In this document: piece by piece, positions 1 to 64,000 of the stretch
Layout: every line of letters begins with the position of its first letter
Position numbering within the stretch: the first letter of the stretch is position 1
NCBI RefSeq assembly: GCF_013280595.1
Contig: NZ_JAAATY010000009.1
Span: 124,001-188,000 of the forward strand
DNA: 64,000 bases
From: Kibdelosporangium persicum
GTDB taxonomy: Bacteria > Actinomycetota > Actinomycetes > Mycobacteriales > Pseudonocardiaceae
Reading direction: 5' to 3'
Notes under the pieces: model-generated
The model's input: only the letters and a program-made list of their open reading frames with translations
What the model was told of the DNA's origin: nothing
The model's database searches: none
Position numbers and translations under genes: made by a program

Positions 1-513
1 GACGGCCGCCTTCCGCTCCGGTGGCAGGTCGGTGACCTCCAGCGCCGCCGCCTGCACGGACACCAGGCTGAGCCGCCGGCCCAGCGAGTCGTGCATGTCC
101 CGGGCGATCCGCAGCCGCTCCCGCAGCTGTTCCCGCTCGGCCAGCAGCGCCCGTTCGGTACGCAGCTGCCGGTTGTGCGCCTCCAGCGTGCGCATGAGCC
201 TGCGGTGCTGGGCGAGATAGCGGCCGACCACCAGCGGCAGCACCACGAACACCACGAATCCCGACATCTGCTGCAGCACACCGGCGGGCGTGAACGTCAC
301 CTGCAGTGCGCCCAATGCGAAGGCAGTACCGACAACGACCGCGAGGTCAGTCCGCGACGGCAGGGTGCGCCCGGTGAGGTAGGCGGTCCACGCCAGCACC
401 CCGTACCCCGCCAGGATCAGCAGCCCGAACCACCCCTGGCTCGCGTGTTCGGTGGCGACGACCACCGCGACGTTGGCTACGACGACGGCGGCAGTGGCGA
501 CATATCGGCCCAT
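1..513 (-). CDS. Sensor histidine kinase, N-terminal part (cut by window edge)
   Basis: The visible 171 residues begin with hydrophobic stretches that look like four or five membrane helices (about residues 3-100). A charged helix follows, and then an H-box of the HisKA_3 type (RIARDMHDSLGRRLS, His near residue 145). This is the NarL/DesK class of two-component kinase, which autophosphorylates on that histidine and passes phosphate to a LuxR-type response regulator. The ATPase domain and probably the regulator gene lie beyond the left edge. The gene is divergent from an ABC exporter 88 bp away, the usual arrangement for systems that sense and export membrane-active compounds. The ligand is unknown. 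Confidence 0.88.
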   Translation of the reverse strand, partial: MGRYVATAAVVVANVAVVVATEHASQGWFGLLILAGYGVLAWTAYLTGRTLPSRTDLAVVVGTAFALGALQVTFTPAGVLQQMSGFVVFVVLPLVVGRYLAQHRRLMRTLEAHNRQLRTERALLAEREQLRERLRIARDMHDSLGRRLSLVSVQAAALEVTDLPPERKAAV

Positions 514-530
514 GACAGCAGATTACGGGG

Positions 531-569
531 CGACTTTCGTTGACAGTACAGACGACTTTCGACGACAGT
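531..569. promoter_or_regulatory. Two 17-bp direct repeats in the kinase/ABC divergent promoter
   Basis: CGACTTTCGTTGACAGT (531-547) and CGACTTTCGACGACAGT (553-569) differ at two positions and are spaced 22 bp apart, two DNA turns. They lie between the divergent kinase and ABC-transporter genes. This fits a dimeric activator, most simply the response regulator partner of the kinase. The repeats are seen; the binding protein is inferred. Confidence 0.5.
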
Positions 570-601
570 GCCCGCCGGGCCCGGCTGTCTAGCGTTGCGG
601 C

Positions 602-1498
602 GTGATCGAAGTGGCAGGACTCACCAAGCGATACGGCCGTACGGTCGCGGTCGACGACCTGACGTTCACGGTCGAGCCGGGTCGGGTGACCGGTTTCCTC
701 GGGCCCAACGGTGCCGGCAAGTCGACGACCATGCGGATGATGCTCGGCCTGGACCGGCCGGACGCGGGCCGGGTGTTGATCGACGGCCGGCCGTACCGGA
801 CGTTCACCGAGCCACTACGGCGGGTGGGTGCCTTGCTGGAGGCGCGGTCGGCACACGGCGGCCGCCGCTGCCGTGACCACCTGAGCTGGCTCGCGCAAAC
901 CAACCGGATCCCGGCCTCGCGGGTGGACGAGGTGCTCGATCAGGTCGGGTTGGCCGGCGTGGCAGGCAAGCGGGTCAGCGGGTTTTCGCTCGGCATGCAC
1001 CAGCGGCTCGGCTTGGCCGCCGCGCTGCTGGGTGATCCGCCGGTGCTGCTGTTCGACGAGCCGGTCAACGGCCTGGACCCGGAAGGCATCGTCTGGCTGC
1101 GCAACCTCATGAAGGGCCTGGCCGCCGAGGGGCGAACGGTGTTCGTGTCGAGCCACCTGATGAGCGAGATGGCGTTGACCGCCGAGCACCTGGTCGTGAT
1201 CGGCCGCGGCCGGCTCCTCGCCGACACCTCGGTCGAGCGGTTCATCGCCGAGAACACCCAGTCATATCTACGAATCGCCACCCCGGAACGTGACCGGCTC
1301 CGTGCCGTGCTGGCGGCGGAAGGAATACGTGTGACTGACACGGACGACGGTGCACTGGCCGCCCACGGCGCCGACCCGGCGCGCATCGGTGAGCTGGTCG
1401 CCGCCCACGGTGTGGTGGTGCACGAGGTCGCCCGACAGTCCGCGTCACTGGAGGAGGCGTTCGTGCGCATGACCGGTGAGGCGGTGGAGTACCGGTGA
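602..1498 (+). CDS. ABC transporter ATP-binding protein (drug/bacitracin-type exporter)
   Basis: A 298-residue ATPase of the BcrA/DrrA type that powers export through the permease encoded next to it. Visible motifs are Walker A GPNGAGKST (residues 34-42), a relaxed signature FSLGMHQRL, Walker B LLFDEPVNGLDPEG and the H-loop VSSHLMSE. The C-terminal ~85 residues form the accessory domain usual in this family. It starts with GTG; a TAGCGT -10-like box about 6 nt upstream and no Shine-Dalgarno suggest a leaderless transcript. The stop overlaps the permease start (TGATG), so the two are translationally coupled. Substrate unknown. Confidence 0.93.
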   Translation: MIEVAGLTKRYGRTVAVDDLTFTVEPGRVTGFLGPNGAGKSTTMRMMLGLDRPDAGRVLIDGRPYRTFTEPLRRVGALLEARSAHGGRRCRDHLSWLAQTNRIPASRVDEVLDQVGLAGVAGKRVSGFSLGMHQRLGLAAALLGDPPVLLFDEPVNGLDPEGIVWLRNLMKGLAAEGRTVFVSSHLMSEMALTAEHLVVIGRGRLLADTSVERFIAENTQSYLRIATPERDRLRAVLAAEGIRVTDTDDGALAAHGADPARIGELVAAHGVVVHEVARQSASLEEAFVRMTGEAVEYR

Positions 1499-2259
1499 TG
1501 AACCTCGTTCTGGCCGAGTGGACCAAGGCCCGCACCGTCCGCTCCACCTGGTGGAGCCTGTTCACGACCGCCGTCCTCAGCGTCGGGCTCGGCCTGCTGC
1601 TGGGTGTCCAGATGGCCAACAACTACGACGAGATGACGGCCGACCAGCAGGCCACCATCGCGCAGATCAGCTTCTACCCGCCGCTTCTCGGGCAGGTCGC
1701 CCTGGTGGTGTTCGGGGTGTTGCTGGCGAGTGCGGAGTACACGACCGGCACGATCCGCGCGTCGCTGGCGGCCGTACCGCGCCGGGGCGCGTTCCTCGCG
1801 GCGAAGGCGTTGGTGGCGACCGGGGTCGCGGGCGTGCTGTCGGTAGTGGTCGCGTTCGGCACGTTCTTCGCCACGCAGGCGTCGCTCGGCGAGCACGCCG
1901 TGTCCCTCACCGATCCGGGGATACTGCGGGCGGTGCTGGGCGAGTGCGCCTACCTGACGATGATGTGCGTGTTCGCGACCGGGGTCGCCATGATCCTGCG
2001 CAGCTCGGCGCTGTCGTTGGGCATCCTGATCCCGCTGCTGTTCCTGAACTCGCAGGGCCTGGCGAGCCTGCCGGCGATCCGGTCGGTGACCCAGTACCTG
2101 CCCGACCAGGCCGGCGCGGCGATGATGCAGCTCGACACCGGACGGTTCTTCCTCGGCGAGGTGGACTTCGGGCCGGGCACGGCGTTCCTGATCATGCTCG
2201 CCTGGGTGGCCGCCGCACTGGCCGGCGGTTACGTGTCACTGCGCCACCGCGACGCCTGA
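1498..2259 (+). CDS. ABC transporter permease
   Basis: A 253-residue integral membrane protein with about six hydrophobic segments, an early EWTKARTVRSTWW motif and a large periplasm-facing loop, as in ABC-2 type permeases paired with BcrA-like ATPases. I chose ATG at 1498 because it overlaps the ATPase stop codon; a GTG three bases upstream is also possible. Together with the upstream ATPase it would form a dimeric exporter. The neighbouring sensor kinase suggests expression on exposure to a cell-envelope-active substrate. Confidence 0.9.
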   Translation: MNLVLAEWTKARTVRSTWWSLFTTAVLSVGLGLLLGVQMANNYDEMTADQQATIAQISFYPPLLGQVALVVFGVLLASAEYTTGTIRASLAAVPRRGAFLAAKALVATGVAGVLSVVVAFGTFFATQASLGEHAVSLTDPGILRAVLGECAYLTMMCVFATGVAMILRSSALSLGILIPLLFLNSQGLASLPAIRSVTQYLPDQAGAAMMQLDTGRFFLGEVDFGPGTAFLIMLAWVAAALAGGYVSLRHRDA

Positions 2260-2313
2260 CCCGCGGTACCCGTACCGGGCCGGTGAAGCGGGACGCTGCT
2301 GGCAGAGGACGAT

Positions 2314-2430
2314 ATGCGGATTCCACCAGCGGTGTGCGCCGAAATGATCGACTTGGCCGACGACATGGAGATCAACGAACGGATAACCGCCACGTTGGCT
2401 TACTGCCCCGACCGCGAGCCGGACCGCTGA
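2314..2430 (+). CDS. Possible small protein, 38 residues
   Basis: A short reading frame with a plausible ribosome site (AGAGGA about 6 nt before ATG) encoding an acidic peptide that starts MRIPPAVCAEMIDLADDMEI. I do not recognise it. It lies in the 500-bp gap after the ABC genes and could be a real small protein, the remnant of a larger gene, or chance. Nothing else in the gap looks coding. Confidence 0.25.
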   Translation: MRIPPAVCAEMIDLADDMEINERITATLAYCPDREPDR

Positions 2431-2474
2431 GCGCCGTACGGGTGCGAACTGCAACCCAACCCTCAAACTCTGGG

Positions 2475-2496
2475 CCTTCCCGGCATGCCGGGAAGG
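2475..2496. terminator. Perfect 22-bp palindrome after the ABC operon
   Basis: CCTTCCCGGCA followed directly by its reverse complement. The hairpin lies 215 bp after the permease and 45 bp after the 38-residue frame, and is followed by a mildly T-rich stretch. It is best read as a factor-independent terminator or attenuating hairpin; a symmetrical protein-binding site is possible. Confidence 0.45.
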
Positions 2497-2618
2497 TTCT
2501 GGTTATTGGTGGAGCCGTTAAGCACGCCGCCCCATGCTCGGGTGGCGAACCACGTACCCGGTTGCCGGTGATGTCATCACAGGGAACGGCGTCACACGCA
2601 CCCTCACGCCTTGCTTTA

Positions 2619-2657
2619 TGCGACAACCCGTCGTAATCTTTGCGACAGGTTGTCGCA
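2619..2657. promoter_or_regulatory. Paired palindromic operators upstream of SnoaL/TetR genes
   Basis: A perfect site TGCGACA-GGT-TGTCGCA (2641-2657) and an imperfect one TGCGACAACCCGTCGTA (2619-2635) have centres 22 bp apart, placing them on the same DNA face. The outer arms also form a perfect 15-bp inverted repeat (2614-2628 with 2648-2662). This is the layout of a tandem TetR-family operator and sits about 115 bp before the SnoaL-like gene; the TetR gene follows that one. The assignment to this TetR is inferred. A recombinase core site is the main alternative. Confidence 0.5.
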
Positions 2658-2772
2658 TAAAGGGGCGGGCTGCCTGCTCATGGACGGGCACCGGGAGCCT
2701 CGCGACCAGCGCTACCCCGAGCACGGCAGAGCGAACGCCCTGACGTCGCCGTAGTGAATGGAGAGGTTTCTC

Positions 2773-3246
2773 ATGACTGCGCTCAGCGATCGCGCCGATC
2801 TCATCGAACTGCTTGGCCGCTACGCCGACATAGCGGACCTGAAGGAGTTCACCGAGCTGCCCGGCCTCGTCTTCACCGACCCGCTGACGCTCGACTTCGG
2901 GTCTGTCGCCGACATTCCGCCAATGACCGTGCCACTCGGCGATTACGTCGAGACCATCCGCAACGCCTTTGCGTTCTACACAGCAACCCACCATGCCATC
3001 ACCGGCCACGTCATCGATATCGATGGCGACAGCGCGACGATCCACGCGCATGTCCGTGCCGAACACTGGCTCCCGAGCGAGCTCGCCAACGATGGCCCCA
3101 ATTACTGGCTGGTGGTCGGCTTTTACGACAACGAGGCGGTCCGGACGGCGGACGGCTGGCGCCTCAACCGCGTAAAGCTCACCTCGACCTACCAGGAGAA
3201 CCCACATCTATCAAGCGTTGCCCTGGCCGCCGAGCAGGCACGCTAG
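2773..3246 (+). CDS. SnoaL/NTF2-like domain protein
   Basis: A 157-residue single-domain protein with the cone-shaped NTF2/SnoaL fold pattern. It has an N-terminal helical segment (RADLIELLGRYADIADL), a THHAITGHVIDIDGDSATIHAHV strand pair and a C-terminal GWRLNRVKLTSTYQE strand, as in SnoaL_4 proteins. Members are polyketide cyclases, hydratases or isomerases, or orphan enzymes with unknown small-molecule substrates. ATG at 2773 is chosen because GGAGAGG lies 6 nt upstream; an in-frame ATG at 2758 has no ribosome site. It precedes a TetR regulator, probably in one transcription unit controlled by the paired operators upstream. Confidence 0.8.
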   Translation: MTALSDRADLIELLGRYADIADLKEFTELPGLVFTDPLTLDFGSVADIPPMTVPLGDYVETIRNAFAFYTATHHAITGHVIDIDGDSATIHAHVRAEHWLPSELANDGPNYWLVVGFYDNEAVRTADGWRLNRVKLTSTYQENPHLSSVALAAEQAR

Positions 3247-3350
3247 AGACAAACCCGACAACGCGTGCGTGGGCACCGTGCTGCGCCGTGCGGGGCGGTA
3301 GGCAGACCCAGGGCGCGAGAGAGAAGCCGCGATGAGGAGAGGATGATCGG

Positions 3351-3971
3351 ATGCCGCGGATCCGGGGAGCCAGCATCGAGGAGCACCACGAGATGGTGTG
3401 GGCCGACCTCGTCGAGGCGATGCGGCAGTTGTTGCTCGAACGCGACTACGACTCGATCAACATGGGTCACATCGCGGCCAGGGCGGGACTCGCGCGCAAC
3501 ACGCTGTACAACTACGCCCGCGACAAAAGCGCGCTGGTCCGGGCGCTGACCGAGCAGGCAGGCCGGCCCGTGGTCGAGCGTGTGGCGGCGATCGCCGCGC
3601 GGTCCGCGGACCCGGCCGCGGAGCGGATGCGAGAGATCGTCGAGGCGGTCCTGGAGGCGTTCACGGACCAGGTCCTGCAGCTGATGTTCCGGCCGAGCCC
3701 CGGCCTGCCGGTCGCCGAGGTGCCGAAGGGGCCGGACAGCCCGCTCCACGCGATCGTGGTCGAGGTGGAGAACGTCGTCCGGGACGGCATCGCGCGCGGA
3801 GAGTTCCGCGACGTCGGCGACGTGCACCTCGCGGTGGAGCTGCTGTCCGGTGTCATGCGCGCGGGCGCTGAACGCATCGGCCGGGCCCCGGCCACCTTCG
3901 CGGCCACGGTCAACGCGGCGCGGGAGATCGTCCTCGCGTCTCTGGCCCACCGCCTGGACCAGCAAAGTTGA
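3351..3971 (+). CDS. TetR-family transcriptional regulator
   Basis: A 206-residue repressor-type protein. The N-terminal helix-turn-helix is clear (SINMGHIAARAGLARNTLYNYARDK, residues ~38-64) and is followed by an all-helical ligand and dimer domain. The AGLARNTLYNY recognition helix is typical of TetR. It lies 104 bp after the SnoaL-like gene on the same strand. The paired TGCGACA palindromes upstream of that gene are the obvious candidate operator, so it probably represses the module until a small molecule binds. The ligand is unknown. Confidence 0.9.
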   Translation: MPRIRGASIEEHHEMVWADLVEAMRQLLLERDYDSINMGHIAARAGLARNTLYNYARDKSALVRALTEQAGRPVVERVAAIAARSADPAAERMREIVEAVLEAFTDQVLQLMFRPSPGLPVAEVPKGPDSPLHAIVVEVENVVRDGIARGEFRDVGDVHLAVELLSGVMRAGAERIGRAPATFAATVNAAREIVLASLAHRLDQQS

Positions 3972-4098
3972 TGGCTCCGGGGCGGGCCGACCGTCCACAG
4001 CGGTTGTGGGACAGCACCGTTAGGTTCCACCCCGGATGGGTGGCCACTGTGGACTTCCGACGTGCGGCCCGGCCGCGAACACGGTGTATGTGACACCC

Positions 4099-4170
4099 AC
4101 GGATGCGGGAAGGTCGCAGAGTGAGATCGCGACCAGTGTGGGTGTGGATCGCAAGCCTGCCCCGCCTCTG
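4099..4170 (+). pseudogene. Possible transposase/HTH fragment
   Basis: A short in-frame peptide contains SQSEIATSVGVDRKPA, which resembles the helix-turn-helix start of IS21-type transposases and related DNA-binding proteins (SQREIA..LGVDRKTV). No further homology can be read and the frame ends soon after. The location next to a tRNA gene makes a relic of a mobile element plausible, but the match is short. Confidence 0.22.
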
Positions 4171-4327
4171 ACCAAAGTCATGATCGACCTGGCGGTACTG
4201 ACCGTGAGCTGCGCAAAGTCAGCGGGTTAGGTGATTTACCCCTCTGTGGACGTGTGTCCCCTGAAACCGCCGGACCGCTGTCTCGCAGGGGATGTCGACA
4301 GAGCCGGCTGAGACGGGAAATGAGACG

Positions 4328-4363
4328 AACGCCCGGCAACCGTGTTCGGTGTCCGGGCGTTTT
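4328..4363 (-). terminator. Hairpin terminator beyond tRNA-Thr
   Basis: AACGCCCGG (4328-4336) pairs with CCGGGCGTT (4353-4361) around a 16-nt loop. It lies 17 bp past the 3' end of the minus-strand tRNA and would end its transcript. The TTTT at 4360-4363 is on the plus-strand side, so it may also act in that direction. The rest of the 3972-4379 gap shows no gene other than the weak HTH fragment. Confidence 0.55.
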
Positions 4364-4379
4364 CGCTGGTCAAGCATGG

Positions 4380-4453
4380 AGCCGCCTAAGGGAATCGAAC
4401 CCTTGACCTACGCATTACGAGTGCGTCGCTCTGGCCGACTGAGCTAAGGCGGC
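4380..4453 (-). tRNA. tRNA-Thr (anticodon CGT)
   Basis: Read on the minus strand the sequence folds as a full cloverleaf. The acceptor stem is GCCGCCT/AGGCGGC, the D arm TAGCTCAGTCGGCCAGAGC, the anticodon stem ACGCA-CTCGTAA-TGCGT with anticodon CGT, and the T arm AAGGG-TTCGATT-CCCTT. The length is 74 nt with discriminator T and no encoded CCA. CGT reads ACG threonine codons. tRNA genes are common integration sites; the adjacent 2.3-4.4 kb segment looks accessory. Confidence 0.95.
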
Positions 4454-4574
4454 GTGTCCGGGACAAGTGTAGCGGGCCTCGTCGACGGGTTTACGACCAC
4501 CCGGCCGGGTGAGTCACCGATGGGCGGGTCGGTCGTTGGGAAGTGTGACGGCGGTCGCAAGGAGGGGTTCGTTG

Positions 4575-6209
4575 ATGCGCAGAAGCGCCCTGGCCATGCC
4601 GGTAGCCGCGGCTTTGCTCGCGCTGGTCGCCGCGCCCGCTGCCGCGCAGCCACCGACGACGACGCCGATTCCGGCGCCGAAGGACCCGAACGCGCCGCCT
4701 GCCTCCGCGCCGAACGGACCGCAGCCGCTGGGGCGTGCGATCGGGGATGCCGGGACCGCCCTCTCGATGATCCGGTTGCTGCCCGCGTCCGCGCCGACCA
4801 ACACGATTCTGCCTGGGTACTCCGACAAGTTGCCGAAGCAGTCCGCGCTGGAGGTCGGCTTCGGCCTCTCGAGCGCGCAGGTCAACTCGGAGTCGTACCT
4901 GGCGACCGAGCATTCCATCGCGCAGGCTTCGCCGGGCGGCGTGGCCGTTCAGGGCAAGAGTCCGCAGTCGCCGGGGGCGGTCGCGCAGACTTCGCCGCCG
5001 GACAACGAGAAGCCGATGACGTTCGGGCTCAACCCGCCGCAGACGCCGCTGGACGCGTTAGTCCGGATCGGGTTGATGAACGGCAGCGCGCACGCGCGGT
5101 GGAGCGAGACCCTCGGCCCGTGCGTCAGCCCGTTGTCCGACGCCAGCACCTCGGTCGCCAGCCTGAGTCTGCTGAACGCCATCCCGACCCTGCCGGGCAC
5201 GAACGACCTCACGGGCAAACTGACCGAGTCGAAACTCGGCCCCGAACAGCTGACCGCGCTGACTGACCAGCTCAAGGCGCTGCCGGGGCCGTTGGCGGAG
5301 CTCGGTGGGCTGCTGCCGGGCCCGAACAAGGGCGACGGCTCGCTGATCAGCGTGCCGAACACGCTGTCCACCAGGTCGGTCGTGGAGCTGGTCGAGATCC
5401 CGGGATCGGCGAACAAGGCCGTCCGGTCGACGTCCACGCTTCAGGTCGCGAGTCTGAACCTCCTGGGCGGCACGCCGTTCGCCATGTCGGTCAACGTCGT
5501 CAGCCAGCCGACGTTGCAGGTCACGTCGACCGGCGACGCGAAAACCTCGTCGGTCAAGTACGTCGCCCCGGTGCTCGAGGTCAAGCAGGGCGACAAGGTC
5601 CTGTACAAACTGGACGCCGCGCACCCGACGTTCGACGTGCCGATCGGCATTCCGCTGCCGAACCTCAGCACACAGCTGCCCGACGCGCTCAGGAAACTGC
5701 CGCTGATCGGCGACTTGGCGAACGCGCTGCCGAAGGACTCCCCGCTGCTGCCCAAGGCCGACGAGCTCAACCGGTTGCGGCTCGACATCGGCGTGCTGCG
5801 GCTGTCCATCGCCGGTCTGCAGCAGAAGGCCGAGGACATGACACAGCCGTTCCAGGGCCACCAACTGGCCGCGAGCGCACGAATGCTGGACCTGCAGGTC
5901 CTGCCCACGCAAGCGCTTGGCCTGCCGGGCCTGCCGTCCGCGCTGGCGCAGGTCTCGCTGGGTGAGCAGGTCGCCCGAGCCGCGGCGCCGACCGGCGGTG
6001 TGGTGTGCGGGACGGCGGACGGGCCGCCTGCCGCGAAGCCGCCCGCGCCCCAGGAGCCGAAGCTGGCGTACACCAGCGCCTACCAGGCGATTCCGATGTT
6101 CTGGACCGGCACGACGCTGCTGCTGGTCGGCGTCATCCTGGTCGCGGCTCTGCCGGCCCGCCGGATTCGCCGGGTGCGGCCGACCGAGGGTGAAGCCGAT
6201 CAGCCGTAG
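4575..6209 (+). CDS. Secreted, C-terminally anchored protein of unknown function
   Basis: A 544-residue protein with a Sec signal peptide (RRSALAMPVAAALLALVAAPAAAQ), a proline- and threonine-rich linker, a long extracytoplasmic region and one C-terminal membrane helix (WTGTTLLLVGVILVAALPA) followed by a basic tail. The extracytoplasmic part is rich in Leu-Pro and Ser-Thr with few charges and shows no domain I recognise. ATG at 4575 is preceded by AAGGAGGGG, which decides the start. Its 3' end overlaps the convergent holB gene by 10 bp. It may be a cell-envelope or adhesion-type protein, but no function can be read. Confidence 0.75.
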   Translation: MRRSALAMPVAAALLALVAAPAAAQPPTTTPIPAPKDPNAPPASAPNGPQPLGRAIGDAGTALSMIRLLPASAPTNTILPGYSDKLPKQSALEVGFGLSSAQVNSESYLATEHSIAQASPGGVAVQGKSPQSPGAVAQTSPPDNEKPMTFGLNPPQTPLDALVRIGLMNGSAHARWSETLGPCVSPLSDASTSVASLSLLNAIPTLPGTNDLTGKLTESKLGPEQLTALTDQLKALPGPLAELGGLLPGPNKGDGSLISVPNTLSTRSVVELVEIPGSANKAVRSTSTLQVASLNLLGGTPFAMSVNVVSQPTLQVTSTGDAKTSSVKYVAPVLEVKQGDKVLYKLDAAHPTFDVPIGIPLPNLSTQLPDALRKLPLIGDLANALPKDSPLLPKADELNRLRLDIGVLRLSIAGLQQKAEDMTQPFQGHQLAASARMLDLQVLPTQALGLPGLPSALAQVSLGEQVARAAAPTGGVVCGTADGPPAAKPPAPQEPKLAYTSAYQAIPMFWTGTTLLLVGVILVAALPARRIRRVRPTEGEADQP

Positions 6210-7390
6210 TACAGCGTCGTCACCATCGCCTCGACGGCGATGCGTGGCTTGACGTTCAGCTCCAGCGCCTCGCGGCACGCGAGGACCGCCTCGAGGCGCC
6301 GGAGCGTCGACTCAGGCGACCACGAAGCCGCGGCGGTACGGGCGTCGTTGGCGTGATCAGGGTGGTTCAGTGCCGCGTCCGAGCCGCTGTTGGTGACGAG
6401 GACGTCGCGGTAGAACCCGGCCAGGTCGACCAACGCGAGGTCGAGGGTGTCGCGCTGGGTTCGGGTGGCCCGTGATTTCTGCCTGCGTTCCAGCTCCTTC
6501 AGCGCTCCGGCCGAGCCGCGAGTCGCCGACGCGGTGCCCTTTCCCGTGCCGCCCGCGCCCAACGCCGTCTTGAGGGCTTCCCGCTCGACTTCGTCACGGG
6601 ATTCGCTCTGTTCCGACGCTTCCGTCTCAGCCGCCTTGACGAGCTCGTCGGCGAGCGTGAACACGTCTCCCGGCCGCCGCAGTCCCAAGGGGATGCGCAG
6701 CACCGCGGCCCGGCGTTCCCGCGCGGCCTCGTCTGTCGCCAGCCGCCGAGCACGGCCAACGTGGCCGCCGCACACCGAAGCAGCCCACTGCGCGGTGTCC
6801 GGGTCGACGGAATCGCGTTCCACCAACACTTCCGCGATCGCCTTGGCCGGTGGGATACGCAAAGACACGCCACGGCAACGGGATCGGATGGTCACAGACA
6901 CGTCGTCCGGGTGGTCCGACGGCGCGCACAACAGGAAAACCGTGCGCTCCGGCGGTTCCTCGACCGCCTTGAGCAGTGCGTTGGCCGCGCCTTCGGTGAG
7001 CCGGTCGGCGTCCTCGATGATCACGACCTGCCAGCGGCCGTTGGTCGGGCGCCGTGCCGCGGTCTGCACCAGCGCACGCATTTCAGCGACCGAAATGGAC
7101 AGACCTTCGGGGACGACCAGGCGCACGTCCGCGTGCGTACCGGCCATCGTGGTGCGGCAACCGCTGCACTCACCGCACCCGGTGCCGGAATCGCACTGCA
7201 AAGCCGCGGCGAACGCCCGTGCCGCAACGGAACGACCCGATCCCGGCGGTCCGGTGAACAGCCACGCGTGGGTCATCCCGCCCGCCGCGGCCTGCTCGCC
7301 CCGCACGATCATGGCGGCCGCGTTCGCGGCCTTTGTCAGCACTTCGACAGCTTCGGCCTGCCCGACAACTTGCGACCAGACGACGGTCAC
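6200..7390 (-). CDS. holB: DNA polymerase III subunit delta-prime
   Basis: A 396-residue AAA+ clamp-loader subunit that helps open and load the sliding clamp. It shows GPPGSGRS in the P-loop position, a four-cysteine zinc module (CDSGTGCGECSGC), DADRLTEGAANALLKAVEEPP (Walker B region and delta-prime signature) and TIRSRC as an arginine-finger SRC motif. The P-loop lysine is arginine, consistent with a non-hydrolysing subunit. The start codon overlaps the stop of the upstream fusion gene by 4 bp (ATGA), so the pair is co-translated. The same order, topA - fusion - holB, is conserved in many actinobacteria. Confidence 0.93.
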   Translation of the reverse strand: MTVVWSQVVGQAEAVEVLTKAANAAAMIVRGEQAAAGGMTHAWLFTGPPGSGRSVAARAFAAALQCDSGTGCGECSGCRTTMAGTHADVRLVVPEGLSISVAEMRALVQTAARRPTNGRWQVVIIEDADRLTEGAANALLKAVEEPPERTVFLLCAPSDHPDDVSVTIRSRCRGVSLRIPPAKAIAEVLVERDSVDPDTAQWAASVCGGHVGRARRLATDEAARERRAAVLRIPLGLRRPGDVFTLADELVKAAETEASEQSESRDEVEREALKTALGAGGTGKGTASATRGSAGALKELERRQKSRATRTQRDTLDLALVDLAGFYRDVLVTNSGSDAALNHPDHANDARTAAASWSPESTLRRLEAVLACREALELNVKPRIAVEAMVTTLYYG

Positions 7391-9489
7391 TGTGCCTCCA
7401 CTGGCGTCCGTTCAGGTTCGTCGAGCCCGAGCTTGCGGGCCGGGATCGCGCCACGCACCGCCGTCCGGACGCGTTGCGCGGTGGCTTCGTCATCGTCGTC
7501 CGAGTCGACAACGACATAGCGGTCCGGGTCGGACGACGCCATCTCCGTCAACAGGTCCTGGACCCGCCAATGGTGGTCGTTGGACTGGTACGTCATCGCC
7601 GGCAAGGTCGCCGGATCGCGGTCGAGCAGCACGGTCAGGTCCGGCCGCAGCTTGGCGGTCGCCCAGTCCGTCAGCCCTTCCATCTCCTCCGGGTCGAGCC
7701 CGGCCAGGGCGGACAGGTGCGCGAACGGGCTGTCGACGAACCGCTCCATCACCACGATCGCGCCACGGTCCAGCGCCGGACGGATCTCGCGCTCCACGAT
7801 GTCGGCCCGGACGGCCGCTGCGACCAGCGCGTGGGCTCGTGCACCGGTCAGTTCGGCACCGGCGAGCACGGCACGCAGCCGGCTGTCGTTGAGCGTCGGG
7901 TCGGTGGCCAGCATGATCTCGCGGTTTCCGGACTGCCGGAGCCAGTCGGTCAGCAGGCGCGACTGGGCCGCCGTGTCCTGGGCCGTGTCGCCTTCCACGG
8001 CGATCAGCAGCCCGGTCGACCGCCTGGGCTTGCCGCGGATCGCGGCCTTCAGGTCGGCCAGGATCGTCTCGGTGCGGCGGTCGTCCATCTGCCGGTACGC
8101 GATCACGCCGACCAGCGCGGCGATCAGGCCCGCGCCGAACAGCACCGGTCTGGTGCCGTCCACGACGACCGGACTGCCGAAGATCTCCATGGTGCGCGGC
8201 CGGACCAGGCCGATCAGCAGCGGCACGGTGATCATCGACAGCGCCAGGATGATCTTCATCAGCGACTGGTAGATCGCGTTGATCCGGCCGCGGATGGCGT
8301 CCTCGACCTGCGTGCCGATGATCGTGACACCGGTGAGGAACGCGATGCCGGCACACGCGCCGACGAACGTGACCGCGACCAGCGACACCCACAGGTGCGG
8401 CGAGGCCGCGATCGGCAGCAGACCCAGGCCCGCGAGCACGATCGAGATGCCGAACAGCCGGTTGTGCGGAATGCGCTGGGCCATCTTGGTGGCCGACGCC
8501 ATCCCGCTGCCCAGGCCGATGAACAGGGCCGCGAACAGCCAGCCGAACGCCGAGTCACCGCCGAGCAGGCTGGACGAGTACGGCTTGGAACTGCCGACCA
8601 GCGCGCCCGCCGCGGCGAACGCACCTGTCATGCCCACCAGCAGGCCACGGACCAGCCTGGTGCTGCGGATGAACCGCAGTCCGTCGCGCAGCATCGCCCA
8701 CAGGCCGGTCTTGTCCTGCGGCGCCTCGCTGGGTCCAGCCGGGCTGGTCTCGGCCGGCTTGACCGGGGCCACGGCGCGGATGGACAGTTCCGGGACCCTG
8801 GTCGCCACGATCACCGCGGACGTCAGGTAGAACAGGCCGTTGATCATCACGATGATCGTGGCCAACTGCATGCCGGTGTCGTCCAGCCGGACGTGGAACA
8901 CCTGCGAGGAGACGCCGGTGATCAGCGCGTACAGCCCGGCGCCTGCGATCACCGAGATGCCCCAGGTCATCACCAGCGCGAGCTGGTTGGCCGTCTCCAC
9001 CTGGTCCTTGCGCCGCAGCAGGTTCGGCACGGCCGCGTCCTTGGACGGGATCCACAGCAGCTGGCAGCAGCCGACCAGGAAGTTGGCGATGAGCAGCCAG
9101 ACCGGCGTGCCGACGAGGGCGATGGAGATCAGCAGGCCGCCGCGCATGACGTCGCAGACGACCATCACCTTGCGCCGGTCGAACCTGTCCGCCAGCAGCC
9201 CGCCGAACGGCGCGAACAGCAACCCTGGCAGCAGCTGGGTCAGCACGACGCCCGCGAACGCGTAGTTCTGGAACGCGTAGTCGTTGGTGAGTTTGGTGAT
9301 CAGACCGGTCAGCGCGAGCAGTGACAGCCAGTCGCCGGTGCTGCAGATGAAGCTGACGCCCCAGAGCCTGCGGAACGGCCGGATGGCCAGCACGCTGCGG
9401 ATGCGGTGCGCCAGGGACGCGTCAGAACGGACCGGGTGCATGTCCCCGGCCCGTGCAGTCTGGTCCCCGCCTACGCTGATACGACCCAC
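7387..9489 (-). CDS. MFS transporter fused to a degenerate dTMP-kinase-like domain
   Basis: A 700-residue protein. Residues ~30-465 form a 12-helix major facilitator (FGGLLADRFDRRKVMV loop motif). Residues ~490-690 resemble thymidylate kinase, with the family helices and MERFVDSPFAHLSAL where active enzymes have DRYxxSSxAYQ. The nucleotide loop reads AVEGDTAQDTAAQ instead of EGxDGxGKTTQ, so the glycines and the lysine are gone and kinase activity is doubtful. Fused MFS-Tmk proteins are known in actinobacteria. A separate functional tmk would be expected elsewhere in the genome. It overlaps holB by 4 bp. The first possible start is taken; the ATG 16 codons further in is equally plausible. Confidence 0.88.
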   Translation of the reverse strand: MGRISVGGDQTARAGDMHPVRSDASLAHRIRSVLAIRPFRRLWGVSFICSTGDWLSLLALTGLITKLTNDYAFQNYAFAGVVLTQLLPGLLFAPFGGLLADRFDRRKVMVVCDVMRGGLLISIALVGTPVWLLIANFLVGCCQLLWIPSKDAAVPNLLRRKDQVETANQLALVMTWGISVIAGAGLYALITGVSSQVFHVRLDDTGMQLATIIVMINGLFYLTSAVIVATRVPELSIRAVAPVKPAETSPAGPSEAPQDKTGLWAMLRDGLRFIRSTRLVRGLLVGMTGAFAAAGALVGSSKPYSSSLLGGDSAFGWLFAALFIGLGSGMASATKMAQRIPHNRLFGISIVLAGLGLLPIAASPHLWVSLVAVTFVGACAGIAFLTGVTIIGTQVEDAIRGRINAIYQSLMKIILALSMITVPLLIGLVRPRTMEIFGSPVVVDGTRPVLFGAGLIAALVGVIAYRQMDDRRTETILADLKAAIRGKPRRSTGLLIAVEGDTAQDTAAQSRLLTDWLRQSGNREIMLATDPTLNDSRLRAVLAGAELTGARAHALVAAAVRADIVEREIRPALDRGAIVVMERFVDSPFAHLSALAGLDPEEMEGLTDWATAKLRPDLTVLLDRDPATLPAMTYQSNDHHWRVQDLLTEMASSDPDRYVVVDSDDDDEATAQRVRTAVRGAIPARKLGLDEPERTPVEAQ

Positions 9490-9522
9490 CTCATTCCGGC
9501 ACCAGCGTAGCTTCAGCCGAAG

Positions 9523-9996
9523 TCAGCCGAAGAGCTGGCTGAAGGTGTGCACCAGGCTGGTGATCACGAAGTACAGGATCACGACTGTGACCAGCACGAT
9601 CACCATGACGACGGCCATTCCGCTGCCCATGCCGGCCGGTTTGCGCCGGATGGGCGGTCTGTGGATTCGTTCCTTGGTCGCACGCAGCCGACGGGCCACG
9701 GCGGCGGCCGCCGGCCACTGCCTGAGCGGGCTCACTTTGCCCGGTTCCTCGGCCTCGGGCGCGGGTGGCGGCGGGGGTTCTTCCGGGGCGGGGAACTGTT
9801 CCTCCAGGAGGGCGAGGTCCACGGCCTCCCGCAGGTCGTCGGGATTCGGCGGCCTGGGCACGACCAGCCGGAACTCCTCGCGCCGCTGAATCGGCAGATT
9901 CGCGCCGGTGACGAGGCCGGAAAGCGGGTCGGACAGTAACGGTGGTGGTGCGGGCTCGTAGGTGCCGTCGACCCCGGTCACTGAGTTGTCTGCCAC
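9523..9996 (-). CDS. Tail-anchored membrane protein of unknown function
   Basis: A 157-residue protein with a disordered, acidic and proline-rich N-terminal half (PAPEEPPPPPAPEAEEP), a basic stretch and a single C-terminal membrane helix (GMAVVMVIVLVTVVILYFVI). GTG at 9996 is chosen because GGAGGG lies about 8 nt upstream; a TTG seven codons earlier is possible. It precedes the MFS-kinase fusion on the same strand. Its promoter region carries a cluster of DnaA-box-like nonamers. I do not recognise the family. Confidence 0.7.
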   Translation of the reverse strand: MADNSVTGVDGTYEPAPPPLLSDPLSGLVTGANLPIQRREEFRLVVPRPPNPDDLREAVDLALLEEQFPAPEEPPPPPAPEAEEPGKVSPLRQWPAAAAVARRLRATKERIHRPPIRRKPAGMGSGMAVVMVIVLVTVVILYFVITSLVHTFSQLFG

Positions 9997-10092
9997 TCGG
10001 TCACCCTCCGCTGTCAAGGCCCCCCATCAGGGTAACCCGGCAGAGGCTCGCTTCTCGTCCGGCAAACGTGGGATGGCTCCCACCCCGCAGAG

Positions 10093-10444
10093 TTATCCAC
10101 AGCGCAGCCAAGCTGTTGACCTGCGCAAACGTCGAGTTGTCCAAGTATCATCCCAAGCCCTGTGGATAACATGTGCGCCGGTAGTTCGGGATGTCGGTGG
10201 TCACAGGTAGCGTGGACATCGGGGGCTGCTCAGCCGGAACACCTTGCGTGGCAAGGATTTCAGGGGTGCGACCGGCGATGGCGGCACGGGCGCGGCCTCC
10301 GGCCCCCGGTGTCCAGCGTAGTGGGTGGCACCGACCGCGATGGTTGGCCGACGGCTGGTTATCCACAGGATTTTTCGGCTTTGACCTGCTGAGACCGCAG
10401 GCACTTCATGATCCACAGGCACCTGTGGACAACTTTGTGGACAC
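10093..10444. promoter_or_regulatory. Cluster of DnaA-box-like nonamers
   Basis: Perfect TTATCCACA occurs at 10093-10101, 10161-10169 (minus) and 10359-10367. TGATCCACA is at 10409-10417, TTGTCCACA (minus) at 10424-10432 and GTGTCCACA (minus) at 10436-10444. Six near-consensus sites lie in about 350 bp of non-coding DNA between a membrane-protein gene and topA. DnaA could titrate here or regulate the downstream gene; neither is shown by sequence alone. The gap 9997-10529 holds only this cluster and the hairpin repeat. Confidence 0.55.
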
Positions 10445-10467
10445 CCCCAGGCCCAGGCCCCCAGGCC

Positions 10468-10517
10468 CCCTCGTGAGTGTTTATCGGTGTTCTAACCCTG
10501 ATAAACACTCACGAGGG
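10468..10517. repeat. Dispersed palindromic hairpin repeat, copy 1
   Basis: Arms CCCTCGTGAGTGTTTATC (10468-10485) and its exact complement (10500-10517) flank the loop GGTGTTCTAACCCT. The copy lies 12 bp past the stop codon of topA. It is the best-preserved of five copies in the window and probably serves as its terminator. Confidence 0.9.
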
Positions 10518-10529
10518 TGACCAGGCAGG

Positions 10530-13340
<2,811 letters not shown>

Positions 13341-13659
13341 GCTTTCCTGCCCTCTGTCCCGCCTGTCGAGATGCCCGACTTCGAGCATCAGCCCGTCAGT
13401 GTGCACTGCCCAGTGCCGTAACCCGTAGCGGAGGTGGCCCGGGGCACACCGGTGAACGGCGTTAGGTCCGGGTTACCGCCGACGACCCTCTCTAACTCGC
13501 CGAGAGCATCGGGCTCGTTACCGAAGCGTGTCCCGTCGCACGTGAGCCCCGATCCGGCACGGTCTACGGGCAATCCACTACTAGCACGACGACCCGTTCG
13601 CGTGCATCACCGATAGCGACCCTACGCGCGCGAGGGAAATTCACCCGGATGGACGAATC
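13341..13659. other. Non-coding stretch upstream of topA
   Basis: About 320 bp containing the topA promoter region. I see no convincing gene, RNA or repeat here; supercoiling-sensitive promoters are usual before topA but no element can be assigned. Confidence 0.5.
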
Positions 13660-14226
13660 CTAGCCCGGCCAGTACGGTTCAGCGGCAGGCGAGGGCACTC
13701 TGCCGACCAGTTCCACCAGGCGGCCGATCCGGCGTCGCCCGGTCAGCCGAAGGCCGGGTCCGCCTCCCCGCACGCCGAGCAGCCCGGCCGGCAGCCCGAT
13801 CCGGGTGACGGCCTGGACCAGCGGCTCGTGGGTCTCCGGTGCCTCCGGATCCAGCCCGAGCAGGTAGCCGTTCTCGACCCAGCGACCGGCGGCGAGCGCC
13901 CATAACCGCAGGGCGGCGCCGTCCAGCGCGAGCCCGACCGGCACGGCTTTGGCCGCGCCGCGGGTCCACGCGCCGGCCAGGCCGATCAGATCGGTCCGGA
14001 AAGCGGTCCTGACCAGCGGGTGCTCCTCGTCGGACACCCCCACCTCAGGATCGATGCCGCGCTCGGCGAAGGCCTCGGCCAACGCGTCACGGCGCCATGC
14101 TTCGTCGACCACCACCGAGAGCCGCGCGGCGCGCCGCGCGAAGTGCGCGACCTGCCCTGACGCGCACAGCAGCCCAGCCAGGTCGGCCACCCCTGGCTGC
14201 AGCGCCTCGGCGGAGAAGAACGACAT
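13660..14226 (-). CDS. Conserved actinobacterial hypothetical protein
   Basis: A 188-residue soluble protein, rich in Ala, Gly, Leu and Arg, with no recognised motif. Visible features are a predicted Rossmann-like alternation (RLSVVVDEAWRRDALAEAFAERG) and a C-terminal GRRRIGRLVELVGRVP segment. Proteins of this size occur between topA and the pyrophosphatase gene in other actinomycetes, so it is probably a genuine conserved gene. ATG at 14226 has a GGGG-containing upstream; a GTG three codons earlier lacks any ribosome site. Confidence 0.7.
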   Translation of the reverse strand: MSFFSAEALQPGVADLAGLLCASGQVAHFARRAARLSVVVDEAWRRDALAEAFAERGIDPEVGVSDEEHPLVRTAFRTDLIGLAGAWTRGAAKAVPVGLALDGAALRLWALAAGRWVENGYLLGLDPEAPETHEPLVQAVTRIGLPAGLLGVRGGGPGLRLTGRRRIGRLVELVGRVPSPAAEPYWPG

Positions 14227-14275
14227 CTGCCCCACGAGTAACAGAGTAGAACATATGTTCCACTCTCGCGAGACG

Positions 14276-14983
14276 TCAGAGCGTCGGGTACGTCGGCTCG
14301 GGTGGCGGGGACGGCCAGGTCGAGGTAGATCCCGAGCTCGGCGGAGGCGTGCTCGGGCTTGTCGGAAACTCGTCAGGATACGACGGATAAGACGGTGTGG
14401 GCGGCAGAGCCGACCTGCTCGCCCGCAGGCGGGTGATCTCCGTGCACGTGTCCGCGCTGCGAGCGGCCGCCTGCAGCTCCGGGAACCGTGAGCCCATCCC
14501 CTCCAGCGGGTTCACCGGCGTCCTGAGGCTCTGCAGGTCGCCTGCGACGCCCTGGAGCGCCGCTGTGGCCGCCGCGCGGTCGCTCAGGTTGACGTTCCGC
14601 AGCCTGCCCAACGCGCCTTCCACGATGCTCCGCCGCGTCTCCAGCAGCGACATCAGGCTCTGCACGGCCTCGTCGCCGCCCGCCACGGGCGACTGACCGA
14701 CCTCCCTGAGCTTGCCGAGGGCGTCGTTGATCCGGGCCGACAAGGCGTCCAGCGACTTGGTCAGCGACGACACCGCGGCGTCCGGGCTGGTCGAGTCCAC
14801 CTCGAACTTCGCCGGAACGCTGTCGTACTCCAGGATTACGCCGCACAGCCGGTCGGCCCAGCCGACCGCGGCGGTGACGGCGGCAGTGGTGGTGGCCGGT
14901 CCCGGCCGGGCCGACGAACTCGCCGGGACCTGGCATCCGGCGACAAGCACCGAAGCGGTCAGCGCCATGACGGCACGTCGCAC
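14276..14983 (-). CDS. Putative lipoprotein, paralog of the gene before it
   Basis: A 235-residue protein with a lipoprotein signal peptide starting at GTG (RRAVMALTASVLVAGC, lipobox LVAGC). A helical domain with two conserved cysteines follows (DRLCGVILEY; SADTCTEITRL), then a Pro/Ser/Thr-rich C-terminal tail ending near TYPTL. It resembles the upstream lipoprotein in layout: a W-x-D-x-L-C-G motif after a linker, then amphipathic helices. The GTG start is 2 bp after the upstream stop, so the two are co-translated. Function unknown; probably attached to the outer face of the cell membrane. Confidence 0.75.
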   Translation of the reverse strand: MRRAVMALTASVLVAGCQVPASSSARPGPATTTAAVTAAVGWADRLCGVILEYDSVPAKFEVDSTSPDAAVSSLTKSLDALSARINDALGKLREVGQSPVAGGDEAVQSLMSLLETRRSIVEGALGRLRNVNLSDRAAATAALQGVAGDLQSLRTPVNPLEGMGSRFPELQAAARSADTCTEITRLRASRSALPPTPSYPSYPDEFPTSPSTPPPSSGSTSTWPSPPPEPTYPTL

Positions 14984-14985
14984 GC

Positions 14986-15642
14986 TCAGCTGCCGCTCGG
15001 GATGTCCTTGCATCGTGGTGCCTTCGTCATCGCGTCCCGCACTTCGGCGGTGTCGTTGTCCTTGAACGGGTCGACCATCTTGGCCGTCTCGTCACCGAGG
15101 CTCTGCATCACCTGCGCGGCCGCGTCCTGGTCGCCAGCGCGGATCTTGGCCGCGGCTTCCTTCAGCGCGTTCTGCGAGGTGGTGTACGAGCTGATGATCT
15201 TGTTCTTGACGTCGTCGCCGCCCTTGACCGGAGCGGGCTCCAACTGCTTGAGCCGGTCGACCGTGCCGCCGAGACCGCCGGCCAGGTTGTCGATGAACTG
15301 CCCGAGCTTGGCCTGCATCTGTGCCTGGTCGGTGGCGTTGGCCAGGTCGCCCATCCGGCCGGCGAGCGACTTGGTGAAGTCACTGATCGGGCCGCACAGG
15401 TTGTCCACCCATTTGACCGGATCGCCGTTGCTGGGCGCCGGTGGGGCAGGCGGCGGCGTCGATTCGCCGCCACCACCGGTGCCGCCGCCGTCCGCGGGCG
15501 GCTGACCCGGCTGCTGGTTGCCGCTGGTGCCTTGTTGAGCTGCGGCGTTCGGCGGGTTCTCGCCGTCGCTGCTGGAGCACCCGGCAAGGGCCAGCGTGGC
15601 CCCCAGGGTCGCGGCCGCGATGAACGTCAGGCGACGACTCAT
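14986..15642 (-). CDS. Putative lipoprotein
   Basis: A 218-residue protein with a clear lipoprotein signal (SRRLTFIAAATLGATLALAGC), a disordered Gly/Pro/Gln linker, and a helical domain beginning WVDNLCGPISDF and ending RCKDIPSGS. ATG at 15642 has GGAGAG 6 nt upstream; a frame extension of ten codons lacks support. It is followed directly by a related lipoprotein gene, so the pair is a local duplication. Cys residues at the start and end of the domain may form a disulfide. No known function. Confidence 0.78.
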   Translation of the reverse strand: MSRRLTFIAAATLGATLALAGCSSSDGENPPNAAAQQGTSGNQQPGQPPADGGGTGGGGESTPPPAPPAPSNGDPVKWVDNLCGPISDFTKSLAGRMGDLANATDQAQMQAKLGQFIDNLAGGLGGTVDRLKQLEPAPVKGGDDVKNKIISSYTTSQNALKEAAAKIRAGDQDAAAQVMQSLGDETAKMVDPFKDNDTAEVRDAMTKAPRCKDIPSGS

Positions 15643-15709
15643 GAACTCTCCTGGCCTCGGGGACACGGGCAAGCGCGACGGTACCCGCGCCCGGGTTTGG
15701 GCAGAGTGA

Positions 15710-15738
15710 GGGCCACCCCGCCAAAGGAAGGGTGGCCC
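15710..15738 (-). terminator. Hairpin after hppA
   Basis: GGGCCACCC (15710-15718) pairs with GGGTGGCCC (15730-15738), 21 bp after the hppA stop and before the lipoprotein genes. It probably ends the hppA transcript; there is no strong T-run. Confidence 0.6.
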
Positions 15739-15759
15739 CGCACTGCTGCCGGAGGTCGA

Positions 15760-18027
15760 TCAGGCGTTGTTGACCTGTTCGGCCGGGCTGTCCGCGATCG
15801 CACTGCCGCGACGCTTGGACACGATCACCGCCGCGGCGATGATGGCCACCGCGACCAGGGCGATCACGATCCGCAGCGCCGTGTCGCCATCGATGTAGAA
15901 CGTCACGACCGCGGGCGCGACCAGCACCGAGACCAGGTTCATCACCTTGATCAGCGGGTTGATCGCCGGACCGGCGGTGTCCTTGAACGGGTCGCCCACG
16001 GTGTCACCGATGACCGTGGCCTCGTGCGCAGGCGAGCCCTTGCCGCCGTGGTTGCCGTCCTCGACGAGCTTCTTGGCGTTGTCCCACGCGCCACCGGAGT
16101 TGGCCAGGAACACCGCCATCAGCGTGCCGGTCGCGATCGCGCCGCCGAGGTACCCGGCGAGCGACTCGACGCCGAGACCGAAGCCGACGGCGATCGGCGC
16201 GAACACGGCCAGCAGACCCGGCGTCATGAGCTCACGCAACGAGTCCCTCGTGCAGATGTCCACAACACGGCCGTACTCGGGACGAACCGAGCCGTCCATG
16301 ATGCCGGGGTTGTCGTGGAACTGGCGCCGTACCTCGTACACGACCGCCCCCGCGGCACGGGACACGGCGTTGACGGCCAGACCGGAGAACATGAACACCA
16401 CAGCGGCGCCGATCAGCACACCGACGAGAGTGTTCGGGCTGACCAGGTTCGCGACGAAGTCCGTCGTCGCACCAGCCGCGTCGCGAATCGCCTCGCTGTA
16501 CGAGCCGAACAGCGCCGTCGCGGCGAGCACGGCGGTCGCGATCGCGATGCCCTTGGTGATCGCCTTGGTGGTGTTGCCGACCGCGTCCAGCTCGGTCAGG
16601 ATCTGCGCGCCTTCGCCGTGCACGTCACCGGACATCTCGGCGATGCCCTGGGCGTTGTCGCTCACCGGACCGAAGGTGTCCATCGCGACGATGACACCGA
16701 CGGTGGTCAGCAGACCACAACCGGCCAGAGCAATCGCGAACAGCGCCACCGTGACGTCACCGGACAGCAGGAACGCGCCGTAGACAGCACCGCCGATCAC
16801 GATCGCGGTGTAGACCGCGGACTCGAAACCGACCGAGATACCGGACAGGATCACCGTCGCCGCACCGGTTTCCGACGTCTCACCGACGTGCTTGACCGGC
16901 TTGTGCTCGGTGCCGGTGTAGTAGCCGGTCAGCCAGAGGATGATGCCGGCCAGCACGATGCCGATGATCACCGCGACGGCGGCGATCAGGCCCGGGTTTC
17001 CGCCCAGCGCCACGTTCTTCGCGCCCTCGAGCCCCGCGAACGAGGTCGGCAGGAACGCGAACGCGGCGACGGTGCACAGCACCAGGGAGATCAGCGCGGA
17101 GATGTAGAAGGAGCGGTTGATCGCGCTCAGGCCGTTCTCGCCGGGACGGGCCTTGGTGATGAACACACCGATCACGGCGGTGATCACACCGATGGCCGGG
17201 ACGATCAGCGGGAACAGCAGGCCCTGGGTGCCGAACGCGGCACTACCGAGGATCAGCGCGGCAACCAGGGTCACGGCGTAGGACTCGAAGAGGTCGGCGG
17301 CCATACCGGCGCAGTCACCGACGTTGTCACCCACGTTGTCGGCGATGGTCGCCGCGTTGCGGGGGTCGTCCTCCGGGATGCCCTGCTCGACCTTGCCGAC
17401 CAGGTCGGCACCGACGTCGGCGGCCTTGGTGAAGATACCGCCACCGACACGCATGAACATCGCGATCAGCGCGGCACCGAAACCGAAGCCCTCCAGCACC
17501 TTCGGCGCCTCACCGGCGTAGACCAGCACCACGAGCGCGGCGCCGAACAGGCCGAGGCCGACGGTGGCCATCCCGACCACACCACCGGTGCGGAACGCGA
17601 TCCGCATCGCCTTCTCGCGACCGCCCTCGTCGTTGGCGGCCGCCGCGACCCGGAGGTTGGCCTGGGTGGACAGCCACATGCCGAGGTAGCCGATGCCGAA
17701 CGAGAAGATCGCACCGGCGAGGAAGAAGATCGAGCGGCCGATCCGCTCGTTCACTGTGTCCGCGGGGAGCGCGAACAGCAGCAGGAACACGATCACGCCG
17801 AAGATCATCAGGGTGTTGCGCTGGCGTTTGAGGTAGGCCGCCGCGCCCTCTTGGACCGCCTTGGCGATGTCCTGCATCTTCGCGGTGCCCTGGCCCGCGG
17901 CCAGCACCTCCCTGAGCAGCACATAACCGACGGCAAGAGCAGCGAGGGCGACCACGGCGACGACAGCGACGATGCTGCGGTCACCACCGGAGAGCGCAGC
18001 CTCCGCAAGGTGGTACTGCCCGGACAT
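15760..18027 (-). CDS. hppA: Membrane-bound proton-pumping pyrophosphatase (K+-independent type)
   Basis: A 755-residue, ~16-helix protein that couples pyrophosphate hydrolysis to proton export across the cell membrane. Substrate motifs are present: DVGADLVGKVE, DNVGDNVGDCAGMAADLFE and GDTVGDPFKDTAGPAINPL. The sequence GNTTKAITKG has lysine where K+-dependent enzymes have alanine, which marks the K+-independent class. ATG at 18027 with AGGAGG at -9 sets the start. The gene is divergent from the helicase gene and followed by a hairpin. It lets the cell recover energy from biosynthetic pyrophosphate. Confidence 0.96.
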   Translation of the reverse strand: MSGQYHLAEAALSGGDRSIVAVVAVVALAALAVGYVLLREVLAAGQGTAKMQDIAKAVQEGAAAYLKRQRNTLMIFGVIVFLLLFALPADTVNERIGRSIFFLAGAIFSFGIGYLGMWLSTQANLRVAAAANDEGGREKAMRIAFRTGGVVGMATVGLGLFGAALVVLVYAGEAPKVLEGFGFGAALIAMFMRVGGGIFTKAADVGADLVGKVEQGIPEDDPRNAATIADNVGDNVGDCAGMAADLFESYAVTLVAALILGSAAFGTQGLLFPLIVPAIGVITAVIGVFITKARPGENGLSAINRSFYISALISLVLCTVAAFAFLPTSFAGLEGAKNVALGGNPGLIAAVAVIIGIVLAGIILWLTGYYTGTEHKPVKHVGETSETGAATVILSGISVGFESAVYTAIVIGGAVYGAFLLSGDVTVALFAIALAGCGLLTTVGVIVAMDTFGPVSDNAQGIAEMSGDVHGEGAQILTELDAVGNTTKAITKGIAIATAVLAATALFGSYSEAIRDAAGATTDFVANLVSPNTLVGVLIGAAVVFMFSGLAVNAVSRAAGAVVYEVRRQFHDNPGIMDGSVRPEYGRVVDICTRDSLRELMTPGLLAVFAPIAVGFGLGVESLAGYLGGAIATGTLMAVFLANSGGAWDNAKKLVEDGNHGGKGSPAHEATVIGDTVGDPFKDTAGPAINPLIKVMNLVSVLVAPAVVTFYIDGDTALRIVIALVAVAIIAAAVIVSKRRGSAIADSPAEQVNNA

Positions 18028-18395
18028 CCATGTCCTCCTGTGACATCTGCCGATTTCTCCCGTCCGCTGACAACCCCGACGGGACGTGCGCGCCACCACA
18101 AGTGGTGGGACGTCGGCGGAGTCTATGTGTAAGGGGAACCGTGTTTGTGAGGCGTCCCCAGCCGTGTACGTTCTGTTATCTTCGTTTTATCGATCTCGGG
18201 ATCGATCAAGAACCGAGGTCAGGTGCCCTGATCGCGCTCTGGCAACAGAAAAGTAGCCTTGGTCACGCCGTCCGCCCACGCGCCCGCGACGCACCGCGAC
18301 CAACGCCGTGAGCAGGCACTATGCGGTGCCAGGCAACCGAATCGGCTTGCGCGGACTGGCCGTTCACGCCGCGCACACGCCCCAAGACCGCGTCC
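18028..18395. other. hppA/helicase divergent intergenic region
   Basis: About 370 bp with the hppA promoter. It contains a small palindrome, ATCGATC-TCGG-GATCGAT (18189-18206), which could bind a regulator. No gene or RNA is apparent; cold-shock genes found here in mycobacteria are absent. Confidence 0.5.
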
Positions 18396-18445
18396 CCCTC
18401 GTGAGTACTTATCAGTGTTCTAACCCTGATAAGTACTCACGAGGG
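18396..18445. repeat. Dispersed palindromic hairpin repeat, copy 2
   Basis: Arms CCCTCGTGAGTACTTATC (18396-18413) and their exact complement (18428-18445) around AGTGTTCTAACCCT. Compared with copy 1, GTGTTT has become GTACTT and the opposite arm has changed to match, so pairing is kept. It lies 24 bp before the helicase start, in its 5' leader rather than after a gene. Confidence 0.9.
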
Positions 18446-18468
18446 AGAGCTGTGCTTAGCTCGGTGGC

Positions 18469-20781
18469 GTGGGTGACGTGCGAACCGAGCGCGGGCGGCA
18501 GTTGCTGTCCCGAGTGCTCGCCGGTGTTCCGGCCAACGAGAACCCGTTGACGCATGTGGAGGACCTGCCGGAACGGCTGCCGCAGTACGCCGAATGGCCT
18601 GATTGGGCGCCCGCGCAGGTCGTCGGCGCGTTCCGGGCGCGGGGCCTGGAAAAGCCGTGGACACACCAGGTCGAGGCGGCCGAGCACATCTGGAACTCGC
18701 GGCACGTCGTGCTCTCGACCGGAACGGCGTCCGGAAAGTCCTTGTCGTACCAGCTTCCCGTTTTGTCGTCGTTCGCGACCGACCGGCGGTGCACGGCGCT
18801 CTATCTGGCGCCCACGAAAGCGCTGGGTGCCGACCAGTTGCGGGCAGTGCGAGACCTGGACCTGCCGGACGTGCGGGCGTCGAGTTTCGACGGCGACACA
18901 CCCATGGAGGAACGAGACTGGGTGCGGGCGCATGCCCGATGGGTGTTCACCAACCCGGACATGATCCACCGCGGCATCCTGCCGTCGCACGCGCGCTGGG
19001 CCCAGTTCTTCCGGCGGCTGAAATACATAGTGGTGGACGAGGCGCACGCGTACCGCGGCGTGTTCGGTTCGCACGTCGCGCTTCTGCTCCGCAGGCTGCG
19101 CCGGGTCGCGCGGCATTACGGTTCGGACCCGACATTCATCGCGGCTTCCGCAACGGTGTCCGATCCATCGGTTTCCGCGACTCGGCTGTGCGGCGTCGAA
19201 TGCGTCGCGGTCACCGAAGACGGCTCGCCGCGCGGCGCCCGGACGGTCGCATTGTGGGAACCGCCATTGATGGACGAACTCAAGGGCGAAAACGGTGCCC
19301 CCGTCCGGCGGTCGGCCGGTGCGGAGACCGCGCGCATCCTCACCGACCTGGTGGTGGAAGGCGCGCGCACGCTCGCGTTCGTGCGTTCGCGGCGTGGTGC
19401 CGAACTGACCGCGCTCTCCGCCCGGCACGCACTGTCTCAAGTGGACACGACGTTGGCCGGCCGGGTGGCCGCCTACCGGGCGGGGTTCCTGCCGGAGGAG
19501 CGGCGTGCGTTGGAGAAGTCGCTGGCCTCGGGCGAACTGCTCGGCGTGGCCAGCACTAACGCCTTGGAACTCGGAGTCGACATCGCCGGGCTCGACGCGG
19601 TTGTCGTCGCTGGTTACCCGGGCACGTTGGCGTCGTTCTGGCAACAAGCCGGGCGCGCGGGCCGAGCCGGTGACGGTTCGCTCGTGGTGTTCGTCGCGCG
19701 GGACGACCCCCTCGACACCTACCTGGTGCACAACCCATCGGCGATGCTGCACCGGCCCATCGAGGCAACGGTCCTGGACCCGCTCAACCCGTACGTACTG
19801 GCTCCGCACCTCGCGTGTGCCGCGGCGGAGTTGCCGCTCAAGGACAAGGACCTCCCGCCGTTCGGTGGGGACACAGCCAGGGAAGTGCTCCAGGACCTGG
19901 TCAACGATGGGGTGCTGCGCAAGCGGCCGGCCGGCTGGTACTGGACTTCGCGGGACCGGCCCCACGCCGGGGTGGACATCCGCGGCTCCGGCGGCGAGCA
20001 GATCATGGTGGTCGAGGCGGACACCGGGCGGATGCTCGGCACGGTCGATCCCGGTTCAGCTTGCGCCACCGTGCATCCCGGTGCGGTGTACCTGCACCAG
20101 GGAACGTCCTATGTGGTCGACGAGCTCGACCTGGACGCCGGTTTGGCCCTCGTGCACGCCGAGGACCCGGAATGGACCACGCAGCCGCGTGACGTCGTGG
20201 ACATCTCGGTGCTCAAAACGTTGACCAAGCAGGACTTCGACGGCGTGACGGTGTGCCTCGGCGATGTCGCGGTGACCTCCCAGGTGGTCGCCTACCTGCG
20301 ACGGTTGCCCTCCGGTGAGGTCATCGACCAGGTGCCGCTGGACCTGCCGGAGCGAACCCTGGAGACCAGGGCGGTCTGGTACACGATCGCCGAGGACCTG
20401 TTGCGCGAAGCCGGAATCGAGCGCGCCCAGACCGGCGGTGCCCTGCACGCCGCCGAGCACGCCGCCATCGGCCTGCTGCCGCTGCTGGCCACCTGTGACC
20501 GGTGGGACATCGGCGGCGTCTCCACCGCCATGCACCCGGACACGGGCGAAGCGACGGTGTTCGTCCACGACGGACACCCCGGTGGCGCGGGCTTCGCTGA
20601 CCGCGGTTTCCAGTCGATCGCCGACTGGCTCACCGCCACCCGGCTCGCCATCGACTCGTGCGAATGCCAGGCCGGCTGCCCGTCGTGCGTGCAATCACCC
20701 AAGTGTGGCAACGGAAACGAGCCGTTGGACAAGGCAGGCGCGATACGCGTGCTCGACATCGTGCTGAAGGCCATCACCTGA
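18469..20781 (+). CDS. DEAD/DEAH-box helicase with C-terminal DUF1998 cysteine cluster (MrfA/Hrq1-like)
   Basis: A 770-residue superfamily 2 helicase. Motif I is STGTASGKS (~residue 85), motif II DEAH, motif III SATV, and the second RecA domain ends with QQAGRAGRAG. The C-terminal DUF1998 region carries CECQAGCPSCVQSPKCGN, the four-cysteine metal site of MrfA/Hrq1 enzymes that act in DNA interstrand crosslink and mitomycin repair. It matches the 'helicase/secretion neighbourhood' helicase family that lies beside Tad genes in actinobacteria. It starts with GTG with a weak ribosome site. It overlaps the broken MOSC gene by one base. Confidence 0.92.
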   Translation: MGDVRTERGRQLLSRVLAGVPANENPLTHVEDLPERLPQYAEWPDWAPAQVVGAFRARGLEKPWTHQVEAAEHIWNSRHVVLSTGTASGKSLSYQLPVLSSFATDRRCTALYLAPTKALGADQLRAVRDLDLPDVRASSFDGDTPMEERDWVRAHARWVFTNPDMIHRGILPSHARWAQFFRRLKYIVVDEAHAYRGVFGSHVALLLRRLRRVARHYGSDPTFIAASATVSDPSVSATRLCGVECVAVTEDGSPRGARTVALWEPPLMDELKGENGAPVRRSAGAETARILTDLVVEGARTLAFVRSRRGAELTALSARHALSQVDTTLAGRVAAYRAGFLPEERRALEKSLASGELLGVASTNALELGVDIAGLDAVVVAGYPGTLASFWQQAGRAGRAGDGSLVVFVARDDPLDTYLVHNPSAMLHRPIEATVLDPLNPYVLAPHLACAAAELPLKDKDLPPFGGDTAREVLQDLVNDGVLRKRPAGWYWTSRDRPHAGVDIRGSGGEQIMVVEADTGRMLGTVDPGSACATVHPGAVYLHQGTSYVVDELDLDAGLALVHAEDPEWTTQPRDVVDISVLKTLTKQDFDGVTVCLGDVAVTSQVVAYLRRLPSGEVIDQVPLDLPERTLETRAVWYTIAEDLLREAGIERAQTGGALHAAEHAAIGLLPLLATCDRWDIGGVSTAMHPDTGEATVFVHDGHPGGAGFADRGFQSIADWLTATRLAIDSCECQAGCPSCVQSPKCGNGNEPLDKAGAIRVLDIVLKAIT

Positions 20782-20936
20782 TGCCGACCGTGCTGTCGGT
20801 CAACCTCGGGACTACGCCAAGGATTCGCGGAGCCGCGCGTACCACCATCGACAAGAAGCCGTTGCCCGGCTAGATCGAAGTTCGCCGCCTGGCCCCAAAG
20901 GCGTCGGCGGCAACGGACTCACCGGTGACCAAGATC
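20781..20936 (+). pseudogene. Broken MOSC-domain gene (N-terminal fragment)
   Basis: The ATG overlaps the helicase stop (TGATG). The first 30 codons read MPTVLSVNLGTTPRIRGAAR..IDKKPLPG, the typical N terminus of YiiM-like MOSC proteins, which bind molybdenum cofactor or handle sulfur transfer. TAG at 20871 ends the frame. Just downstream another frame continues as KGVGGNGLTGDQ, the next MOSC motif, so a stop and a frameshift separate the two parts. The rest of the gene is not visible and it cannot make a working protein. Confidence 0.7.
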
Positions 20937-21017
20937 CAGGTTGTGGCGGGGAACTCATGGTGCCGCAAAGTGCATTTCGTGGTGCCGGAATGGTGGACAC
21001 GGCGTGTGGGTGTGGCA

Positions 21018-21059
21018 ATACGCAGGGGATGCCGGTTCCGTACGACATCCCCTGCGTAT
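21018..21059. repeat. Perfect 14-bp inverted repeat
   Basis: ATACGCAGGGGATG (21018-21031) and its exact complement (21046-21059) flank a 14-nt spacer within the decayed region after the MOSC fragment. It could be a terminator, an operator, or an end of an element that disrupted the MOSC gene. No gene can be read in 20937-21363. Confidence 0.5.
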
Positions 21060-21120
21060 CGCCCTTGCCGCCGAGCCAGTGGCATAGGCCTACGACCGTT
21101 CGACGCGACTGCCGTCAGCG

Positions 21121-21163
21121 GGTCGACGCCGGGAGGCGAGGCGTCGACCGCCGGAGATTTTTT
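21121..21163 (+). terminator. Rho-independent-like terminator after helicase/MOSC
   Basis: GGTCGACGCC (21121-21130) pairs with GGCGTCGACC (21140-21149); a run of six or seven T residues follows about nine bases later. It would stop plus-strand transcripts coming from the helicase. Confidence 0.6.
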
Positions 21164-21363
21164 CCCGGGGGCAGGATCGCCGATCGCGGCTGGTGGGGCC
21201 GCGCTCACCGGTGGCCGTCGCGGAACGGGAGGCCGCATGCCTGGTGCTGGTACTCGGCAGGCCGCCAGGTCCCCGGTCGTCGCGTCGGTGCGGGAAAGCC
21301 GGCGACTGACCTGGAACGAGGCAAACCTTGAGTGGCGCTATGGAGTTTTCGGTGCGTCGCCGC

Positions 21364-21993
21364 TCAGTCCGCGGCTACCAGCTCGGACGTCAGGCTGAGC
21401 CGGCTCGGGGTGGCCAGTGCGTCGGCGAGGGCCTCCTGCACGACGGCCGACTCAGGCAGTCGCCAGCCGCAGACCTCGGGCTTGACGCGCCAGTGCACGA
21501 CACCGTGCTGGAAGGGGCTGGGCGGCAGCGGCACGTAGCTCCCGGCGCCGTGCAGCGTGACCTGCTCGTCAACGGCCAGCTCGCGGCGCAGCGCACGCCC
21601 GGTCTTGGTCAGGAACATCCACCGGCCGGCCGGGGTCGCGACGATCGGCACCGGCATCCCGTAGGTGCGCAGCACGCCAGCGGCCTTGCGGCCGAGCGAG
21701 TCGTCGACCTCGATGGCGTCGAGCACCACACCAGTGGCGACCAGGAGGCTGTAGGGGCGGCCGGTCCACCACGCGGCGACCTGCTCCGGCTTGGTGCCGA
21801 TGCGCTCCTGCCAGTCCCGGTGCACGGGAACCGGTCCGGCGTTCTCCGTTCCCTCACGGCCCGCCCAGTGCGAGCCCGCCGGATAGGTGCCGGGCAGCAC
21901 CGGCCACCCACGCCACGCGAGGCCGACCGCCTCCGCACGCAGTTCGATGCGGAAGGCCCCACGCCAGCTATCCGACCAGTCCGTCTCCAACAT
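21364..21993 (-). CDS. Primase-polymerase (Prim-Pol) domain-like protein
   Basis: A 209-residue protein resembling the N-terminal domain of bifunctional DNA primase/polymerases. Visible pieces include SDSWRGAFRIELRAEAVGLAW, GTYPAG, the strand LLVATGVVLDAIEVDDSLG with acidic residues in the expected metal-binding place, and PAGRWMFLTKTG. There is no helicase domain. Small stand-alone proteins of this type are common in actinomycetes; activity is unproven. ATG at 21993 has AGGAGG about 13 nt upstream. It is on the same strand as the pilus genes and follows them. Confidence 0.6.
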   Translation of the reverse strand: MLETDWSDSWRGAFRIELRAEAVGLAWRGWPVLPGTYPAGSHWAGREGTENAGPVPVHRDWQERIGTKPEQVAAWWTGRPYSLLVATGVVLDAIEVDDSLGRKAAGVLRTYGMPVPIVATPAGRWMFLTKTGRALRRELAVDEQVTLHGAGSYVPLPPSPFQHGVVHWRVKPEVCGWRLPESAVVQEALADALATPSRLSLTSELVAAD

Positions 21994-22046
21994 GTTGGCT
22001 ACTTGCCTCCTTGCCCGGCGGGCACCCGTCCGTGCCCTGCGTCTGA

Positions 22047-22607
22047 CTAAACGGCACGACCGCCGTCCGTTGTAACTGCTTGTCGGCAACTGGTCGGTAA
22101 TGAACGGCGAGTGAAAGCCGCCTGACGTCCCAACTGAACGTCAACCGGTCGGCGGTACCGCTCGCCGACACGCCTGGACCGGCCCGTGATGCCGCTCACC
22201 GCTCTCGGGCGACCGTTGCCCGCGACCGGCGGCACGTTTTCTTCGGCCGGACTCATCTGCGCCACCGGTCCGGCCGCGGCACGAGCGGTAATCTCGCCCA
22301 GACCACTCACCGCTGTGGTCACCACGACGGACGCCACCCAACCGTTCATCCGGCATTCGCCGAGCCGCATCCGCATCATGTCGACCACCCATCGTGCCTG
22401 CTCACAGGCGGCCTGCTCGCCCCACGGCAGGTAGGTCGCCGCGGCGAGCGCCGACAGGTCGGCCGCGCTGTCGGCCTTGTGCCGGGCCGAGGTGGCGGCG
22501 CCGATCGCGAGCATCAGCCCGAAGACCATCACCAGCGCCGCCACCACGAACGCCGCCAGCACCGACGCCGCACCTTCGTCGGCGGGTGGCCTGTGGGAAC
22601 GTCTCAC
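22047..22607 (-). CDS. TadG/TadE-like secretion-neighbourhood protein
   Basis: A 186-residue protein. It has a pseudopilin-like N terminus (DEGAASVLAAFVVAALVMVFGLMLAIGAA), then HKADSAADLSALAAA and a cysteine-containing region, as in the helicase/secretion-neighbourhood TadE-like family. The glutamate at position +5 of pilins is leucine here. The GTG start overlaps the stop of the TadE gene (GTGA). It is the last gene of the Tad operon (minus strand) and is probably a minor subunit or envelope component of the pilus. The Arg-rich C-terminal third is unlike relatives and may be an extension. Confidence 0.75.
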   Translation of the reverse strand: MRRSHRPPADEGAASVLAAFVVAALVMVFGLMLAIGAATSARHKADSAADLSALAAATYLPWGEQAACEQARWVVDMMRMRLGECRMNGWVASVVVTTAVSGLGEITARAAAGPVAQMSPAEENVPPVAGNGRPRAVSGITGRSRRVGERYRRPVDVQLGRQAAFTRRSLPTSCRQAVTTDGGRAV

Positions 22608-22924
22608 TCGGCCACCTCCGGTTCGGCGACCGCGAAGGCCGCCCCGGTGATCGCCAGACCGGAGAGGAACTGACCGGCCGGTGCGACGGACACCTCGACG
22701 CTGATCCGGTCGCCTTCGGTCGTGATCCGCACGTTCGCGCCGCTCGGCGCGATGGTGGCCGCCGCCTCGACCGCGAGTCGCTCGTCGCCACGGGCGACCA
22801 GCCGCGCCGCCTCCCGAGCCGCGTCGACACACCGCAGATGCGCGGTCATCGCCGCGAACCCCGCGAAGGCGAGGGCCAGCACGCCCATGATCAAACCGAG
22901 CGCGATCGCCGCCTCGACGGTCAC
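22604..22924 (-). CDS. TadE-family minor pilin
   Basis: A 106-residue protein starting at a GTG that overlaps the pilin-gene stop (GTGA). TVEAAIALGLIMGVLALAFAGFAAM is the hydrophobic assembly helix with the expected glutamate, followed by a short DAAREAARLVARGD motif typical of TadE. A compact beta-rich domain completes it. GGAG lies just before the start. It would be inserted in the membrane or pilus of the Tad apparatus. Confidence 0.85.
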   Translation of the reverse strand: MTVEAAIALGLIMGVLALAFAGFAAMTAHLRCVDAAREAARLVARGDERLAVEAAATIAPSGANVRITTEGDRISVEVSVAPAGQFLSGLAITGAAFAVAEPEVAE

Positions 22925-23103
22925 GGCTCCTGCATCGCGTCCCTGATCAGGTCGCTGACCAGGTCCTGGAACCAGTCGCTGGTGACGACCAGGTAGACCG
23001 TCCCGATGAGCGCTCCGACCAGGAAGAAGAGCATCGCGTACTCGACTGTGACCGCACCTTCGTCGTCCAAGAACAGGTGCGAGCGTCGCGTGGTCATCAT
23101 CAT
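22921..23103 (-). CDS. DUF4244 Flp-type pilin
   Basis: A 60-residue protein with a basic leader, then DDEG/AVTVEYAMLFFLVGALIG, a type IV pilin cleavage site with glutamate at +5 and tyrosine at +6 as in Flp pilins, and one hydrophobic helix followed by a short charged tail. It is the likely major subunit of the pilus. Translation is coupled to the TadE gene. It starts with three ATGs; the first (23103) follows AGGAACG. A prepilin peptidase is not encoded nearby. Confidence 0.85.
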   Translation of the reverse strand: MMMTTRRSHLFLDDEGAVTVEYAMLFFLVGALIGTVYLVVTSDWFQDLVSDLIRDAMQEP

Positions 23104-23133
23104 TCGTTCCTTTCCGGTCCATGGTTTGTGTGG

Positions 23134-23736
23134 TCATCCGCTCAGCCCCAGCCGGCCCGCGAGGCCCGCGACGACCGGGACGACGCCCAGGCAGACGAAC
23201 GCCGGGAGGAAACACAGCCCGAGCGGACCAGCGATCAGCACACCGGCTCGTTGAGCTCGTGCCTCGGCTGTGTCGGTGGCTGACGTACGCACTTCGTCCG
23301 CCAACGCCGCTGCCACGGTCGCCAGCTCGGTCCCGGACCTGGCCGTTCGGCGCGCACCGCGTGCCAGTGGTGCGGTGGCCGGGACCGAAGCCGCCGGTGC
23401 CCACGCGTCTTCCGCGTCCGCACCCAAGGCGAGCAGGTCGGCTGTGGTCCGCAACGCCTTGCCGCCGTCGCCCGGCACTCGGTCGGCGACCACCCGCACC
23501 GCCGCAGGCACCGGTAGCCCGGCCCGCAGGCATGCGCCGAGCAGGTCCCAGCTCATGGCCAGCTGCAACGGGTCGGGTGCCGGTGTACGGGACCTCCGCC
23601 AGCGCTTCGCCGTGATCAGCTGTTTGCCTGACAGCCTCCGGCTTGGCCGCCCGGACATCTCCGCGAGCCGGAGTCTCGCGGTCCGCGCGCCCGGCGCGAC
23701 CAGCACTGCCGCTGCCAGGAGGACGAGTTCGGTCAT
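23134..23736 (-). CDS. tadC: Type II secretion F-domain protein (TadC)
   Basis: A 200-residue inner-membrane platform protein. An N-terminal helix, the T2SSF cytoplasmic helical domain (WDLLGACLRAGLPVPAAVRVVAD) and two C-terminal helices (GVLIAGPLGLCFLPAFVCLGVVPVVAGLAG) match TadC. The start overlaps the tadB stop (ATGA), so it is co-translated with tadB. With TadB it forms the membrane platform that TadA drives. Confidence 0.88.
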   Translation of the reverse strand: MTELVLLAAAVLVAPGARTARLRLAEMSGRPSRRLSGKQLITAKRWRRSRTPAPDPLQLAMSWDLLGACLRAGLPVPAAVRVVADRVPGDGGKALRTTADLLALGADAEDAWAPAASVPATAPLARGARRTARSGTELATVAAALADEVRTSATDTAEARAQRAGVLIAGPLGLCFLPAFVCLGVVPVVAGLAGRLGLSG

Positions 23737-24512
23737 GGGAGTGCCGCCTGACGTGTCAGTCGTCCGCTCCACAGGAGCCCCACGCACATCAGCCCGACGC
23801 CCATGACGAGCAGCGCCTGGCCAGCCGTCGTGCCGGAGAGCGTCCGGAACGGGTTCGCACCCATGAGTTGTCCCAGTGCTACGCCGACCACCGGCAGGCA
23901 GGCCAGCACAGCGGCGCTGGTTCTCGGGCCGACCATTCTCGCGTGCACCTGGCGCGCGAACCGGACCCTCTGGTCAAGATCCCGGACCACGGCCGCCAAC
24001 ACGTCGGCGAGCGGCAAGCCATGCCGTTGGGCCAAGGCCCACGCGTGGGCGACATCGGCGAACAACGGCTCCCGGACCGCCTGCTCGACATCGCCGCCCA
24101 TTCGCGCAGCGGCCGCAATGGCTCGCATCGCCTCCGCTCCGCTGGAGGGCGCGTCGACCGCCACCGACTCGGCGGCGGCAACCGGATGTGCGCCCGCTCT
24201 GAGCTCGCTCACGAGCGATCGGACGGTCTCCGCGAGGTCTTCCACCGCAGCGGTGCGCTGACGAAGCCGTTGTCTGGATCTGGCGTAGCGCCAGCCGACC
24301 GCACCACCGATCGCGCCCGCGATGGCGCCACCGACGCCCAGCAGGACTCCACCGAGGAGTGCGCTTGCCAACGCGAGGAGAGCGGTGTTCGGCCGGGGTG
24401 GCCGAAACACTCGTCTTGGTGGACCTGTCAGCGCGGCGAGCCGCCTCGACGCCGTGGCCGTCGGCCAGGTCAGCAATGCAGCGGCCAAGGTCAGCACGAT
24501 CAAGGCGTCCAT
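23733..24512 (-). CDS. tadB: Type II secretion F-domain protein (TadB)
   Basis: A 259-residue platform protein. There are two N-terminal helices, then the T2SSF domain (AVEDLAETVRSLVSELRAGAHPVAAAESVA) and two C-terminal helices (VVGVALGQLMGANP; ALLVMGVGLMCVGLLW). The coding region overlaps the end of tadA by 13 bp and tadC by 4 bp. GGGGAGGGG precedes the ATG. It partners TadC in the pilus assembly platform. Confidence 0.9.
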   Translation of the reverse strand: MDALIVLTLAAALLTWPTATASRRLAALTGPPRRVFRPPRPNTALLALASALLGGVLLGVGGAIAGAIGGAVGWRYARSRQRLRQRTAAVEDLAETVRSLVSELRAGAHPVAAAESVAVDAPSSGAEAMRAIAAAARMGGDVEQAVREPLFADVAHAWALAQRHGLPLADVLAAVVRDLDQRVRFARQVHARMVGPRTSAAVLACLPVVGVALGQLMGANPFRTLSGTTAGQALLVMGVGLMCVGLLWSGRLTRQAALP

Positions 24513-25654
24513 GGCGTCGCCCCTCCCCTTTCCTTGATCAGGTCATCCAGCAGAGTTCGCGCGTACAACCGTTCCCCCGGCCGCCACGCGGGGCAGATCT
24601 TCACGAACTCACCGATTCGTTGCAGCACACCGATTTCAGCCAGCCGCCGCGCTTCGCCCTCGCGACGCATGCACAGGACCAGGCGTACGGCGGCGGCCAG
24701 TTGACTGTGCAAAGCGGACCGTGACAATCCGCCGAGTGCGGCCAGCGCTTCGAATCTCGCCGGTACTTCGGCAGGTGAGTTCGCGTGCAGCGTCCCGGCA
24801 CTGCCCTCGTGACCAGTGTTCAAGGCGGTGAGCAAGTCAACCACTTCCGCACCGCGAACCTCGCCCACGACGAGACGGTCGGGCCGCATTCGCAACGCCT
24901 GCCGGACAAGTTCGCGAACACCCACACCGCCGACGCCTTCGATGTTGGGCGGTCTGGCGACCAGCCGGACGAACTGAGGGTGCGCGGGCAACAGTTCGGC
25001 GGCGTCTTCAACGCACACGATTCGTTCGCTTACCGGTACAGCGCCGAGCATCGCGCCGAGCAACGTCGTCTTGCCGGAGCCGGTTCCGCCTATGACGACA
25101 AACGTGAGCCGTGCGTCCACAATGGCCTTGAGCAAGACGGCTCCCTGTGCGTCGAACGTTCCCAGTCGACTGAGACTGTCGAGGTCGTGCGCTGTCGGTC
25201 TGAGCACACGCAAGGACAAACACGTGCCCGATGGCGCGATCGGCGGGAGTACCGCGTGCATCCGGACTCCGCCGGGCAACCAGGCGTCCACAAACGGCTG
25301 CGCGTCATCGAGTCTGCGACCGGCGGCCGCCGCCAGCCGCTGTACCAACCGCCGGACCGATGGCTCGTCCGGGAACCGGACGTCTGTTCTCCGCAGGCCC
25401 GCGCCGTCTTCGACCCAGACCTCGTCCGGTCCGGTGACAAGGACATCGGTGGTCTCCGGCGCCCGCAACAGCGGGTCCAGCGGCCCGGCTCCTTCCAGTT
25501 CGCGGCCAAGGACTTGCAACGCGTCCAGCACATCCTGGTCACCGGCGACACCGCCCGACTCCTCGCGGATCGCGGCCGCGACCGACGCGAAGGTGACCGT
25601 TGTGCCCGCGTTGGCCACACGGCGGCGAACCCGTTCGACGAGTTCCGCTTTCAT
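24500..25654 (-). CDS. tadA: Tad pilus secretion ATPase (TadA)
   Basis: A 384-residue hexameric ATPase of the GspE/CpaF class. Walker A is VIGGTGSGKTTLLG, the Asp box CVEDAAELL, Walker B RPDRLVVGEVRG, and the His box NTGHEGSAGTLHANS. All key residues are intact, so it should be active and supply force for pilus assembly. ATG at 25654 was chosen because homologous sequence begins there; a longer frame upstream lacks a ribosome site. It belongs to the 'helicase/secretion neighbourhood ATPase' family. Confidence 0.94.
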   Translation of the reverse strand: MKAELVERVRRRVANAGTTVTFASVAAAIREESGGVAGDQDVLDALQVLGRELEGAGPLDPLLRAPETTDVLVTGPDEVWVEDGAGLRRTDVRFPDEPSVRRLVQRLAAAAGRRLDDAQPFVDAWLPGGVRMHAVLPPIAPSGTCLSLRVLRPTAHDLDSLSRLGTFDAQGAVLLKAIVDARLTFVVIGGTGSGKTTLLGAMLGAVPVSERIVCVEDAAELLPAHPQFVRLVARPPNIEGVGGVGVRELVRQALRMRPDRLVVGEVRGAEVVDLLTALNTGHEGSAGTLHANSPAEVPARFEALAALGGLSRSALHSQLAAAVRLVLCMRREGEARRLAEIGVLQRIGEFVKICPAWRPGERLYARTLLDDLIKERGGATPWTP

Positions 25655-25733
25655 GACGCTCTGCCCTCTGTCGTAGGTGAAGTCTGGTTCAGCCGATCGA
25701 GATGTGCGGCGACATCGCCGCGCGACAGCGACA

Positions 25734-26795
25734 TCAGGAAGCCACTCTGTGGTCCACGCCAAGGGTTTCCAGGGCTCTTCGGGCGGCGCTGATCAATGGA
25801 CCGCGTCTGCCTGAGAACTCGCCTCGTTCCAAGGCGGCGGCCAGCCCGCGCTGGTGGGGCATCCAGGACAGGAGCGGGAGGCCGACGGCTTCAGCCACGT
25901 CGTCCGCCGTCAACCCACCGGGCGCCGGTCCACGTACCAACACCCGCGCGACTACGCCACGGTCTTTCAACCGCTCGGCGACCAACGACGCCGAGGCACA
26001 CGCACGCAACTCGGCGGGCACGACCATGATGGTGAGGTCGGCGAGATCCAGGGCGGCCCCGGCGGTTGCCGAGAGGTCGCGCGGCAGATCGCAGACGACT
26101 ATGTCGCCGCCGCGTCTGCCCGCTTCGATGACCGCTGTCACCGCGTCCGGCTCGGGTGCGAACCCCTTTCTCGCGCCGGATACGACCTTGAGCCCTTCAC
26201 TGCCGGGCAAGGCGTCACGCAGCGACGAGAACGCGACTCTGCCTTTGACGTTCATCTGGGGCCAGCGCAACCCGTCCTGGCTTTCCGCGCCGAGCACCAG
26301 GTCCAGGCCGCCCGCCAGCGGGTCGCAGTCGACCAGCATCGCGCGATGACCTGATCGGGTCGCGGCTCTCGCCACCGCCGCGGCGAACACGGACGCGCCC
26401 GCGCCACCTCTGCCGCCGACGACAGCCAGCACCCGGCCCGGCGGTCCGCCGGCGCCTTCCGCCGCGTCGGCGATCGCGTCGGCCAGCCAGGCCTCTGCCG
26501 TGGGCAGTTCGACGACCCGGTCGGCGCCGACGTCGACCGCGGCCTGCAACGCGTCGACCCCTTGGGCATCAGGGGACACGATGACGACCCGGTCGCGCCT
26601 TGGCAGCCGCTCATGCTGGATCTCGCGTGCGCCAGGCGGATCGAGCAGCACTAGCGGAGCGTCCGACCACAATGGTCTCGCGGCCGGCGCGTCCGGCACA
26701 CGCCGCAGATCGCAGCCTGCCGCCGCGGCCAGCCGCAGCAGCTCGTCGAGCATGGTCTCGTTGTTGACCAGGACAAGTGGACGGTTCTCGGTCAT
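25734..26795 (-). CDS. ssd: CpaE/MinD-like septum-site protein (Ssd type)
   Basis: A 353-residue protein. The first ~110 residues resemble a receiver-like domain (PLVLVNNETMLDELLRLAAA), followed by a MinD/ParA ATPase fold. The deviant Walker A is GGRGGAGAS where KGGxGKT is usual, so both signature lysines are replaced and ATPase activity is doubtful. Other motifs remain (LVDCDPLAGGLD; VCDLPRDLS). The orthologous M. tuberculosis Rv3660c (Ssd) affects septation, while family context suggests positioning of the Tad pilus. It heads the Tad operon, upstream of tadA. Confidence 0.88.
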   Translation of the reverse strand: MTENRPLVLVNNETMLDELLRLAAAAGCDLRRVPDAPAARPLWSDAPLVLLDPPGAREIQHERLPRRDRVVIVSPDAQGVDALQAAVDVGADRVVELPTAEAWLADAIADAAEGAGGPPGRVLAVVGGRGGAGASVFAAAVARAATRSGHRAMLVDCDPLAGGLDLVLGAESQDGLRWPQMNVKGRVAFSSLRDALPGSEGLKVVSGARKGFAPEPDAVTAVIEAGRRGGDIVVCDLPRDLSATAGAALDLADLTIMVVPAELRACASASLVAERLKDRGVVARVLVRGPAPGGLTADDVAEAVGLPLLSWMPHQRGLAAALERGEFSGRRGPLISAARRALETLGVDHRVAS

Positions 26796-27282
26796 CGGAC
26801 ACCCCCGGATCGACTGCCGGGCTTGCTGCCCGACGCTTCCACCGTCTCGCTTCGGCGGCGGGCGGGCAACGACGCCGGGGCCAGGCTGTGGACAAGTGGG
26901 GTGGGTGTGGACAAGTGGCCGGGAATCGGGCTTCGCGGACGATTCTTGTCGGATCGTTGTGGTATAGGCGCCCGATCGAAAATGTCGTTTCGGTGAGCAA
27001 CCACGATTCGAAGGTGAACATGGGAACGGGTCGCGGCGTTCGGCAAACCCGCGCCAAGATGGTTGTGCTTCGCACGTTTCGTTCAGGCGCTGAACCGACC
27101 AACGAGGTCCACAGTGGACCACGGTCGTCCGGACGAGGAGACGGCCACCCGGAAGTTCCGGGTGACTTGTTGCCCGGCAAGGGTTCGAACAGCGGACCGG
27201 TTACTACCCTGACGTAGAATTTACGTGCCCCACGCGGGACCCACCGAAGATTTTTTCCCGGTGCGCAAGGATTGCGGATATG
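26796..27282. other. Upstream region of the Tad operon
   Basis: About 490 bp without a gene. It contains two direct copies of TGTGGACAAGTGG (26887-26899 and 26906-26918), each including a DnaA-box-like nonamer, 92 bp before the ssd start. A T-run at 27251-27256 lies between here and the 6C RNA. Otherwise nothing is seen. Confidence 0.4.
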
Positions 27283-27353
27283 GGACGACCCCCGCCAGGG
27301 GGGAGGGACGGGGGTCGTCAATAGGTTCAGTCCCGGGGGGTCGGACTGAACCG
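27283..27353 (-). ncRNA. 6C RNA (B11-type small RNA)
   Basis: On the minus strand two stem-loops stand in tandem. The first is GGTTCAGTCC-GACCCCCCG-GGACTGAACC (27352-27324) and the second GACGACCCCCG-(14-nt loop with CCCCCC)-CGGGGGTCGTC (27319-27284). Two hairpins with six-cytosine loops are the defining features of 6C RNA, conserved across actinobacteria. In M. tuberculosis this RNA (B11) lies between Rv3660c and Rv3661, exactly the equivalent place here (ssd and the HAD gene). It pairs with G-rich sites in target mRNAs. Transcript ends are approximate. Confidence 0.82.
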
Positions 27354-27488
27354 GCCCGGTGTCGAAGACCGGACGCCCTAACTGTATCCCCTTCCCAGGC
27401 GCTCGTGGTCACGGATACGGGTTTTTATTGGTCGTCTTGCGCCCACCGACCATGCCGCGGCCTGCGAGAGGGGGCATATGCTGGGCTT

Positions 27489-28292
27489 ATGACCGATGTG
27501 ACGAAGCGGGTCGCAGCGTTCTTCGACCTGGACAAGACGGTCATCGCCAAGTCGAGCACGCTGGCCTTCAGCCGTCCGTTCTTCCAGGGCGGGCTGATCA
27601 ACCGCCGCGCTGTGCTCAAGAGCGCGTACGCCCAGTTCGTCTTCATGCAGTCCGGGGCGGACGCCGACCAGGTGGCTCGGATGCGAGCCCACCTCACGGC
27701 TCTGTGCGAGGGCTGGGACATCGAGCAGGTCCGGGCCATCGTCGAGGAGACGCTGCACGACATCGTCGATCCGTTGATCTACGCCGAGGCGGCCGAACTG
27801 ATCAACGACCATAAGGCGCAGGGACATGACGTTGTTGTGGTCTCCGCCTCAGGTGAGGAGATCGTGCGGCCGATCGCCCGCATGATCGGAGCCGACGACA
27901 GCGTGGGCACCCGGATGGTCGCGGATGACGGCCGCTACACCGGGGAGATCGAGTTCTACTGCTACGGCGAGAACAAGGCCGTGGCGATGAAACAGCTGGC
28001 CGCGGAACGGAACTACGACCTCGCTGCCTGCTACGCCTACAGCGACTCGGTCACCGACGTGCCCATGCTCGATGTGGTGGGGCACCCGGCGACCGTCAAC
28101 CCGGATCGGGCGTTGAAGAAGGTCGCGAGCGAGCGCGGCTGGCCGGTGCTGACGTTCTCCAAACCCGTGTCGCTGCGGTCGAGAATCCAGATGCCGTCCG
28201 GCACCGCGGTGGCCATCACCGCGGCCAGTCTTGGGGTCGCCGCGGCCGCCGGGGCCACGTGGTACGGAATCCGTCGCCGGAAGCGGAAGTAG
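27489..28292 (+). CDS. HAD-IB family phosphatase with C-terminal membrane anchor
   Basis: A 267-residue protein of the SerB-like HAD subfamily IB. Motif I is FFDLDKTVI, motif II VVVSASG, motif III ENKAVAMKQL and motif IV AYSDSVTDVPML, all with the needed aspartates, lysine and serine. The last ~30 residues form one membrane helix (AVAITAASLGVAAAAGATWYG) with a basic tail, so it is probably tail-anchored with the enzyme in the cytoplasm. Orthologs sit between the Tad/ssd genes and an RNA gene in mycobacteria (Rv3661) and Streptomyces. The substrate is a phosphomonoester of unknown identity. Confidence 0.9.
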   Translation: MTDVTKRVAAFFDLDKTVIAKSSTLAFSRPFFQGGLINRRAVLKSAYAQFVFMQSGADADQVARMRAHLTALCEGWDIEQVRAIVEETLHDIVDPLIYAEAAELINDHKAQGHDVVVVSASGEEIVRPIARMIGADDSVGTRMVADDGRYTGEIEFYCYGENKAVAMKQLAAERNYDLAACYAYSDSVTDVPMLDVVGHPATVNPDRALKKVASERGWPVLTFSKPVSLRSRIQMPSGTAVAITAASLGVAAAAGATWYGIRRRKRK

Positions 28293-28431
28293 CCACCCAT
28301 ATGGGGGGCGTCGGTAGCCCGGTCGGGGGTAGCGAGGTGCGCCGCATGCCCGCTACGTGTGCGCCGATCCGACCACGAGGCGTGTTGATCTACCGCTTAA
28401 AGACTCTGTACCGGTGCACCCGTCCGTGCCC

Positions 28432-28460
28432 TTGAAGTGACGGCGCTCACTGGGTACAAA
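28432..28460 (+). promoter_or_regulatory. Strong sigma-70-type promoter for the structured RNA
   Basis: TTGAAG (28432-28437) and TACAAA (28455-28460) are separated by exactly 17 bp, close to the vegetative consensus. The predicted start at about 28466 coincides with the 5' side of the closing stem of the RNA downstream. No coding frame is associated. Confidence 0.65.
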
Positions 28461-28465
28461 AGTAA

Positions 28466-28710
28466 GTGCGGACTCCTAGTCAGCCCGGGACCAAACGAAG
28501 AGAAGCTTGGTCCACCCTGATAGGACTCCGTGCGCGGACTCCGGGCACCCACGCGCAGCGCGCCGCGGGAGGCTTGTCGTCAAGGGACTGCGTACCGGGA
28601 CGCCGGGCGCCGAGGCCCAGTGAGTACGACGTGAGTTGCACGCTTGGTAACCCGAGAAGTCCGCGCTCGGCGGCGGCGTTCGTTGACCTGGTCAACGGAC
28701 GCCGCCGACA
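28466..28710 (+). ncRNA. Structured RNA, candidate Ms1/scr3559-type 6S-like RNA
   Basis: GTGCGGACT (28466-28474) can pair with AGTCCGCGC (28658-28666) to close a ~200-nt RNA. Inside it CGGACTCCTAGTCAG pairs with CTGATAGGACTCCG (28517-28530) and GGACCAA (28488-28494) with TTGGTCC (28507-28513). A long hairpin at 28671-28707 (CGTTGA/TCAACG continued by CGGCGGCG/CGCCGCCG) would terminate it. A good promoter lies directly upstream. In mycobacteria Ms1/MTS2823 and in S. coelicolor scr3559, RNAs linked to core RNA polymerase binding or 6S-like function, are encoded just after the HAD gene, as here. Identity rests on synteny and fold; no sequence comparison was possible. Confidence 0.65.
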
Positions 28711-28713
28711 TTC

Positions 28714-29265
28714 TCGCGCCGAGGGTGTTCGCTCGCTGCGCTCGCTTCCCTCGGCTCGAACGTCATTGCCTTTGGGGGCCGAGCCCCCAAACCCCCACGG
28801 TGCAAGCTCCTCCCGACCCAGCACTCGCTACTTTGGTCTTCGACCAGCACAATCGTCCGCTGCGGCTCGCGCCGAGGGTGTTCGCTCGCTGCGCTCGCTT
28901 CCCTCGGCTCGAACGTCATTGCCTTTGGGGGCCGAGCCCCCAAACCCCCACGGTGCGAGCTCCTCCCGACCCAGCGCTCGCTACTTTGGTCTTCGACCAG
29001 CACAATCATCCGCTGCGGCTCGCGCCGCGGGTATTCGCTCGCTTCCCTCGGCTCGAACGTCACTGCCTCTGGGGGCCGAGCCCCCAAACCCCCACGGTGC
29101 GAGCTCCTCCCGACCCAGCACTCGCTACTTTGGTCTTCGACCAGCACAATCATCCGCTGCGGCTCGCGCCGCGGTATTCGCCTCGAACGCCAACACGATG
29201 CGAACTCCTACCGACCTCGCGCTGGCTACTGTGGTGTTCGACCAGCAGAATCGTGCCGGTGTGGG
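28714..29265. repeat. 153-bp tandem repeat array
   Basis: Three near-identical units begin at about 28721, 28874 and 29027 (periods 153 and 153 bp). A fourth, shorter and diverged copy follows from 29171 (period 144). Each unit contains the self-complementary GGGGGCCGAGCCCCC and a GAGGG...CCCTC pair. Because the unit is a multiple of three, several frames stay open and encode periodic peptides (for example RSLPSARTSLPLGAEPPNP), but no frame has gene-like codon use or a ribosome site, so I treat it as non-coding. The region between the RNA terminator and nagZ otherwise holds nothing. Confidence 0.9.
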
Positions 29266-29313
29266 CCCAAACCCGCCGTTTGGCTCTTGGCTTCCCTTAC
29301 GTGACGTGGGTAA

Positions 29314-29342
29314 CTTACCGATTGAAGCGTCAAACCGGTAAG
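29314..29342. promoter_or_regulatory. Inverted repeat before nagZ
   Basis: CTTACCG (29314-29320) and CGGTAAG (29336-29342) lie 27 bp before the nagZ start. A symmetrical site at this place could be the operator of the MurR-type regulator encoded in the same cluster; this is inference. Confidence 0.4.
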
Positions 29343-29368
29343 AATCTTACGCCTCCAGGGAGGCAGAG

Positions 29369-31159
29369 GTGTCACGTCGCTGGATCCCTCCGGCCTTGGC
29401 CGCCGTCACGGCCTTGGCCACGGTCACCACGCCCGCCGCGGCAGCGCCCGATGTGGACGCGATGACGAGCTGGGCGAACGCCGCCTTGCGGCACTTGAGC
29501 CTGGAACAACGGGTCGGTCAGCTGTTCGTCGCGACGGTCTGGGGCAAGTCCGCTGACGAGGCGCACCCGGAGAACAAGAAGCGGTACGGAGTCGACACGC
29601 CCGCGCAGGTCGTGCAGCGCTACCAGGTCGGCGGCGTCATCTACTTCAACAACGCGGGCACGGACAACGTCGACGACCCGGTGCAGCTCACGCGCTTCTC
29701 CAACGGCCTGCAGCGCGCGGCCCTCACGTCCGGTGCGCGCATCCCGCTATTGATCTCGATCGACCAGGAGGGCGGCAACGTCACCAGGGTCGTCGCGCCT
29801 GCCAGCGAGTTCCCCAGTGCCATGGCCGTCGGCGCCGCCCGCAACCCGGAGGACGCCAAGCGGCTGGCCGCGATCAGCGGCCACGAGCTGCGGGCGATGG
29901 GGATCAACCAGAACTTCGCGCCGGTGGCGGATGTCAACTCCAACCCGCTCAACCCGGTCATCGCGGCCCGGTCGTTCTCCTCGGACCCCGGGCTGGCCGG
30001 TCAGCTGGTGTCCGCGCAGATCGCCGGGTACCAGCGAGCGGGGTGGCCTGGTGACACCGTGTCCGCCGCGGCCAAGCACTTCCCCGGGCACGGTGACGCG
30101 GCCGAGGACAGCCACGTCGGGCTGCCGAAGATCGACCGTTCCGAGGAGCAGTGGCGCAAAACCGACCTGCCGCCGTTCAAGGCAGCGATCGCGGCGGGCA
30201 TCGACTCGATCATGACCGCGCACATCACGGTTCCGAGCATCGACCCGTCGGGTGAACCGGCCACCCTCTCCAAGCGGTTCATGACCGACATCCTGCGCAA
30301 CGAGCTGAAGTACGACGGTGTCATCGTCACCGACTCGCTGGCGATGGAGGGTGTGCGCAAGAAGCACCCGGACGCCGAGATCCCCGTGCTCGCGCTGGAA
30401 GCGGGCGTCGACCAGATGCTGATGCCGCCGGATCTGCATACCACGATCAACGGTGTGCTCGACGCCGTGCGCAGCGGCCGGATCAGCGAGGACCGGATCA
30501 ACGAGAGCGTGCTGCGAATCCTCAAGCAGAAGTGGAAGCGAGGCGTCTTCCTCAAGCCGTTCGCCGACGAGCGTTCGCTGCCGCGTGAGGTGGGTACGCA
30601 GCAGAATCTCGCGGAGATCCAGCGGATCAGCGACCGTACGGTCACCGTGCTGCGCAACGACGCGAACCTGCTGCCGATCAAGACGGCCCCCGGCAAGGTC
30701 CTGGTGACCGGCTGGAACAACCCGGCGTTCCCGGGCAGGCCCGCTGAGCCGGTCGCGGCGCTGGCCAAGGAGATCGGTCCGAACGCGACGGCGCTGTCCA
30801 CGGGAGCCAGCCCGACGACCGCCCTGGTCGATCAGGCTGTCGCGGCGGCGAGCGGTTCGGACCTCGTCATCGTGCTGACCAACGGTCTGCGTACGAGCGC
30901 AGCGCAGCGCACGCTGCTGACCAGGCTGCAGCAGACAGGTAAGCCCGTCATCCCCGTCGCCGTGCAGGTGCCGTACGACCCTGGCTTCGTCGACTCGCCG
31001 ACGTGGATCACCACGTACGCGTGGCGTGACGTCTCGATGGCCTCATTGGCGAAGGTGCTCTTCGGGAAGGTCTCGCCCCGGGGCAAGCTGCCGGTGAACG
31101 TGCCGACCGCCGACCCCGCGCAGATCCTCTTCCCCTTCGGAACGGGGCTGACATGGTGA
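29369..31159 (+). CDS. nagZ: Secreted beta-N-acetylhexosaminidase, GH3
   Basis: A 596-residue glycoside hydrolase family 3 enzyme with a Sec signal peptide (PPALAAVTALATVTTPAAAA). KHFPGHGDAAEDSH is the NagZ-specific loop carrying the catalytic His-Asp dyad. VTDSLAM holds the nucleophile aspartate, and DQEGGNVTRV is another family motif. A C-terminal GH3 domain is present, unlike short cytoplasmic NagZ. It removes terminal GlcNAc from peptidoglycan fragments outside the cell. GTG at 29369 follows GGGAGG. The stop overlaps namZ by 7 bp. It opens a MurNAc salvage cluster. Confidence 0.92.
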   Translation: MSRRWIPPALAAVTALATVTTPAAAAPDVDAMTSWANAALRHLSLEQRVGQLFVATVWGKSADEAHPENKKRYGVDTPAQVVQRYQVGGVIYFNNAGTDNVDDPVQLTRFSNGLQRAALTSGARIPLLISIDQEGGNVTRVVAPASEFPSAMAVGAARNPEDAKRLAAISGHELRAMGINQNFAPVADVNSNPLNPVIAARSFSSDPGLAGQLVSAQIAGYQRAGWPGDTVSAAAKHFPGHGDAAEDSHVGLPKIDRSEEQWRKTDLPPFKAAIAAGIDSIMTAHITVPSIDPSGEPATLSKRFMTDILRNELKYDGVIVTDSLAMEGVRKKHPDAEIPVLALEAGVDQMLMPPDLHTTINGVLDAVRSGRISEDRINESVLRILKQKWKRGVFLKPFADERSLPREVGTQQNLAEIQRISDRTVTVLRNDANLLPIKTAPGKVLVTGWNNPAFPGRPAEPVAALAKEIGPNATALSTGASPTTALVDQAVAAASGSDLVIVLTNGLRTSAAQRTLLTRLQQTGKPVIPVAVQVPYDPGFVDSPTWITTYAWRDVSMASLAKVLFGKVSPRGKLPVNVPTADPAQILFPFGTGLTW

Positions 31160-32406
31160 CCCGGCGCAGTCTGCTGGCCGCCGCGCCCGCGGCGATGGTC
31201 GCTGCCGCGAGCCCGGCCGTGGCGGACGAGAAACGTGGTGACCGCGGTGTCACGCCGGGTGCGGACCGCCTGGCCGAACGGGGCTGGCGTGACTTCGCCG
31301 GCCGTAAGGTAGGCGTGCTGACCAACCCGACGGGCGTGCTCAAGGACCGTACGCACATCGTGGACTCTCTGGTGGCTGCCGGAATGGCACCGGTCGCGGT
31401 GTTCGGTCCGGAGCACGGCTTCCGGGGCACGGCCCAAGCCGGTGGTTCCGAGGGGAGTTATACCGACCCGCGAACCAAGGTCCCGGTGTATGACGCGTAC
31501 GGCGTCACCGCGACGAAGCTCGCGGAGATGTACCGCAAGGCGGGCTTGGACACGGTCGTGTTCGACATCGCCGACATCGGCGCACGCTTCTATACCTACA
31601 TATGGTCCATGTACACGGCCATGGTGGCCGCGGTCGAGACCGGCGCGTCGTTCGTCGTGCTGGACCGGCCGAACCCGGTCGGTGGCAATGCGTACGGGCC
31701 CATGCTCGACCCGGCGTTCGCGTCCGGGGTCGGCCGGAAGCCGATCGTCCAGCAGCACGGGATGACCGCGGGCGAGCTGGCCAAGTTCTTCGACGCGGAG
31801 TTCCTGCCCGCCGACACGGGCGGCCGCCGGTTGTCCAAACTGGACGTCGTCGCGGTCCGGGGCTGGCATCGGGACACCCTGTTCAGCCGGACCGGGCTGG
31901 ACTGGGTGCCGCCGAGCCCGAACGTGCCGACGCCGCAGACCGCGCTGGTCTACCCGGGCACGTGCCTGTTCGAGGGCACCGTGCTGTCCGAGGGCCGGGG
32001 CACCACCAGGCCGTTCGAGATGATCGGCATGCCGGACCTGGACTGGCGGTGGGCCGAGGAGCTGAACAAGCTGGGCCTGCGGGGCGTGCGGTTCCGGGAG
32101 AACTACTTCGTGCCGACGTTCAACAAGTTCGTCGGCAAGACGTGCGGCGGTGTCCAGTTGCACCTGACCGACGAGCAGGCGTTCGAGCCGATCGAGACTG
32201 CGGTGGCCATGCTCGTCACCGCGAAGCGGCTCTACCCCGCGCTGTTCGCGTGGCGGCCGGACAACTTCATCGACAAGCTCTCCGGCTCCACCAGGCTGCG
32301 CACGATGATCGACGCGGGCGCGGGCGTCGCCGAGGTGACGGGCGCGTGGCGGGACGAACTGGCGCGCTTCCGCCAGCAACGCAGGCAACACCTGATCTAC
32401 TGGTGA
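31153..32406 (+). CDS. namZ: Exo-beta-N-acetylmuramidase (NamZ, DUF1343)
   Basis: A 417-residue secreted enzyme with a twin-arginine-like signal (TRRSLLAAAPAAMVAAAS). DUF1343 motifs are present: VGVLTNPTGV, FGPEHGFRG, FDIADIGARFYTYIWSM, LDRPNPVGG and YPGTCLFEGT. This family (GH171, NamZ) releases MurNAc from the non-reducing end of peptidoglycan chains, complementing NagZ. It overlaps nagZ by 7 bp and is followed within 9 bp by a serine hydrolase, so the three are one operon. The pairing strongly implies use of the organism's own or foreign cell walls as food. Confidence 0.92.
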   Translation: MVTRRSLLAAAPAAMVAAASPAVADEKRGDRGVTPGADRLAERGWRDFAGRKVGVLTNPTGVLKDRTHIVDSLVAAGMAPVAVFGPEHGFRGTAQAGGSEGSYTDPRTKVPVYDAYGVTATKLAEMYRKAGLDTVVFDIADIGARFYTYIWSMYTAMVAAVETGASFVVLDRPNPVGGNAYGPMLDPAFASGVGRKPIVQQHGMTAGELAKFFDAEFLPADTGGRRLSKLDVVAVRGWHRDTLFSRTGLDWVPPSPNVPTPQTALVYPGTCLFEGTVLSEGRGTTRPFEMIGMPDLDWRWAEELNKLGLRGVRFRENYFVPTFNKFVGKTCGGVQLHLTDEQAFEPIETAVAMLVTAKRLYPALFAWRPDNFIDKLSGSTRLRTMIDAGAGVAEVTGAWRDELARFRQQRRQHLIYW

Positions 32407-32414
32407 GGTACCCG

Positions 32415-34160
32415 ATGTTTCGTCGAGCGGTGCTCGCACTGACCATGGTGGGTGTGACAGGCGCTGGTGCAGTGTCCGCCGAGGCACACGGCGGTGACTC
32501 GGGCCGGTTCGACCGGCCGAGGCAGGGGTTCGCCGCGCCCTGGACGCAGTTGCGGGACGGCAATCCCGAGCAGGTCGGGCTGGACCGGGCGCCGATCGAC
32601 GCGGCGCTTCGCCAGATCGACGAGTGGACCAGGACGAATCCGACGCAGCCACCGGTGGCCAAGCCGTTGATGTCCGGCGTGGTCACGCTGCTGGCCCACG
32701 ATGGGGTGAACGTCAGCCGGTCAGCATCCGGTTACGCGGTGCGGTATTCGGACGCCTCGGGCACCGAACTGCCCGCCGAACAGCGTGTTCCGATGCGCCG
32801 GGACACGATCTTCGACATGGCCTCGATCAGCAAGCTGTTCACGTCCATCGCCGTGATGCAGCTGGCCGAGCAGGGCAAGGTGGACGTGGACGCGCCGGTT
32901 TCCCGCTACCTGCCAGAGTTCGGCGTCAACGGCAAGGCCGGGATCACGGTCAAGCAGCTGCTGATCCATACCTCGGGGCTGGTGTCGTTCATCCCGTTGT
33001 GGAGCTTGTACCCGGACAAGGCGTCGCGGCTCCAGGCCGTGATGGACATAGCACCCAAGTACGTGCCGGGCTCGACGTACGAGTACTCGGATCTCAATCT
33101 GATCACGCTCGGCATGCTCGTCGAGCGTCTGACGGGGTCCACGTTGGACAACGTCGTCACGAAAGGGATCACCGAGCCGCTCGGGATGACCGACACCGGG
33201 TACAATCCGCCCGCGTCCAAACTGGACCGGATCGCGGCCACCGAGTACCAGGCCACTCCGGCGCGGGGAATCGTCCGGGGGCAGGTACACGACGAGAACG
33301 CGTGGTCACTCGGTGGCGTCGCCGGGCACGCCGGGATCTTCTCGACCGCCTCGGACATGGCGGTACTGGCCCAAAGTCTCATCAATGGCGGCATTTATGC
33401 CCACAAGCGGATCCTCCGGCCGGAGACGGTCCGCACGATGCTGACCGACTACACGACGAACTTCCCTGGCTACGCACACGGTTTGGGCTTCGAACTGGAC
33501 CGAAGGTTCTACATGGGAGGGCTGAGCGGCCCGGCGACCGCGGGTCACACCGGTTACACCGGCACCACTCTGGTGCTGGACCTGCAGTCGAGGTCGATCG
33601 CGATCCTGTTGTCCAACAGGGTGCACGTGTCGCGCAACTGGGGATCGATCAACCCGGCGCGCGAGACGCTGGCGACCGGGCTGGCCAAGGCTTTGGCTGT
33701 CCGGCCGCGACATGGCCGTGACGCCTGGTACACGGGGATCGGCAACTCGTCGACCGCCACACTGTCCACACGAGAGCTCAAGACGCGAGGTACACCCGTC
33801 CGGGTTAGCTTCGACACGTTCGTGGACACCGAGATTTCGGATCACCTCGTTCTGGAGTCGAGCAGTGACGGCGTGTCGTGGCAAGCGGTTCCGGTCAGCG
33901 CGCGCGGGCCTGGCGCGCCGGCCGGCGCTCCCCTCTTCCTGTCCGGCTCGGGCCACCGGACCTGGTGGAACGTGCGCGCGGAAGTGCCGACAGTCGACAA
34001 GATTTTCTTGCGGTGGCGATTCAGTACGGACAGAACCCTCACCGGGCGCGGGGTGTTATTGGACAACATCAAAATCACCCAGGGTAGCCGGACACTTCTG
34101 GACGGTGAAAAACAACCAACCACACTCGTTCCACAAGCCTGGGATCGTCGAATCCGATGA
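32415..34160 (+). CDS. Secreted serine hydrolase, beta-lactamase/PBP-like fold
   Basis: A 581-residue protein with a signal peptide. The class C beta-lactamase/esterase fold shows S-x-x-K in MASISKLFTS (~residue 140), Y-S-D in YEYSDLN, and HTGYTG in the KTG position. After ~residue 430 a second domain of beta-strand character (VSFDTFVDTEISDHLVLESS..WRFSTDRTLTGRGVLLDNI) may bind sugars. Homologs accompany NamZ and NagZ and are thought to act on muropeptides or peptide stems; the exact reaction is unknown. It follows namZ by 8 bp. Confidence 0.87.
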   Translation: MFRRAVLALTMVGVTGAGAVSAEAHGGDSGRFDRPRQGFAAPWTQLRDGNPEQVGLDRAPIDAALRQIDEWTRTNPTQPPVAKPLMSGVVTLLAHDGVNVSRSASGYAVRYSDASGTELPAEQRVPMRRDTIFDMASISKLFTSIAVMQLAEQGKVDVDAPVSRYLPEFGVNGKAGITVKQLLIHTSGLVSFIPLWSLYPDKASRLQAVMDIAPKYVPGSTYEYSDLNLITLGMLVERLTGSTLDNVVTKGITEPLGMTDTGYNPPASKLDRIAATEYQATPARGIVRGQVHDENAWSLGGVAGHAGIFSTASDMAVLAQSLINGGIYAHKRILRPETVRTMLTDYTTNFPGYAHGLGFELDRRFYMGGLSGPATAGHTGYTGTTLVLDLQSRSIAILLSNRVHVSRNWGSINPARETLATGLAKALAVRPRHGRDAWYTGIGNSSTATLSTRELKTRGTPVRVSFDTFVDTEISDHLVLESSSDGVSWQAVPVSARGPGAPAGAPLFLSGSGHRTWWNVRAEVPTVDKIFLRWRFSTDRTLTGRGVLLDNIKITQGSRTLLDGEKQPTTLVPQAWDRRIR

Positions 34161-34313
34161 TAAAGTTTGTTAACGACACCCCCCTTACCTGCGATTTCCC
34201 AGCCAAGCCCGCTGTGGTTGCAGGTTCAAGTTTCGGACACGTTTGGGTGTCGTTGCGTCAGGAGGTCTAGCCGTGACCTTGTCGGATCCCGTAACTGTTA
34301 GTAAGTTTCCCAC

Positions 34314-35246
34314 GTGAGCACCGCAGAGATGGTCGACGAACGGAGCGAGTCCAGCCCGCTCGTCCGCATCAGGTCGCTCCTGCCCGGCCTGGCCCGCGCG
34401 GAGCAGCGAGTCGCCAAAGTGGTGCTGGACAACCCGGCGGCTGTCGCCCGCCGGAGCATCACCGAGGTCGCCGACGCGGCCGGCACCAGCGAGACCACGG
34501 TCACCCGGTTCTGCAAGGCGATCGGCGTCGGTGGTTACCCGGAGCTGCGCATCGCGCTGGCCGCGGACACCGCGCGCACGGAGGCACGCGCCGAACGTGA
34601 TCTCGGTGGGGAGATCGGCCCGGAGGACGACCTCGCGCAGGTCGTCAACAAGGTCACCTTCGCTGACGCCCGTGCCGTGGAGGAAACGGCCGACCAGCTG
34701 GATGTCGCCACGTTGCAGCAGGTCGTCGATGTGATCGCCGCCGCAGGCCGCGTCGACGTCTACGGCGTGGGCGCGAGTGCCTTCGTGGCGCTCGACCTGC
34801 AGCAGAAGCTGCATCGCATCGGCCGGGTGAGCTTCGCGTGGAACGACACGCACATCATGCTCACGTCGGCGGCGGTGCTCGGCTCGGGAGATGTCGCTGT
34901 CGGCATCTCGCACACCGGGGCGACCACCGACACCGTTGAAGCGCTGCGCACCGCGCGGCAACACGGCGCCACAACCGTGGCGCTGACCAACTTCCCGCGC
35001 TCCCCGATCACCGAAGTGGCCGACCTCGTGTTGACCACCGCGGCACGGGAGACCACGTTCCGCTCCGGTGCGATGGCCAGCAGGATCGCCCAGTTGACGG
35101 TGATCGACTGCCTGTTCATCGGAGTGGCGCAACGGCACCTGCCGACGGCGATGGGCGCACTGGAAGCCACGCGTGACGCGGTTGGCCCGCACCGGCTGGA
35201 GACCCGGCCGGACGGCCGTCGCAAGACACGCGACACCGGAAAATGA
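34314..35246 (+). CDS. murR: MurR/RpiR-family transcriptional regulator
   Basis: A 310-residue regulator with an N-terminal RpiR helix-turn-helix (ITEVADAAGTSETTVTRFCKAIG, residues ~45-67) and a C-terminal SIS sugar-phosphate domain (VDVYGVGASAFVALDLQQKL; GISHTGATTDTVEAL). In other bacteria MurR senses MurNAc-6-phosphate and represses salvage genes. It is placed between the secreted hydrolases and murQ. GTG at 34314 has no ribosome site but follows a TAGTAA-like -10, suggesting a leaderless transcript with its own promoter. Confidence 0.92.
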   Translation: MSTAEMVDERSESSPLVRIRSLLPGLARAEQRVAKVVLDNPAAVARRSITEVADAAGTSETTVTRFCKAIGVGGYPELRIALAADTARTEARAERDLGGEIGPEDDLAQVVNKVTFADARAVEETADQLDVATLQQVVDVIAAAGRVDVYGVGASAFVALDLQQKLHRIGRVSFAWNDTHIMLTSAAVLGSGDVAVGISHTGATTDTVEALRTARQHGATTVALTNFPRSPITEVADLVLTTAARETTFRSGAMASRIAQLTVIDCLFIGVAQRHLPTAMGALEATRDAVGPHRLETRPDGRRKTRDTGK

Positions 35247-35262
35247 GAGCACCAGGACGGCG

Positions 35263-36189
35263 ATGACGGTTCCCCAGCAAGCGGTCTACGTCGATTCTCC
35301 GACCGAAGGCCGAAACCCGAGGACCACCGGGCTGGACACCTTGCCCACGCTCGAGGTTCTGCGCGTCATCAACGCGGAGGACCGGCTTGTGCCGGGCGCC
35401 GTGGCGGAGGCGTTGCCGCAGCTGGCGGAAGCCGTCGACCTGGCAGTCGAGGCGCTGCGAGGCGGACACCGGGTGCACTACGTGGGCGCGGGCACGTCCG
35501 GGCGGTTGGCCAGCCTGGACGTCGCCGAACTGGCTCCCACGTTCAACGCGCCCGCCGACTGGTTCGTCGCCCACCACGCGGGCGGCAACCAGGCCTTGCG
35601 GACGGCGGTGGAGAACGCGGAGGACGACGCGGCGGCAGGGGCCGCGTTGCTGACCCGTGAGGCGGAGGCCGGGGATTTTGTCCTCGGCCTCACCGCGTCG
35701 GGCCGCACGCCGTTCGTGCTCGGCGCGTTGTCCGCTGCCAGGCGGCTCGGCGCGACGACCGGGCTCGTGTCCAACAACCCGATGTCGGCGCGAACGGCCG
35801 ATGTGGACGTTGTCATCTGTGTCGACACCGGGCCGGAGGCGGTCGCCGGGTCGACACGGATGAAGGCGGGCACGTCGCAGAAGTTGGTGCTGACGGCGTT
35901 CTCGACCGCGGTGATGGTCAAGCTCGGGCGCACGTACTCCAACCTGATGGTGAGTATGCGTGCCACGAATGCCAAGCTGCGGGGCCGGACGTTGCGGATT
36001 CTGCGGGAAGCGACCGGCTTCGGCCTCCAGGAGTGTGCGGAGGCGTTGACGGCCGCCAACGGTGACCTGAAGGTCGCGCTCGTGCATCTGCTGTCCGGAG
36101 CGGACTCCGAGCGGGCCGCGAAGGCGCTGAGCGAGACGAACGGACACGTCCGCAACGCTTTGGACATGCTGGGGGCCGCTGCCCGATAG
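35263..36189 (+). CDS. murQ: N-acetylmuramic acid 6-phosphate etherase
   Basis: A 308-residue SIS-domain lyase that splits the lactyl ether of MurNAc-6-phosphate to GlcNAc-6-phosphate and lactate in the cytoplasm. Family signatures are EGRNPRTTGLD, YVGAGTSGRLASLDVAELAP, GLTASGRTPFVLGAL and GPEAVAGSTRMKAGTSQK. The active-site glutamate in the AELAPTF region fits the family. It follows murR by 16 bp. A MurNAc transporter or kinase is not in the window, so uptake must be encoded elsewhere. Confidence 0.95.
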   Translation: MTVPQQAVYVDSPTEGRNPRTTGLDTLPTLEVLRVINAEDRLVPGAVAEALPQLAEAVDLAVEALRGGHRVHYVGAGTSGRLASLDVAELAPTFNAPADWFVAHHAGGNQALRTAVENAEDDAAAGAALLTREAEAGDFVLGLTASGRTPFVLGALSAARRLGATTGLVSNNPMSARTADVDVVICVDTGPEAVAGSTRMKAGTSQKLVLTAFSTAVMVKLGRTYSNLMVSMRATNAKLRGRTLRILREATGFGLQECAEALTAANGDLKVALVHLLSGADSERAAKALSETNGHVRNALDMLGAAAR

Positions 36190-36260
36190 GGCTGTCCCCA
36201 CCTCGGATTCGGTGGACGCCACCACTGTCCGCGTGCCGGTTTGTCGGCAGGGTTGTCCCC

Positions 36261-38462
36261 ATGCTGACTTCCCTCTCGGTCGCGGTGGCGCTCGCCGCCG
36301 GAGCCGTGGCCCCGCTCCCGGCGGGCATCGCGATCCGTTACACGGAACACGATATCCCTCATATACTCGCCCACGATTACCGAAGTCTCGGCTACGGCCA
36401 GGGGTACGCGGCTGCCCGGGCCAATCTCTGCGCCATTGCCGACGGCGTGATCACGTTACGCGGCGACCGGTCCCGGTATTTCGGACCCGGCCCGGCAACG
36501 ACAACGCTGACAAGAGCCACCGACAACGTCACCAGCGATCTGTACTTCAAGAGCGTGTCGCTGGAAGGGTTGCTCGACCAGCCCGCGCAGGACGTCCGGC
36601 AAATGGTTCGTGGATATGCCGCCGGATACAACAAGTACGTCGCTGAAGGGCATCCGACCACCTGCCCGCGGATCGTCCAGCCGATCACCGAGGAGGACGT
36701 CTACCGGCGGGCTCACGCGTGGAGCACGTTGATGGCCTCCGGCGGCAATGCCGACGGAATCGTGGCGGCCGCGCCCGGGGCGAGCACCACCGGATCACTG
36801 GACGAACTGGAGAAAACCAGGGCGGACATGTCCGGTCCGGGCAGCAACGCCGTTGTTCTCGGCCGGGCGGCCACCACGTCGAAACGCGGCATCGCGGTGG
36901 TCAATCCGCACCTGCCCTGGCACGGCGACGTCTCCTGGGACATGGTCCAGCTGACCATTCCCGGCCGGGTGAACGTCAGCGGCGCGACATTCACCGGAAT
37001 GCCGTTCGTCATCGTGGGTTCGACTCCGACCATGGCGTGGTCGGGCACCATCGCCGACGCGGTGGTTCCGGCGACGCTTTTCGAGCTGACGCTCACCGAT
37101 CCGACGACGTACCTGGTCGACGGCAAGCCGGAACAAATGCGCCGCCAGGACGTCACCATTCAGGTCAAACAGCCGGACGGAACGCTCAAGCCGGTTACCA
37201 GGACGCGCTACTCGACCCGGTACGGCCCGGTCGTGACGAACGCCTACGGCGTGGCTTTGCCGTGGACCGGGCGGAAGGCGTACGCGTTCGCTGACCCGAA
37301 CGCCCGGAACATGCGGTTCCTCAACACCATATCCGAGTTCGCCAAGGCCCGGAACGTCAACGACTTCACCGAAACGCTGCACCGGACCCAGGGCAACCCG
37401 ATCTTCAACATGATGGCGACGGACTCGGCGGGCCGGACCGTCTACTCGGGACAAACGGTCATCCCCAACGTACCGGACTCCCTGTTGGAGAAGTGCAGCA
37501 CCGAGCTGGGCCGCGAGACCGCCAAACGGGGACTCGCCACGCTCGACGGTTCACGCGGTGACTGCGCGTGGCGCGACGACAAGGATGCCGTGCAGCAGGG
37601 CATTTTCGGCCCAGGCAACCTGCCGGAGCTGCACCGGGACGACTACGTGGCCAACTCGAACGAAAGTTATTGGCTGACCAACGCCCGTGAGCCGATGAAG
37701 CGACTGAACCGGATGGTGGGAAGTTTCGAAACCGCCCGCAACGTCCGCACCCGCGACACGTTGACCGAAGTGCACGAGGGGTTGGGGAAGTTCGACCTGA
37801 AGTCCACACAGGACATGGTGTTCTCCAATCGGGTCTTCGCCGCCGAGCTGGCCGTAGACGACACCGTGGCGATGTGCCAGACCTTGCCGGACATGGGCAA
37901 CGCGTGTGACGCGCTGGCGAAATGGGACCGCAAAGCCAATGTGGACAGCCAGGGGGCGTTGCTGTTCAGCCGGTTCTGGACGCGGATCGGCCGGTCGCCG
38001 GACTGGAAGGTGCCGTTCGACGTCAAGGACCCGGTGCGCACGCCGAACACGTTGAACACCGCGAACCCGGTCATCGTCAAGGCCTTCACCGACGCCGTCA
38101 GCGAGTTGCGCGCCGCCGGTGTTCCGCTCGACGCGCCGTTGGGCGACCACCAGTACGTCGAGAAGGACGGCAAGCGGATTCCCTTCGGCGGCGCGCGGCC
38201 GGAAATGGGAACTTTCAACGTGATCGCCAGCGACTGGGACGGCGCCTACCGCGGGATCGGTCAGGGCCGTAGCGGCACCAACAGCTCCGGTTACGTCCGG
38301 GTCGTGGCGTTGAACGACACGGGGTGCCCAGAGGCCCGGGCAGTCCTGGCTTACCGCCAGCCGGAGTTGTTCTCCCAGAAGCAGTGGATCACCGAGCGCT
38401 TCTGCGAGCGGGACATCATGGCCTCACCGGCACTGAAGGTCCTGCGGCTCAACGCCCCTTAG
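36261..38462 (+). CDS. Penicillin-acylase-family Ntn hydrolase (AHL/aculeacin acylase-like)
   Basis: A 733-residue precursor. After a short hydrophobic leader come the alpha-subunit motifs (IRYTEHDIPHILAHDYRSLGYGQGYAAARANL) and the self-cleavage site MSGPG/SNAVVLG with nucleophile Ser195. The beta chain retains HLPWHGDVSWDMVQLT, GMPFVIVGSTPTMAWSGT and NESYWLTNAREPM. This matches PvdQ/QuiP and aculeacin A acylases that cut amide-linked acyl chains of homoserine lactones, echinocandins or penicillins. The organism may quench signals or edit its own lipopeptides. It lies after the salvage cluster and is probably a separate unit. Confidence 0.9.
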   Translation: MLTSLSVAVALAAGAVAPLPAGIAIRYTEHDIPHILAHDYRSLGYGQGYAAARANLCAIADGVITLRGDRSRYFGPGPATTTLTRATDNVTSDLYFKSVSLEGLLDQPAQDVRQMVRGYAAGYNKYVAEGHPTTCPRIVQPITEEDVYRRAHAWSTLMASGGNADGIVAAAPGASTTGSLDELEKTRADMSGPGSNAVVLGRAATTSKRGIAVVNPHLPWHGDVSWDMVQLTIPGRVNVSGATFTGMPFVIVGSTPTMAWSGTIADAVVPATLFELTLTDPTTYLVDGKPEQMRRQDVTIQVKQPDGTLKPVTRTRYSTRYGPVVTNAYGVALPWTGRKAYAFADPNARNMRFLNTISEFAKARNVNDFTETLHRTQGNPIFNMMATDSAGRTVYSGQTVIPNVPDSLLEKCSTELGRETAKRGLATLDGSRGDCAWRDDKDAVQQGIFGPGNLPELHRDDYVANSNESYWLTNAREPMKRLNRMVGSFETARNVRTRDTLTEVHEGLGKFDLKSTQDMVFSNRVFAAELAVDDTVAMCQTLPDMGNACDALAKWDRKANVDSQGALLFSRFWTRIGRSPDWKVPFDVKDPVRTPNTLNTANPVIVKAFTDAVSELRAAGVPLDAPLGDHQYVEKDGKRIPFGGARPEMGTFNVIASDWDGAYRGIGQGRSGTNSSGYVRVVALNDTGCPEARAVLAYRQPELFSQKQWITERFCERDIMASPALKVLRLNAP

Positions 38463-38490
38463 GGAAGCAGGCGATCGGCGTCACCATAAA

Positions 38491-38540
38491 CCCTCGTGAG
38501 TGTTTATCAGGGTTAGAACACGGATAAACGCTCACGAGGG
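38491..38540. repeat. Dispersed palindromic hairpin repeat, copy 3 (inverted)
   Basis: Left arm 38491-38508 and right arm 38523-38540 around AGGGTTAGAACACG, the reverse-complement loop of the other copies. One G-T wobble replaces a pair. It fills the gap between the convergent acylase and lipoprotein genes, as a bidirectional terminator would. Confidence 0.88.
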
Positions 38541-38567
38541 GTGGTGTCACACCATTGTGTGAGCAGG

Positions 38568-39137
38568 TCACTCGCAGCCGACCCCGTCGCCGTCGCGGTC
38601 CAGATGGCGGCCGTAGCCCGGGTCGCCACGGTGAACTGGCGCGGCACCGGCGGCCCGGGCCGCCGTGCAGTTCTTGTAGTACGCGGTGACCGGTGGCGCC
38701 GGCTCCTCGGTCCTGGGCGGAGCCGGTTTCGGGGTGACCTTGGGCGTGGTCTTCGGCGGTGGCGGCGGCACGGGCTTGTCGACCCGGATGGTGACCTCCG
38801 AGTCCGGGCTCACCGACGAACCGGCACCGTCGACCGACACGACCGTCCACGTTGAGTCCACCGTGACCGGTGCGCCGTTCGGTCCGAGGTAACGCAGGGC
38901 GGTGAAGCCGAGGGCCCGCAGTTCCTGTTCCACCTTCGCCGCGGTTTTCCCTGCCAGGTCAAGGGGAAGGGTCACTGGCTGGACGGTCGGCGTCGTCGAG
39001 GTCGTGGTGAGCGTCGTGGTCGTGGTGGTCGTCGGCTTCGTCGCGGCCGGGATGTCGGGCGCCGGAGCCGATGTGGGGGTCGTTGGGGCACAAGCACTTG
39101 CGGCTACCAGAAGCGCTGCTGCGCAGAAGATCCTCAT
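38568..39137 (-). CDS. Lipoprotein with PASTA-like and excalibur domains
   Basis: A 189-residue protein with a lipoprotein signal (RIFCAAALLVAASAC), a Thr-rich linker, a PASTA-like domain (LDLAGKTAAKVEQELRALGF..VVSVDGAGSSVSPDSEVTIRV), a Pro/Lys spacer, and a C-terminal excalibur calcium-binding domain (YKNCTAARAAGAAP..DRDGDGVGCE) with the Dx-Dx-DG loop and paired cysteines. PASTA domains bind peptidoglycan. It probably sits on the outer face of the membrane and contacts the wall in a calcium-dependent way. Start at 39137 by signal-peptide position. Confidence 0.88.
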   Translation of the reverse strand: MRIFCAAALLVAASACAPTTPTSAPAPDIPAATKPTTTTTTTLTTTSTTPTVQPVTLPLDLAGKTAAKVEQELRALGFTALRYLGPNGAPVTVDSTWTVVSVDGAGSSVSPDSEVTIRVDKPVPPPPPKTTPKVTPKPAPPRTEEPAPPVTAYYKNCTAARAAGAAPVHRGDPGYGRHLDRDGDGVGCE

Positions 39138-39286
39138 GAAGGGGCACCCGAATCCGCCTACCGGTTCGTCCTGAGTGACCGTCCGGCTGTGGGTGAATTC
39201 CCCGGCGAGATACGCACTGTTACTAACATCACACGATCGCATGAATTCAGGTCTCGCTTTGACCACGCGGCGGTGACAGAACGGAG

Positions 39287-40027
39287 TCAGGCGTTGGCCG
39301 AGTCCGCGATGGACGTCGCCTCGCGCGCCCCGATCTCGAAGGCCTCGCAGCACAGCAGGACCCACTCGCGCACGCCGTCCGGCTGGCCGCTCGCGAAGCC
39401 CTCGGCGGCATGCCGGTAGCGCTCGGGCCGACGCAGGTACGCGACCTCGGGCACGGTCAGGCCCTTCGGGTCCAGTCCCGTGCCGATCATGGTCAGCCGC
39501 GCGGCGGCCCGCGCCACGACGCCGTCGGCGAGCCCGAAAGGCGCCAGCGTCAGCAATTCACCGTGTACGACAGCCATCAGGACAGGACCTGGCGCCGCTG
39601 TTCCACCGGTGAGGAGATTCGCCAGCAGGTCCAGTCGCCCGGCCACACCCTGCGCGGCGCGTGGGCGGCCAAGGCGTTCGTCGTCGGACGAGTCCACGAG
39701 ATCCGCGGCGGCCAGCAGGTGCAGCCGGGCCAGGGCCTGGAGGGGCGCACGCTGCCAGACGGGCAGCAGCGGGCCGATGGCCTCGGCCACCCGCAGCGCT
39801 CCGGCCAGCACCGGGTCGGCGACCTCGCCGTCTTCGGGGATCTCCGGATTGCCGCCGTCCAGGTAGGCTGACGATCGCGCGGCTCGGACGGATGCCTCGG
39901 CTGCGGTGGTCGGCCAGCCACGCCGGTTCGCCGGGTGCTTGTGCACGGCGTCCACACTCTCGCGAGCGGACTGCACGGCCTCGGCGATCCCGGGAAGGTC
40001 CAGCAGCGGGCCCAGCGGATCGGTCAC
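39287..40027 (-). CDS. Uncharacterised protein with Fic-like N-terminal motif
   Basis: A 246-residue helical protein. RAARSSAYLDGGNPEIP resembles the N-terminal helix of Fic-type proteins (SSAIEG), but the catalytic HPFxxGNGR motif is absent, so AMP-transferase activity is not expected. The C-terminal part (GVREWVLLCCEAFEIGAREATSIADS) also resembles the end of Fic proteins. Such proteins are found upstream of acetyl-CoA synthetase genes in related actinomycetes, divergently as here. Function unknown. Confidence 0.6.
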   Translation of the reverse strand: MTDPLGPLLDLPGIAEAVQSARESVDAVHKHPANRRGWPTTAAEASVRAARSSAYLDGGNPEIPEDGEVADPVLAGALRVAEAIGPLLPVWQRAPLQALARLHLLAAADLVDSSDDERLGRPRAAQGVAGRLDLLANLLTGGTAAPGPVLMAVVHGELLTLAPFGLADGVVARAAARLTMIGTGLDPKGLTVPEVAYLRRPERYRHAAEGFASGQPDGVREWVLLCCEAFEIGAREATSIADSANA

Positions 40028-40213
40028 AGGCTGACACTATCGGGGCCCGGCTGATCTTGGATACCGGCTCCTGACCCGATCTTCACCGGTCAAGTGGCAC
40101 CCTTCCGGTGTAATTGGTCTGGACCTTTTTTGAATCCTGGCCTGTTAATGCGCGCCGTGCCGCACTACGGTCACCACCACATGAGTTAACGCGTTTCGAG
40201 GAGGTCACGCGAG

Positions 40214-42190
40214 ATGACCGAGCAGTCCCAGGGTCCCGCGCTGGACAACCTGCTCACCGAGAGCAGGACTTTCCCGCCGTCCGACGAGTTCGCCGCCGCC
40301 GCCAACGCGGGTCCGGACCTGTACGCGGCCGCCGACGCCGACCGGGAGGCCTTCTGGGCCACGCAGGCGGAGCGACTGCACTGGGACACCAAGTGGGACC
40401 GGGTCCTCGACTGGAGTGACGCGCCCTTCGCGAAGTGGTTCGTCGGCGGCAAGCTGAACGTCGCCTACAACTGCGTCGACCGGCACGTCGAGTCCGGTCA
40501 CGGTGACCAGGTCGCCATCCACTGGGAGGGCGAGCCGGGCGACACCCGCACGATCACGTACAGCGACCTGCTGGCGGAGGTCAGCAAGACCGCGAACGCG
40601 CTGACCGAACTCGGCCTGCAGACCGGCGACCGGGTCGCCATCTACATGCCGATGGTGCCCGAGGCGATCTTCTCGATGCTCGCGTGCGCGCGGCTCGGCC
40701 TGACCCACAGCGTCGTGTTCGGCGGGTTCTCCGCCGAGGCACTGCGGTCCCGGATCGAGGACGCCGCGGCCAAGCTCGTCATCACGACCGACGGTCAGTA
40801 CCGCCGTGGCAAGCCGGCGCCGCTGAAGCCTGCCGTGGACGAGGCCGTCGCCCAGACGCCGACCATCGAGCACGTGCTCGTGGTGAAGCGGACCGACACC
40901 GAGGTGGCGTGGACCGAGGGCCGCGACATCTGGTGGAACGACCTGGTGGACAAGCAGTCCGACCAGCACACGCCGGAGGCGTTCGACTCCGAGCACCCGC
41001 TGTACATCCTGTACACGAGCGGCACGACCGGGAAGCCGAAGGGCATCCTGCACACGTCCGGCGGTTACCTGACCCAAGCGTCGTACACGCACTTCAACGT
41101 GTTCGACCTCAAGCCGGACAGCGATGTGTACTGGTGCACGGCGGACATCGGCTGGGTCACCGGGCACAGCTACATCGTGTACGGCCCGCTGTCGAACCGC
41201 GTCACGCAGGTGGTCTACGAGGGCACGCCGAACACCCCGCATGAGGGGCGGCACTGGGAGATCGTGCAGAAGTACAAGGTCTCGATCTACTACACCGCAC
41301 CGACCTTGATCCGCACGTTCATGAAGTGGGGCAAGGACATCCCGGCCAAGTACGACCTGTCGTCGCTGCGTGTGCTGGGCAGTGTCGGCGAGCCGATCAA
41401 CCCCGAGGCGTGGATCTGGTACCGGGAGAACGTCGGCGCCAACCGGACGCCGATCGTGGACACGTGGTGGCAGACCGAGACCGGCTCGATCATGATCTCG
41501 CCGTTGCCGGGCGTCACGGCGACCAAGCCGGGTTCGGCGCAGAAGGCGCTGCCGGGCATCTCCGCGAAGGTCGTCGACGACCAGGGCAAGGAGGTGCCGC
41601 ACGGCGGTGGCGGCTACCTGGTGCTCGACCAGCCTTGGCCCGGCATGCTGCGCGGCATTTGGGGCGACAACGAGCGCTACCGCGACACGTACTGGTCGCG
41701 TTTCGCCGAGCAGGGCTTCTACTTCGCCGGTGACGGGGCCAAGTACGACAACGACGGCGACATCTGGCTGCTGGGCCGGGTCGACGACGTGATGAACGTG
41801 TCCGGGCACCGGATCTCCACGACAGAGGTGGAGTCGGCGCTGGTGTCGCACCCGACCGTGGCCGAGGCGGCGGTCGTCGGCGCGACGGACCCGACCACGG
41901 GCCAGGGCATCGTCGCGTTCGTGATCCTGCGCGGTGACGCGGTGGACGGCGGCGAGGACGCGGTCAAGGCGCTGCGCGACCACGTGGCCAAGGAGATCGG
42001 CCCGATCGCCAAGCCGCGTCAGGTGATGGTCGTGCCGGAGCTGCCGAAAACACGCTCCGGCAAGATCATGCGCCGGTTGCTGCGTGACGTCGCGGAGAAC
42101 CGGTCGATCGGCGACGTCACCACGTTGGCCGACTCCACGGTGATGGACCTGATCTCCCAGGGCCTGAACAAGGGCAGCTCGGAGGACTGA
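40214..42190 (+). CDS. acs: Acetyl-CoA synthetase
   Basis: A 658-residue AMP-forming ligase that makes acetyl-CoA from acetate, ATP and CoA. Motifs are YTSGTTGKPKG, VYWCTADIGWVTGHSYIVYGPL, DTWWQTETGS and the C-terminal PKTRSGKIMRRLLR, whose lysine is the usual site of regulatory acetylation. It has the full family length. ATG at 40214 follows GAGGAGG. The gene corresponds to Rv3667. A hairpin repeat after it separates it from the convergent DUF397 unit. Confidence 0.97.
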   Translation: MTEQSQGPALDNLLTESRTFPPSDEFAAAANAGPDLYAAADADREAFWATQAERLHWDTKWDRVLDWSDAPFAKWFVGGKLNVAYNCVDRHVESGHGDQVAIHWEGEPGDTRTITYSDLLAEVSKTANALTELGLQTGDRVAIYMPMVPEAIFSMLACARLGLTHSVVFGGFSAEALRSRIEDAAAKLVITTDGQYRRGKPAPLKPAVDEAVAQTPTIEHVLVVKRTDTEVAWTEGRDIWWNDLVDKQSDQHTPEAFDSEHPLYILYTSGTTGKPKGILHTSGGYLTQASYTHFNVFDLKPDSDVYWCTADIGWVTGHSYIVYGPLSNRVTQVVYEGTPNTPHEGRHWEIVQKYKVSIYYTAPTLIRTFMKWGKDIPAKYDLSSLRVLGSVGEPINPEAWIWYRENVGANRTPIVDTWWQTETGSIMISPLPGVTATKPGSAQKALPGISAKVVDDQGKEVPHGGGGYLVLDQPWPGMLRGIWGDNERYRDTYWSRFAEQGFYFAGDGAKYDNDGDIWLLGRVDDVMNVSGHRISTTEVESALVSHPTVAEAAVVGATDPTTGQGIVAFVILRGDAVDGGEDAVKALRDHVAKEIGPIAKPRQVMVVPELPKTRSGKIMRRLLRDVAENRSIGDVTTLADSTVMDLISQGLNKGSSED

Positions 42191-42198
42191 AACCCCAG

Positions 42199-42258
42199 GT
42201 CACCCCTCGTGAGTGGAAATCCGTGTTCTAACCCGGATAAACACTCACGAGGGGTGAC
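42199..42258. repeat. Dispersed palindromic hairpin repeat, copy 4
   Basis: The outer arm GTCACCCCTCGTGAGTG (42199-42215) and its complement (42242-42258) are longer than in other copies. The inner part of the left arm has decayed (GAAATC for TTTATC), while the loop CGTGTTCTAACCCG is kept. It lies between the convergent acs and DUF397 genes. Confidence 0.85.
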
Positions 42259-42261
42259 CAG

Positions 42262-42531
42262 CTAGGTGGTGAGGTTGCCGGACTTGATCGCGGCCAGGAA
42301 GGGGGTCAGGTCTACCGTGAGGATGGGGCCGTTCGGGTTCTTGCTGTCGCGCACCGCGCCGGTCGCGGCCAGCTCGACACAGTTGGTCTGCGTACCGGAC
42401 CTGGACGACTTGCGCCAGGCCAGCTCGACACAGTTGGTGTGTGAACCGGACTGGGACGACTTGCGCCAGGCCAACTCGACACAGTTGCTCTGTGAAGCGG
42501 ACTTGGACGACTTGCGCCATCTGTAAGTCAT
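42262..42531 (-). CDS. DUF397 protein with triplicated motif
   Basis: An 89-residue protein. The usual DUF397 start, W-R-K-S-S-x-S-x-x-x-x-N-C-V-E-L-A, occurs three times in tandem as 17-residue units (51 bp each), followed by one ordinary C-terminal half (VRDSKNPNGPILTVDLTPFL). DUF397 partners lie beside Scr1-type XRE regulators and act as small antagonists or partners in development and antibiotic control. The start overlaps the XRE gene stop (ATGA). Expansion of the motif is unusual. Confidence 0.9.
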   Translation of the reverse strand: MTYRWRKSSKSASQSNCVELAWRKSSQSGSHTNCVELAWRKSSRSGTQTNCVELAATGAVRDSKNPNGPILTVDLTPFLAAIKSGNLTT

Positions 42532-43370
42532 CGTTTGCCCTCTCGTTGTTCGATGAGTTTTCTCAGGATATCCCGGCTTTCCGCAGTGGAAAGCGCGACC
42601 TTGTGCAGCTTGGCACGCTGATCGACATAGGCATCCACTTCTGGATCGTGCAGGAACATCCCGCTTCGCAACAGTTCGACGTGCGCTATCGGCGGCGAGT
42701 TGGGAAATTCCAGCAGCAGCCAAGGATGGTAAAGCTCCGCACGGGGTAGGTACTCCGGCACCAGCCGAACGCCAATGCCTCGCTTGGTCACCTCGATGAG
42801 GTGCTTAAGTTGGGCGATCAACACCTCCCAGCCGCCGAACGGAGTCCGGATCGCCGCCTCGCAGATGTAGGCGGTGTACTCCACCTTCGGCAGGATCTGC
42901 TGGCGCCGCAGCCGGGCCATCCAGAACGTCTCGACGTCCTCAGCCTGGATGACCCCATCCAACAAGTAGGCCTTGGCGTACTCATAGGTCTGGAGTAGGC
43001 CAGGGATCAGCGTGATCGACCAGTCTGTGAGAGCACAGGCTTCCGATTCGTAACTCGCCAGGACGCTCGTTTCTTCGGGTACGCCAGGCAGGGGGCGGGA
43101 CCACCAGCCGGGTTCGTCGATGGCTTTTGCCCTGCGTACCAACGCGTCGCGCTGGTCCACCGGCACGCGGTACACCGCGAGGATGCTCGCCACGTCCTCG
43201 GCGCTGATATGTCGTTTGCCGTTCTCGATGCGGCTCATCGTCGCCGAGGACCAGCCCAGCATTTCCGCCGCCGTCTCCAGCGACAGCTCGGTCTGCCGGG
43301 TCCTGACCGACTTCAGCTGAGCCCCCAAGGCTCGATCTCTGGCCGTGGGCGGCTTGCGATTTCCGGACAT
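42528..43370 (-). CDS. XRE-family regulator with DUF5753 (Scr1 type)
   Basis: A 280-residue protein with an N-terminal helix-turn-helix (LSLETAAEMLGWSSATMSRIENGKRHIS, residues ~30-57) and the DUF5753 ligand/partner domain (WSITLIPGLLQTYEYAKAYL; LLEFPNSPPIAHVELL). It is co-translated with the downstream DUF397 gene. In Streptomyces these pairs (Scr1-Scr2, BldB/WhiJ relatives) form DNA-binding switches during differentiation. It is divergent from a small protein gene that starts 100 bp away, completing the common three-gene layout. Confidence 0.92.
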   Translation of the reverse strand: MSGNRKPPTARDRALGAQLKSVRTRQTELSLETAAEMLGWSSATMSRIENGKRHISAEDVASILAVYRVPVDQRDALVRRAKAIDEPGWWSRPLPGVPEETSVLASYESEACALTDWSITLIPGLLQTYEYAKAYLLDGVIQAEDVETFWMARLRRQQILPKVEYTAYICEAAIRTPFGGWEVLIAQLKHLIEVTKRGIGVRLVPEYLPRAELYHPWLLLEFPNSPPIAHVELLRSGMFLHDPEVDAYVDQRAKLHKVALSTAESRDILRKLIEQREGKR

Positions 43371-43469
43371 GGGATTTCCAGGCCTTTCCGTTCCTGCAAA
43401 CGAAAGCAGCGGCTACGCAAGGCCGTTAGCGTGACGCAGACCAACAATCCGCGCCACTTGGAGGCACCC

Positions 43470-43715
43470 ATGTTCAGCAGCCCGGCGATCAGCACGTGGA
43501 TCACCGTCGGCAACGGCTGCCCGATCCGTTATCAGATCAACGGCAGCGACGAGATGGAGTTCGCGTGCGGCAGCGGCTCCACCCAAAGCTTCGGGCTCAC
43601 CATGCACAGCGAGGCACTACGCCAGTTCCTGATCGTCGGCACGGAAGCGCTCCGCAAGATGGACGCGCTACACGCCGAACAACTCACGCCACAGTCACAA
43701 GGGGTTCGTGCTTGA
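43470..43715 (+). CDS. Small protein divergent from the XRE/DUF397 pair
   Basis: An 81-residue protein (TWITVGNGCPIRYQINGSDEMEF..QFLIVGTEALRKMDAL) with no recognised domain. ATG at 43470 follows GGAGG, which decides the start. Small proteins of similar length occur next to Scr1-type regulators, so it may be the third member of the switch. The 3' end overlaps the convergent OsmC gene by 32 bp. Confidence 0.6.
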   Translation: MFSSPAISTWITVGNGCPIRYQINGSDEMEFACGSGSTQSFGLTMHSEALRQFLIVGTEALRKMDALHAEQLTPQSQGVRA

Positions 43716-44145
43716 CGGGAAAGTTCATCGACCGCGCGATGAAGCACATTTCGTGCGCCTTGGCGTGCAATTCCTGTGCCTTCTCGACAGCATCGGGAGT
43801 GCTGACGACGACCCGCGGCCGCAGGATCACCTCGGTGAACTGGCCCGCGCCGTTCTGCTCCATCGCCATGAAGCCGACGGCTTCGTCGACATAGGACTCC
43901 ACAACCACGCCAGAAGTCGCGCACAGGTGCAGGTACCACAGCATGTGGCAGTCCGACAACGCACCGACCAGCAACTGCTCCGGGTTCCAGCGCGTCGGGT
44001 CGCCGCGGAACGAGGGGTCGGACGTCGCGGCGATGTCCGGCCGCCCGTCCGCCGACAGCGTGTGATCACGGCTGTAGGCGCGGTAGTTCGACGTGCCCGC
44101 GCCCTGGTTGCCGGTCCACGTGGTGGTCACCGTGTATGAGTGCAT
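43684..44145 (-). CDS. OsmC-family peroxide/hydroperoxide reductase
   Basis: A 153-residue OsmC/Ohr-fold protein. The two redox cysteines appear in LSDCHMLWYLHLC-type and HAKAHEMCFIARS contexts, and the family N terminus (TTTWTGNQGAGTSNYRAYSRDHTL) is clear. It detoxifies organic hydroperoxides with thiol reductants. It shares a 1-bp junction with the upstream nitrilase-family gene, so both may be one transcript controlled by the GntR-type operator. Confidence 0.88.
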   Translation of the reverse strand: MHSYTVTTTWTGNQGAGTSNYRAYSRDHTLSADGRPDIAATSDPSFRGDPTRWNPEQLLVGALSDCHMLWYLHLCATSGVVVESYVDEAVGFMAMEQNGAGQFTEVILRPRVVVSTPDAVEKAQELHAKAHEMCFIARSMNFPVKHEPLVTVA

Positions 44146-44930
44146 CAGAACTTCCTGTTCACCAGTACGGGCACGACCTTGCGCGCCTCGGTCACCTCGT
44201 CGGTGTTGATGTCGACGACCAGAAGGCCGGGCTCCGGGCCGAGTTGGTCACGGATCTCGCCGAGCGGCGACGCGACCAGGCTGTAGCCGATGCCGGTCGG
44301 TGCGTTGCCGGACGGCGCCTGGCCGACGGTCGCCGGGTTGGCCTGTCCACACGCGACAACAAAGGTGGTGGAGTCCAATGCCCGAGCCCGGGCGAGCAGT
44401 TCCCATTGCTCACGCTTTCCGGGACCGGCTCCCCAGGACGCGGGCACGACGGTGATCGTCGCGCCTTCGTCGGCCAGTCGCTGGAACAGCCCGGGGAAGC
44501 GGATGTCGTAGCACGTGGCGAAGCCGATCATCACGTCATCCACTTCGGACACGACAATCCGCTCGCCCGGCGCGACCGTCTTCGATTCGGCGAATCCGAA
44601 GGCGTCGAACAAGTGGATCTTGTCGTAGTACGTGTCGACGCCGCGGCCGGTGATCAACAACGTGTTGGTGACCCGGCCGTCCTGGCTCGGCGTGAACATC
44701 CCGGCCACGATCAGGACGCCCGCTTCCTCGGCGATCTCGCGCACGGCGGTCGCCCACGGGCCGTCGAGCGGCTCGGCGATCGGACCGAGCGGGATTCCGA
44801 ACCGCGCCATGGTCGCCTCGGGGAAGACCACGACCGAGGCGTCACCCGTTTGGCTGATCGTCTTCCGGATGTGGTCCAGGTTCCGCCGCGGATCTGTGTC
44901 CGCGGCGAACTGGCTCAACGCGATTCGCAT
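44145..44930 (-). CDS. Carbon-nitrogen hydrolase (nitrilase superfamily)
   Basis: A 261-residue amidase-type enzyme. The catalytic triad is visible: Glu in VFPEATMARFG, Lys in YYDKIHLFDAFGFAES and Cys in GFATCYDIRFPGLF. The closest family type is omega-amidase/deaminated glutathione amidase-like; substrate cannot be fixed. ATG at 44930 has GAGGTGATGG upstream. The gene is divergent from a GntR regulator across a 60-bp region with a palindrome, implying control by it. Confidence 0.88.
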   Translation of the reverse strand: MRIALSQFAADTDPRRNLDHIRKTISQTGDASVVVFPEATMARFGIPLGPIAEPLDGPWATAVREIAEEAGVLIVAGMFTPSQDGRVTNTLLITGRGVDTYYDKIHLFDAFGFAESKTVAPGERIVVSEVDDVMIGFATCYDIRFPGLFQRLADEGATITVVPASWGAGPGKREQWELLARARALDSTTFVVACGQANPATVGQAPSGNAPTGIGYSLVASPLGEIRDQLGPEPGLLVVDINTDEVTEARKVVPVLVNRKF

Positions 44931-44959
44931 CACCCATCACCTCGCACGGGTCTAATATT

Positions 44960-44980
44960 ACTTGTATACAACGTGTATGT
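44960..44980. promoter_or_regulatory. Operator for the GntR regulator, site 1
   Basis: ACTTGTATACAACGTGTATG contains the palindrome TTGTATACAA (44962-44971), which matches the TNGT...ACNA pattern of FadR/FCD regulators. It lies between the divergent amidase and GntR genes. The 11-mer ACTTGTATACA recurs in the second divergent region at 46905-46927. Confidence 0.6.
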
Positions 44981-44991
44981 AAGGAGTATTC

Positions 44992-45609
44992 ATGCGCGTC
45001 TCTGGCCGGGAGCGGGCGTACGAGTACGTGAAGAACGAACTGCTCGCCGATCCGGGCATGCAGGGCCAGTTCATCAACGAGCAGATCCTGGCCGACCGGC
45101 TCGGGGTGTCGCGCACGCCGATCCGTGAGGCGCTGCTCATGCTCGCCGCACAGCAGCTCGTCGAGCTCGTGCCCAAGCGCGGCGCGTACGTGGCGCCGAT
45201 GTCCGGCCGTGAGCTCAGCGAGCTGATCGAAGCTCGTGGCGTGATCGAGCGGCACGCGGCCACCTTCGCGTGCCAGGACGAGCCGGTCGCGCAGATGCGG
45301 GACGCCCTGGCCGCACAGCACCTGCTGAGGGACAGCGCCAAGGAGTTCATCGAGGCGGACACCCGCTTTCACACCGCGCTGGTGCGTTCGACCGGCAACG
45401 AGATCCTGACCAGGACGTACGAGGGCCTGCGCGACCGGCAACTGCGAGCGGGCATGATCGCGCTGGCCAACGTGCCCGGCCGCCAGGACAGCGTGCTCAG
45501 CGAACACGCCGCCATCGTGGACGCCCTGGCCGACAAGGACGTCGAGCGAGCCCGGGAGGCCATCGACGCCCACCTGCGAGAGACGCTGCGCATCCAGCTC
45601 ATGATTTGA
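44992..45609 (+). CDS. GntR-family regulator (FCD subgroup)
   Basis: A 205-residue regulator with a winged helix (NEQILADRLGVSRTPIREALLMLAAQQLVELVPKRGAYV) and an FCD metabolite/metal-binding domain (DTRFHTALVRSTGNEILTRTYEGLRDRQ; SEHAAIVDALADKD) with the three histidines of the metal-binding type. GGAG lies 8 nt before ATG. It very likely controls its own promoter, the amidase, the transporter and the DUF2848 gene through shared GTATAC sites. Its 3' end overlaps the convergent MFS gene by 11 bp. Confidence 0.92.
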   Translation: MRVSGRERAYEYVKNELLADPGMQGQFINEQILADRLGVSRTPIREALLMLAAQQLVELVPKRGAYVAPMSGRELSELIEARGVIERHAATFACQDEPVAQMRDALAAQHLLRDSAKEFIEADTRFHTALVRSTGNEILTRTYEGLRDRQLRAGMIALANVPGRQDSVLSEHAAIVDALADKDVERAREAIDAHLRETLRIQLMI

Positions 45610-46876
45610 CCGGATCACGGCCGAGCGCAAGCCCGATCACCGTGATCACGGCCGTCACCGCGATGTACCCGCCGATCGCCGGCCAACTGCCTGTCCACGA
45701 CAGCAAGGCCGTGAACAGCAGCGGCGCGACCGCGCCGCCGATCAGCCCGGCCAGCGTGTACGCCATCGAGCTTCCCGTGTAGCGCAGTCGCTCCGAGAAC
45801 TGCTCGGTGACGAACGCGGCCTGCGGGCCGTACATCGCCGAGTGCAGCACCAACGCGACGATCACGCCCAGGATCAGCAGGCCGACCGAACCGCCGGAGA
45901 TCATCGGGAAGAACACCCACGGCCACACCGCCGCGCCGATCGTCGCGACCAGGTAGACCTTGCGCCGGTTGATCCGGTCGGACAGCGCGCCGAACGCGGG
46001 GATCAGCACGAGTTGCAGCGCCGAGCCGAGCAGGACCGCCGCCATGCCCCAGCCGCGCGAGATGTTCAGGCGTTGCGTGGCGTAGGTCAGGACGAACACA
46101 GTGAACAGGGCATAGTGGACATCCGGGCAGACCCGGGAGAAGACGCCCGCCAGCAATGCGCGCTTCTCATATCGGAACACCTCGCTGATCGGCGCGCTCG
46201 GCCGTTCGCCGTGCGCCTCGATCGCCTTGAAAACCGGCGTTTCCTCCAGCCGGACACGAATCCACAGTCCGAACGCGATCAGCACGGCGGACAGCAGGAA
46301 CGCCAGCCGCCAGCCCCAGCCGATGAACTGCTCGTCGGTGAGCACCGCGCCGAGCAGCGCCAGCACACCGTTGGCCATCAGGTTGCCCGCGGGTGGGCCG
46401 ACCTGGGCGGCCGACGCCCAGAAACCGCGTTTCGCCGGATCGCCGAACTCGCTGGACAGCAGCACCGCGCCGCCCCACTCGCCGCCGATTCCCACCCCCT
46501 GGGCGAACCGCAGCAGCACCAGCAAAACCGCAGCCGTCGCGCCGATCGTGGCGTAGGTTGGCAGCAGTCCGATGAGGAACGTGGCCAGCCCGGTCAGCAC
46601 AAGCGTGATCACCAGGACCCGCTTGCGGCCGATCACGTCCCCGAGTCGGCCGAAGACGAATCCGCCGAGCGGCCGGGCCACGTACCCGACCGCGTAAGTC
46701 GAGAACGCGAGCATCGTGCTGGCCAGTGGATCATCGCCGGGGAAGAACAGCGGGCCGAAGATGGTCGCCGACGCCACCGAGTACGCCGCGAAGTCGTACC
46801 ACTCGAGCGAGGTGCCCGACAGGCTCGCGGTGAACGCGCGCCACAGGGAGCGCTTGTCAACAGTCACGGAAGTCAT
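45599..46876 (-). CDS. MFS transporter, metabolite:H+ symporter (MHS) family
   Basis: A 425-residue, 12-helix carrier. The N-terminal SLSGTSLEWYDFAAYSVASATIFGPLFFP and YAVGYVARPLGGFVFGRLGDVIGRK motifs are diagnostic for MHS symporters, which import dicarboxylates, betaine, shikimate or aromatic acids with protons. ATG at 46876 with GGAGGTG sets the start. It is divergent from the DUF2848 gene across a GntR-type operator, so it probably imports that pathway's substrate. Confidence 0.93.
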   Translation of the reverse strand: MTSVTVDKRSLWRAFTASLSGTSLEWYDFAAYSVASATIFGPLFFPGDDPLASTMLAFSTYAVGYVARPLGGFVFGRLGDVIGRKRVLVITLVLTGLATFLIGLLPTYATIGATAAVLLVLLRFAQGVGIGGEWGGAVLLSSEFGDPAKRGFWASAAQVGPPAGNLMANGVLALLGAVLTDEQFIGWGWRLAFLLSAVLIAFGLWIRVRLEETPVFKAIEAHGERPSAPISEVFRYEKRALLAGVFSRVCPDVHYALFTVFVLTYATQRLNISRGWGMAAVLLGSALQLVLIPAFGALSDRINRRKVYLVATIGAAVWPWVFFPMISGGSVGLLILGVIVALVLHSAMYGPQAAFVTEQFSERLRYTGSSMAYTLAGLIGGAVAPLLFTALLSWTGSWPAIGGYIAVTAVITVIGLALGRDPVKS

Positions 46877-46904
46877 GTCGCACCTCCTGGATTCTGTCGC
46901 ATAT

Positions 46905-46927
46905 CGTATGTATACAAGTCGTATACG
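46905..46927. promoter_or_regulatory. Operator for the GntR regulator, site 2
   Basis: Between the divergent MFS and DUF2848 genes, TGTATACAAGT and GTATACG stand 10 bp apart. On the minus strand the core reads ACTTGTATACA, identical to site 1. This ties the transporter and DUF2848 gene to the same regulator. Confidence 0.58.
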
Positions 46928-46947
46928 CAAGGTATAAGGAGGTGCCG

Positions 46948-47625
46948 GTGCTGCACTTCAGCCTGCCTGACGGCCATCGGGTGGCCGTCGAGGTGCGCGC
47001 GTTGCTCAACGCGGGATTCGCCGGCCGCAGCCAGGACGACGTGGCCGAACACGTCGCCGAACTGGCCGCGCTGGGCGTTCCGGCACCGACCAAGACGCCG
47101 TGCCTGTATCCGATCGCGCCCTATCTGGCCTTGCAGTCCGGCGAGGTCTACGCCCAGCACACCCGCACGTCGGGTGAGGCCGAGTGGGCGATCGTGATCA
47201 CCAGGGACGAGGTGCTGCTCACCGTCGCCTGCGACCACACCGACCGGGACCTGGAAGTCCACGGCGTCGCGTGGAGCAAACAGGCCGCACCCGACATGCT
47301 CGGCCGCCAGGCCTGGCGCCTGGCCGACGTGGCCGACCGGATCGACGACCTGACGCTGACCGCGTGGGTGCGCAGCGACAGCGAATGGACCGAGATCCAG
47401 GCGGGCACGTGCGGGGAGTTGTTACCCCCGCAGTACTGGATCGACGTGCTGCACGACCAGAAACTGCACATCCCCGGCACGGTGCTGCTCTCCGGGACCA
47501 TCCCGATGAAGAAGGGCGTCAACCAGTTCGCCGACGAGTGGCGGGTGGAACTCGGCGACCCGTTGACCGGGCGCACCATCTCCACGGAGTACCACATCAG
47601 AAGGCTCCCCGACCCGATCGCTTGA
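46948..47625 (+). CDS. DUF2848 family protein
   Basis: A 225-residue protein resembling DUF2848, related to the fumarylacetoacetase-like fold. Visible pieces are TKTPCLYPIAPYLALQ, EAEWAIVITRDEVLLTVACDHTDRDLEVHGV, DEWRVELGDPLTGRTI. GTG at 46948 is preferred because AAGGAGG is 7 nt upstream; the GTG six bases earlier is too close. Such proteins are found in catabolic clusters with amidases. A role in breaking down the imported acid or amide is likely but unproven. Confidence 0.75.
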   Translation: MLHFSLPDGHRVAVEVRALLNAGFAGRSQDDVAEHVAELAALGVPAPTKTPCLYPIAPYLALQSGEVYAQHTRTSGEAEWAIVITRDEVLLTVACDHTDRDLEVHGVAWSKQAAPDMLGRQAWRLADVADRIDDLTLTAWVRSDSEWTEIQAGTCGELLPPQYWIDVLHDQKLHIPGTVLLSGTIPMKKGVNQFADEWRVELGDPLTGRTISTEYHIRRLPDPIA

Positions 47626-47697
47626 GTTAGGGTTGATCGCGGAGCGCCGGGAAGTCTGGTCGGCAACGGTTGAGTGCTACCAACTTCCAGGAGTGAG

Positions 47698-48858
47698 ATG
47701 CGACGCGGCCCGGTCAGCGAGTTCGCCAGATATCTGCGTATCGAGACCGTCGGCGGGATGATCCTGCTCGGCGCGACAGCGGTGGCGCTGGTCCTGGCCA
47801 ACTCCCCCACTCGCGGCGCCTACGAGGCGGTGCGGGACTTCCACATCTGGGAACTCTCGGTCGGCGACTGGGCCAAGGACGGCCTGCTCGCCCTGTTCTT
47901 CTTCGTCGCCGGGCTCGAACTCAAGCGTGAACTCGTGGTCGGCGAACTGTCCCGGTTCAAGGCCGCGATCCTGCCGGTGATCGCCGCGACCGGCGGCATG
48001 ATCGTCCCGATCGGCGTCGCGCTGGCGGTCGGCTGGGGCGCGCCGGGAATCGACCAGGCTTGGGCGGTTCCGGCGGCGACCGACATCGCCTTCGCGTTGG
48101 GCGTGCTCAGCCTCACCGCGTCCGGCCTGCCCAGCAGCGCCCGCGTCTTCCTGTTGAGCCTCGCGGTGGTCGACGACCTCGGCGCGATCATCATCATCGC
48201 GCTCCTGTTCACGGCGAAGTTCAACCTGGCAGCCGCCGCGGCCGCGATCGTCCTGCTCGCGCTTTACGCCTACCTGCAACACAAACGAATCCGGTCGTCG
48301 TGGTTGTACGTGCCGATCGCGCTCGGCACGTGGTTCGCCGTGCACGAGTCCGGTGTGCACGCGACCATCGCGGGCGTCGCCCTTGGCCTGTTGACCAGGG
48401 TCAAGAAAGACTCCTACGAGCGGGACGCGCCCGGCATCCGCCTCGAACACCGGCTCCAGCCGTGGTCCGCCGGGCTCGCCGTGCCGGTGTTCGCGCTGTT
48501 CGCCGCCGGAGTCCCGGTCTCGCCGGACGCGCTCGGCCAGATGCTGGACGACCGGGTCGCCGTCGCGGTGATCGCCGGTCTGCTGGTCGGCAAGCTCGTC
48601 GGGATCTTCGGCGCGACGTTCGCCGCGGTCCGGCTCAAACTCGCGGTCCTGCCCAACGACCTGGGCTGGCGTGACATGGCCGCGGTCTCGATGCTCGGCG
48701 GCGTCGGGTTCACCGTCAGCCTGCTGATCGCGGATCTCGCGCTGGACGGCGGCGCGGCCGAGCGGGTGAAGGCCGCCGTCCTGCTGGCTTCGGCGGTCGC
48801 GTCCTTGCTGGCCGCGGCGATGTTGGTGCGGCGCAGCCGGGCACGCCGGGCCGCCTGA
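47698..48858 (+). CDS. nhaA: Na+/H+ antiporter NhaA
   Basis: A 386-residue membrane antiporter with about 12 helices. The cation-binding pair is VVDDLGAIIIIALL, and other motifs are FFFVAGLELKRE, PAATDIAFALGVL and GVGFTVSLLIADLAL. It exchanges sodium for protons to control pH and salt. ATG at 47698 follows CAGGAG. The next gene follows 24 bp later and may be co-transcribed. Confidence 0.94.
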   Translation: MRRGPVSEFARYLRIETVGGMILLGATAVALVLANSPTRGAYEAVRDFHIWELSVGDWAKDGLLALFFFVAGLELKRELVVGELSRFKAAILPVIAATGGMIVPIGVALAVGWGAPGIDQAWAVPAATDIAFALGVLSLTASGLPSSARVFLLSLAVVDDLGAIIIIALLFTAKFNLAAAAAAIVLLALYAYLQHKRIRSSWLYVPIALGTWFAVHESGVHATIAGVALGLLTRVKKDSYERDAPGIRLEHRLQPWSAGLAVPVFALFAAGVPVSPDALGQMLDDRVAVAVIAGLLVGKLVGIFGATFAAVRLKLAVLPNDLGWRDMAAVSMLGGVGFTVSLLIADLALDGGAAERVKAAVLLASAVASLLAAAMLVRRSRARRAA

Positions 48859-48882
48859 CCGCCCCCATGGCACGATGACCAG

Positions 48883-49365
48883 GTGACGAGTGCGCAGCAG
48901 AACGACCGTGCAGGCGCGGGACTGCCACAGGTCCCGTCAATTCCGTTGACCGAGGACCGGATCGGTCTGCCCCCCGGCGACCAGTCGATCGGCGCGCTGG
49001 TCAAGGACGCGACCACGCACCTGTCCACGCTGGTGCGGGCGGAGATCGAGCTGGCCAAGATCGAGATCTCGCGGGACGTCAAACGAGGTCTGCGCGGCAG
49101 CGTCTTCTTCATCATCGCCCTGGTGGTGCTGCTGTTCAGCCTGTACTTCCCGTTCATCGCGCTGGCCGAGGGGCTGGCCGAACTCGGCCTGCAACGCTGG
49201 CTCGGGTTCCTGATCACCTGGGGCGTGATGCTGCTGATCGTGGGTCTCTTCGGCTACCTCGGGTACCGCAAGGTGCGCGGGATCAAGGGACCGCGCCGCA
49301 CGATCAAGACAGCCCAGGACACCGTGGCCGCGCTCAAACGCGACAGTGATGAGAAGCGATCCTGA
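48883..49365 (+). CDS. Phage-holin-family (DUF1469) membrane protein
   Basis: A 160-residue protein with a disordered N terminus, an amphipathic helix (GALVKDATTHLSTLVRAEIELAKIEISRDVKRG) and two membrane helices (VFFIIALVVLLFSLYFPF; WLGFLITWGVMLLIVGLFGYLGY). It matches the DUF1469/Rv3669-like family, associated with envelope or lipid functions despite the holin name. It overlaps the next gene by 17-20 bp, so the two are co-translated. The pair order is as in mycobacteria. Confidence 0.85.
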   Translation: MTSAQQNDRAGAGLPQVPSIPLTEDRIGLPPGDQSIGALVKDATTHLSTLVRAEIELAKIEISRDVKRGLRGSVFFIIALVVLLFSLYFPFIALAEGLAELGLQRWLGFLITWGVMLLIVGLFGYLGYRKVRGIKGPRRTIKTAQDTVAALKRDSDEKRS

Positions 49366-50290
49366 TCCGTCTACGGTCCGTGTCGACGGTCCGTGGGCAC
49401 ACCGCGACGTCCACGCCAACGGGATAAGCCTGCACGTCGCCGAGACCGGCGAGGGCCCGCTCGTGCTGATGCTGCACGGGTTCGGCGAGTTCTGGTGGAC
49501 CTGGCGTCACCAGCTCACCGCGCTGAGCGACGCGGGATACCGCGCGGTCGCCGTTGATCTGCGAGGATACGGCGACTCCGACAAGCCGCCGCGCGGTTAC
49601 GACGCGTGGACGCTCGCGGGCGACGTGGGCGGTCTGATCAAAGCCTTGGGCGAACGCAAGGCACACGTCATCGGCCACGGTTGGGGCGGCCTGCTCGCGT
49701 GGTCCGCGGCGGCGTTGCATCCCCGGCTCGTGCACTCGGTCGTCGCTGTCAGCGCGCCGCACCCGCTCGCGTTGCGGCGCCAGATCCGCCGAACCGCGTT
49801 GCGCCGCAAGGAGAACAACCAGGCACGCGCGATCGGGACGCTGTTTCGCGCGCAGATCCCGATGTACCCGGAACGCAAACTCGTCCGGGACGACGCGATC
49901 GAGCTCGAACAGCTGATGCGCCTGTGGGCCGGCCGCGGATGGGCCGACAGCACGGATTTCACCGCCGCCGTCGAGCGCTACAAGAACGCCGTCCAGATCC
50001 GGGGCGTGGCGTTCTCCGCGATGGAGTACTACCGGTGGGCCGTCCGGGCGCAGATCCGCAGCGAAGGCCGCCGGTTCGCCGAGGCGCTCGACAAGCCGAT
50101 CCCGGTGCCGTCACTGCGGATTCACGGCGCCAGGGACCCGTTGATGCTCGTGGCCACCGCCCGCGCGTCGCAGCGATGGCTGGACCCCCGGGCGCCGCTG
50201 CACGTGCTCGCCGAAGCCGGGCACTACCCGCACGAGGAAGCGCCCGACAGCGTCAACAAGACCCTGAAGTCCTGGCTCTCGAACGGTTAG
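49349..50290 (+). CDS. Alpha/beta hydrolase, EphE-like (nucleophile missing)
   Basis: A 313-residue alpha/beta-hydrolase of the epoxide hydrolase group. HGFGEFWWTWRHQ supplies the oxyanion HG motif, DLRGYGDSDKPP is the family strand and GHYPHEE contains the base histidine. The nucleophile elbow reads GHGWGG: glycine stands where epoxide hydrolases have aspartate (GHDWGG). Classical hydrolysis is thus unlikely and it may have another role. It corresponds to Rv3670 (ephE) by position, and overlaps the holin-family gene. Confidence 0.85.
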   Translation: MRSDPDPSTVRVDGPWAHRDVHANGISLHVAETGEGPLVLMLHGFGEFWWTWRHQLTALSDAGYRAVAVDLRGYGDSDKPPRGYDAWTLAGDVGGLIKALGERKAHVIGHGWGGLLAWSAAALHPRLVHSVVAVSAPHPLALRRQIRRTALRRKENNQARAIGTLFRAQIPMYPERKLVRDDAIELEQLMRLWAGRGWADSTDFTAAVERYKNAVQIRGVAFSAMEYYRWAVRAQIRSEGRRFAEALDKPIPVPSLRIHGARDPLMLVATARASQRWLDPRAPLHVLAEAGHYPHEEAPDSVNKTLKSWLSNG

Positions 50291-50478
50291 GCCGTGTATC
50301 GATGTCCCCGTTCGATGAGAGTCTGCCCCGGCCGGAGGCCGGAGTCGGCTCGGTGGGGTGGTTCCTGGCGTCGCTGCGGGAACGCCGCGAATACTGGTTG
50401 TCTTTGGGCGTTTCCGCAGTGGCGCCAGGGGCCGCATCCGGCCCGGCTATCGCGAACGGGGCTTTGATACACGGCCTA
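50288..50478. repeat. Large palindrome spanning the ephE/marP gap
   Basis: TAGGCCGTGTATC (50288-50300) pairs with GATACACGGCCTA (50466-50478), including the stop codons of both convergent genes. Inside, CCCCGTTCG pairs with CGAACGGGG, and CCTGGCG...CTGCGG...AACGC with GCGTT...CCGCAG...CGCCAGG. The 190-bp region therefore folds as one branched hairpin. A bidirectional terminator or a MITE-like insertion are the two explanations. Confidence 0.75.
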
Positions 50479-51660
50479 GGCCGCGCAGGCGCCGGTGTCG
50501 ACCCGGCGGGTCAGCCGTGGCGCCTGCTGCACCTCGTCCGAGACCTCCTTGGCGGTCAACACGAAACCCGTCTCGTCGTCGTCCACCGCGGCACCGAACA
50601 CGACACCCACCACGTTGCCGTTCGGGTCGACCAGCGGGCCGCCGGAGTTACCGCTCTGCACCTTGGCGCGGACCGTGAACACGTCCCTGGTGACGGTGTT
50701 GGCGTCGTAGATGTCCGGGCCACGCAGGTTGATGCGCTCACGGATTCGTGAGGCCGACGCGGTGTACGGGCCGTCCAGCGGATAGCCGAGCACAATCGTG
50801 GAGTCGCCCTTGGCGGCGTCCTGCGGCGCGAACGGCAGCGGCCTGGCGTTGAGCTCCGGCACGGACAGGATCGCCACGTCCACCGAGGGGTCGTAGAGCA
50901 CCACACGGGCGTCGAGCTGGCCACCGTCGGTCTCGACCGACACCTGGTCGGTACCGGCGACCACGTGCGCGTTGGTCATCACGCGCTGCGGCGAGATCAC
51001 GAACCCGGTGCCTTCCAGGGCACGGGAGCACGACTGCGCCCGCGCGTGGATCTTCAGCACGCTCGGCCGGACCCGCTGAACCACCGGGCTGGACTGCAAC
51101 GCCGGGTCCGGCGGACCGGTGTCGACCAGCGGCGTCTGCGAGAACGGCCCCATCACACTGGGGAAACCCGAATCGTCCAGCAGCTTCTTCACGCCGTTGG
51201 GCAGCTTCTCGGCGCCCGGCGGCATGATGTCGTCCACGCCGCCCAGCACGACCGAACCGCGGATCGCCTGCGCCAGACCGGGCAACCCGGTGACCGTGGT
51301 CAGCGGCACCGCGATGATCCACGCGACCACGAAGACGACAACGCCCTGCACGAGCGCGCCGAGAATGCTTTCCACCGGCGTCAGGTTCGGCGTCTTCATC
51401 TTGCGCCGCAGCGTTCTGCCTACCCATACCCCGGCTGTCTCACCGAGCGCGACGAGGAAGACCACGATCGCGATGAAGAACGCCGCTCGCGTGGCGAAGT
51501 TCGTGAAGTTCTCCACGACGAGCGGAGCGACGATGGCGCCGAGCACCAGTCCGGCGAAGACGCCGATCAGGGCCGGCAGCGCGATCACGACGCCCTGGCG
51601 CGCACCGGAAATCGCGGCCAGCACCACCAGCGCCAGCACCAGCACGTCGACCCAGTTCAA
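50476..51660 (-). CDS. marP: Membrane serine protease MarP
   Basis: A 394-residue protein: a CvpA-like four-helix membrane domain (residues ~1-115), a periplasmic linker, and a chymotrypsin-fold protease. The catalytic triad lies in TNAHVV (His), DPSVDVAIL (Asp) and QSGNSGGPL (Ser), and two cysteines flank the protease (AQSCSRAL; TGACAA). In M. tuberculosis Rv3671c this enzyme maintains pH in acid and processes wall hydrolases. The TTG start at 51660 is preceded by GGAGGAG and overlaps the operon just after the NUDIX stop. Confidence 0.95.
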   Translation of the reverse strand: MNWVDVLVLALVVLAAISGARQGVVIALPALIGVFAGLVLGAIVAPLVVENFTNFATRAAFFIAIVVFLVALGETAGVWVGRTLRRKMKTPNLTPVESILGALVQGVVVFVVAWIIAVPLTTVTGLPGLAQAIRGSVVLGGVDDIMPPGAEKLPNGVKKLLDDSGFPSVMGPFSQTPLVDTGPPDPALQSSPVVQRVRPSVLKIHARAQSCSRALEGTGFVISPQRVMTNAHVVAGTDQVSVETDGGQLDARVVLYDPSVDVAILSVPELNARPLPFAPQDAAKGDSTIVLGYPLDGPYTASASRIRERINLRGPDIYDANTVTRDVFTVRAKVQSGNSGGPLVDPNGNVVGVVFGAAVDDDETGFVLTAKEVSDEVQQAPRLTRRVDTGACAA

Positions 51661-51663
51661 GCT

Positions 51664-52347
51664 TCACTCCTCCGGACGGGTAGACCGCCACGCTACGTCA
51701 AGTTCCCGTACATCGGTCGTGTCCCACGGCACTTCCCAGCCGCCGACGGCCAGCACGAGCGTCAGCAACGCCGCCGTGAAACCCCAGACCAGCATGCCCG
51801 GCGCCGAGAACGCGGGACCGGTGAACCCCGACGGGTGGCGGACCATGAACCGGTTCGCCGGGTTCGCGAGGTGATCAAGGGGAATCCGGGCGACCGCCGC
51901 GGTCTCCGCCGGGTCGACCGCCCGGACCGGCGCCGGGGTGTGCCAGTACGCGAGCACCGGCGTGACCAGGAACTTCGAAACGGGCACATACAGCGCGGGC
52001 ATCAGCGCGACAGGCAGGACACCGCCGGGCAGCACGCCGGTCTCCTCCGCCGCCTCACGCAGCGCGGTGCCGATCGGGAAGTCGTCGCCCTCGTCGGCCT
52101 TCCCGCCGGGGAACGCCACCTGGCCCGCGTGCGAGCCCAGCGCGTCCGACCGCAGTAACAGCAACACATCCGGCCCGTCGGGACCTTCCCCGAGCAGGAC
52201 CAGCACCGCCGCGTCCCGTGCGATCACGTGGTCCGGCGGGGCGAGCCCGCGGAACATCTCGACGTCCAGGTCCCTGGTGCCCTCGACGAGCTTGCTCATC
52301 CAGTGCGGGACGTCGGCCGGATCGACCAGCGGACCGTGGGAGGTCAC
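51664..52347 (-). CDS. NUDIX hydrolase, CoA pyrophosphatase type
   Basis: A 227-residue enzyme. The Nudix box is GGKADEGDDFPIGTALREAAEETGVLPG with the three catalytic glutamates, and the preceding LLRSDALGSHAGQVAFPGG is the coenzyme A diphosphatase (NudL/YeaB) signature. It probably hydrolyses CoA or its derivatives. GTG at 52347 overlaps the thioredoxin stop (GTGA). It is in the nth-tlpA-nudL-marP operon, the same order as Rv3674c-Rv3671c. Confidence 0.92.
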   Translation of the reverse strand: MTSHGPLVDPADVPHWMSKLVEGTRDLDVEMFRGLAPPDHVIARDAAVLVLLGEGPDGPDVLLLLRSDALGSHAGQVAFPGGKADEGDDFPIGTALREAAEETGVLPGGVLPVALMPALYVPVSKFLVTPVLAYWHTPAPVRAVDPAETAAVARIPLDHLANPANRFMVRHPSGFTGPAFSAPGMLVWGFTAALLTLVLAVGGWEVPWDTTDVRELDVAWRSTRPEE

Positions 52348-52907
52348 TGCCCCACCGCCCTGCGCACGTCCGCCACAGACTTGAACACGCGTGGATCGTT
52401 GACGAAGTTCACCGTCCCCTGGGCGTCGATCACATAGGACGCGGGCAGGATGGCCGGCACCTTCAGCGCCCTGCGGACCGAGTTGTCGCCGTCGAGCAGG
52501 GCGGGCACGCGCACGTTGAGGTTCGTCAGCATCGCGATGGCGGTCGTCTGGTCGCTTTCGACGGCCAGGGTCACGACCGGGATGGCCCCGGGTTCGGCCG
52601 CGTACGCCGCAAGCACCGGGAGTTCTTCCTGGCAGGGCGCGCACCACGTGGCCCAGACGTTCACCAGCACCGGACCGGCAAACGCTTGCGCGACGTCCGC
52701 GACACCGCCGTCGGCCAGGCACGTCGCCTTCAGGCCCTGCATGGTCTCCAGCGCGACGCCCTGACGTGAGCACGTCGGCAGATCGGTCTTGATCGGCTCC
52801 GGCGGCGGCGCGGCCTGCGGCTTCTCCTCGTCACGCGGCCAGAACGCGATCGCACCGGCCACGACCAGGACCAGCGCGACTATCGCCCAACGGATCTTGA
52901 CGCTCAA
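52344..52907 (-). CDS. TlpA/ResA-like thioredoxin, membrane-anchored
   Basis: A 187-residue protein with an N-terminal signal anchor ([19 protein letters not shown]) and a thioredoxin fold with WATWCAPC as active site and a cis-proline in [12 protein letters not shown]. Two extra cysteines (TCSRQG; TCLADG) may make a structural disulfide. It would reduce disulfides outside the membrane, for cytochrome maturation or envelope stress. The TTG start at 52907 overlaps the nth stop (TTGA), so the genes are co-translated. Confidence 0.9.
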
Positions 52908-53692
52908 CTGGCGGCCTTGCCGCGCTTGGGCTTGCCCGCCTTCTCGGCCAGCGCGATCAGGTGCTCGGCCTCGACGCCCTTCACCAGCTTCGCCGCCGTC
53001 TCGAACTCCGTCGGGCCGGTGCCGTACGACGGACAATCCCTGGCCAGCAGACATGCGCCGCATGCGGGCTTCTTGGCGTGGCACACGCGGCGGCCGTGGA
53101 AGATGATCCAGTGCGACGCCATCGTCCAGTCCTTGGGTGGCAACAGCGCGCCGACCGCGTACTCGACCTTCACCGGGTCCTCTTCGGCCGTCCACTCCCA
53201 CCGGCGGACCAGCCTGCCGAAGTGCGTGTCCACGGTCAGCCCCGGCACGCCGAACGCGTTGCCGAGCACGACGTTCGCGGTCTTGCGGCCGACGCCGGGC
53301 AGCGTGACCAGCTCCTCCATCGTGCCGGGGACCTCGCCGCCGAACCGCTCGACCAGCGCGGCACCCAGCCCGATCAGGGCGGCGGCCTTGTTGCGGTAGA
53401 AGCCCGTCGGCCGGATCAGTTCTTCCAGCTCGGTCCGGTCGGCACTGGCGTAGTCCTCGGCGGTCCTGTACTTCGCGAACAGGGCGGGCGTGGTCAGGTT
53501 GACCCGGACGTCCGTGGTCTGCGCGGACAGCACGACCGCGACGATCAGCTCAAGCGGGTTGGTGAAGTCCAGCTCGGCACGCGCGTCCGGAAAAGCCTCC
53601 GACAACGCGCGAATCATCCGCCGGGCACGCCGGACCAACCCCGTCGCAGGCTTGACCGTCTGCCCGGGGGGCTGCTTGGTGGCGGGAGGCAC
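52904..53692 (-). CDS. nth: Endonuclease III
   Basis: A 262-residue DNA glycosylase/AP lyase for oxidised pyrimidines. The helix-hairpin-helix [13 protein letters not shown] contains the catalytic lysine, [12 protein letters not shown] the catalytic aspartate, and the 4Fe-4S ligands are in [17 protein letters not shown]. It heads the operon with the thioredoxin, NUDIX and marP genes. A possible second start at the GTG near [10 protein letters not shown] would be shorter; ATG is kept. Confidence 0.96.
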
Positions 53693-53787
53693 GGGACTAG
53701 CCTACGGGCCGCCGGACAACGTCGACCGACCCCAGACGTCTTAGTGAATGTGCCGACCCCGACGCACGTTAAGCGAGGATCCAACTG

Positions 53788-54039
53788 ATGGTGGCTGTCT
53801 GGTTCGTGTTCGTGGTACCGCTGGTGGTCATGCTCTTCGCGTTGTTCATGGAACGCGTCGAGACGCGCCTGCGCGACGCAGCCGTCCGCGAGGACGAAGT
53901 CACCCAGCTGCTTGAGGACATGCGCCCGGACGAGGCCCGCGCGCTCTACGGCCACGGCATCGGCCGTGCTCTCGACCTGTTCCGGCTCCGCCGCCGTGGC
54001 GGACGCGCCGCGCGGACGAGGCAGCGCGTGCGCATGTGA
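53788..54039 (+). CDS. Small membrane protein (Rv3675-like)
   Basis: An 83-residue protein with one N-terminal membrane helix (VAVWFVFVVPLVVMLFALFM) and a charged cytoplasmic helix (ERVETRLRDAAVREDEVTQLLED) ending in a basic tail. The position between nth and crp equals Rv3675. No function is known; a scaffold or membrane-coupled coiled segment is possible. Confidence 0.75.
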   Translation: MVAVWFVFVVPLVVMLFALFMERVETRLRDAAVREDEVTQLLEDMRPDEARALYGHGIGRALDLFRLRRRGGRAARTRQRVRM

Positions 54040-54157
54040 CTACCACCCGGTAGCGTGCGGCGTGCCCGGTGGGTACATCCGGGTGAACGTCCTACACTGC
54101 AGGTAGTGAAGACGGCGACGGTGTCAGGTTCGCCGTGTCTCGACAGGAGGGACGAGC

Positions 54158-54832
54158 GTGGACGAGACCCTGGCCAGGGCAGGCATCTTCCAGGGGGTTG
54201 AGCCCGCGGCAGCCGAGGCGCTGAGCCAGACGCTCGAGAACGTGGAGTTCCCCCGCGGGCACGTCATCTTCGCCGAGGGAGAGCCGGGCGACCGGCTGTA
54301 CATCATCCTGTCCGGCAAGGTGAAGCTCGGCAGGAAGTCCCCGGACGGGCGGGAGAACCTGCTCGGCATCTTCGGGCCGTCGGACATGTTCGGCGAGCTC
54401 TCGATCTTCGACCCGGGACCCCGTACGTCGACCGCGACCACGGTGACCGAGGTCCGCGCGGTCACGATGGGCCGTCCGGAGCTGCGGCAGTGGATCGCCA
54501 CCCGCCCCGAGATCGCGGAGCAGCTGCTGCGCGTGGTGGCCCGGCGGTTGCGCCGGACGAACGGCATGCTCGCGGACCTGATCTTCACCGACGTGCCCGG
54601 TCGTGTCGCCAAGGCCCTGCTCCAGCTGGCCCAGCGGTTCGGCAGCCAGGAGGCGGGCCTGCTCCGGGTGACGCACGACCTGACCCAGGAGGAGATCGCC
54701 CAGTACGTCGGCGCTTCGCGGGAGACCGTGAACAAGGCGCTGGCCGACTTCGCCCACCGCGGCTGGCTGCGGCTCGAAGGCAAGAGCGTGCTGATCCTGG
54801 ACCCCGAGCGGCTGGCTCGGCGCGCACGGTAA
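54158..54832 (+). CDS. crp: CRP-family cAMP-responsive regulator
   Basis: A 224-residue regulator. The cyclic-nucleotide-binding domain shows [15 protein letters not shown] and [20 protein letters not shown] (Glu and Arg-Thr/Ser contact the phosphate and ribose). The winged helix is [31 protein letters not shown]. It matches Rv3676, which controls growth and persistence genes at TGTGA-N6-TCACA sites. GTG at 54158 follows AGGAGGGACGA. A strong terminator lies downstream. Confidence 0.95.
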
Positions 54833-54850
54833 CCCCTGGCTCCCGACTCC

Positions 54851-54878
54851 GCCCCCGGCGCCCGCGCCGGGGGCTTTG
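54851..54878 (+). terminator. Factor-independent terminator of crp
   Basis: GCCCCCGGCGC and GCGCCGGGGGC (54851-54861, 54864-54874) form an 11-bp stem, followed by TTTGT, 19 bp after the crp stop. Confidence 0.85.
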
Positions 54879-54888
54879 TCCTGGTCAG

Positions 54889-54938
54889 CCCTCGTGAGCG
54901 TTTATCGGCGTTCTAACCCTGATAAACACTCACGAGGG
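54889..54938. repeat. Dispersed palindromic hairpin repeat, copy 5
   Basis: Left arm CCCTCGTGAGCGTTTATC (54889-54906) and right arm GATAAACACTCACGAGGG (54921-54938), with one mismatch, around GGCGTTCTAACCCT. It lies just past the crp terminator. Confidence 0.9.
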
Positions 54939-54956
54939 GTTTGCTGCCGGCGGGCA

Positions 54957-55013
54957 TGAAGAAAGGGCACCCGGCCGCCACCCCCGACGTGGCGACCGGG
55001 CGCCCTTCCTTTC
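54957..55013. terminator. Long GC-rich hairpin with no obvious parent gene
   Basis: GAAAGGGCACCCGGCCGCCAC pairs nearly fully with the sequence to 55013, around CCCCGAC, and is flanked by A- and T-rich ends, so it can terminate transcripts in both directions. No gene approaches from the right. The rest of 55014-55300 shows no gene. Confidence 0.5.
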
Positions 55014-55300
55014 GCGCAAGCCATCCCCCGACAGCTCACGCTCCCCGCCCTCCGTGCGATCTGGCCCCGACCCTTCCGCCGGAGGGATTTTCCGCCGCTT
55101 CGCGAGTACCCGATGCTCGGCGGCGAATCCACCATCACCCGCGGGACCCCTGCGGCTCAAGTCTTTTCACTCTCCAGGACTCGGTTGAGTCGGATTCGTT
55201 GCGCTGGTTCGCCGCAGATTTACATTCCGTTATACAACTGTGATCACGTTCGGGTTTCGAGTAGCCCAATCGGACGAAGTGAGGAAACCCACCGTAATTT

Positions 55301-55320
55301 AGTGGTACGGGAGTACCACT
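55301..55320. promoter_or_regulatory. Palindromic operator before the MFS gene
   Basis: AGTGGTAC-GGGA-GTACCACT is a perfect 8-bp inverted repeat ending 19 bp before the start codon, next to a CATACT -10-like box. It would block RNA polymerase if bound, so it is a likely repressor site; the regulator is not encoded nearby. Confidence 0.55.
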
Positions 55321-55339
55321 TCACCGCATACTGGTACGC

Positions 55340-56575
55340 GTGTCCCACAACGTCTCGTTCGCCGACTACCGGGCCGCCCTGACCACTCCTGGTGCGGGCG
55401 GCCCGATGATTGCCGCCGTGTTCGCCCGCCTGCCGATCGCGATGGTCGGGTTCGCGATGCTGTTCTACGTCCAGCGCGCGACAGGTTCGTACGCCGTCGC
55501 CGGGCTGGTGTCGGCGGGCGCGCTGATCGGTTCGTCGATCGGATCGGTGCTGCAAGGCCGGGTCATGGACCGTCTTGGACCGAGCCGTCCGCTGCTGGTC
55601 GCGTCGACCGCGTTCACTGTCTTCGTCGCCATCGCGATCATGGGCGTCGAGGCAGGCATGAGCGCGCCCGCGCTCGTCGGCTTCGCGTTCGCGGTCGGAC
55701 TGACACAGCCGACGGTCGGCTCGGCGTCACGGACGTTGTGGTCGCGTCTGTTGCCCGCAGGCCGTACGCGACAAGCCGCGTACAACTACGACGCCATCAG
55801 CATCGAGGTGTTCTTCATCCTCGGACCCGGTCTCGCCGGGTTGCTCTCGGCGCTGCCGTGGGCGGGCACAGGCGTGTTGGTCAGCGCGTTGTCCCAGGCG
55901 GCCGGTGCGATCACGTTCGCGCTCACCAAGACTGTCCGCGCGCAGCGGCCGTTGGTGCAGACGGGGACGAGCCTGCTCGGTCCGTTGGTCAGCCCGGGTA
56001 TGCGTACGGTCATCCTCGCGGTGATGGGCTTCGGTGTGGTGATCGGTTTTGTCGAGGTCGCGGTGCCTGCCGCCGCCACCGCCGCAGGTCAGCAGGCCAT
56101 GGGCGGCGTGATGCTCAGCGTCTGGTCGATCAGCTCGGTGATCTTCGGCGTGATCTACGGGATGCGCCCGTGGCCACGGCCGATGCACCTGCGGTTGCCC
56201 GTGCTGCTGGCCGGATTCGCCATCCTGGTCACGTTCTCGGCCATCCCGAGCTCGCTGCTCTGGCTGGCGGTGACGTTGCTGATCGCGGGCATGATGATCA
56301 CTCCGCAGTCCACTTCGCACTCGACCGCGCTCGAACAGGTCGCGCCGCCGAGCACGATGACCGAGGCGTTCGGCTGGGTGATCACCGCCGTCACCTTCGG
56401 CCTCGCACTGGGCCAGTCGGCGAGTGGCTACCTCGTCGAGCACGTCAGCGTGTCGTCCGCGTTCATCGCGGCCGCCGTCGCCGGGCTGATTTTCGCGGGC
56501 CTCGTGTTCGTGTTCCGTGGCACGATCGCCGCAGGAGTGCCCAGCAGGAAAGCAGACCACGCACTCGCGAGCTAG
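55340..56575 (+). CDS. MFS transporter
   Basis: A 411-residue, 12-helix exporter-like protein (GRVMDRLGPSRPLLVAS in the loop 2-3 position; SASRTLWSRLLPAGRTRQAAYNYDAISIEVFFILGP). It resembles uncharacterised actinobacterial multidrug or nucleoside carriers. GTG at 55340 lies 7 nt after CATACT, so the transcript is probably leaderless. A palindromic operator overlaps the promoter. The nucleoside hydrolase gene follows 8 bp later, suggesting a linked salvage or transport role. Confidence 0.85.
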   Translation: MSHNVSFADYRAALTTPGAGGPMIAAVFARLPIAMVGFAMLFYVQRATGSYAVAGLVSAGALIGSSIGSVLQGRVMDRLGPSRPLLVASTAFTVFVAIAIMGVEAGMSAPALVGFAFAVGLTQPTVGSASRTLWSRLLPAGRTRQAAYNYDAISIEVFFILGPGLAGLLSALPWAGTGVLVSALSQAAGAITFALTKTVRAQRPLVQTGTSLLGPLVSPGMRTVILAVMGFGVVIGFVEVAVPAAATAAGQQAMGGVMLSVWSISSVIFGVIYGMRPWPRPMHLRLPVLLAGFAILVTFSAIPSSLLWLAVTLLIAGMMITPQSTSHSTALEQVAPPSTMTEAFGWVITAVTFGLALGQSASGYLVEHVSVSSAFIAAAVAGLIFAGLVFVFRGTIAAGVPSRKADHALAS

Positions 56576-56583
56576 GGAGAACC

Positions 56584-57522
56584 ATGCGCCGTCTGATCAT
56601 CGACACCGACCCCGGCGTTGACGACGCCTTCGCGATCGCGCTGGCCGCCCGGCATCCGGACGTCGACCTGCTCGCGTTGACGACCGTGGCGGGCAACATC
56701 GGCATCGAGCACACCACGCGCAACGCGTTGAACGTCCTGGCGATGTGCGGCCGTGAGGACGTTCCCGTCGCGGTGGGCGCACACCGGCCGTTCTCCAGGC
56801 CGGCGCGCAGCGACGACGCACACGGCAACGACGGACTCGGCGGGCACGCGGGCAACATCGGCACCTCCAAGGCGAGCGTCGATCCACGTGACGCCGTGAC
56901 GTTGATGGTCGACCTGCTCACCGCCGCCGAAGAGCCGGTCACGATCGTGCCGATCGGTCCGTTGACCAACATCGCCGTGCTGCTGGCGGCGCACCCCTCG
57001 ATCAAGTCCAAGATCGAACGCCTGGTGATCATGGGCGGCGGGATCGAAGGCGGCAACGTCACGCCCGCGGCCGAGTTCAACGTCTGGGTCGATCCCGAGG
57101 CCGCACGCCGGGTTCTTGTCGAAGAGGACGTTCCGGTCACCCTCGTGCCCCTGGACATCACGATGAAGTGCGCGGTGGCCGACGACTGGCTGGGCAAGGT
57201 CTCCGCCGCCAACGCGGTCGGCCGGGAACTGGTCGCGATGACGCCGCACTACCGCGAGTTCTACAAGCAGGAAGTCGGCACGGACGACCTCATCATGCAC
57301 GACGCGATCGCGGTCGCCGAAGCGATCAGGCCGGGCCTGCTGAAGACGACGCCGATGGCACTGGAGGTCGACTGCACCGACGGGCCGGGCAGCGGGGCGA
57401 CCATCGCCGACCTGCGCAACCGGCGCGCCCCGGCCGGCGACCGCCTGGTCGACGTGGCGCTGGACGCCGACGTCGACGAGGTGCTGTCCTTCATCCACGA
57501 CGAGCTGACCAGCCGCTACTGA
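56584..57522 (+). CDS. Nucleoside hydrolase
   Basis: A 312-residue calcium-dependent N-ribosyl hydrolase. The signature DTDPGVDDAFAI, TVAGNIGIEHTTRNAL, the loop GGNVTPAAEFNVWVDPEAA and MHDAIAVAEA carry the metal-binding aspartates. It cleaves ribonucleosides to base and ribose for salvage; base specificity cannot be read. GGGAGA precedes ATG. It is co-transcribed with the MFS gene. Confidence 0.93.
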   Translation: MRRLIIDTDPGVDDAFAIALAARHPDVDLLALTTVAGNIGIEHTTRNALNVLAMCGREDVPVAVGAHRPFSRPARSDDAHGNDGLGGHAGNIGTSKASVDPRDAVTLMVDLLTAAEEPVTIVPIGPLTNIAVLLAAHPSIKSKIERLVIMGGGIEGGNVTPAAEFNVWVDPEAARRVLVEEDVPVTLVPLDITMKCAVADDWLGKVSAANAVGRELVAMTPHYREFYKQEVGTDDLIMHDAIAVAEAIRPGLLKTTPMALEVDCTDGPGSGATIADLRNRRAPAGDRLVDVALDADVDEVLSFIHDELTSRY

Positions 57523-58884
57523 TCACCTGAAGAAGATCGGGTTCGTCAACGCCACCATGGTGTCCCGTGTGGTGCTGGTCGGCTGTTCCCGGCGGATTTC
57601 GACGCGAACCCATTTGCTGTAACGGCTTTGCGTCGTCCACGTGACCGTCGCGCCCGCCGCGGGGACGTAACCGCCCCACTGAGGACCGTGCTGGTCGAGG
57701 ATTCGCACATGGGTGTCCGGCGCGCCGCTTGCCTTGATCTCCAAGGCGATCGGCGTGCCCGGGTCCGTTCTCAGCGTCTCCCCGATGCCCACCGTCGTGT
57801 CGTCGGCCGTGGCGGTGAACTCCAGCTGGACCGCTGACGATTCCGCGATCCAGTTGCGCCCCTTGGCAAAGCCCTCCATCAGCTGCGGCCCTGTCAGGCC
57901 GTCGGCCAGGACTACGTTGTGCGGCAAGCCCACCTGGTCATTGTGGGTGTGCGAGTCGCTGTTGCCGACCGCTGGAATCCAGCGTCCGGCGCGCAGCAGA
58001 CTGTCCCAGGCGATGACGGTGGCTTCGTCGTCCAGCGTCCAGGGCCCGTTCCACACTTCGACGAGATCCGCGCGTTCGTAGCCGAATTCCCAGGTGCAGC
58101 CGACGCACGGCCCGAACGGGTGCGCGGCGACGACCATCCCGCCTGACTCGTGGACCTCGTCGACGAACTTCCGCAACCGCTGCGGGTCGTCCGCGCGGTA
58201 ACGCCAGTCGATCCATGTGCCCGCCGGAAGATTCCACGCGGGCCAGTGCCCGGTCCGTGTCGTGACCTCTTCACCGTTGAGGATCAACAGGTCCTCAGTC
58301 GCGTGATCGCCCCACTGCAGGTGCGCGCTCGAAGTGTTGTGCTCGGTCGAGACGATGAAGTCCAGGCCCGCTTTCCGTGCGTCCGCGACGAGTTCTCCCG
58401 GCTTGCGGCGGCCGTCCGAGTAGATGGTGTGCACGTGCCCGTCGCCGCGGTACCAGCTTCGTCCCCGGTCCGCTGCCGGCGCTGTCGACGGCGCCGGGTT
58501 GGGCCGGAACGCCGGGCCGTCGGGTCCGAATCGGACAGTGACGTCCACCTCGAAAGCCATGCCCTGCGGGGAAACCGTGTACGGCGCCAGGAGGATCTGC
58601 CACTCACCGGGCTGGAGCGGACCGGCGAGGTAGCCGGGCGTGGCCTCGGTGGCGTTGATCGTGAACCGGTCCCGGGCACCGCCCGACCAGCCACGGAATT
58701 GTTCGTGCGGACCAAAAACCCCGATGTCGAGGGCGTTGCCTCTGACGCCGGGCGGCACGTCCGGCTTGTCGTAGCGGTAGACGACCTCGATCTCCCGCAC
58801 GCCTTCGGGAATCTCCACCGGCAGGTAGTGCCAGTCCGGCGCACCCGGCCCGAACGTGCCGGTGATCGTCGCGACCTGCTCCAT
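57523..58884 (-). CDS. CehA/McbA-type PHP-fold metallohydrolase
   Basis: A 453-residue protein. A beta-rich N-terminal domain (~1-140) precedes a PHP phosphoesterase domain with GDGHVHTIYSDGRRKPGEL, STEHNTSS, AAHPFG and GNSDSHTHN, the metal-binding histidines and aspartates. A C-terminal beta domain follows (DTHVRILDQHGPQWGGYVP). CehA/McbA enzymes hydrolyse carbamate pesticides, but most are of unknown substrate. Its stop is immediately adjacent to the convergent nucleoside hydrolase stop. Confidence 0.88.
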   Translation of the reverse strand: MEQVATITGTFGPGAPDWHYLPVEIPEGVREIEVVYRYDKPDVPPGVRGNALDIGVFGPHEQFRGWSGGARDRFTINATEATPGYLAGPLQPGEWQILLAPYTVSPQGMAFEVDVTVRFGPDGPAFRPNPAPSTAPAADRGRSWYRGDGHVHTIYSDGRRKPGELVADARKAGLDFIVSTEHNTSSAHLQWGDHATEDLLILNGEEVTTRTGHWPAWNLPAGTWIDWRYRADDPQRLRKFVDEVHESGGMVVAAHPFGPCVGCTWEFGYERADLVEVWNGPWTLDDEATVIAWDSLLRAGRWIPAVGNSDSHTHNDQVGLPHNVVLADGLTGPQLMEGFAKGRNWIAESSAVQLEFTATADDTTVGIGETLRTDPGTPIALEIKASGAPDTHVRILDQHGPQWGGYVPAAGATVTWTTQSRYSKWVRVEIRREQPTSTTRDTMVALTNPIFFR

Positions 58885-58943
58885 AACAGCAACCTACCTG
58901 CGAAAACTCAAAAATGTCAGACCGGGCCGCTACGGTGCGAAGC

Positions 58944-60041
58944 ATGGATCTGACCGCGACCACCACAGACCTGGCCAATGCGGCCGCCGAGGCAGTGCGC
59001 CTGCTGCCGGGGCGGACGCTCGACCCTGTGCTCGCCGGGCTGCTGCTGACCGCGTCGGACGACGGTGTCGTTCTGGCGGGCAGCGACCGGGAGCGCGCCA
59101 TCCGGCTGTCGTGCTCGGCCACCGTGCACACCTCGGGGCGTGTGCTCGTGCCGGCCAAGCCGTTCGCCGAGACTTTGCGCGCCCTGGACGTGCCGATGGT
59201 GCGCCTCGCCGTGGAGGGTGCGCGGTTAGCGGTCCGGACGCCCAACGCTCGATTCGCCTTGCCGCTCCTCGACGCGGACTTGCACCCCGGTACGCCGACC
59301 ACGCCTCCGCTCGCAGGCTCGGTCGACGGCGACCTGTTCGTCACCGCGCTGGCGACCGTCGCCGCGACCGCGTCGCGCGATGAAGCGTTACCTCTGTTCA
59401 CCGGCGTCCGTGTCCGTGCGGACGGTGACCGGTTGGTGCTGGCCGCGACCGACCGGTACCGCATGGCGGTCGCTTCCCTGCCGTGGACACCGGTCGCCGC
59501 GGACCTGGATGCCCTGATCCCGGCGACGCTCCTGGCCGAGGTGGCCAAACAGGCCCGCGGACAGGTCGCACTGCACGCGGACGACAACCGCATCGGCTTG
59601 GCGTGGGACAACTCCGTGGTCACCACGGCATTACTCGACGGCTCGTTCCTTAGCGAGAGCAAGCTCGTCTTGTCCGCCGTCGACACCCACGTCGAGGCCG
59701 ACACTGACGCGCTGCTCGCCGCCGTCCGCCGGGTCGCGCTCTACGCGGACAACCGCGGCGTGCTCAAACTCGAAGTCGGGGACAACGAGGTCCGCCTGCG
59801 CAGCGCCGACCAACAGGCAGGCGAAGCCGAGGAGACGGTCAAGGCCGACGTGTCCGACGGCCGCACGTCGCCGTCGTTCCAGTCGCGCTTCCTCGTCGAC
59901 GCCCTCAAACCGTTCTCCGGCGGCCGAGTCCGCCTGGCCATCCAGCCAGGCATGCGCGCAACCGTGTTCAGCTCACCCGACCCCAACGAGGCCATGGACC
60001 TGCGCTACATGGTCGCCCCCATGCGCCCACCAGCCACATAA
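58944..60041 (+). CDS. DNA polymerase III beta-clamp paralog
   Basis: A 365-residue protein with the three-fold clamp repeat. Conserved pieces include LLTASDDGVVLAGSDRERAIRL, SGRVLVPAKPFAETLRAL, ATDRYRMAVASLPW, SRFLVDALKPF and a C-terminal YMVAPMRPPAT in place of the usual clamp C-terminus (YLLMPMRL). It is one residue set away from DnaN but clearly diverged. The housekeeping dnaN is not expected here, so this is an extra clamp. The -10 TACGGT ends 7 nt before ATG, suggesting a leaderless mRNA. It may serve a repair polymerase or an altered clamp. Confidence 0.88.
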   Translation: MDLTATTTDLANAAAEAVRLLPGRTLDPVLAGLLLTASDDGVVLAGSDRERAIRLSCSATVHTSGRVLVPAKPFAETLRALDVPMVRLAVEGARLAVRTPNARFALPLLDADLHPGTPTTPPLAGSVDGDLFVTALATVAATASRDEALPLFTGVRVRADGDRLVLAATDRYRMAVASLPWTPVAADLDALIPATLLAEVAKQARGQVALHADDNRIGLAWDNSVVTTALLDGSFLSESKLVLSAVDTHVEADTDALLAAVRRVALYADNRGVLKLEVGDNEVRLRSADQQAGEAEETVKADVSDGRTSPSFQSRFLVDALKPFSGGRVRLAIQPGMRATVFSSPDPNEAMDLRYMVAPMRPPAT

Positions 60042-60305
60042 CGAGAAGGAGCCCCTATGCACCCAGACCCCACAACCGAATAGCCATCGGCACCCGCGCC
60101 GCACCGCCCGGGGATAGCAGTGCGGCGGGACAAGGCCACCGCAACGCCAGGTGTATGCGCACCCAGCTTGGCCGTGCCTGGGCACACTTCAGGTGAGCCG
60201 GGCTTGCCCAGCCTCCGAACAGTGCTGGGCCCGTCCGGGGAAGGCGAGCGTGCTCAACGGCCACCGGCTCCAGCCGGACCAGCCTGACCACCTCGGTTCA
60301 AGGAC

Positions 60306-60620
60306 CTGGACATGCGGCTCGCCAGGGTGGAGGCTGCCACGAGGTCGCGGCGACGGCAGGAGCACGCAGCCGAACAGCCGCACGATCTCGCTATCGACCA
60401 GGCGCCTTGTCCGCACTGGACACGCGGCTCGCCGGGGCGAACGCGCCACGAAGTCGCGGCAAGATCGAGGCAACGGTAGGAGCACACAACCCGACCAGCC
60501 GCACGATCTCGTTGCCGTCCAAGCCCGGCCGGGCCTCGGCCAGGACCACTTCGGCCACGATCCGGGTCTCCAAGTTGCCGTCTGCGCAACTCACGATCCT
60601 GGTCTCCAGGTCGCCGTCTT
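60306..60620. repeat. Imperfect duplications in a non-coding region
   Basis: Two ~105-bp units start at 60306 and 60416 (period 110 bp; CTGGACAYGCGGCTCGCC ... GCCGCACGATCTCG) and are diverged by about 25%. A second, shorter duplication (CACGATCCKGGTCTCCARGT) lies at 60558-60620. The minus strand reads as repeated peptides (LETRIV; EIVRL) without a start or ribosome site. The 600-bp gap 60042-60640 contains no other feature. Confidence 0.6.
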
Positions 60621-60640
60621 CGGCAAGTCGCGGCCGTGGA

Positions 60641-61423
60641 TCAGGGCTGGGCGGGCTCAGGGTGGTTACGGATGTAGTCCAGCTGCGCGCGGACCGACCA
60701 CTCCGCCGGTCCCCACAGCGCCTTGTCCACGTCGGCGTACACGACTTCGACAACCTGGCGTGCGGTCGCATGCGGACCGAGCTGCTGCAACGCGGCACGG
60801 ACCTGGTCGAGCCGTTCCTCACGGTGCGCGAGGTATTCGCTGGCCACAGCGGCGAGGTCAGGCAACTCCTCACCGTGGCCGGGCAGCGCGGCGACGCCGG
60901 TGATCGTCCGCAGGAGCCGGAGCGTGTCGAGGTAGTGGCCAAGCGACGAGATCACGGTCGTACCGCGGCCGAGGATCGTGTCGCCGGTCAGTACGGCGTC
61001 GTCGAGCTGGAAACAGATCGAGTCGTCGGTGTGGCCCGGCGTGTGCAGCACGGTCAGGTCGAGTCCCGCGGCCGAAACCACTTCCCCATGGGCCACAGGC
61101 TCCGCGTCCCGGCAGAGCTTCCGGTCGAACGCGCGGATCGGAGCGCCCGTGAGCTCGGCCAGCTTGGGTGCGCCGCCGACGTGGTCGGGATGGTGGTGGG
61201 TGATCAGGATCAGCGAGATCGGGCCGCAGTCCGCCACGCGGGTCAGGTGCGGGATGTCCTCGTAGCCCGGGTCCACCACGACGCAGTCCGAGGCGTCCGG
61301 GCCGCGCAGGATCCACGTGTTGGTGCCGTCGAGCGTCATGTCGCCGGGATTGTCCTCAAGCATCACCGAGGCGGTCGGCGTGACCTCACGCAACACGCCG
61401 TATGCCGGATGCACCACGCTCAC
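60641..61423 (-). CDS. Metallo-beta-lactamase-fold hydrolase (Rv3677c-like)
   Basis: A 260-residue MBL-fold enzyme with THHHPDHVGG (zinc motif HxHxDH), HTPGHTDDSICF, LTGDTILGRGTTVIS and the C-terminal GHGEEL. It resembles the LACTB2 group, which can act as an endoribonuclease or hydroxyacylglutathione-type hydrolase. It follows the order crp-MBL seen in mycobacteria. It starts with GTG and is followed upstream by a NUDIX gene on the same strand. Confidence 0.9.
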   Translation of the reverse strand: MSVVHPAYGVLREVTPTASVMLEDNPGDMTLDGTNTWILRGPDASDCVVVDPGYEDIPHLTRVADCGPISLILITHHHPDHVGGAPKLAELTGAPIRAFDRKLCRDAEPVAHGEVVSAAGLDLTVLHTPGHTDDSICFQLDDAVLTGDTILGRGTTVISSLGHYLDTLRLLRTITGVAALPGHGEELPDLAAVASEYLAHREERLDQVRAALQQLGPHATARQVVEVVYADVDKALWGPAEWSVRAQLDYIRNHPEPAQP

Positions 61424-61442
61424 GGGTTCCTCCCTCGCGATC

Positions 61443-62309
61443 TCAGCCCAGCGTGTCGTCTGGTCGTGCGTCGAGGTGACCGACGGCGCGGCCGTACGCC
61501 GGGTCGCCGGGCAGGACCGGCCGCAGGACGCGGCCTTCCCTGATCACCTTGGGGATGATCTTGCTGATCGTCCGGTCGGTCGCCATCGCGGCCGCGACCG
61601 TCGGCTGTTCGCCGAGTTCGGACAGGGTCATCCAGGTCGGCGGCAGCAGGCCGCGCTCACCTGCCTTCCACAGGCCGATCGCGTCCGCCGGGCGGCGCCA
61701 CTCCGCGTGGTCCGCTTCGGACGTCGACCCGTCCGCGCGTTGGCCTTCCGGAAGGGCGGCGATGAAGAACCTGGTGTCGTAGCGCCGGGGTTCCTCGGCG
61801 GGCGTCACCCAGTTCGCCCACGGCCGCAGGAGGTCCGCGCGCAGCACGAGCCCGGTGTCGGCCAGGAACTGCGCGAACGAGAACTCGCGCTCCACCAACG
61901 ACTTCCGGGCGGATGCGTACGGCCGGGTGTCGGAAACGACGCTGTCCGAATCCGGGCCGGCGAGCAGCACACCGGATTCCTCGAACGTCTCCCGCACGGC
62001 CGCGCACACCAAAGCGCGCGCGAGCGGTACCGGGCACGCGAACTTCTCCGCCCACCACTCCGGTTGCGGGCCGGACCATGCGATCGCCGCGTCCGCGTCC
62101 CGTTTGTCGACGCCACCGCCAGGGAAAACGCTCATCCCACCGGCGAACGCCATCCCGACGACGCGGCGCAGCAGGAAGGCCTCGATGCCGTCCGGGGTGT
62201 CTCGCAGCAACACGACTGTGGCCGCGTCCTTCGGCGTCACCGGCGGATCAGGGAACTCGTCCGGAACCATCGATTCCGGCAGAACCATCTCCTTCGGTAG
62301 TTCACGCAC
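61443..62309 (-). CDS. NUDIX hydrolase, long form (NUDT19-like)
   Basis: A 288-residue enzyme. The family start (DAATVVLLRDTPDGIEAFLLRRV) and the GGxxxFPGGGVD strand precede an insert, then CAAVRETFEESGVLL completes the Nudix helix with catalytic glutamates. Long-insert NUDIX enzymes include NUDT19 and act on CoA derivatives or uncharacterised diphosphates. The stop is 19 bp before the MBL gene, so the two form an operon. The start is GTG. Confidence 0.88.
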   Translation of the reverse strand: MRELPKEMVLPESMVPDEFPDPPVTPKDAATVVLLRDTPDGIEAFLLRRVVGMAFAGGMSVFPGGGVDKRDADAAIAWSGPQPEWWAEKFACPVPLARALVCAAVRETFEESGVLLAGPDSDSVVSDTRPYASARKSLVEREFSFAQFLADTGLVLRADLLRPWANWVTPAEEPRRYDTRFFIAALPEGQRADGSTSEADHAEWRRPADAIGLWKAGERGLLPPTWMTLSELGEQPTVAAAMATDRTISKIIPKVIREGRVLRPVLPGDPAYGRAVGHLDARPDDTLG

Positions 62310-62376
62310 AACGCGAGCCTAAGCCCGGGGCGGGCCGCGCACGGGGTGACCCGGCTCACCGGTCGATACTGGGCGC

Positions 62377-63282
62377 GTGGACGAACAAGTGCGGGTTGGA
62401 CTGATCGGTGCCGGACTCTGGGCGGAACGCGCGCACGCGCCGGGCCTGGCCGAGCACCCGGGGGTGCACTTCACCTCGGTCTGGGCACGTCGCCGCGACG
62501 CGGCCGACACGATGGCCAAGGCGTACTGCATCGAACCGGCCGATTCCCCGGCGGAACTCTTCGACCAGGTCGACGCGGTCGCCTTCGCCGTCCCTCCGGC
62601 CGTGCAGGCCGAGCTGGCGCTGCGGGCGGTGGCCGCGGGCAAGCACGTGATCCTGGAGAAACCCATCGCCGCGACCGTCGACGAAGCGAAACGACTCGCG
62701 GGCGCGATCGCCGACGCCGGAGTGGTGTCGCTGGTGTCCCTGGTCCGCCGGTTCGCGCAGGAGACCAAGGACTGGCTGGCGGATCTGCACGCGACCGGCG
62801 GCTGGGTCGGCGGCAACGCCCAGTGGATGTCCGGCGCCCTGCTGTCCGAGGACTACTCGGGTTCGGCGTGGCGGCACGAAAGCGGCGCGCTGCTCGACGT
62901 CGGCCCGCACGTGATCGACCTGATGGACGCCGCCCTCGGCACGATCACCGATGTTCTGGGCGCGAGCCGCGGCCAGCGGGACCTCTGGCACTTCATCCTC
63001 GGCCACGAGACCGGCGCGACGAGCACGATCACGATCTCGCTGAGGATGCCGCTCCGGCCGACGGTGGTCGACTTCAGCGTGTACGGCGACAACGGCTACC
63101 GCACCTTGCCAGGCCGCGAAACCCCCTCGGACCAGGCCTTCACAGTCCTGCTCGACGACTTCGTCGCGATGGTCCACAGCGGCACGACAAGCCATCCCTG
63201 CGACGCCCAGCGCGGCCTGCACCTGCAACGCATCATCGAGGACATCGCCCGGGAGACCGAGAAACCACCCGGACCTGAGTGA
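62377..63282 (+). CDS. Gfo/Idh/MocA-family oxidoreductase
   Basis: A 301-residue NAD(P)-dependent dehydrogenase. The Rossmann motif is GLIGAGLWAERAHAPGL and the family lysine is in GKHVILEKPIAATVDEA. The C-terminal domain has the DVGPHVIDLMDAALG histidine-containing helix. It oxidises a sugar or cyclitol of unknown identity. It starts with GTG, divergent from the NUDIX gene by 67 bp. The DnaA-box cluster lies just after it. Confidence 0.9.
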   Translation: MDEQVRVGLIGAGLWAERAHAPGLAEHPGVHFTSVWARRRDAADTMAKAYCIEPADSPAELFDQVDAVAFAVPPAVQAELALRAVAAGKHVILEKPIAATVDEAKRLAGAIADAGVVSLVSLVRRFAQETKDWLADLHATGGWVGGNAQWMSGALLSEDYSGSAWRHESGALLDVGPHVIDLMDAALGTITDVLGASRGQRDLWHFILGHETGATSTITISLRMPLRPTVVDFSVYGDNGYRTLPGRETPSDQAFTVLLDDFVAMVHSGTTSHPCDAQRGLHLQRIIEDIARETEKPPGPE

Positions 63283-63341
63283 GCAGCCCCCGAATCCAAC
63301 CTACCGAGCGGGTCCGACAACTCGGGCAGGCAGCGGAGCCG

Positions 63342-63432
63342 TCGTCCACAGCCGGTCCGGTCGGCCAGCGGTTGTCCACAGGCACGCTCAGGGTTGTCCA
63401 CAGGCGCGCAGGTCCGCCGGAGGTTGTCCACA
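63342..63432. promoter_or_regulatory. Four evenly spaced DnaA boxes
   Basis: TCGTCCACA (63342), TTGTCCACA (63372), TTGTCCACA (63394) and TTGTCCACA (63424) are all on the plus strand with spacings 30, 22 and 30 bp. TTGTCCACA is the preferred actinobacterial DnaA box. The cluster is in the gap between convergent genes, so it cannot act as a promoter for either. It may titrate DnaA or reflect a secondary replication-related site. Confidence 0.7.
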
Positions 63433-63474
63433 GCTGTGCGGAAACCGGAACCGGCCACCCGGCATCGGACGCAT

Positions 63475-63506
63475 GAAAAGGGCCGTACGGCCGCACGGCC
63501 CTTTTC
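63475..63506. terminator. Bidirectional terminator
   Basis: GAAAAGGGCCGT (63475-63486) pairs with ACGGCCCTTTTC (63495-63506), with A and T tails on both sides, between the convergent oxidoreductase and proline-rich protein genes. Confidence 0.88.
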
Positions 63507-63515
63507 CGAAAACGC

Positions 63516-64000
63516 TCAGGCGCCGGGTGGGAAGCGCGGTGGTTCGACCGAGCCGCCCGCGGTGGGCGGGACGCCGTTGATGATCCGGGGCGTCGCCGCC
63601 GACGGGCTCGACCACTTCGCTTCGGCGTCGGAGTGCCTGCCGGACTTGTCGGTCTGCCAGCTCAGCTTCTTGTTGCTGGACGCCTCTGCCTGCTCCCGCT
63701 TGGCCAGCTCTTCCTGTAACTGGCGCAGCAGGTCGCGTTCCTGGTCGTTGAGGTCACTGTCCTCGAACGTGTCCTTCGAGGACGCGGCCGAGGGAGCCGG
63801 AGCCGGCGCCGGCTTCTTCGGCTTGGTGACCGGTTCGGGCTCGTCAACGCTGCTTGTCGCTTGACGCAGCCCGGGTTGGTCGAAATTTGGCCGCTCCGGG
63901 CGGGCCGGGGGCTCGGTCACCGCGTCGGGCACGGGCTCGATCACCGGTTCGATGACGTTGGTCGTCTCTTTCGGTGACGGCTTCGGTGCCTTGCCCGACG
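63516..64000 (-). CDS. C-terminal part of a Pro/Glu-rich protein (cut by window edge)
   Basis: The visible 161 C-terminal residues are disordered and rich in Pro, Glu, Lys and Ala (VTKPKKPAPAPAPSAASS), with one coiled segment (DLNDQERDLLRQLQEELAKREQAE) and a GVPPTAGGSVEPPRFPPGA end. No catalytic domain is present in the visible part. The upstream portion lies outside the window, so function cannot be stated. A hairpin terminator follows the stop. Confidence 0.6.
   Translation of the reverse strand, partial: SGKAPKPSPKETTNVIEPVIEPVPDAVTEPPARPERPNFDQPGLRQATSSVDEPEPVTKPKKPAPAPAPSAASSKDTFEDSDLNDQERDLLRQLQEELAKREQAEASSNKKLSWQTDKSGRHSDAEAKWSSPSAATPRIINGVPPTAGGSVEPPRFPPGA

Follow-up and report, generated by a model that had tools for sequence, protein, structure and literature searches.

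A putative CRP-type operator in the promoter of an Ms1-family small RNA of Kibdelosporangium persicum and its relatives

Results

Gene order at the locus

The window, by which we mean the whole 64,000-nucleotide stretch of Kibdelosporangium persicum DNA that was analysed, comes from a genome of 10.35 Mb and carries, in this order, Ssd (minus strand), a 6C RNA (minus strand), a HAD-IB hydrolase gene (plus strand), an Ms1-type RNA, a tandem repeat with a 153-bp unit and a hexosaminidase-like gene. The 6C RNA lies at 27280–27355 on the minus strand (RF01066, 72.6 bits against a gathering score of 47), and the HAD-IB gene, the marker gene of Ms1, at 27489–28292 on the plus strand (TIGR01490, 230.3 bits against a cut-off of 98.3). 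From the RF02566 match and a 38-sequence alignment, the Ms1-type RNA is placed at 28468–28707 on the plus strand, with a length of ~240 nt and a predicted start at 28466–28468. The HAD-IB gene thus ends at 28292 and the RNA begins near 28468, and the initial annotation was right to put the latter directly after a HAD phosphatase gene. The gene 3' of the RNA is nearest to beta-N-acetylhexosaminidases (185.9 bits, below the cut-off of 207).

The HAD gene is flanked by two conserved RNAs, the 6C RNA and the Ms1-type RNA, and a default-threshold match to 6C between Ssd and HAD was also found in 17 of the 18 named relatives scanned. Directly 3' of the Ms1-type RNA, the tandem repeat (28713–29171) holds 3.1 copies of its 153-bp unit, which has 30 matches genome-wide including the array itself; those outside the array are partial.

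Identity of the RNA

The initial annotation had proposed an Ms1/scr3559-type RNA and, as a check, a covariance-model search. This search matched Ms1 (RF02566) over its full length: model positions 1–304 correspond to 28468–28717 with 64.9 bits and an E-value of 1.7e-15 at a relaxed Rfam threshold. At the Rfam default threshold the match is missed, and the curated gathering score of 162 bits, which is a curation limit and not a biological property, is not reached. The source genome has this single match, and the locus was detected by DNA in all eight genomes of the genus, the source genome included. Across the family, RF02566 was matched (E ≤0.001) in 118 of 150 genomes and in 38 of 46 genera, never above 162 bits; 32 genomes gave no match in this search, whose filters miss some of the weaker ones, and none of 14 control genomes was matched. 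Among 18 named relatives the limit was reached by ten (seven mycobacterial records, Antrihabitans, Rhodococcus and Nocardia) and missed by eight (five Pseudonocardiaceae, a Rhodococcus MAG, Williamsia and Tsukamurella).

The locus of Ms1 in M. smegmatis and MTS2823 in M. tuberculosis is the same, after HAD-IB and beside 6C and Ssd. With the Ms1 model the window RNA has CCCACGCG and GCACGCUUGGUA in common, together with the succession of 5' hairpin, main stem and terminal hairpin and a sigma-A-type promoter. It differs in that the match covers 250 nt against 304 model positions, the missing part being mostly apical (10 nt in the window RNA against 63), in its score below the Rfam limit, in a terminator that has no T run, and in its downstream gene, which is hexosaminidase-like and not an oxidoreductase. 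The HAD linkage is also that of scr3559 (Str13), the Ms1 homologue of Streptomyces coelicolor, whose length is similar (228 nt between RACE ends in the part of PMC9130861 that describes it).

Judged from its sequence, 28468–28707 encodes a predicted Ms1-family small RNA, a real locus and an ordinary member of its family, and the Ms1/scr3559 assignment is borne out by the full-length model match, the HAD, 6C and Ssd neighbours, the recurrence within the family and a covarying, Ms1-like fold. The further label '6S-like' is apt for the fold and for the reported function of Ms1, but no Rfam 6S family is matched. As a kind the RNA is not new, since Ms1 in Pseudonocardiaceae is already in print: passages of PMC9130861 predict Ms1 by gene neighbourhood in 824 actinobacterial species, with 27 Pseudonocardiaceae genera, Kibdelosporangium among them, report the HAD linkage, and state that Rfam yields candidates only close to mycobacteria.

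Second Ms1-like RNAs were seen in two genomes of the family, at L010 (1501–1748) and L012 (1501–1761), with no HAD motif in these 3-kb loci and with thioesterase-like and TetR-type genes among their neighbours. At 112 bits (G125) and 95.6 bits (G009) they exceed the other copies of their own genomes (65.8 and 57.9 bits), and the Ms1-like shape into which L010 folds is more stable than the fold of any of 200 shuffles; contamination or transfer may be their source.

Fold of the RNA

The stretch 28466–28710 folds better than all of 200 shuffles (-127.8 against a mean of -107.8 kcal/mol, z -4.0), with a smaller excess when the terminal hairpin is left out (z -2.4, 4 of 200 shuffles as good). An alignment of 38 sequences, one for each genus with an RF02566 match, gave a consensus in three parts: a hairpin at the 5' end, then a main stem interrupted by internal loops, and last a terminal hairpin. 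Of its 63 pairs, 39 show two-sided changes. The 5' hairpin (28468–28531, plus strand), which holds the first GCGGACTCC, has 21 pairs with 91.2% of cells paired and two-sided changes in 14 of them. The main closing stem joins 28532–28538 to 28660–28666 (both plus strand) with pairing probabilities of 0.996–1.00 and two-sided changes in all seven pairs across the 38 genera; when seven more pairs towards the inside are counted in, of which five never vary, 96.6% of the cells are paired, and when the stem is slid pairing falls to 22–40%. For both elements the covariation score was reached by none of 500 shuffles, which take no account of relatedness among the sequences. The alignment thereby supports the fold for a family in which the Rfam limit was reached by none of 150 genomes. 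The terminal hairpin that had been annotated is present as well, as 17 bp at about 28671–28707 (plus strand) in the minimum-energy fold; with no T run after it, it would be at best a weak intrinsic terminator.

A different closing stem, of 9 bp and joining 28466–28474 to 28658–28666, had been drawn in the initial annotation. The complementarity exists, with one G–U pair, but as a conserved closing stem it failed: over 38 sequences, 80.7% of the cells of its seven alignable pairs are paired, where shuffling gives 80.0%, pairing is lost at one column pair in 16 of the 38 sequences and at a second one in 23 of 36, the other two lacking letters at that place, and the pairing probability in the window RNA (28468–28717) is 0.000. 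This stem, which pairs the first GCGGACT with the same 3' strand that the main stem uses, was rejected, as enforcing its 9 bp costs 3.5 kcal/mol and covariation also speaks against it. Both copies of GCGGACTCC (28468 and 28534) are where the annotation had seen them; the structural switch by alternative pairing that it built on them finds no comparative support, because the closing stem is not conserved and the competing stem 28532–28538 × 28660–28666 covaries in all seven pairs. The sequences suggest that the twin copies are better explained as one serving the 5' hairpin and the other the main stem. Loss of all the stems in relatives, named by the annotation as evidence that would tell against the RNA, was not what the alignment gave, since 5' hairpin and main stem covary over 38 genera.

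Core promoter

The annotated promoter with 17-bp spacing is present as TTGAAG (28432–28437, plus strand) and TACAAA (28455–28460, plus strand; TA C/G AAA in relatives), but its description as 'near-consensus' was generous, because only 8 of 12 bases fit TTGACA/TATAAT; a promoter scan asking for at least nine matching bases reported no promoter at this pair. Upstream regions for comparison were collected for 118 sequences, 117 fetched matches plus the window, out of 122 matches in the 150 family genomes, four same-genus matches (G002, G004, G005 and G006) being left out. L205 and L206 (E 1.5e-4 and 4.4e-4), which have no promoter upstream, were dropped as presumably false, and 116 loci were scored with TTG, in range in all of them, as the anchor. 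In the -10, at positions +23 to +28 from the -35, the third position holds 0.5 bits and is mostly C or G, and the five others hold 1.3–1.6 bits each; conservation is also seen at the final base of the -35.

A second conserved upstream element, GGTGCACC, lies at 28413–28420 (no strand assigned); it takes the form GGTGCAC in family loci and stands at -52 to -60 in 91 of the 116 promoters. Its centre is 27 bp upstream of that of the dyad described below. Just before the -35, GGTGCAC was found, among 80 named loci, only in Pseudonocardiaceae records and not in all of these.

A dyad within the promoter spacer

Reading of the promoter spacer revealed an inverted repeat that the initial annotation does not mention. 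In the window it is AGTGA-CGGCGC-TCACT, a putative CRP-type operator of the form AGTGA-N6-TCACT at 28436–28451 (no strand assigned), set in the 17-bp spacer with its centre about 24 bp before the predicted start. All eight core bases of a TGTGA-N6-TCACA-type site are present (28437–28450), and the outer bases are A and T instead of T and A.

Among the 116 family promoters, at least seven of the eight arm bases occur at register +5 with spacing 6 in 96 (55 perfect, 41 with 7/8). The GTGA and CAC positions hold 1.0–1.6 bits, the T of TCAC 0.4 and the inner six 0.3–0.9, so that the contrast between arms and middle is uneven in the family (0.9 bits at the first inner base against 0.4 at the T of TCAC); in Mycobacteriaceae two inner G are conserved. 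No spacing other than 6 gave a perfect site in the 116, and up to 15 reached 7/8 (gap 10); outside register +5 there was one perfect match (+13) and one of 7/8 (+2). With spacers shuffled, at most 2 of 116 reached 7/8 or better in 1000 trials, a figure uncorrected for relatedness. Counts of at least 7/8 are lowered by the misplacement of at least one locus, L015, through anchoring on the first TTG. The middles vary, with 69 distinct N6 among the 116 promoters and 32 among the 55 perfect sites. Thirty-one of 38 genera have seven or eight of eight bases in most of their loci, and seven fail this majority, one of them (g9) through misplaced anchoring.

A second set, the best 80 of 585 candidate named loci found through the HAD protein, overlaps partly with the species of the 150 family genomes; it has 38 perfect dyads and 18 with 7/8 (56 of 80), counts in which one G of the dyad had already earned a point when the promoter of a locus was picked. 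Three Nocardia loci (L077, L083 and L097) carry the full TGTGA-N6-TCACA.

By itself the motif is common: bare GTGA-N6-TCAC with at most one mismatch occurs 30 times in the window against 29 expected, so weight can be given only to register, conservation and the combined promoter pattern. That combined pattern, TTG-N2-GTGA-N6-TCAC-N4-TA(C/G)AAA, is matched in 17 of 296 genomes of the class, once in each, and read backwards in none of the 296; all 17 matches have HAD upstream and CCCACGC, of the Ms1 core, downstream. The sigma-A-like promoters of the neighbouring 6C RNA served as a control, and we take ncRv13660c to be a 6C homologue. This search of the 6C promoters was prompted by CRP binding reported upstream of ncRv13660c in passages of PMC4117774. 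None of 18 loci had the dyad within 75 nt, and a dyad common to Ms1 and 6C promoters was rejected; one 7/8 match lies further up from the 6C promoter in L084.

A dyad shared by all actinobacterial Ms1 promoters was likewise rejected, as the exact dyad is absent 3' of 16 of 17 HAD orthologues from other families, Streptomyces-like ones included. The exception, L231, belongs to the same order, in which L241 and L243 have no exact dyad. Nor have the three HAD loci taken for Streptomyces, the genus of scr3559 (L238, L240 and L242). The CCCACGC core is present in 10 of these 17 loci, and in the other seven Ms1 may therefore be absent or diverged. In the genomes covered, the predicted operator is near-exclusive to Ms1 promoters of Pseudonocardiaceae, mycobacteria, Nocardia, Rhodococcus and their kin.

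A candidate regulator

The window also encodes a CRP orthologue (54158–54832, plus strand), 26 kb from the Ms1-type RNA, which we propose as the regulator. It aligns end to end with 3h3u_A (residues 1–224, E 5.8e-120), which we take to be M. tuberculosis CRP (Rv3676), and a 10-residue stretch, presumably the CRP recognition helix, is identical. A CRP orthologue with a matching recognition helix is thus present, provided that chain and helix are correctly identified. No other protein of the genome matches PF00325; PF13545 has ten matches over the cut-off on their own score, CRP included, so other CRP/FNR proteins exist there.

The window site shares the GTGA-N6-TCAC core of operators of Rv3676-type CRP and differs from them in lying inside the core promoter of an RNA that binds RNA polymerase. 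Passages of the sources give the published Crp consensus in M. smegmatis as TGTGA-N6-TCACA (PMC7739888), associate CRP bound near the start site with repression in M. tuberculosis, and place CRP sites there upstream of three small RNAs including ncRv13660c (PMC4117774). In main-text passages of the literature on Ms1, MTS2823, scr3559 and mycobacterial CRP sites we found no link between Ms1 and CRP or cAMP: those of PMC4191392 on Ms1 do not mention CRP, those of PMC7739888, PMC12713383 and PMC13098282 do not mention Ms1, those of PMC12709188, PMC3207917 and PMC4117774 contain no Ms1–CRP link, and MTS2823 is not named among the CRP sites in the main-text passages of PMC4117774.

Loss of the dyad in one mycobacterial clade

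In the scoring of the 80 named loci, on which these counts are based and not on the separate Mycobacteriaceae spacer profile, the 38 mycobacterial loci comprise 22 perfect dyads, one of 6/8 (Mycobacteroides franklinii) and 15 with 4 or 5/8. On a tree of HAD proteins the 15 form one side of a single branch with support 100/99, the group that kept the dyad being taken to include L114 (6/8). The Mycobacteriaceae profile contains three weakly placed promoters (L083, L099 and L116), and loci entered its 'intact' set on the basis of their right arm. The named species among the 15 dyad-less loci are, as we understand, slow growers, so that the predicted operator, read on this tree, was lost once, in one mycobacterial clade of slow growers. 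M. tusciae, presumably a slow grower as well, keeps the dyad and groups outside the dyad-less clade.

The dyad-less clade (L064, L068, L072, L074 and 11 further loci) has another conserved spacer, about GTGCTAAGGGTCTAGTAG, perhaps a site for something else.

The published expression data compared here come from two species. Ms1 is up about 130-fold in stationary M. smegmatis, and its -35 and -10 hexamers are identical in M. smegmatis, M. tuberculosis, M. bovis BCG and M. avium, according to passages of PMC4191392. MTS2823 is described in parts of PMC3207917 as the most abundant non-rRNA transcript of M. tuberculosis already in exponential phase, with 6,748 RPKM against 43,600 in stationary phase. 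In this comparison of two species, the abundance during growth would fit a release from repression.

Alternatives to CRP repression of an Ms1 promoter

An Ms1-family RNA might instead have its dyad bound by another dimeric regulator, of the CRP/FNR type or unrelated, or by a CRP that does not repress. We consider this unlikely, if worth keeping in mind: several CRP/FNR-type helix-turn-helix proteins are encoded in the genome, the outer dyad bases in Pseudonocardiaceae are often A...T where the consensus has T...A, and LexA is reported at the M. tuberculosis locus in passages of PMC4191392. On the other side, GTGA-N6-TCAC is the published CRP core in the passages of PMC4117774 and PMC7739888 concerned, the Nocardia sites are full CRP consensus sites, and the CRP orthologue has no PF00325 rival in the genome.

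The arms might also bind no regulator and only tune the sigma-A promoter, through the shape of the spacer DNA or as an extended -35, an idea suggested by the left arm sharing its first base with the end of the -35 hexamer and by the other conserved spacer in the 15 mycobacterial loci. It seems to us improbable, as the arms form an inverted repeat around a freer middle, perfect sites occur only with a 6-bp gap, the adjoining 6C promoters have no such dyad, and the unlinked Ms1 copy L010 carries GTGA-N6-GCAC in another register.

That the RNA is a true 6S RNA, binding sigma-A holoenzyme rather than core, is very improbable. 6S RNA does have a long, imperfectly paired stem that is said to look like promoter DNA in its open state, and the window RNA has a comparable long stem with internal loops; yet in locus and in sequence core the window RNA agrees with Ms1, and the five Rfam matches up to E 10 include Ms1 but no 6S family. 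A 6S identity was accordingly rejected for the stretch. 6S RNA binds holoenzyme and Ms1 the core (passages of PMC4191392), and in M. smegmatis and S. coelicolor it is sigma-free core that Ms1 is reported to bind (passages of PMC4191392 and PMC9130861). Hardly credible at all is a mere structured intergenic stretch or HAD transcript end, which the ready folding of GC-rich DNA and a terminal hairpin with no T run might suggest, against the conservation, covariation and conserved promoter in many genera.

Discussion

In resting mycobacteria few RNAs are more abundant than Ms1. We infer that the window probably holds an Ms1-family RNA under a sigma-A-type promoter with a CRP-type operator, at which CRP represses during growth. 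In growing cells CRP (54158–54832) would occupy the dyad in the -35/-10 spacer and so exclude RNA polymerase from the Ms1 promoter; when growth stops, its occupancy would fall and the promoter would be released, and Ms1 would then accumulate and bind sigma-free RNA polymerase core. The rise of cAMP under hypoxia and respiratory block, described for M. smegmatis in passages of PMC7739888, would strengthen repression rather than relieve it, and the signal for derepression may be the amount or state of CRP rather than cAMP alone.

Control of Ms1 has been considered before in passages of two papers. The 2014 Ms1 paper leaves the sigma factor behind Ms1 unclear and allows for a role of other proteins at the locus (PMC4191392), and in stationary phase no gene responds more strongly to CarD depletion than Ms1 (PMC12709188). 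What is new here, as far as we are aware, is the putative CRP-type operator of the Ms1 promoter. A paper by Sikova et al. from 2019 reportedly deals with the Ms1 promoter and may bear on an Ms1–CRP link.

More tentatively, as a proposal that falls a little short of probable on the comparisons made here, Ms1 may be wired to cAMP throughout: the CRP operator in the spacer would silence it while cells grow, in Pseudonocardiaceae, mycobacteria, Nocardia, Rhodococcus and their kin, and its single loss among slow growers would leave MTS2823 abundant during growth. A single loss of the dyad in one mycobacterial clade would thus offer a possible explanation for an expression difference already in print, and because the CRP-type site is conserved and sits at an exact place in the promoter, the question of Ms1 control can be put to a direct test in a laboratory strain.
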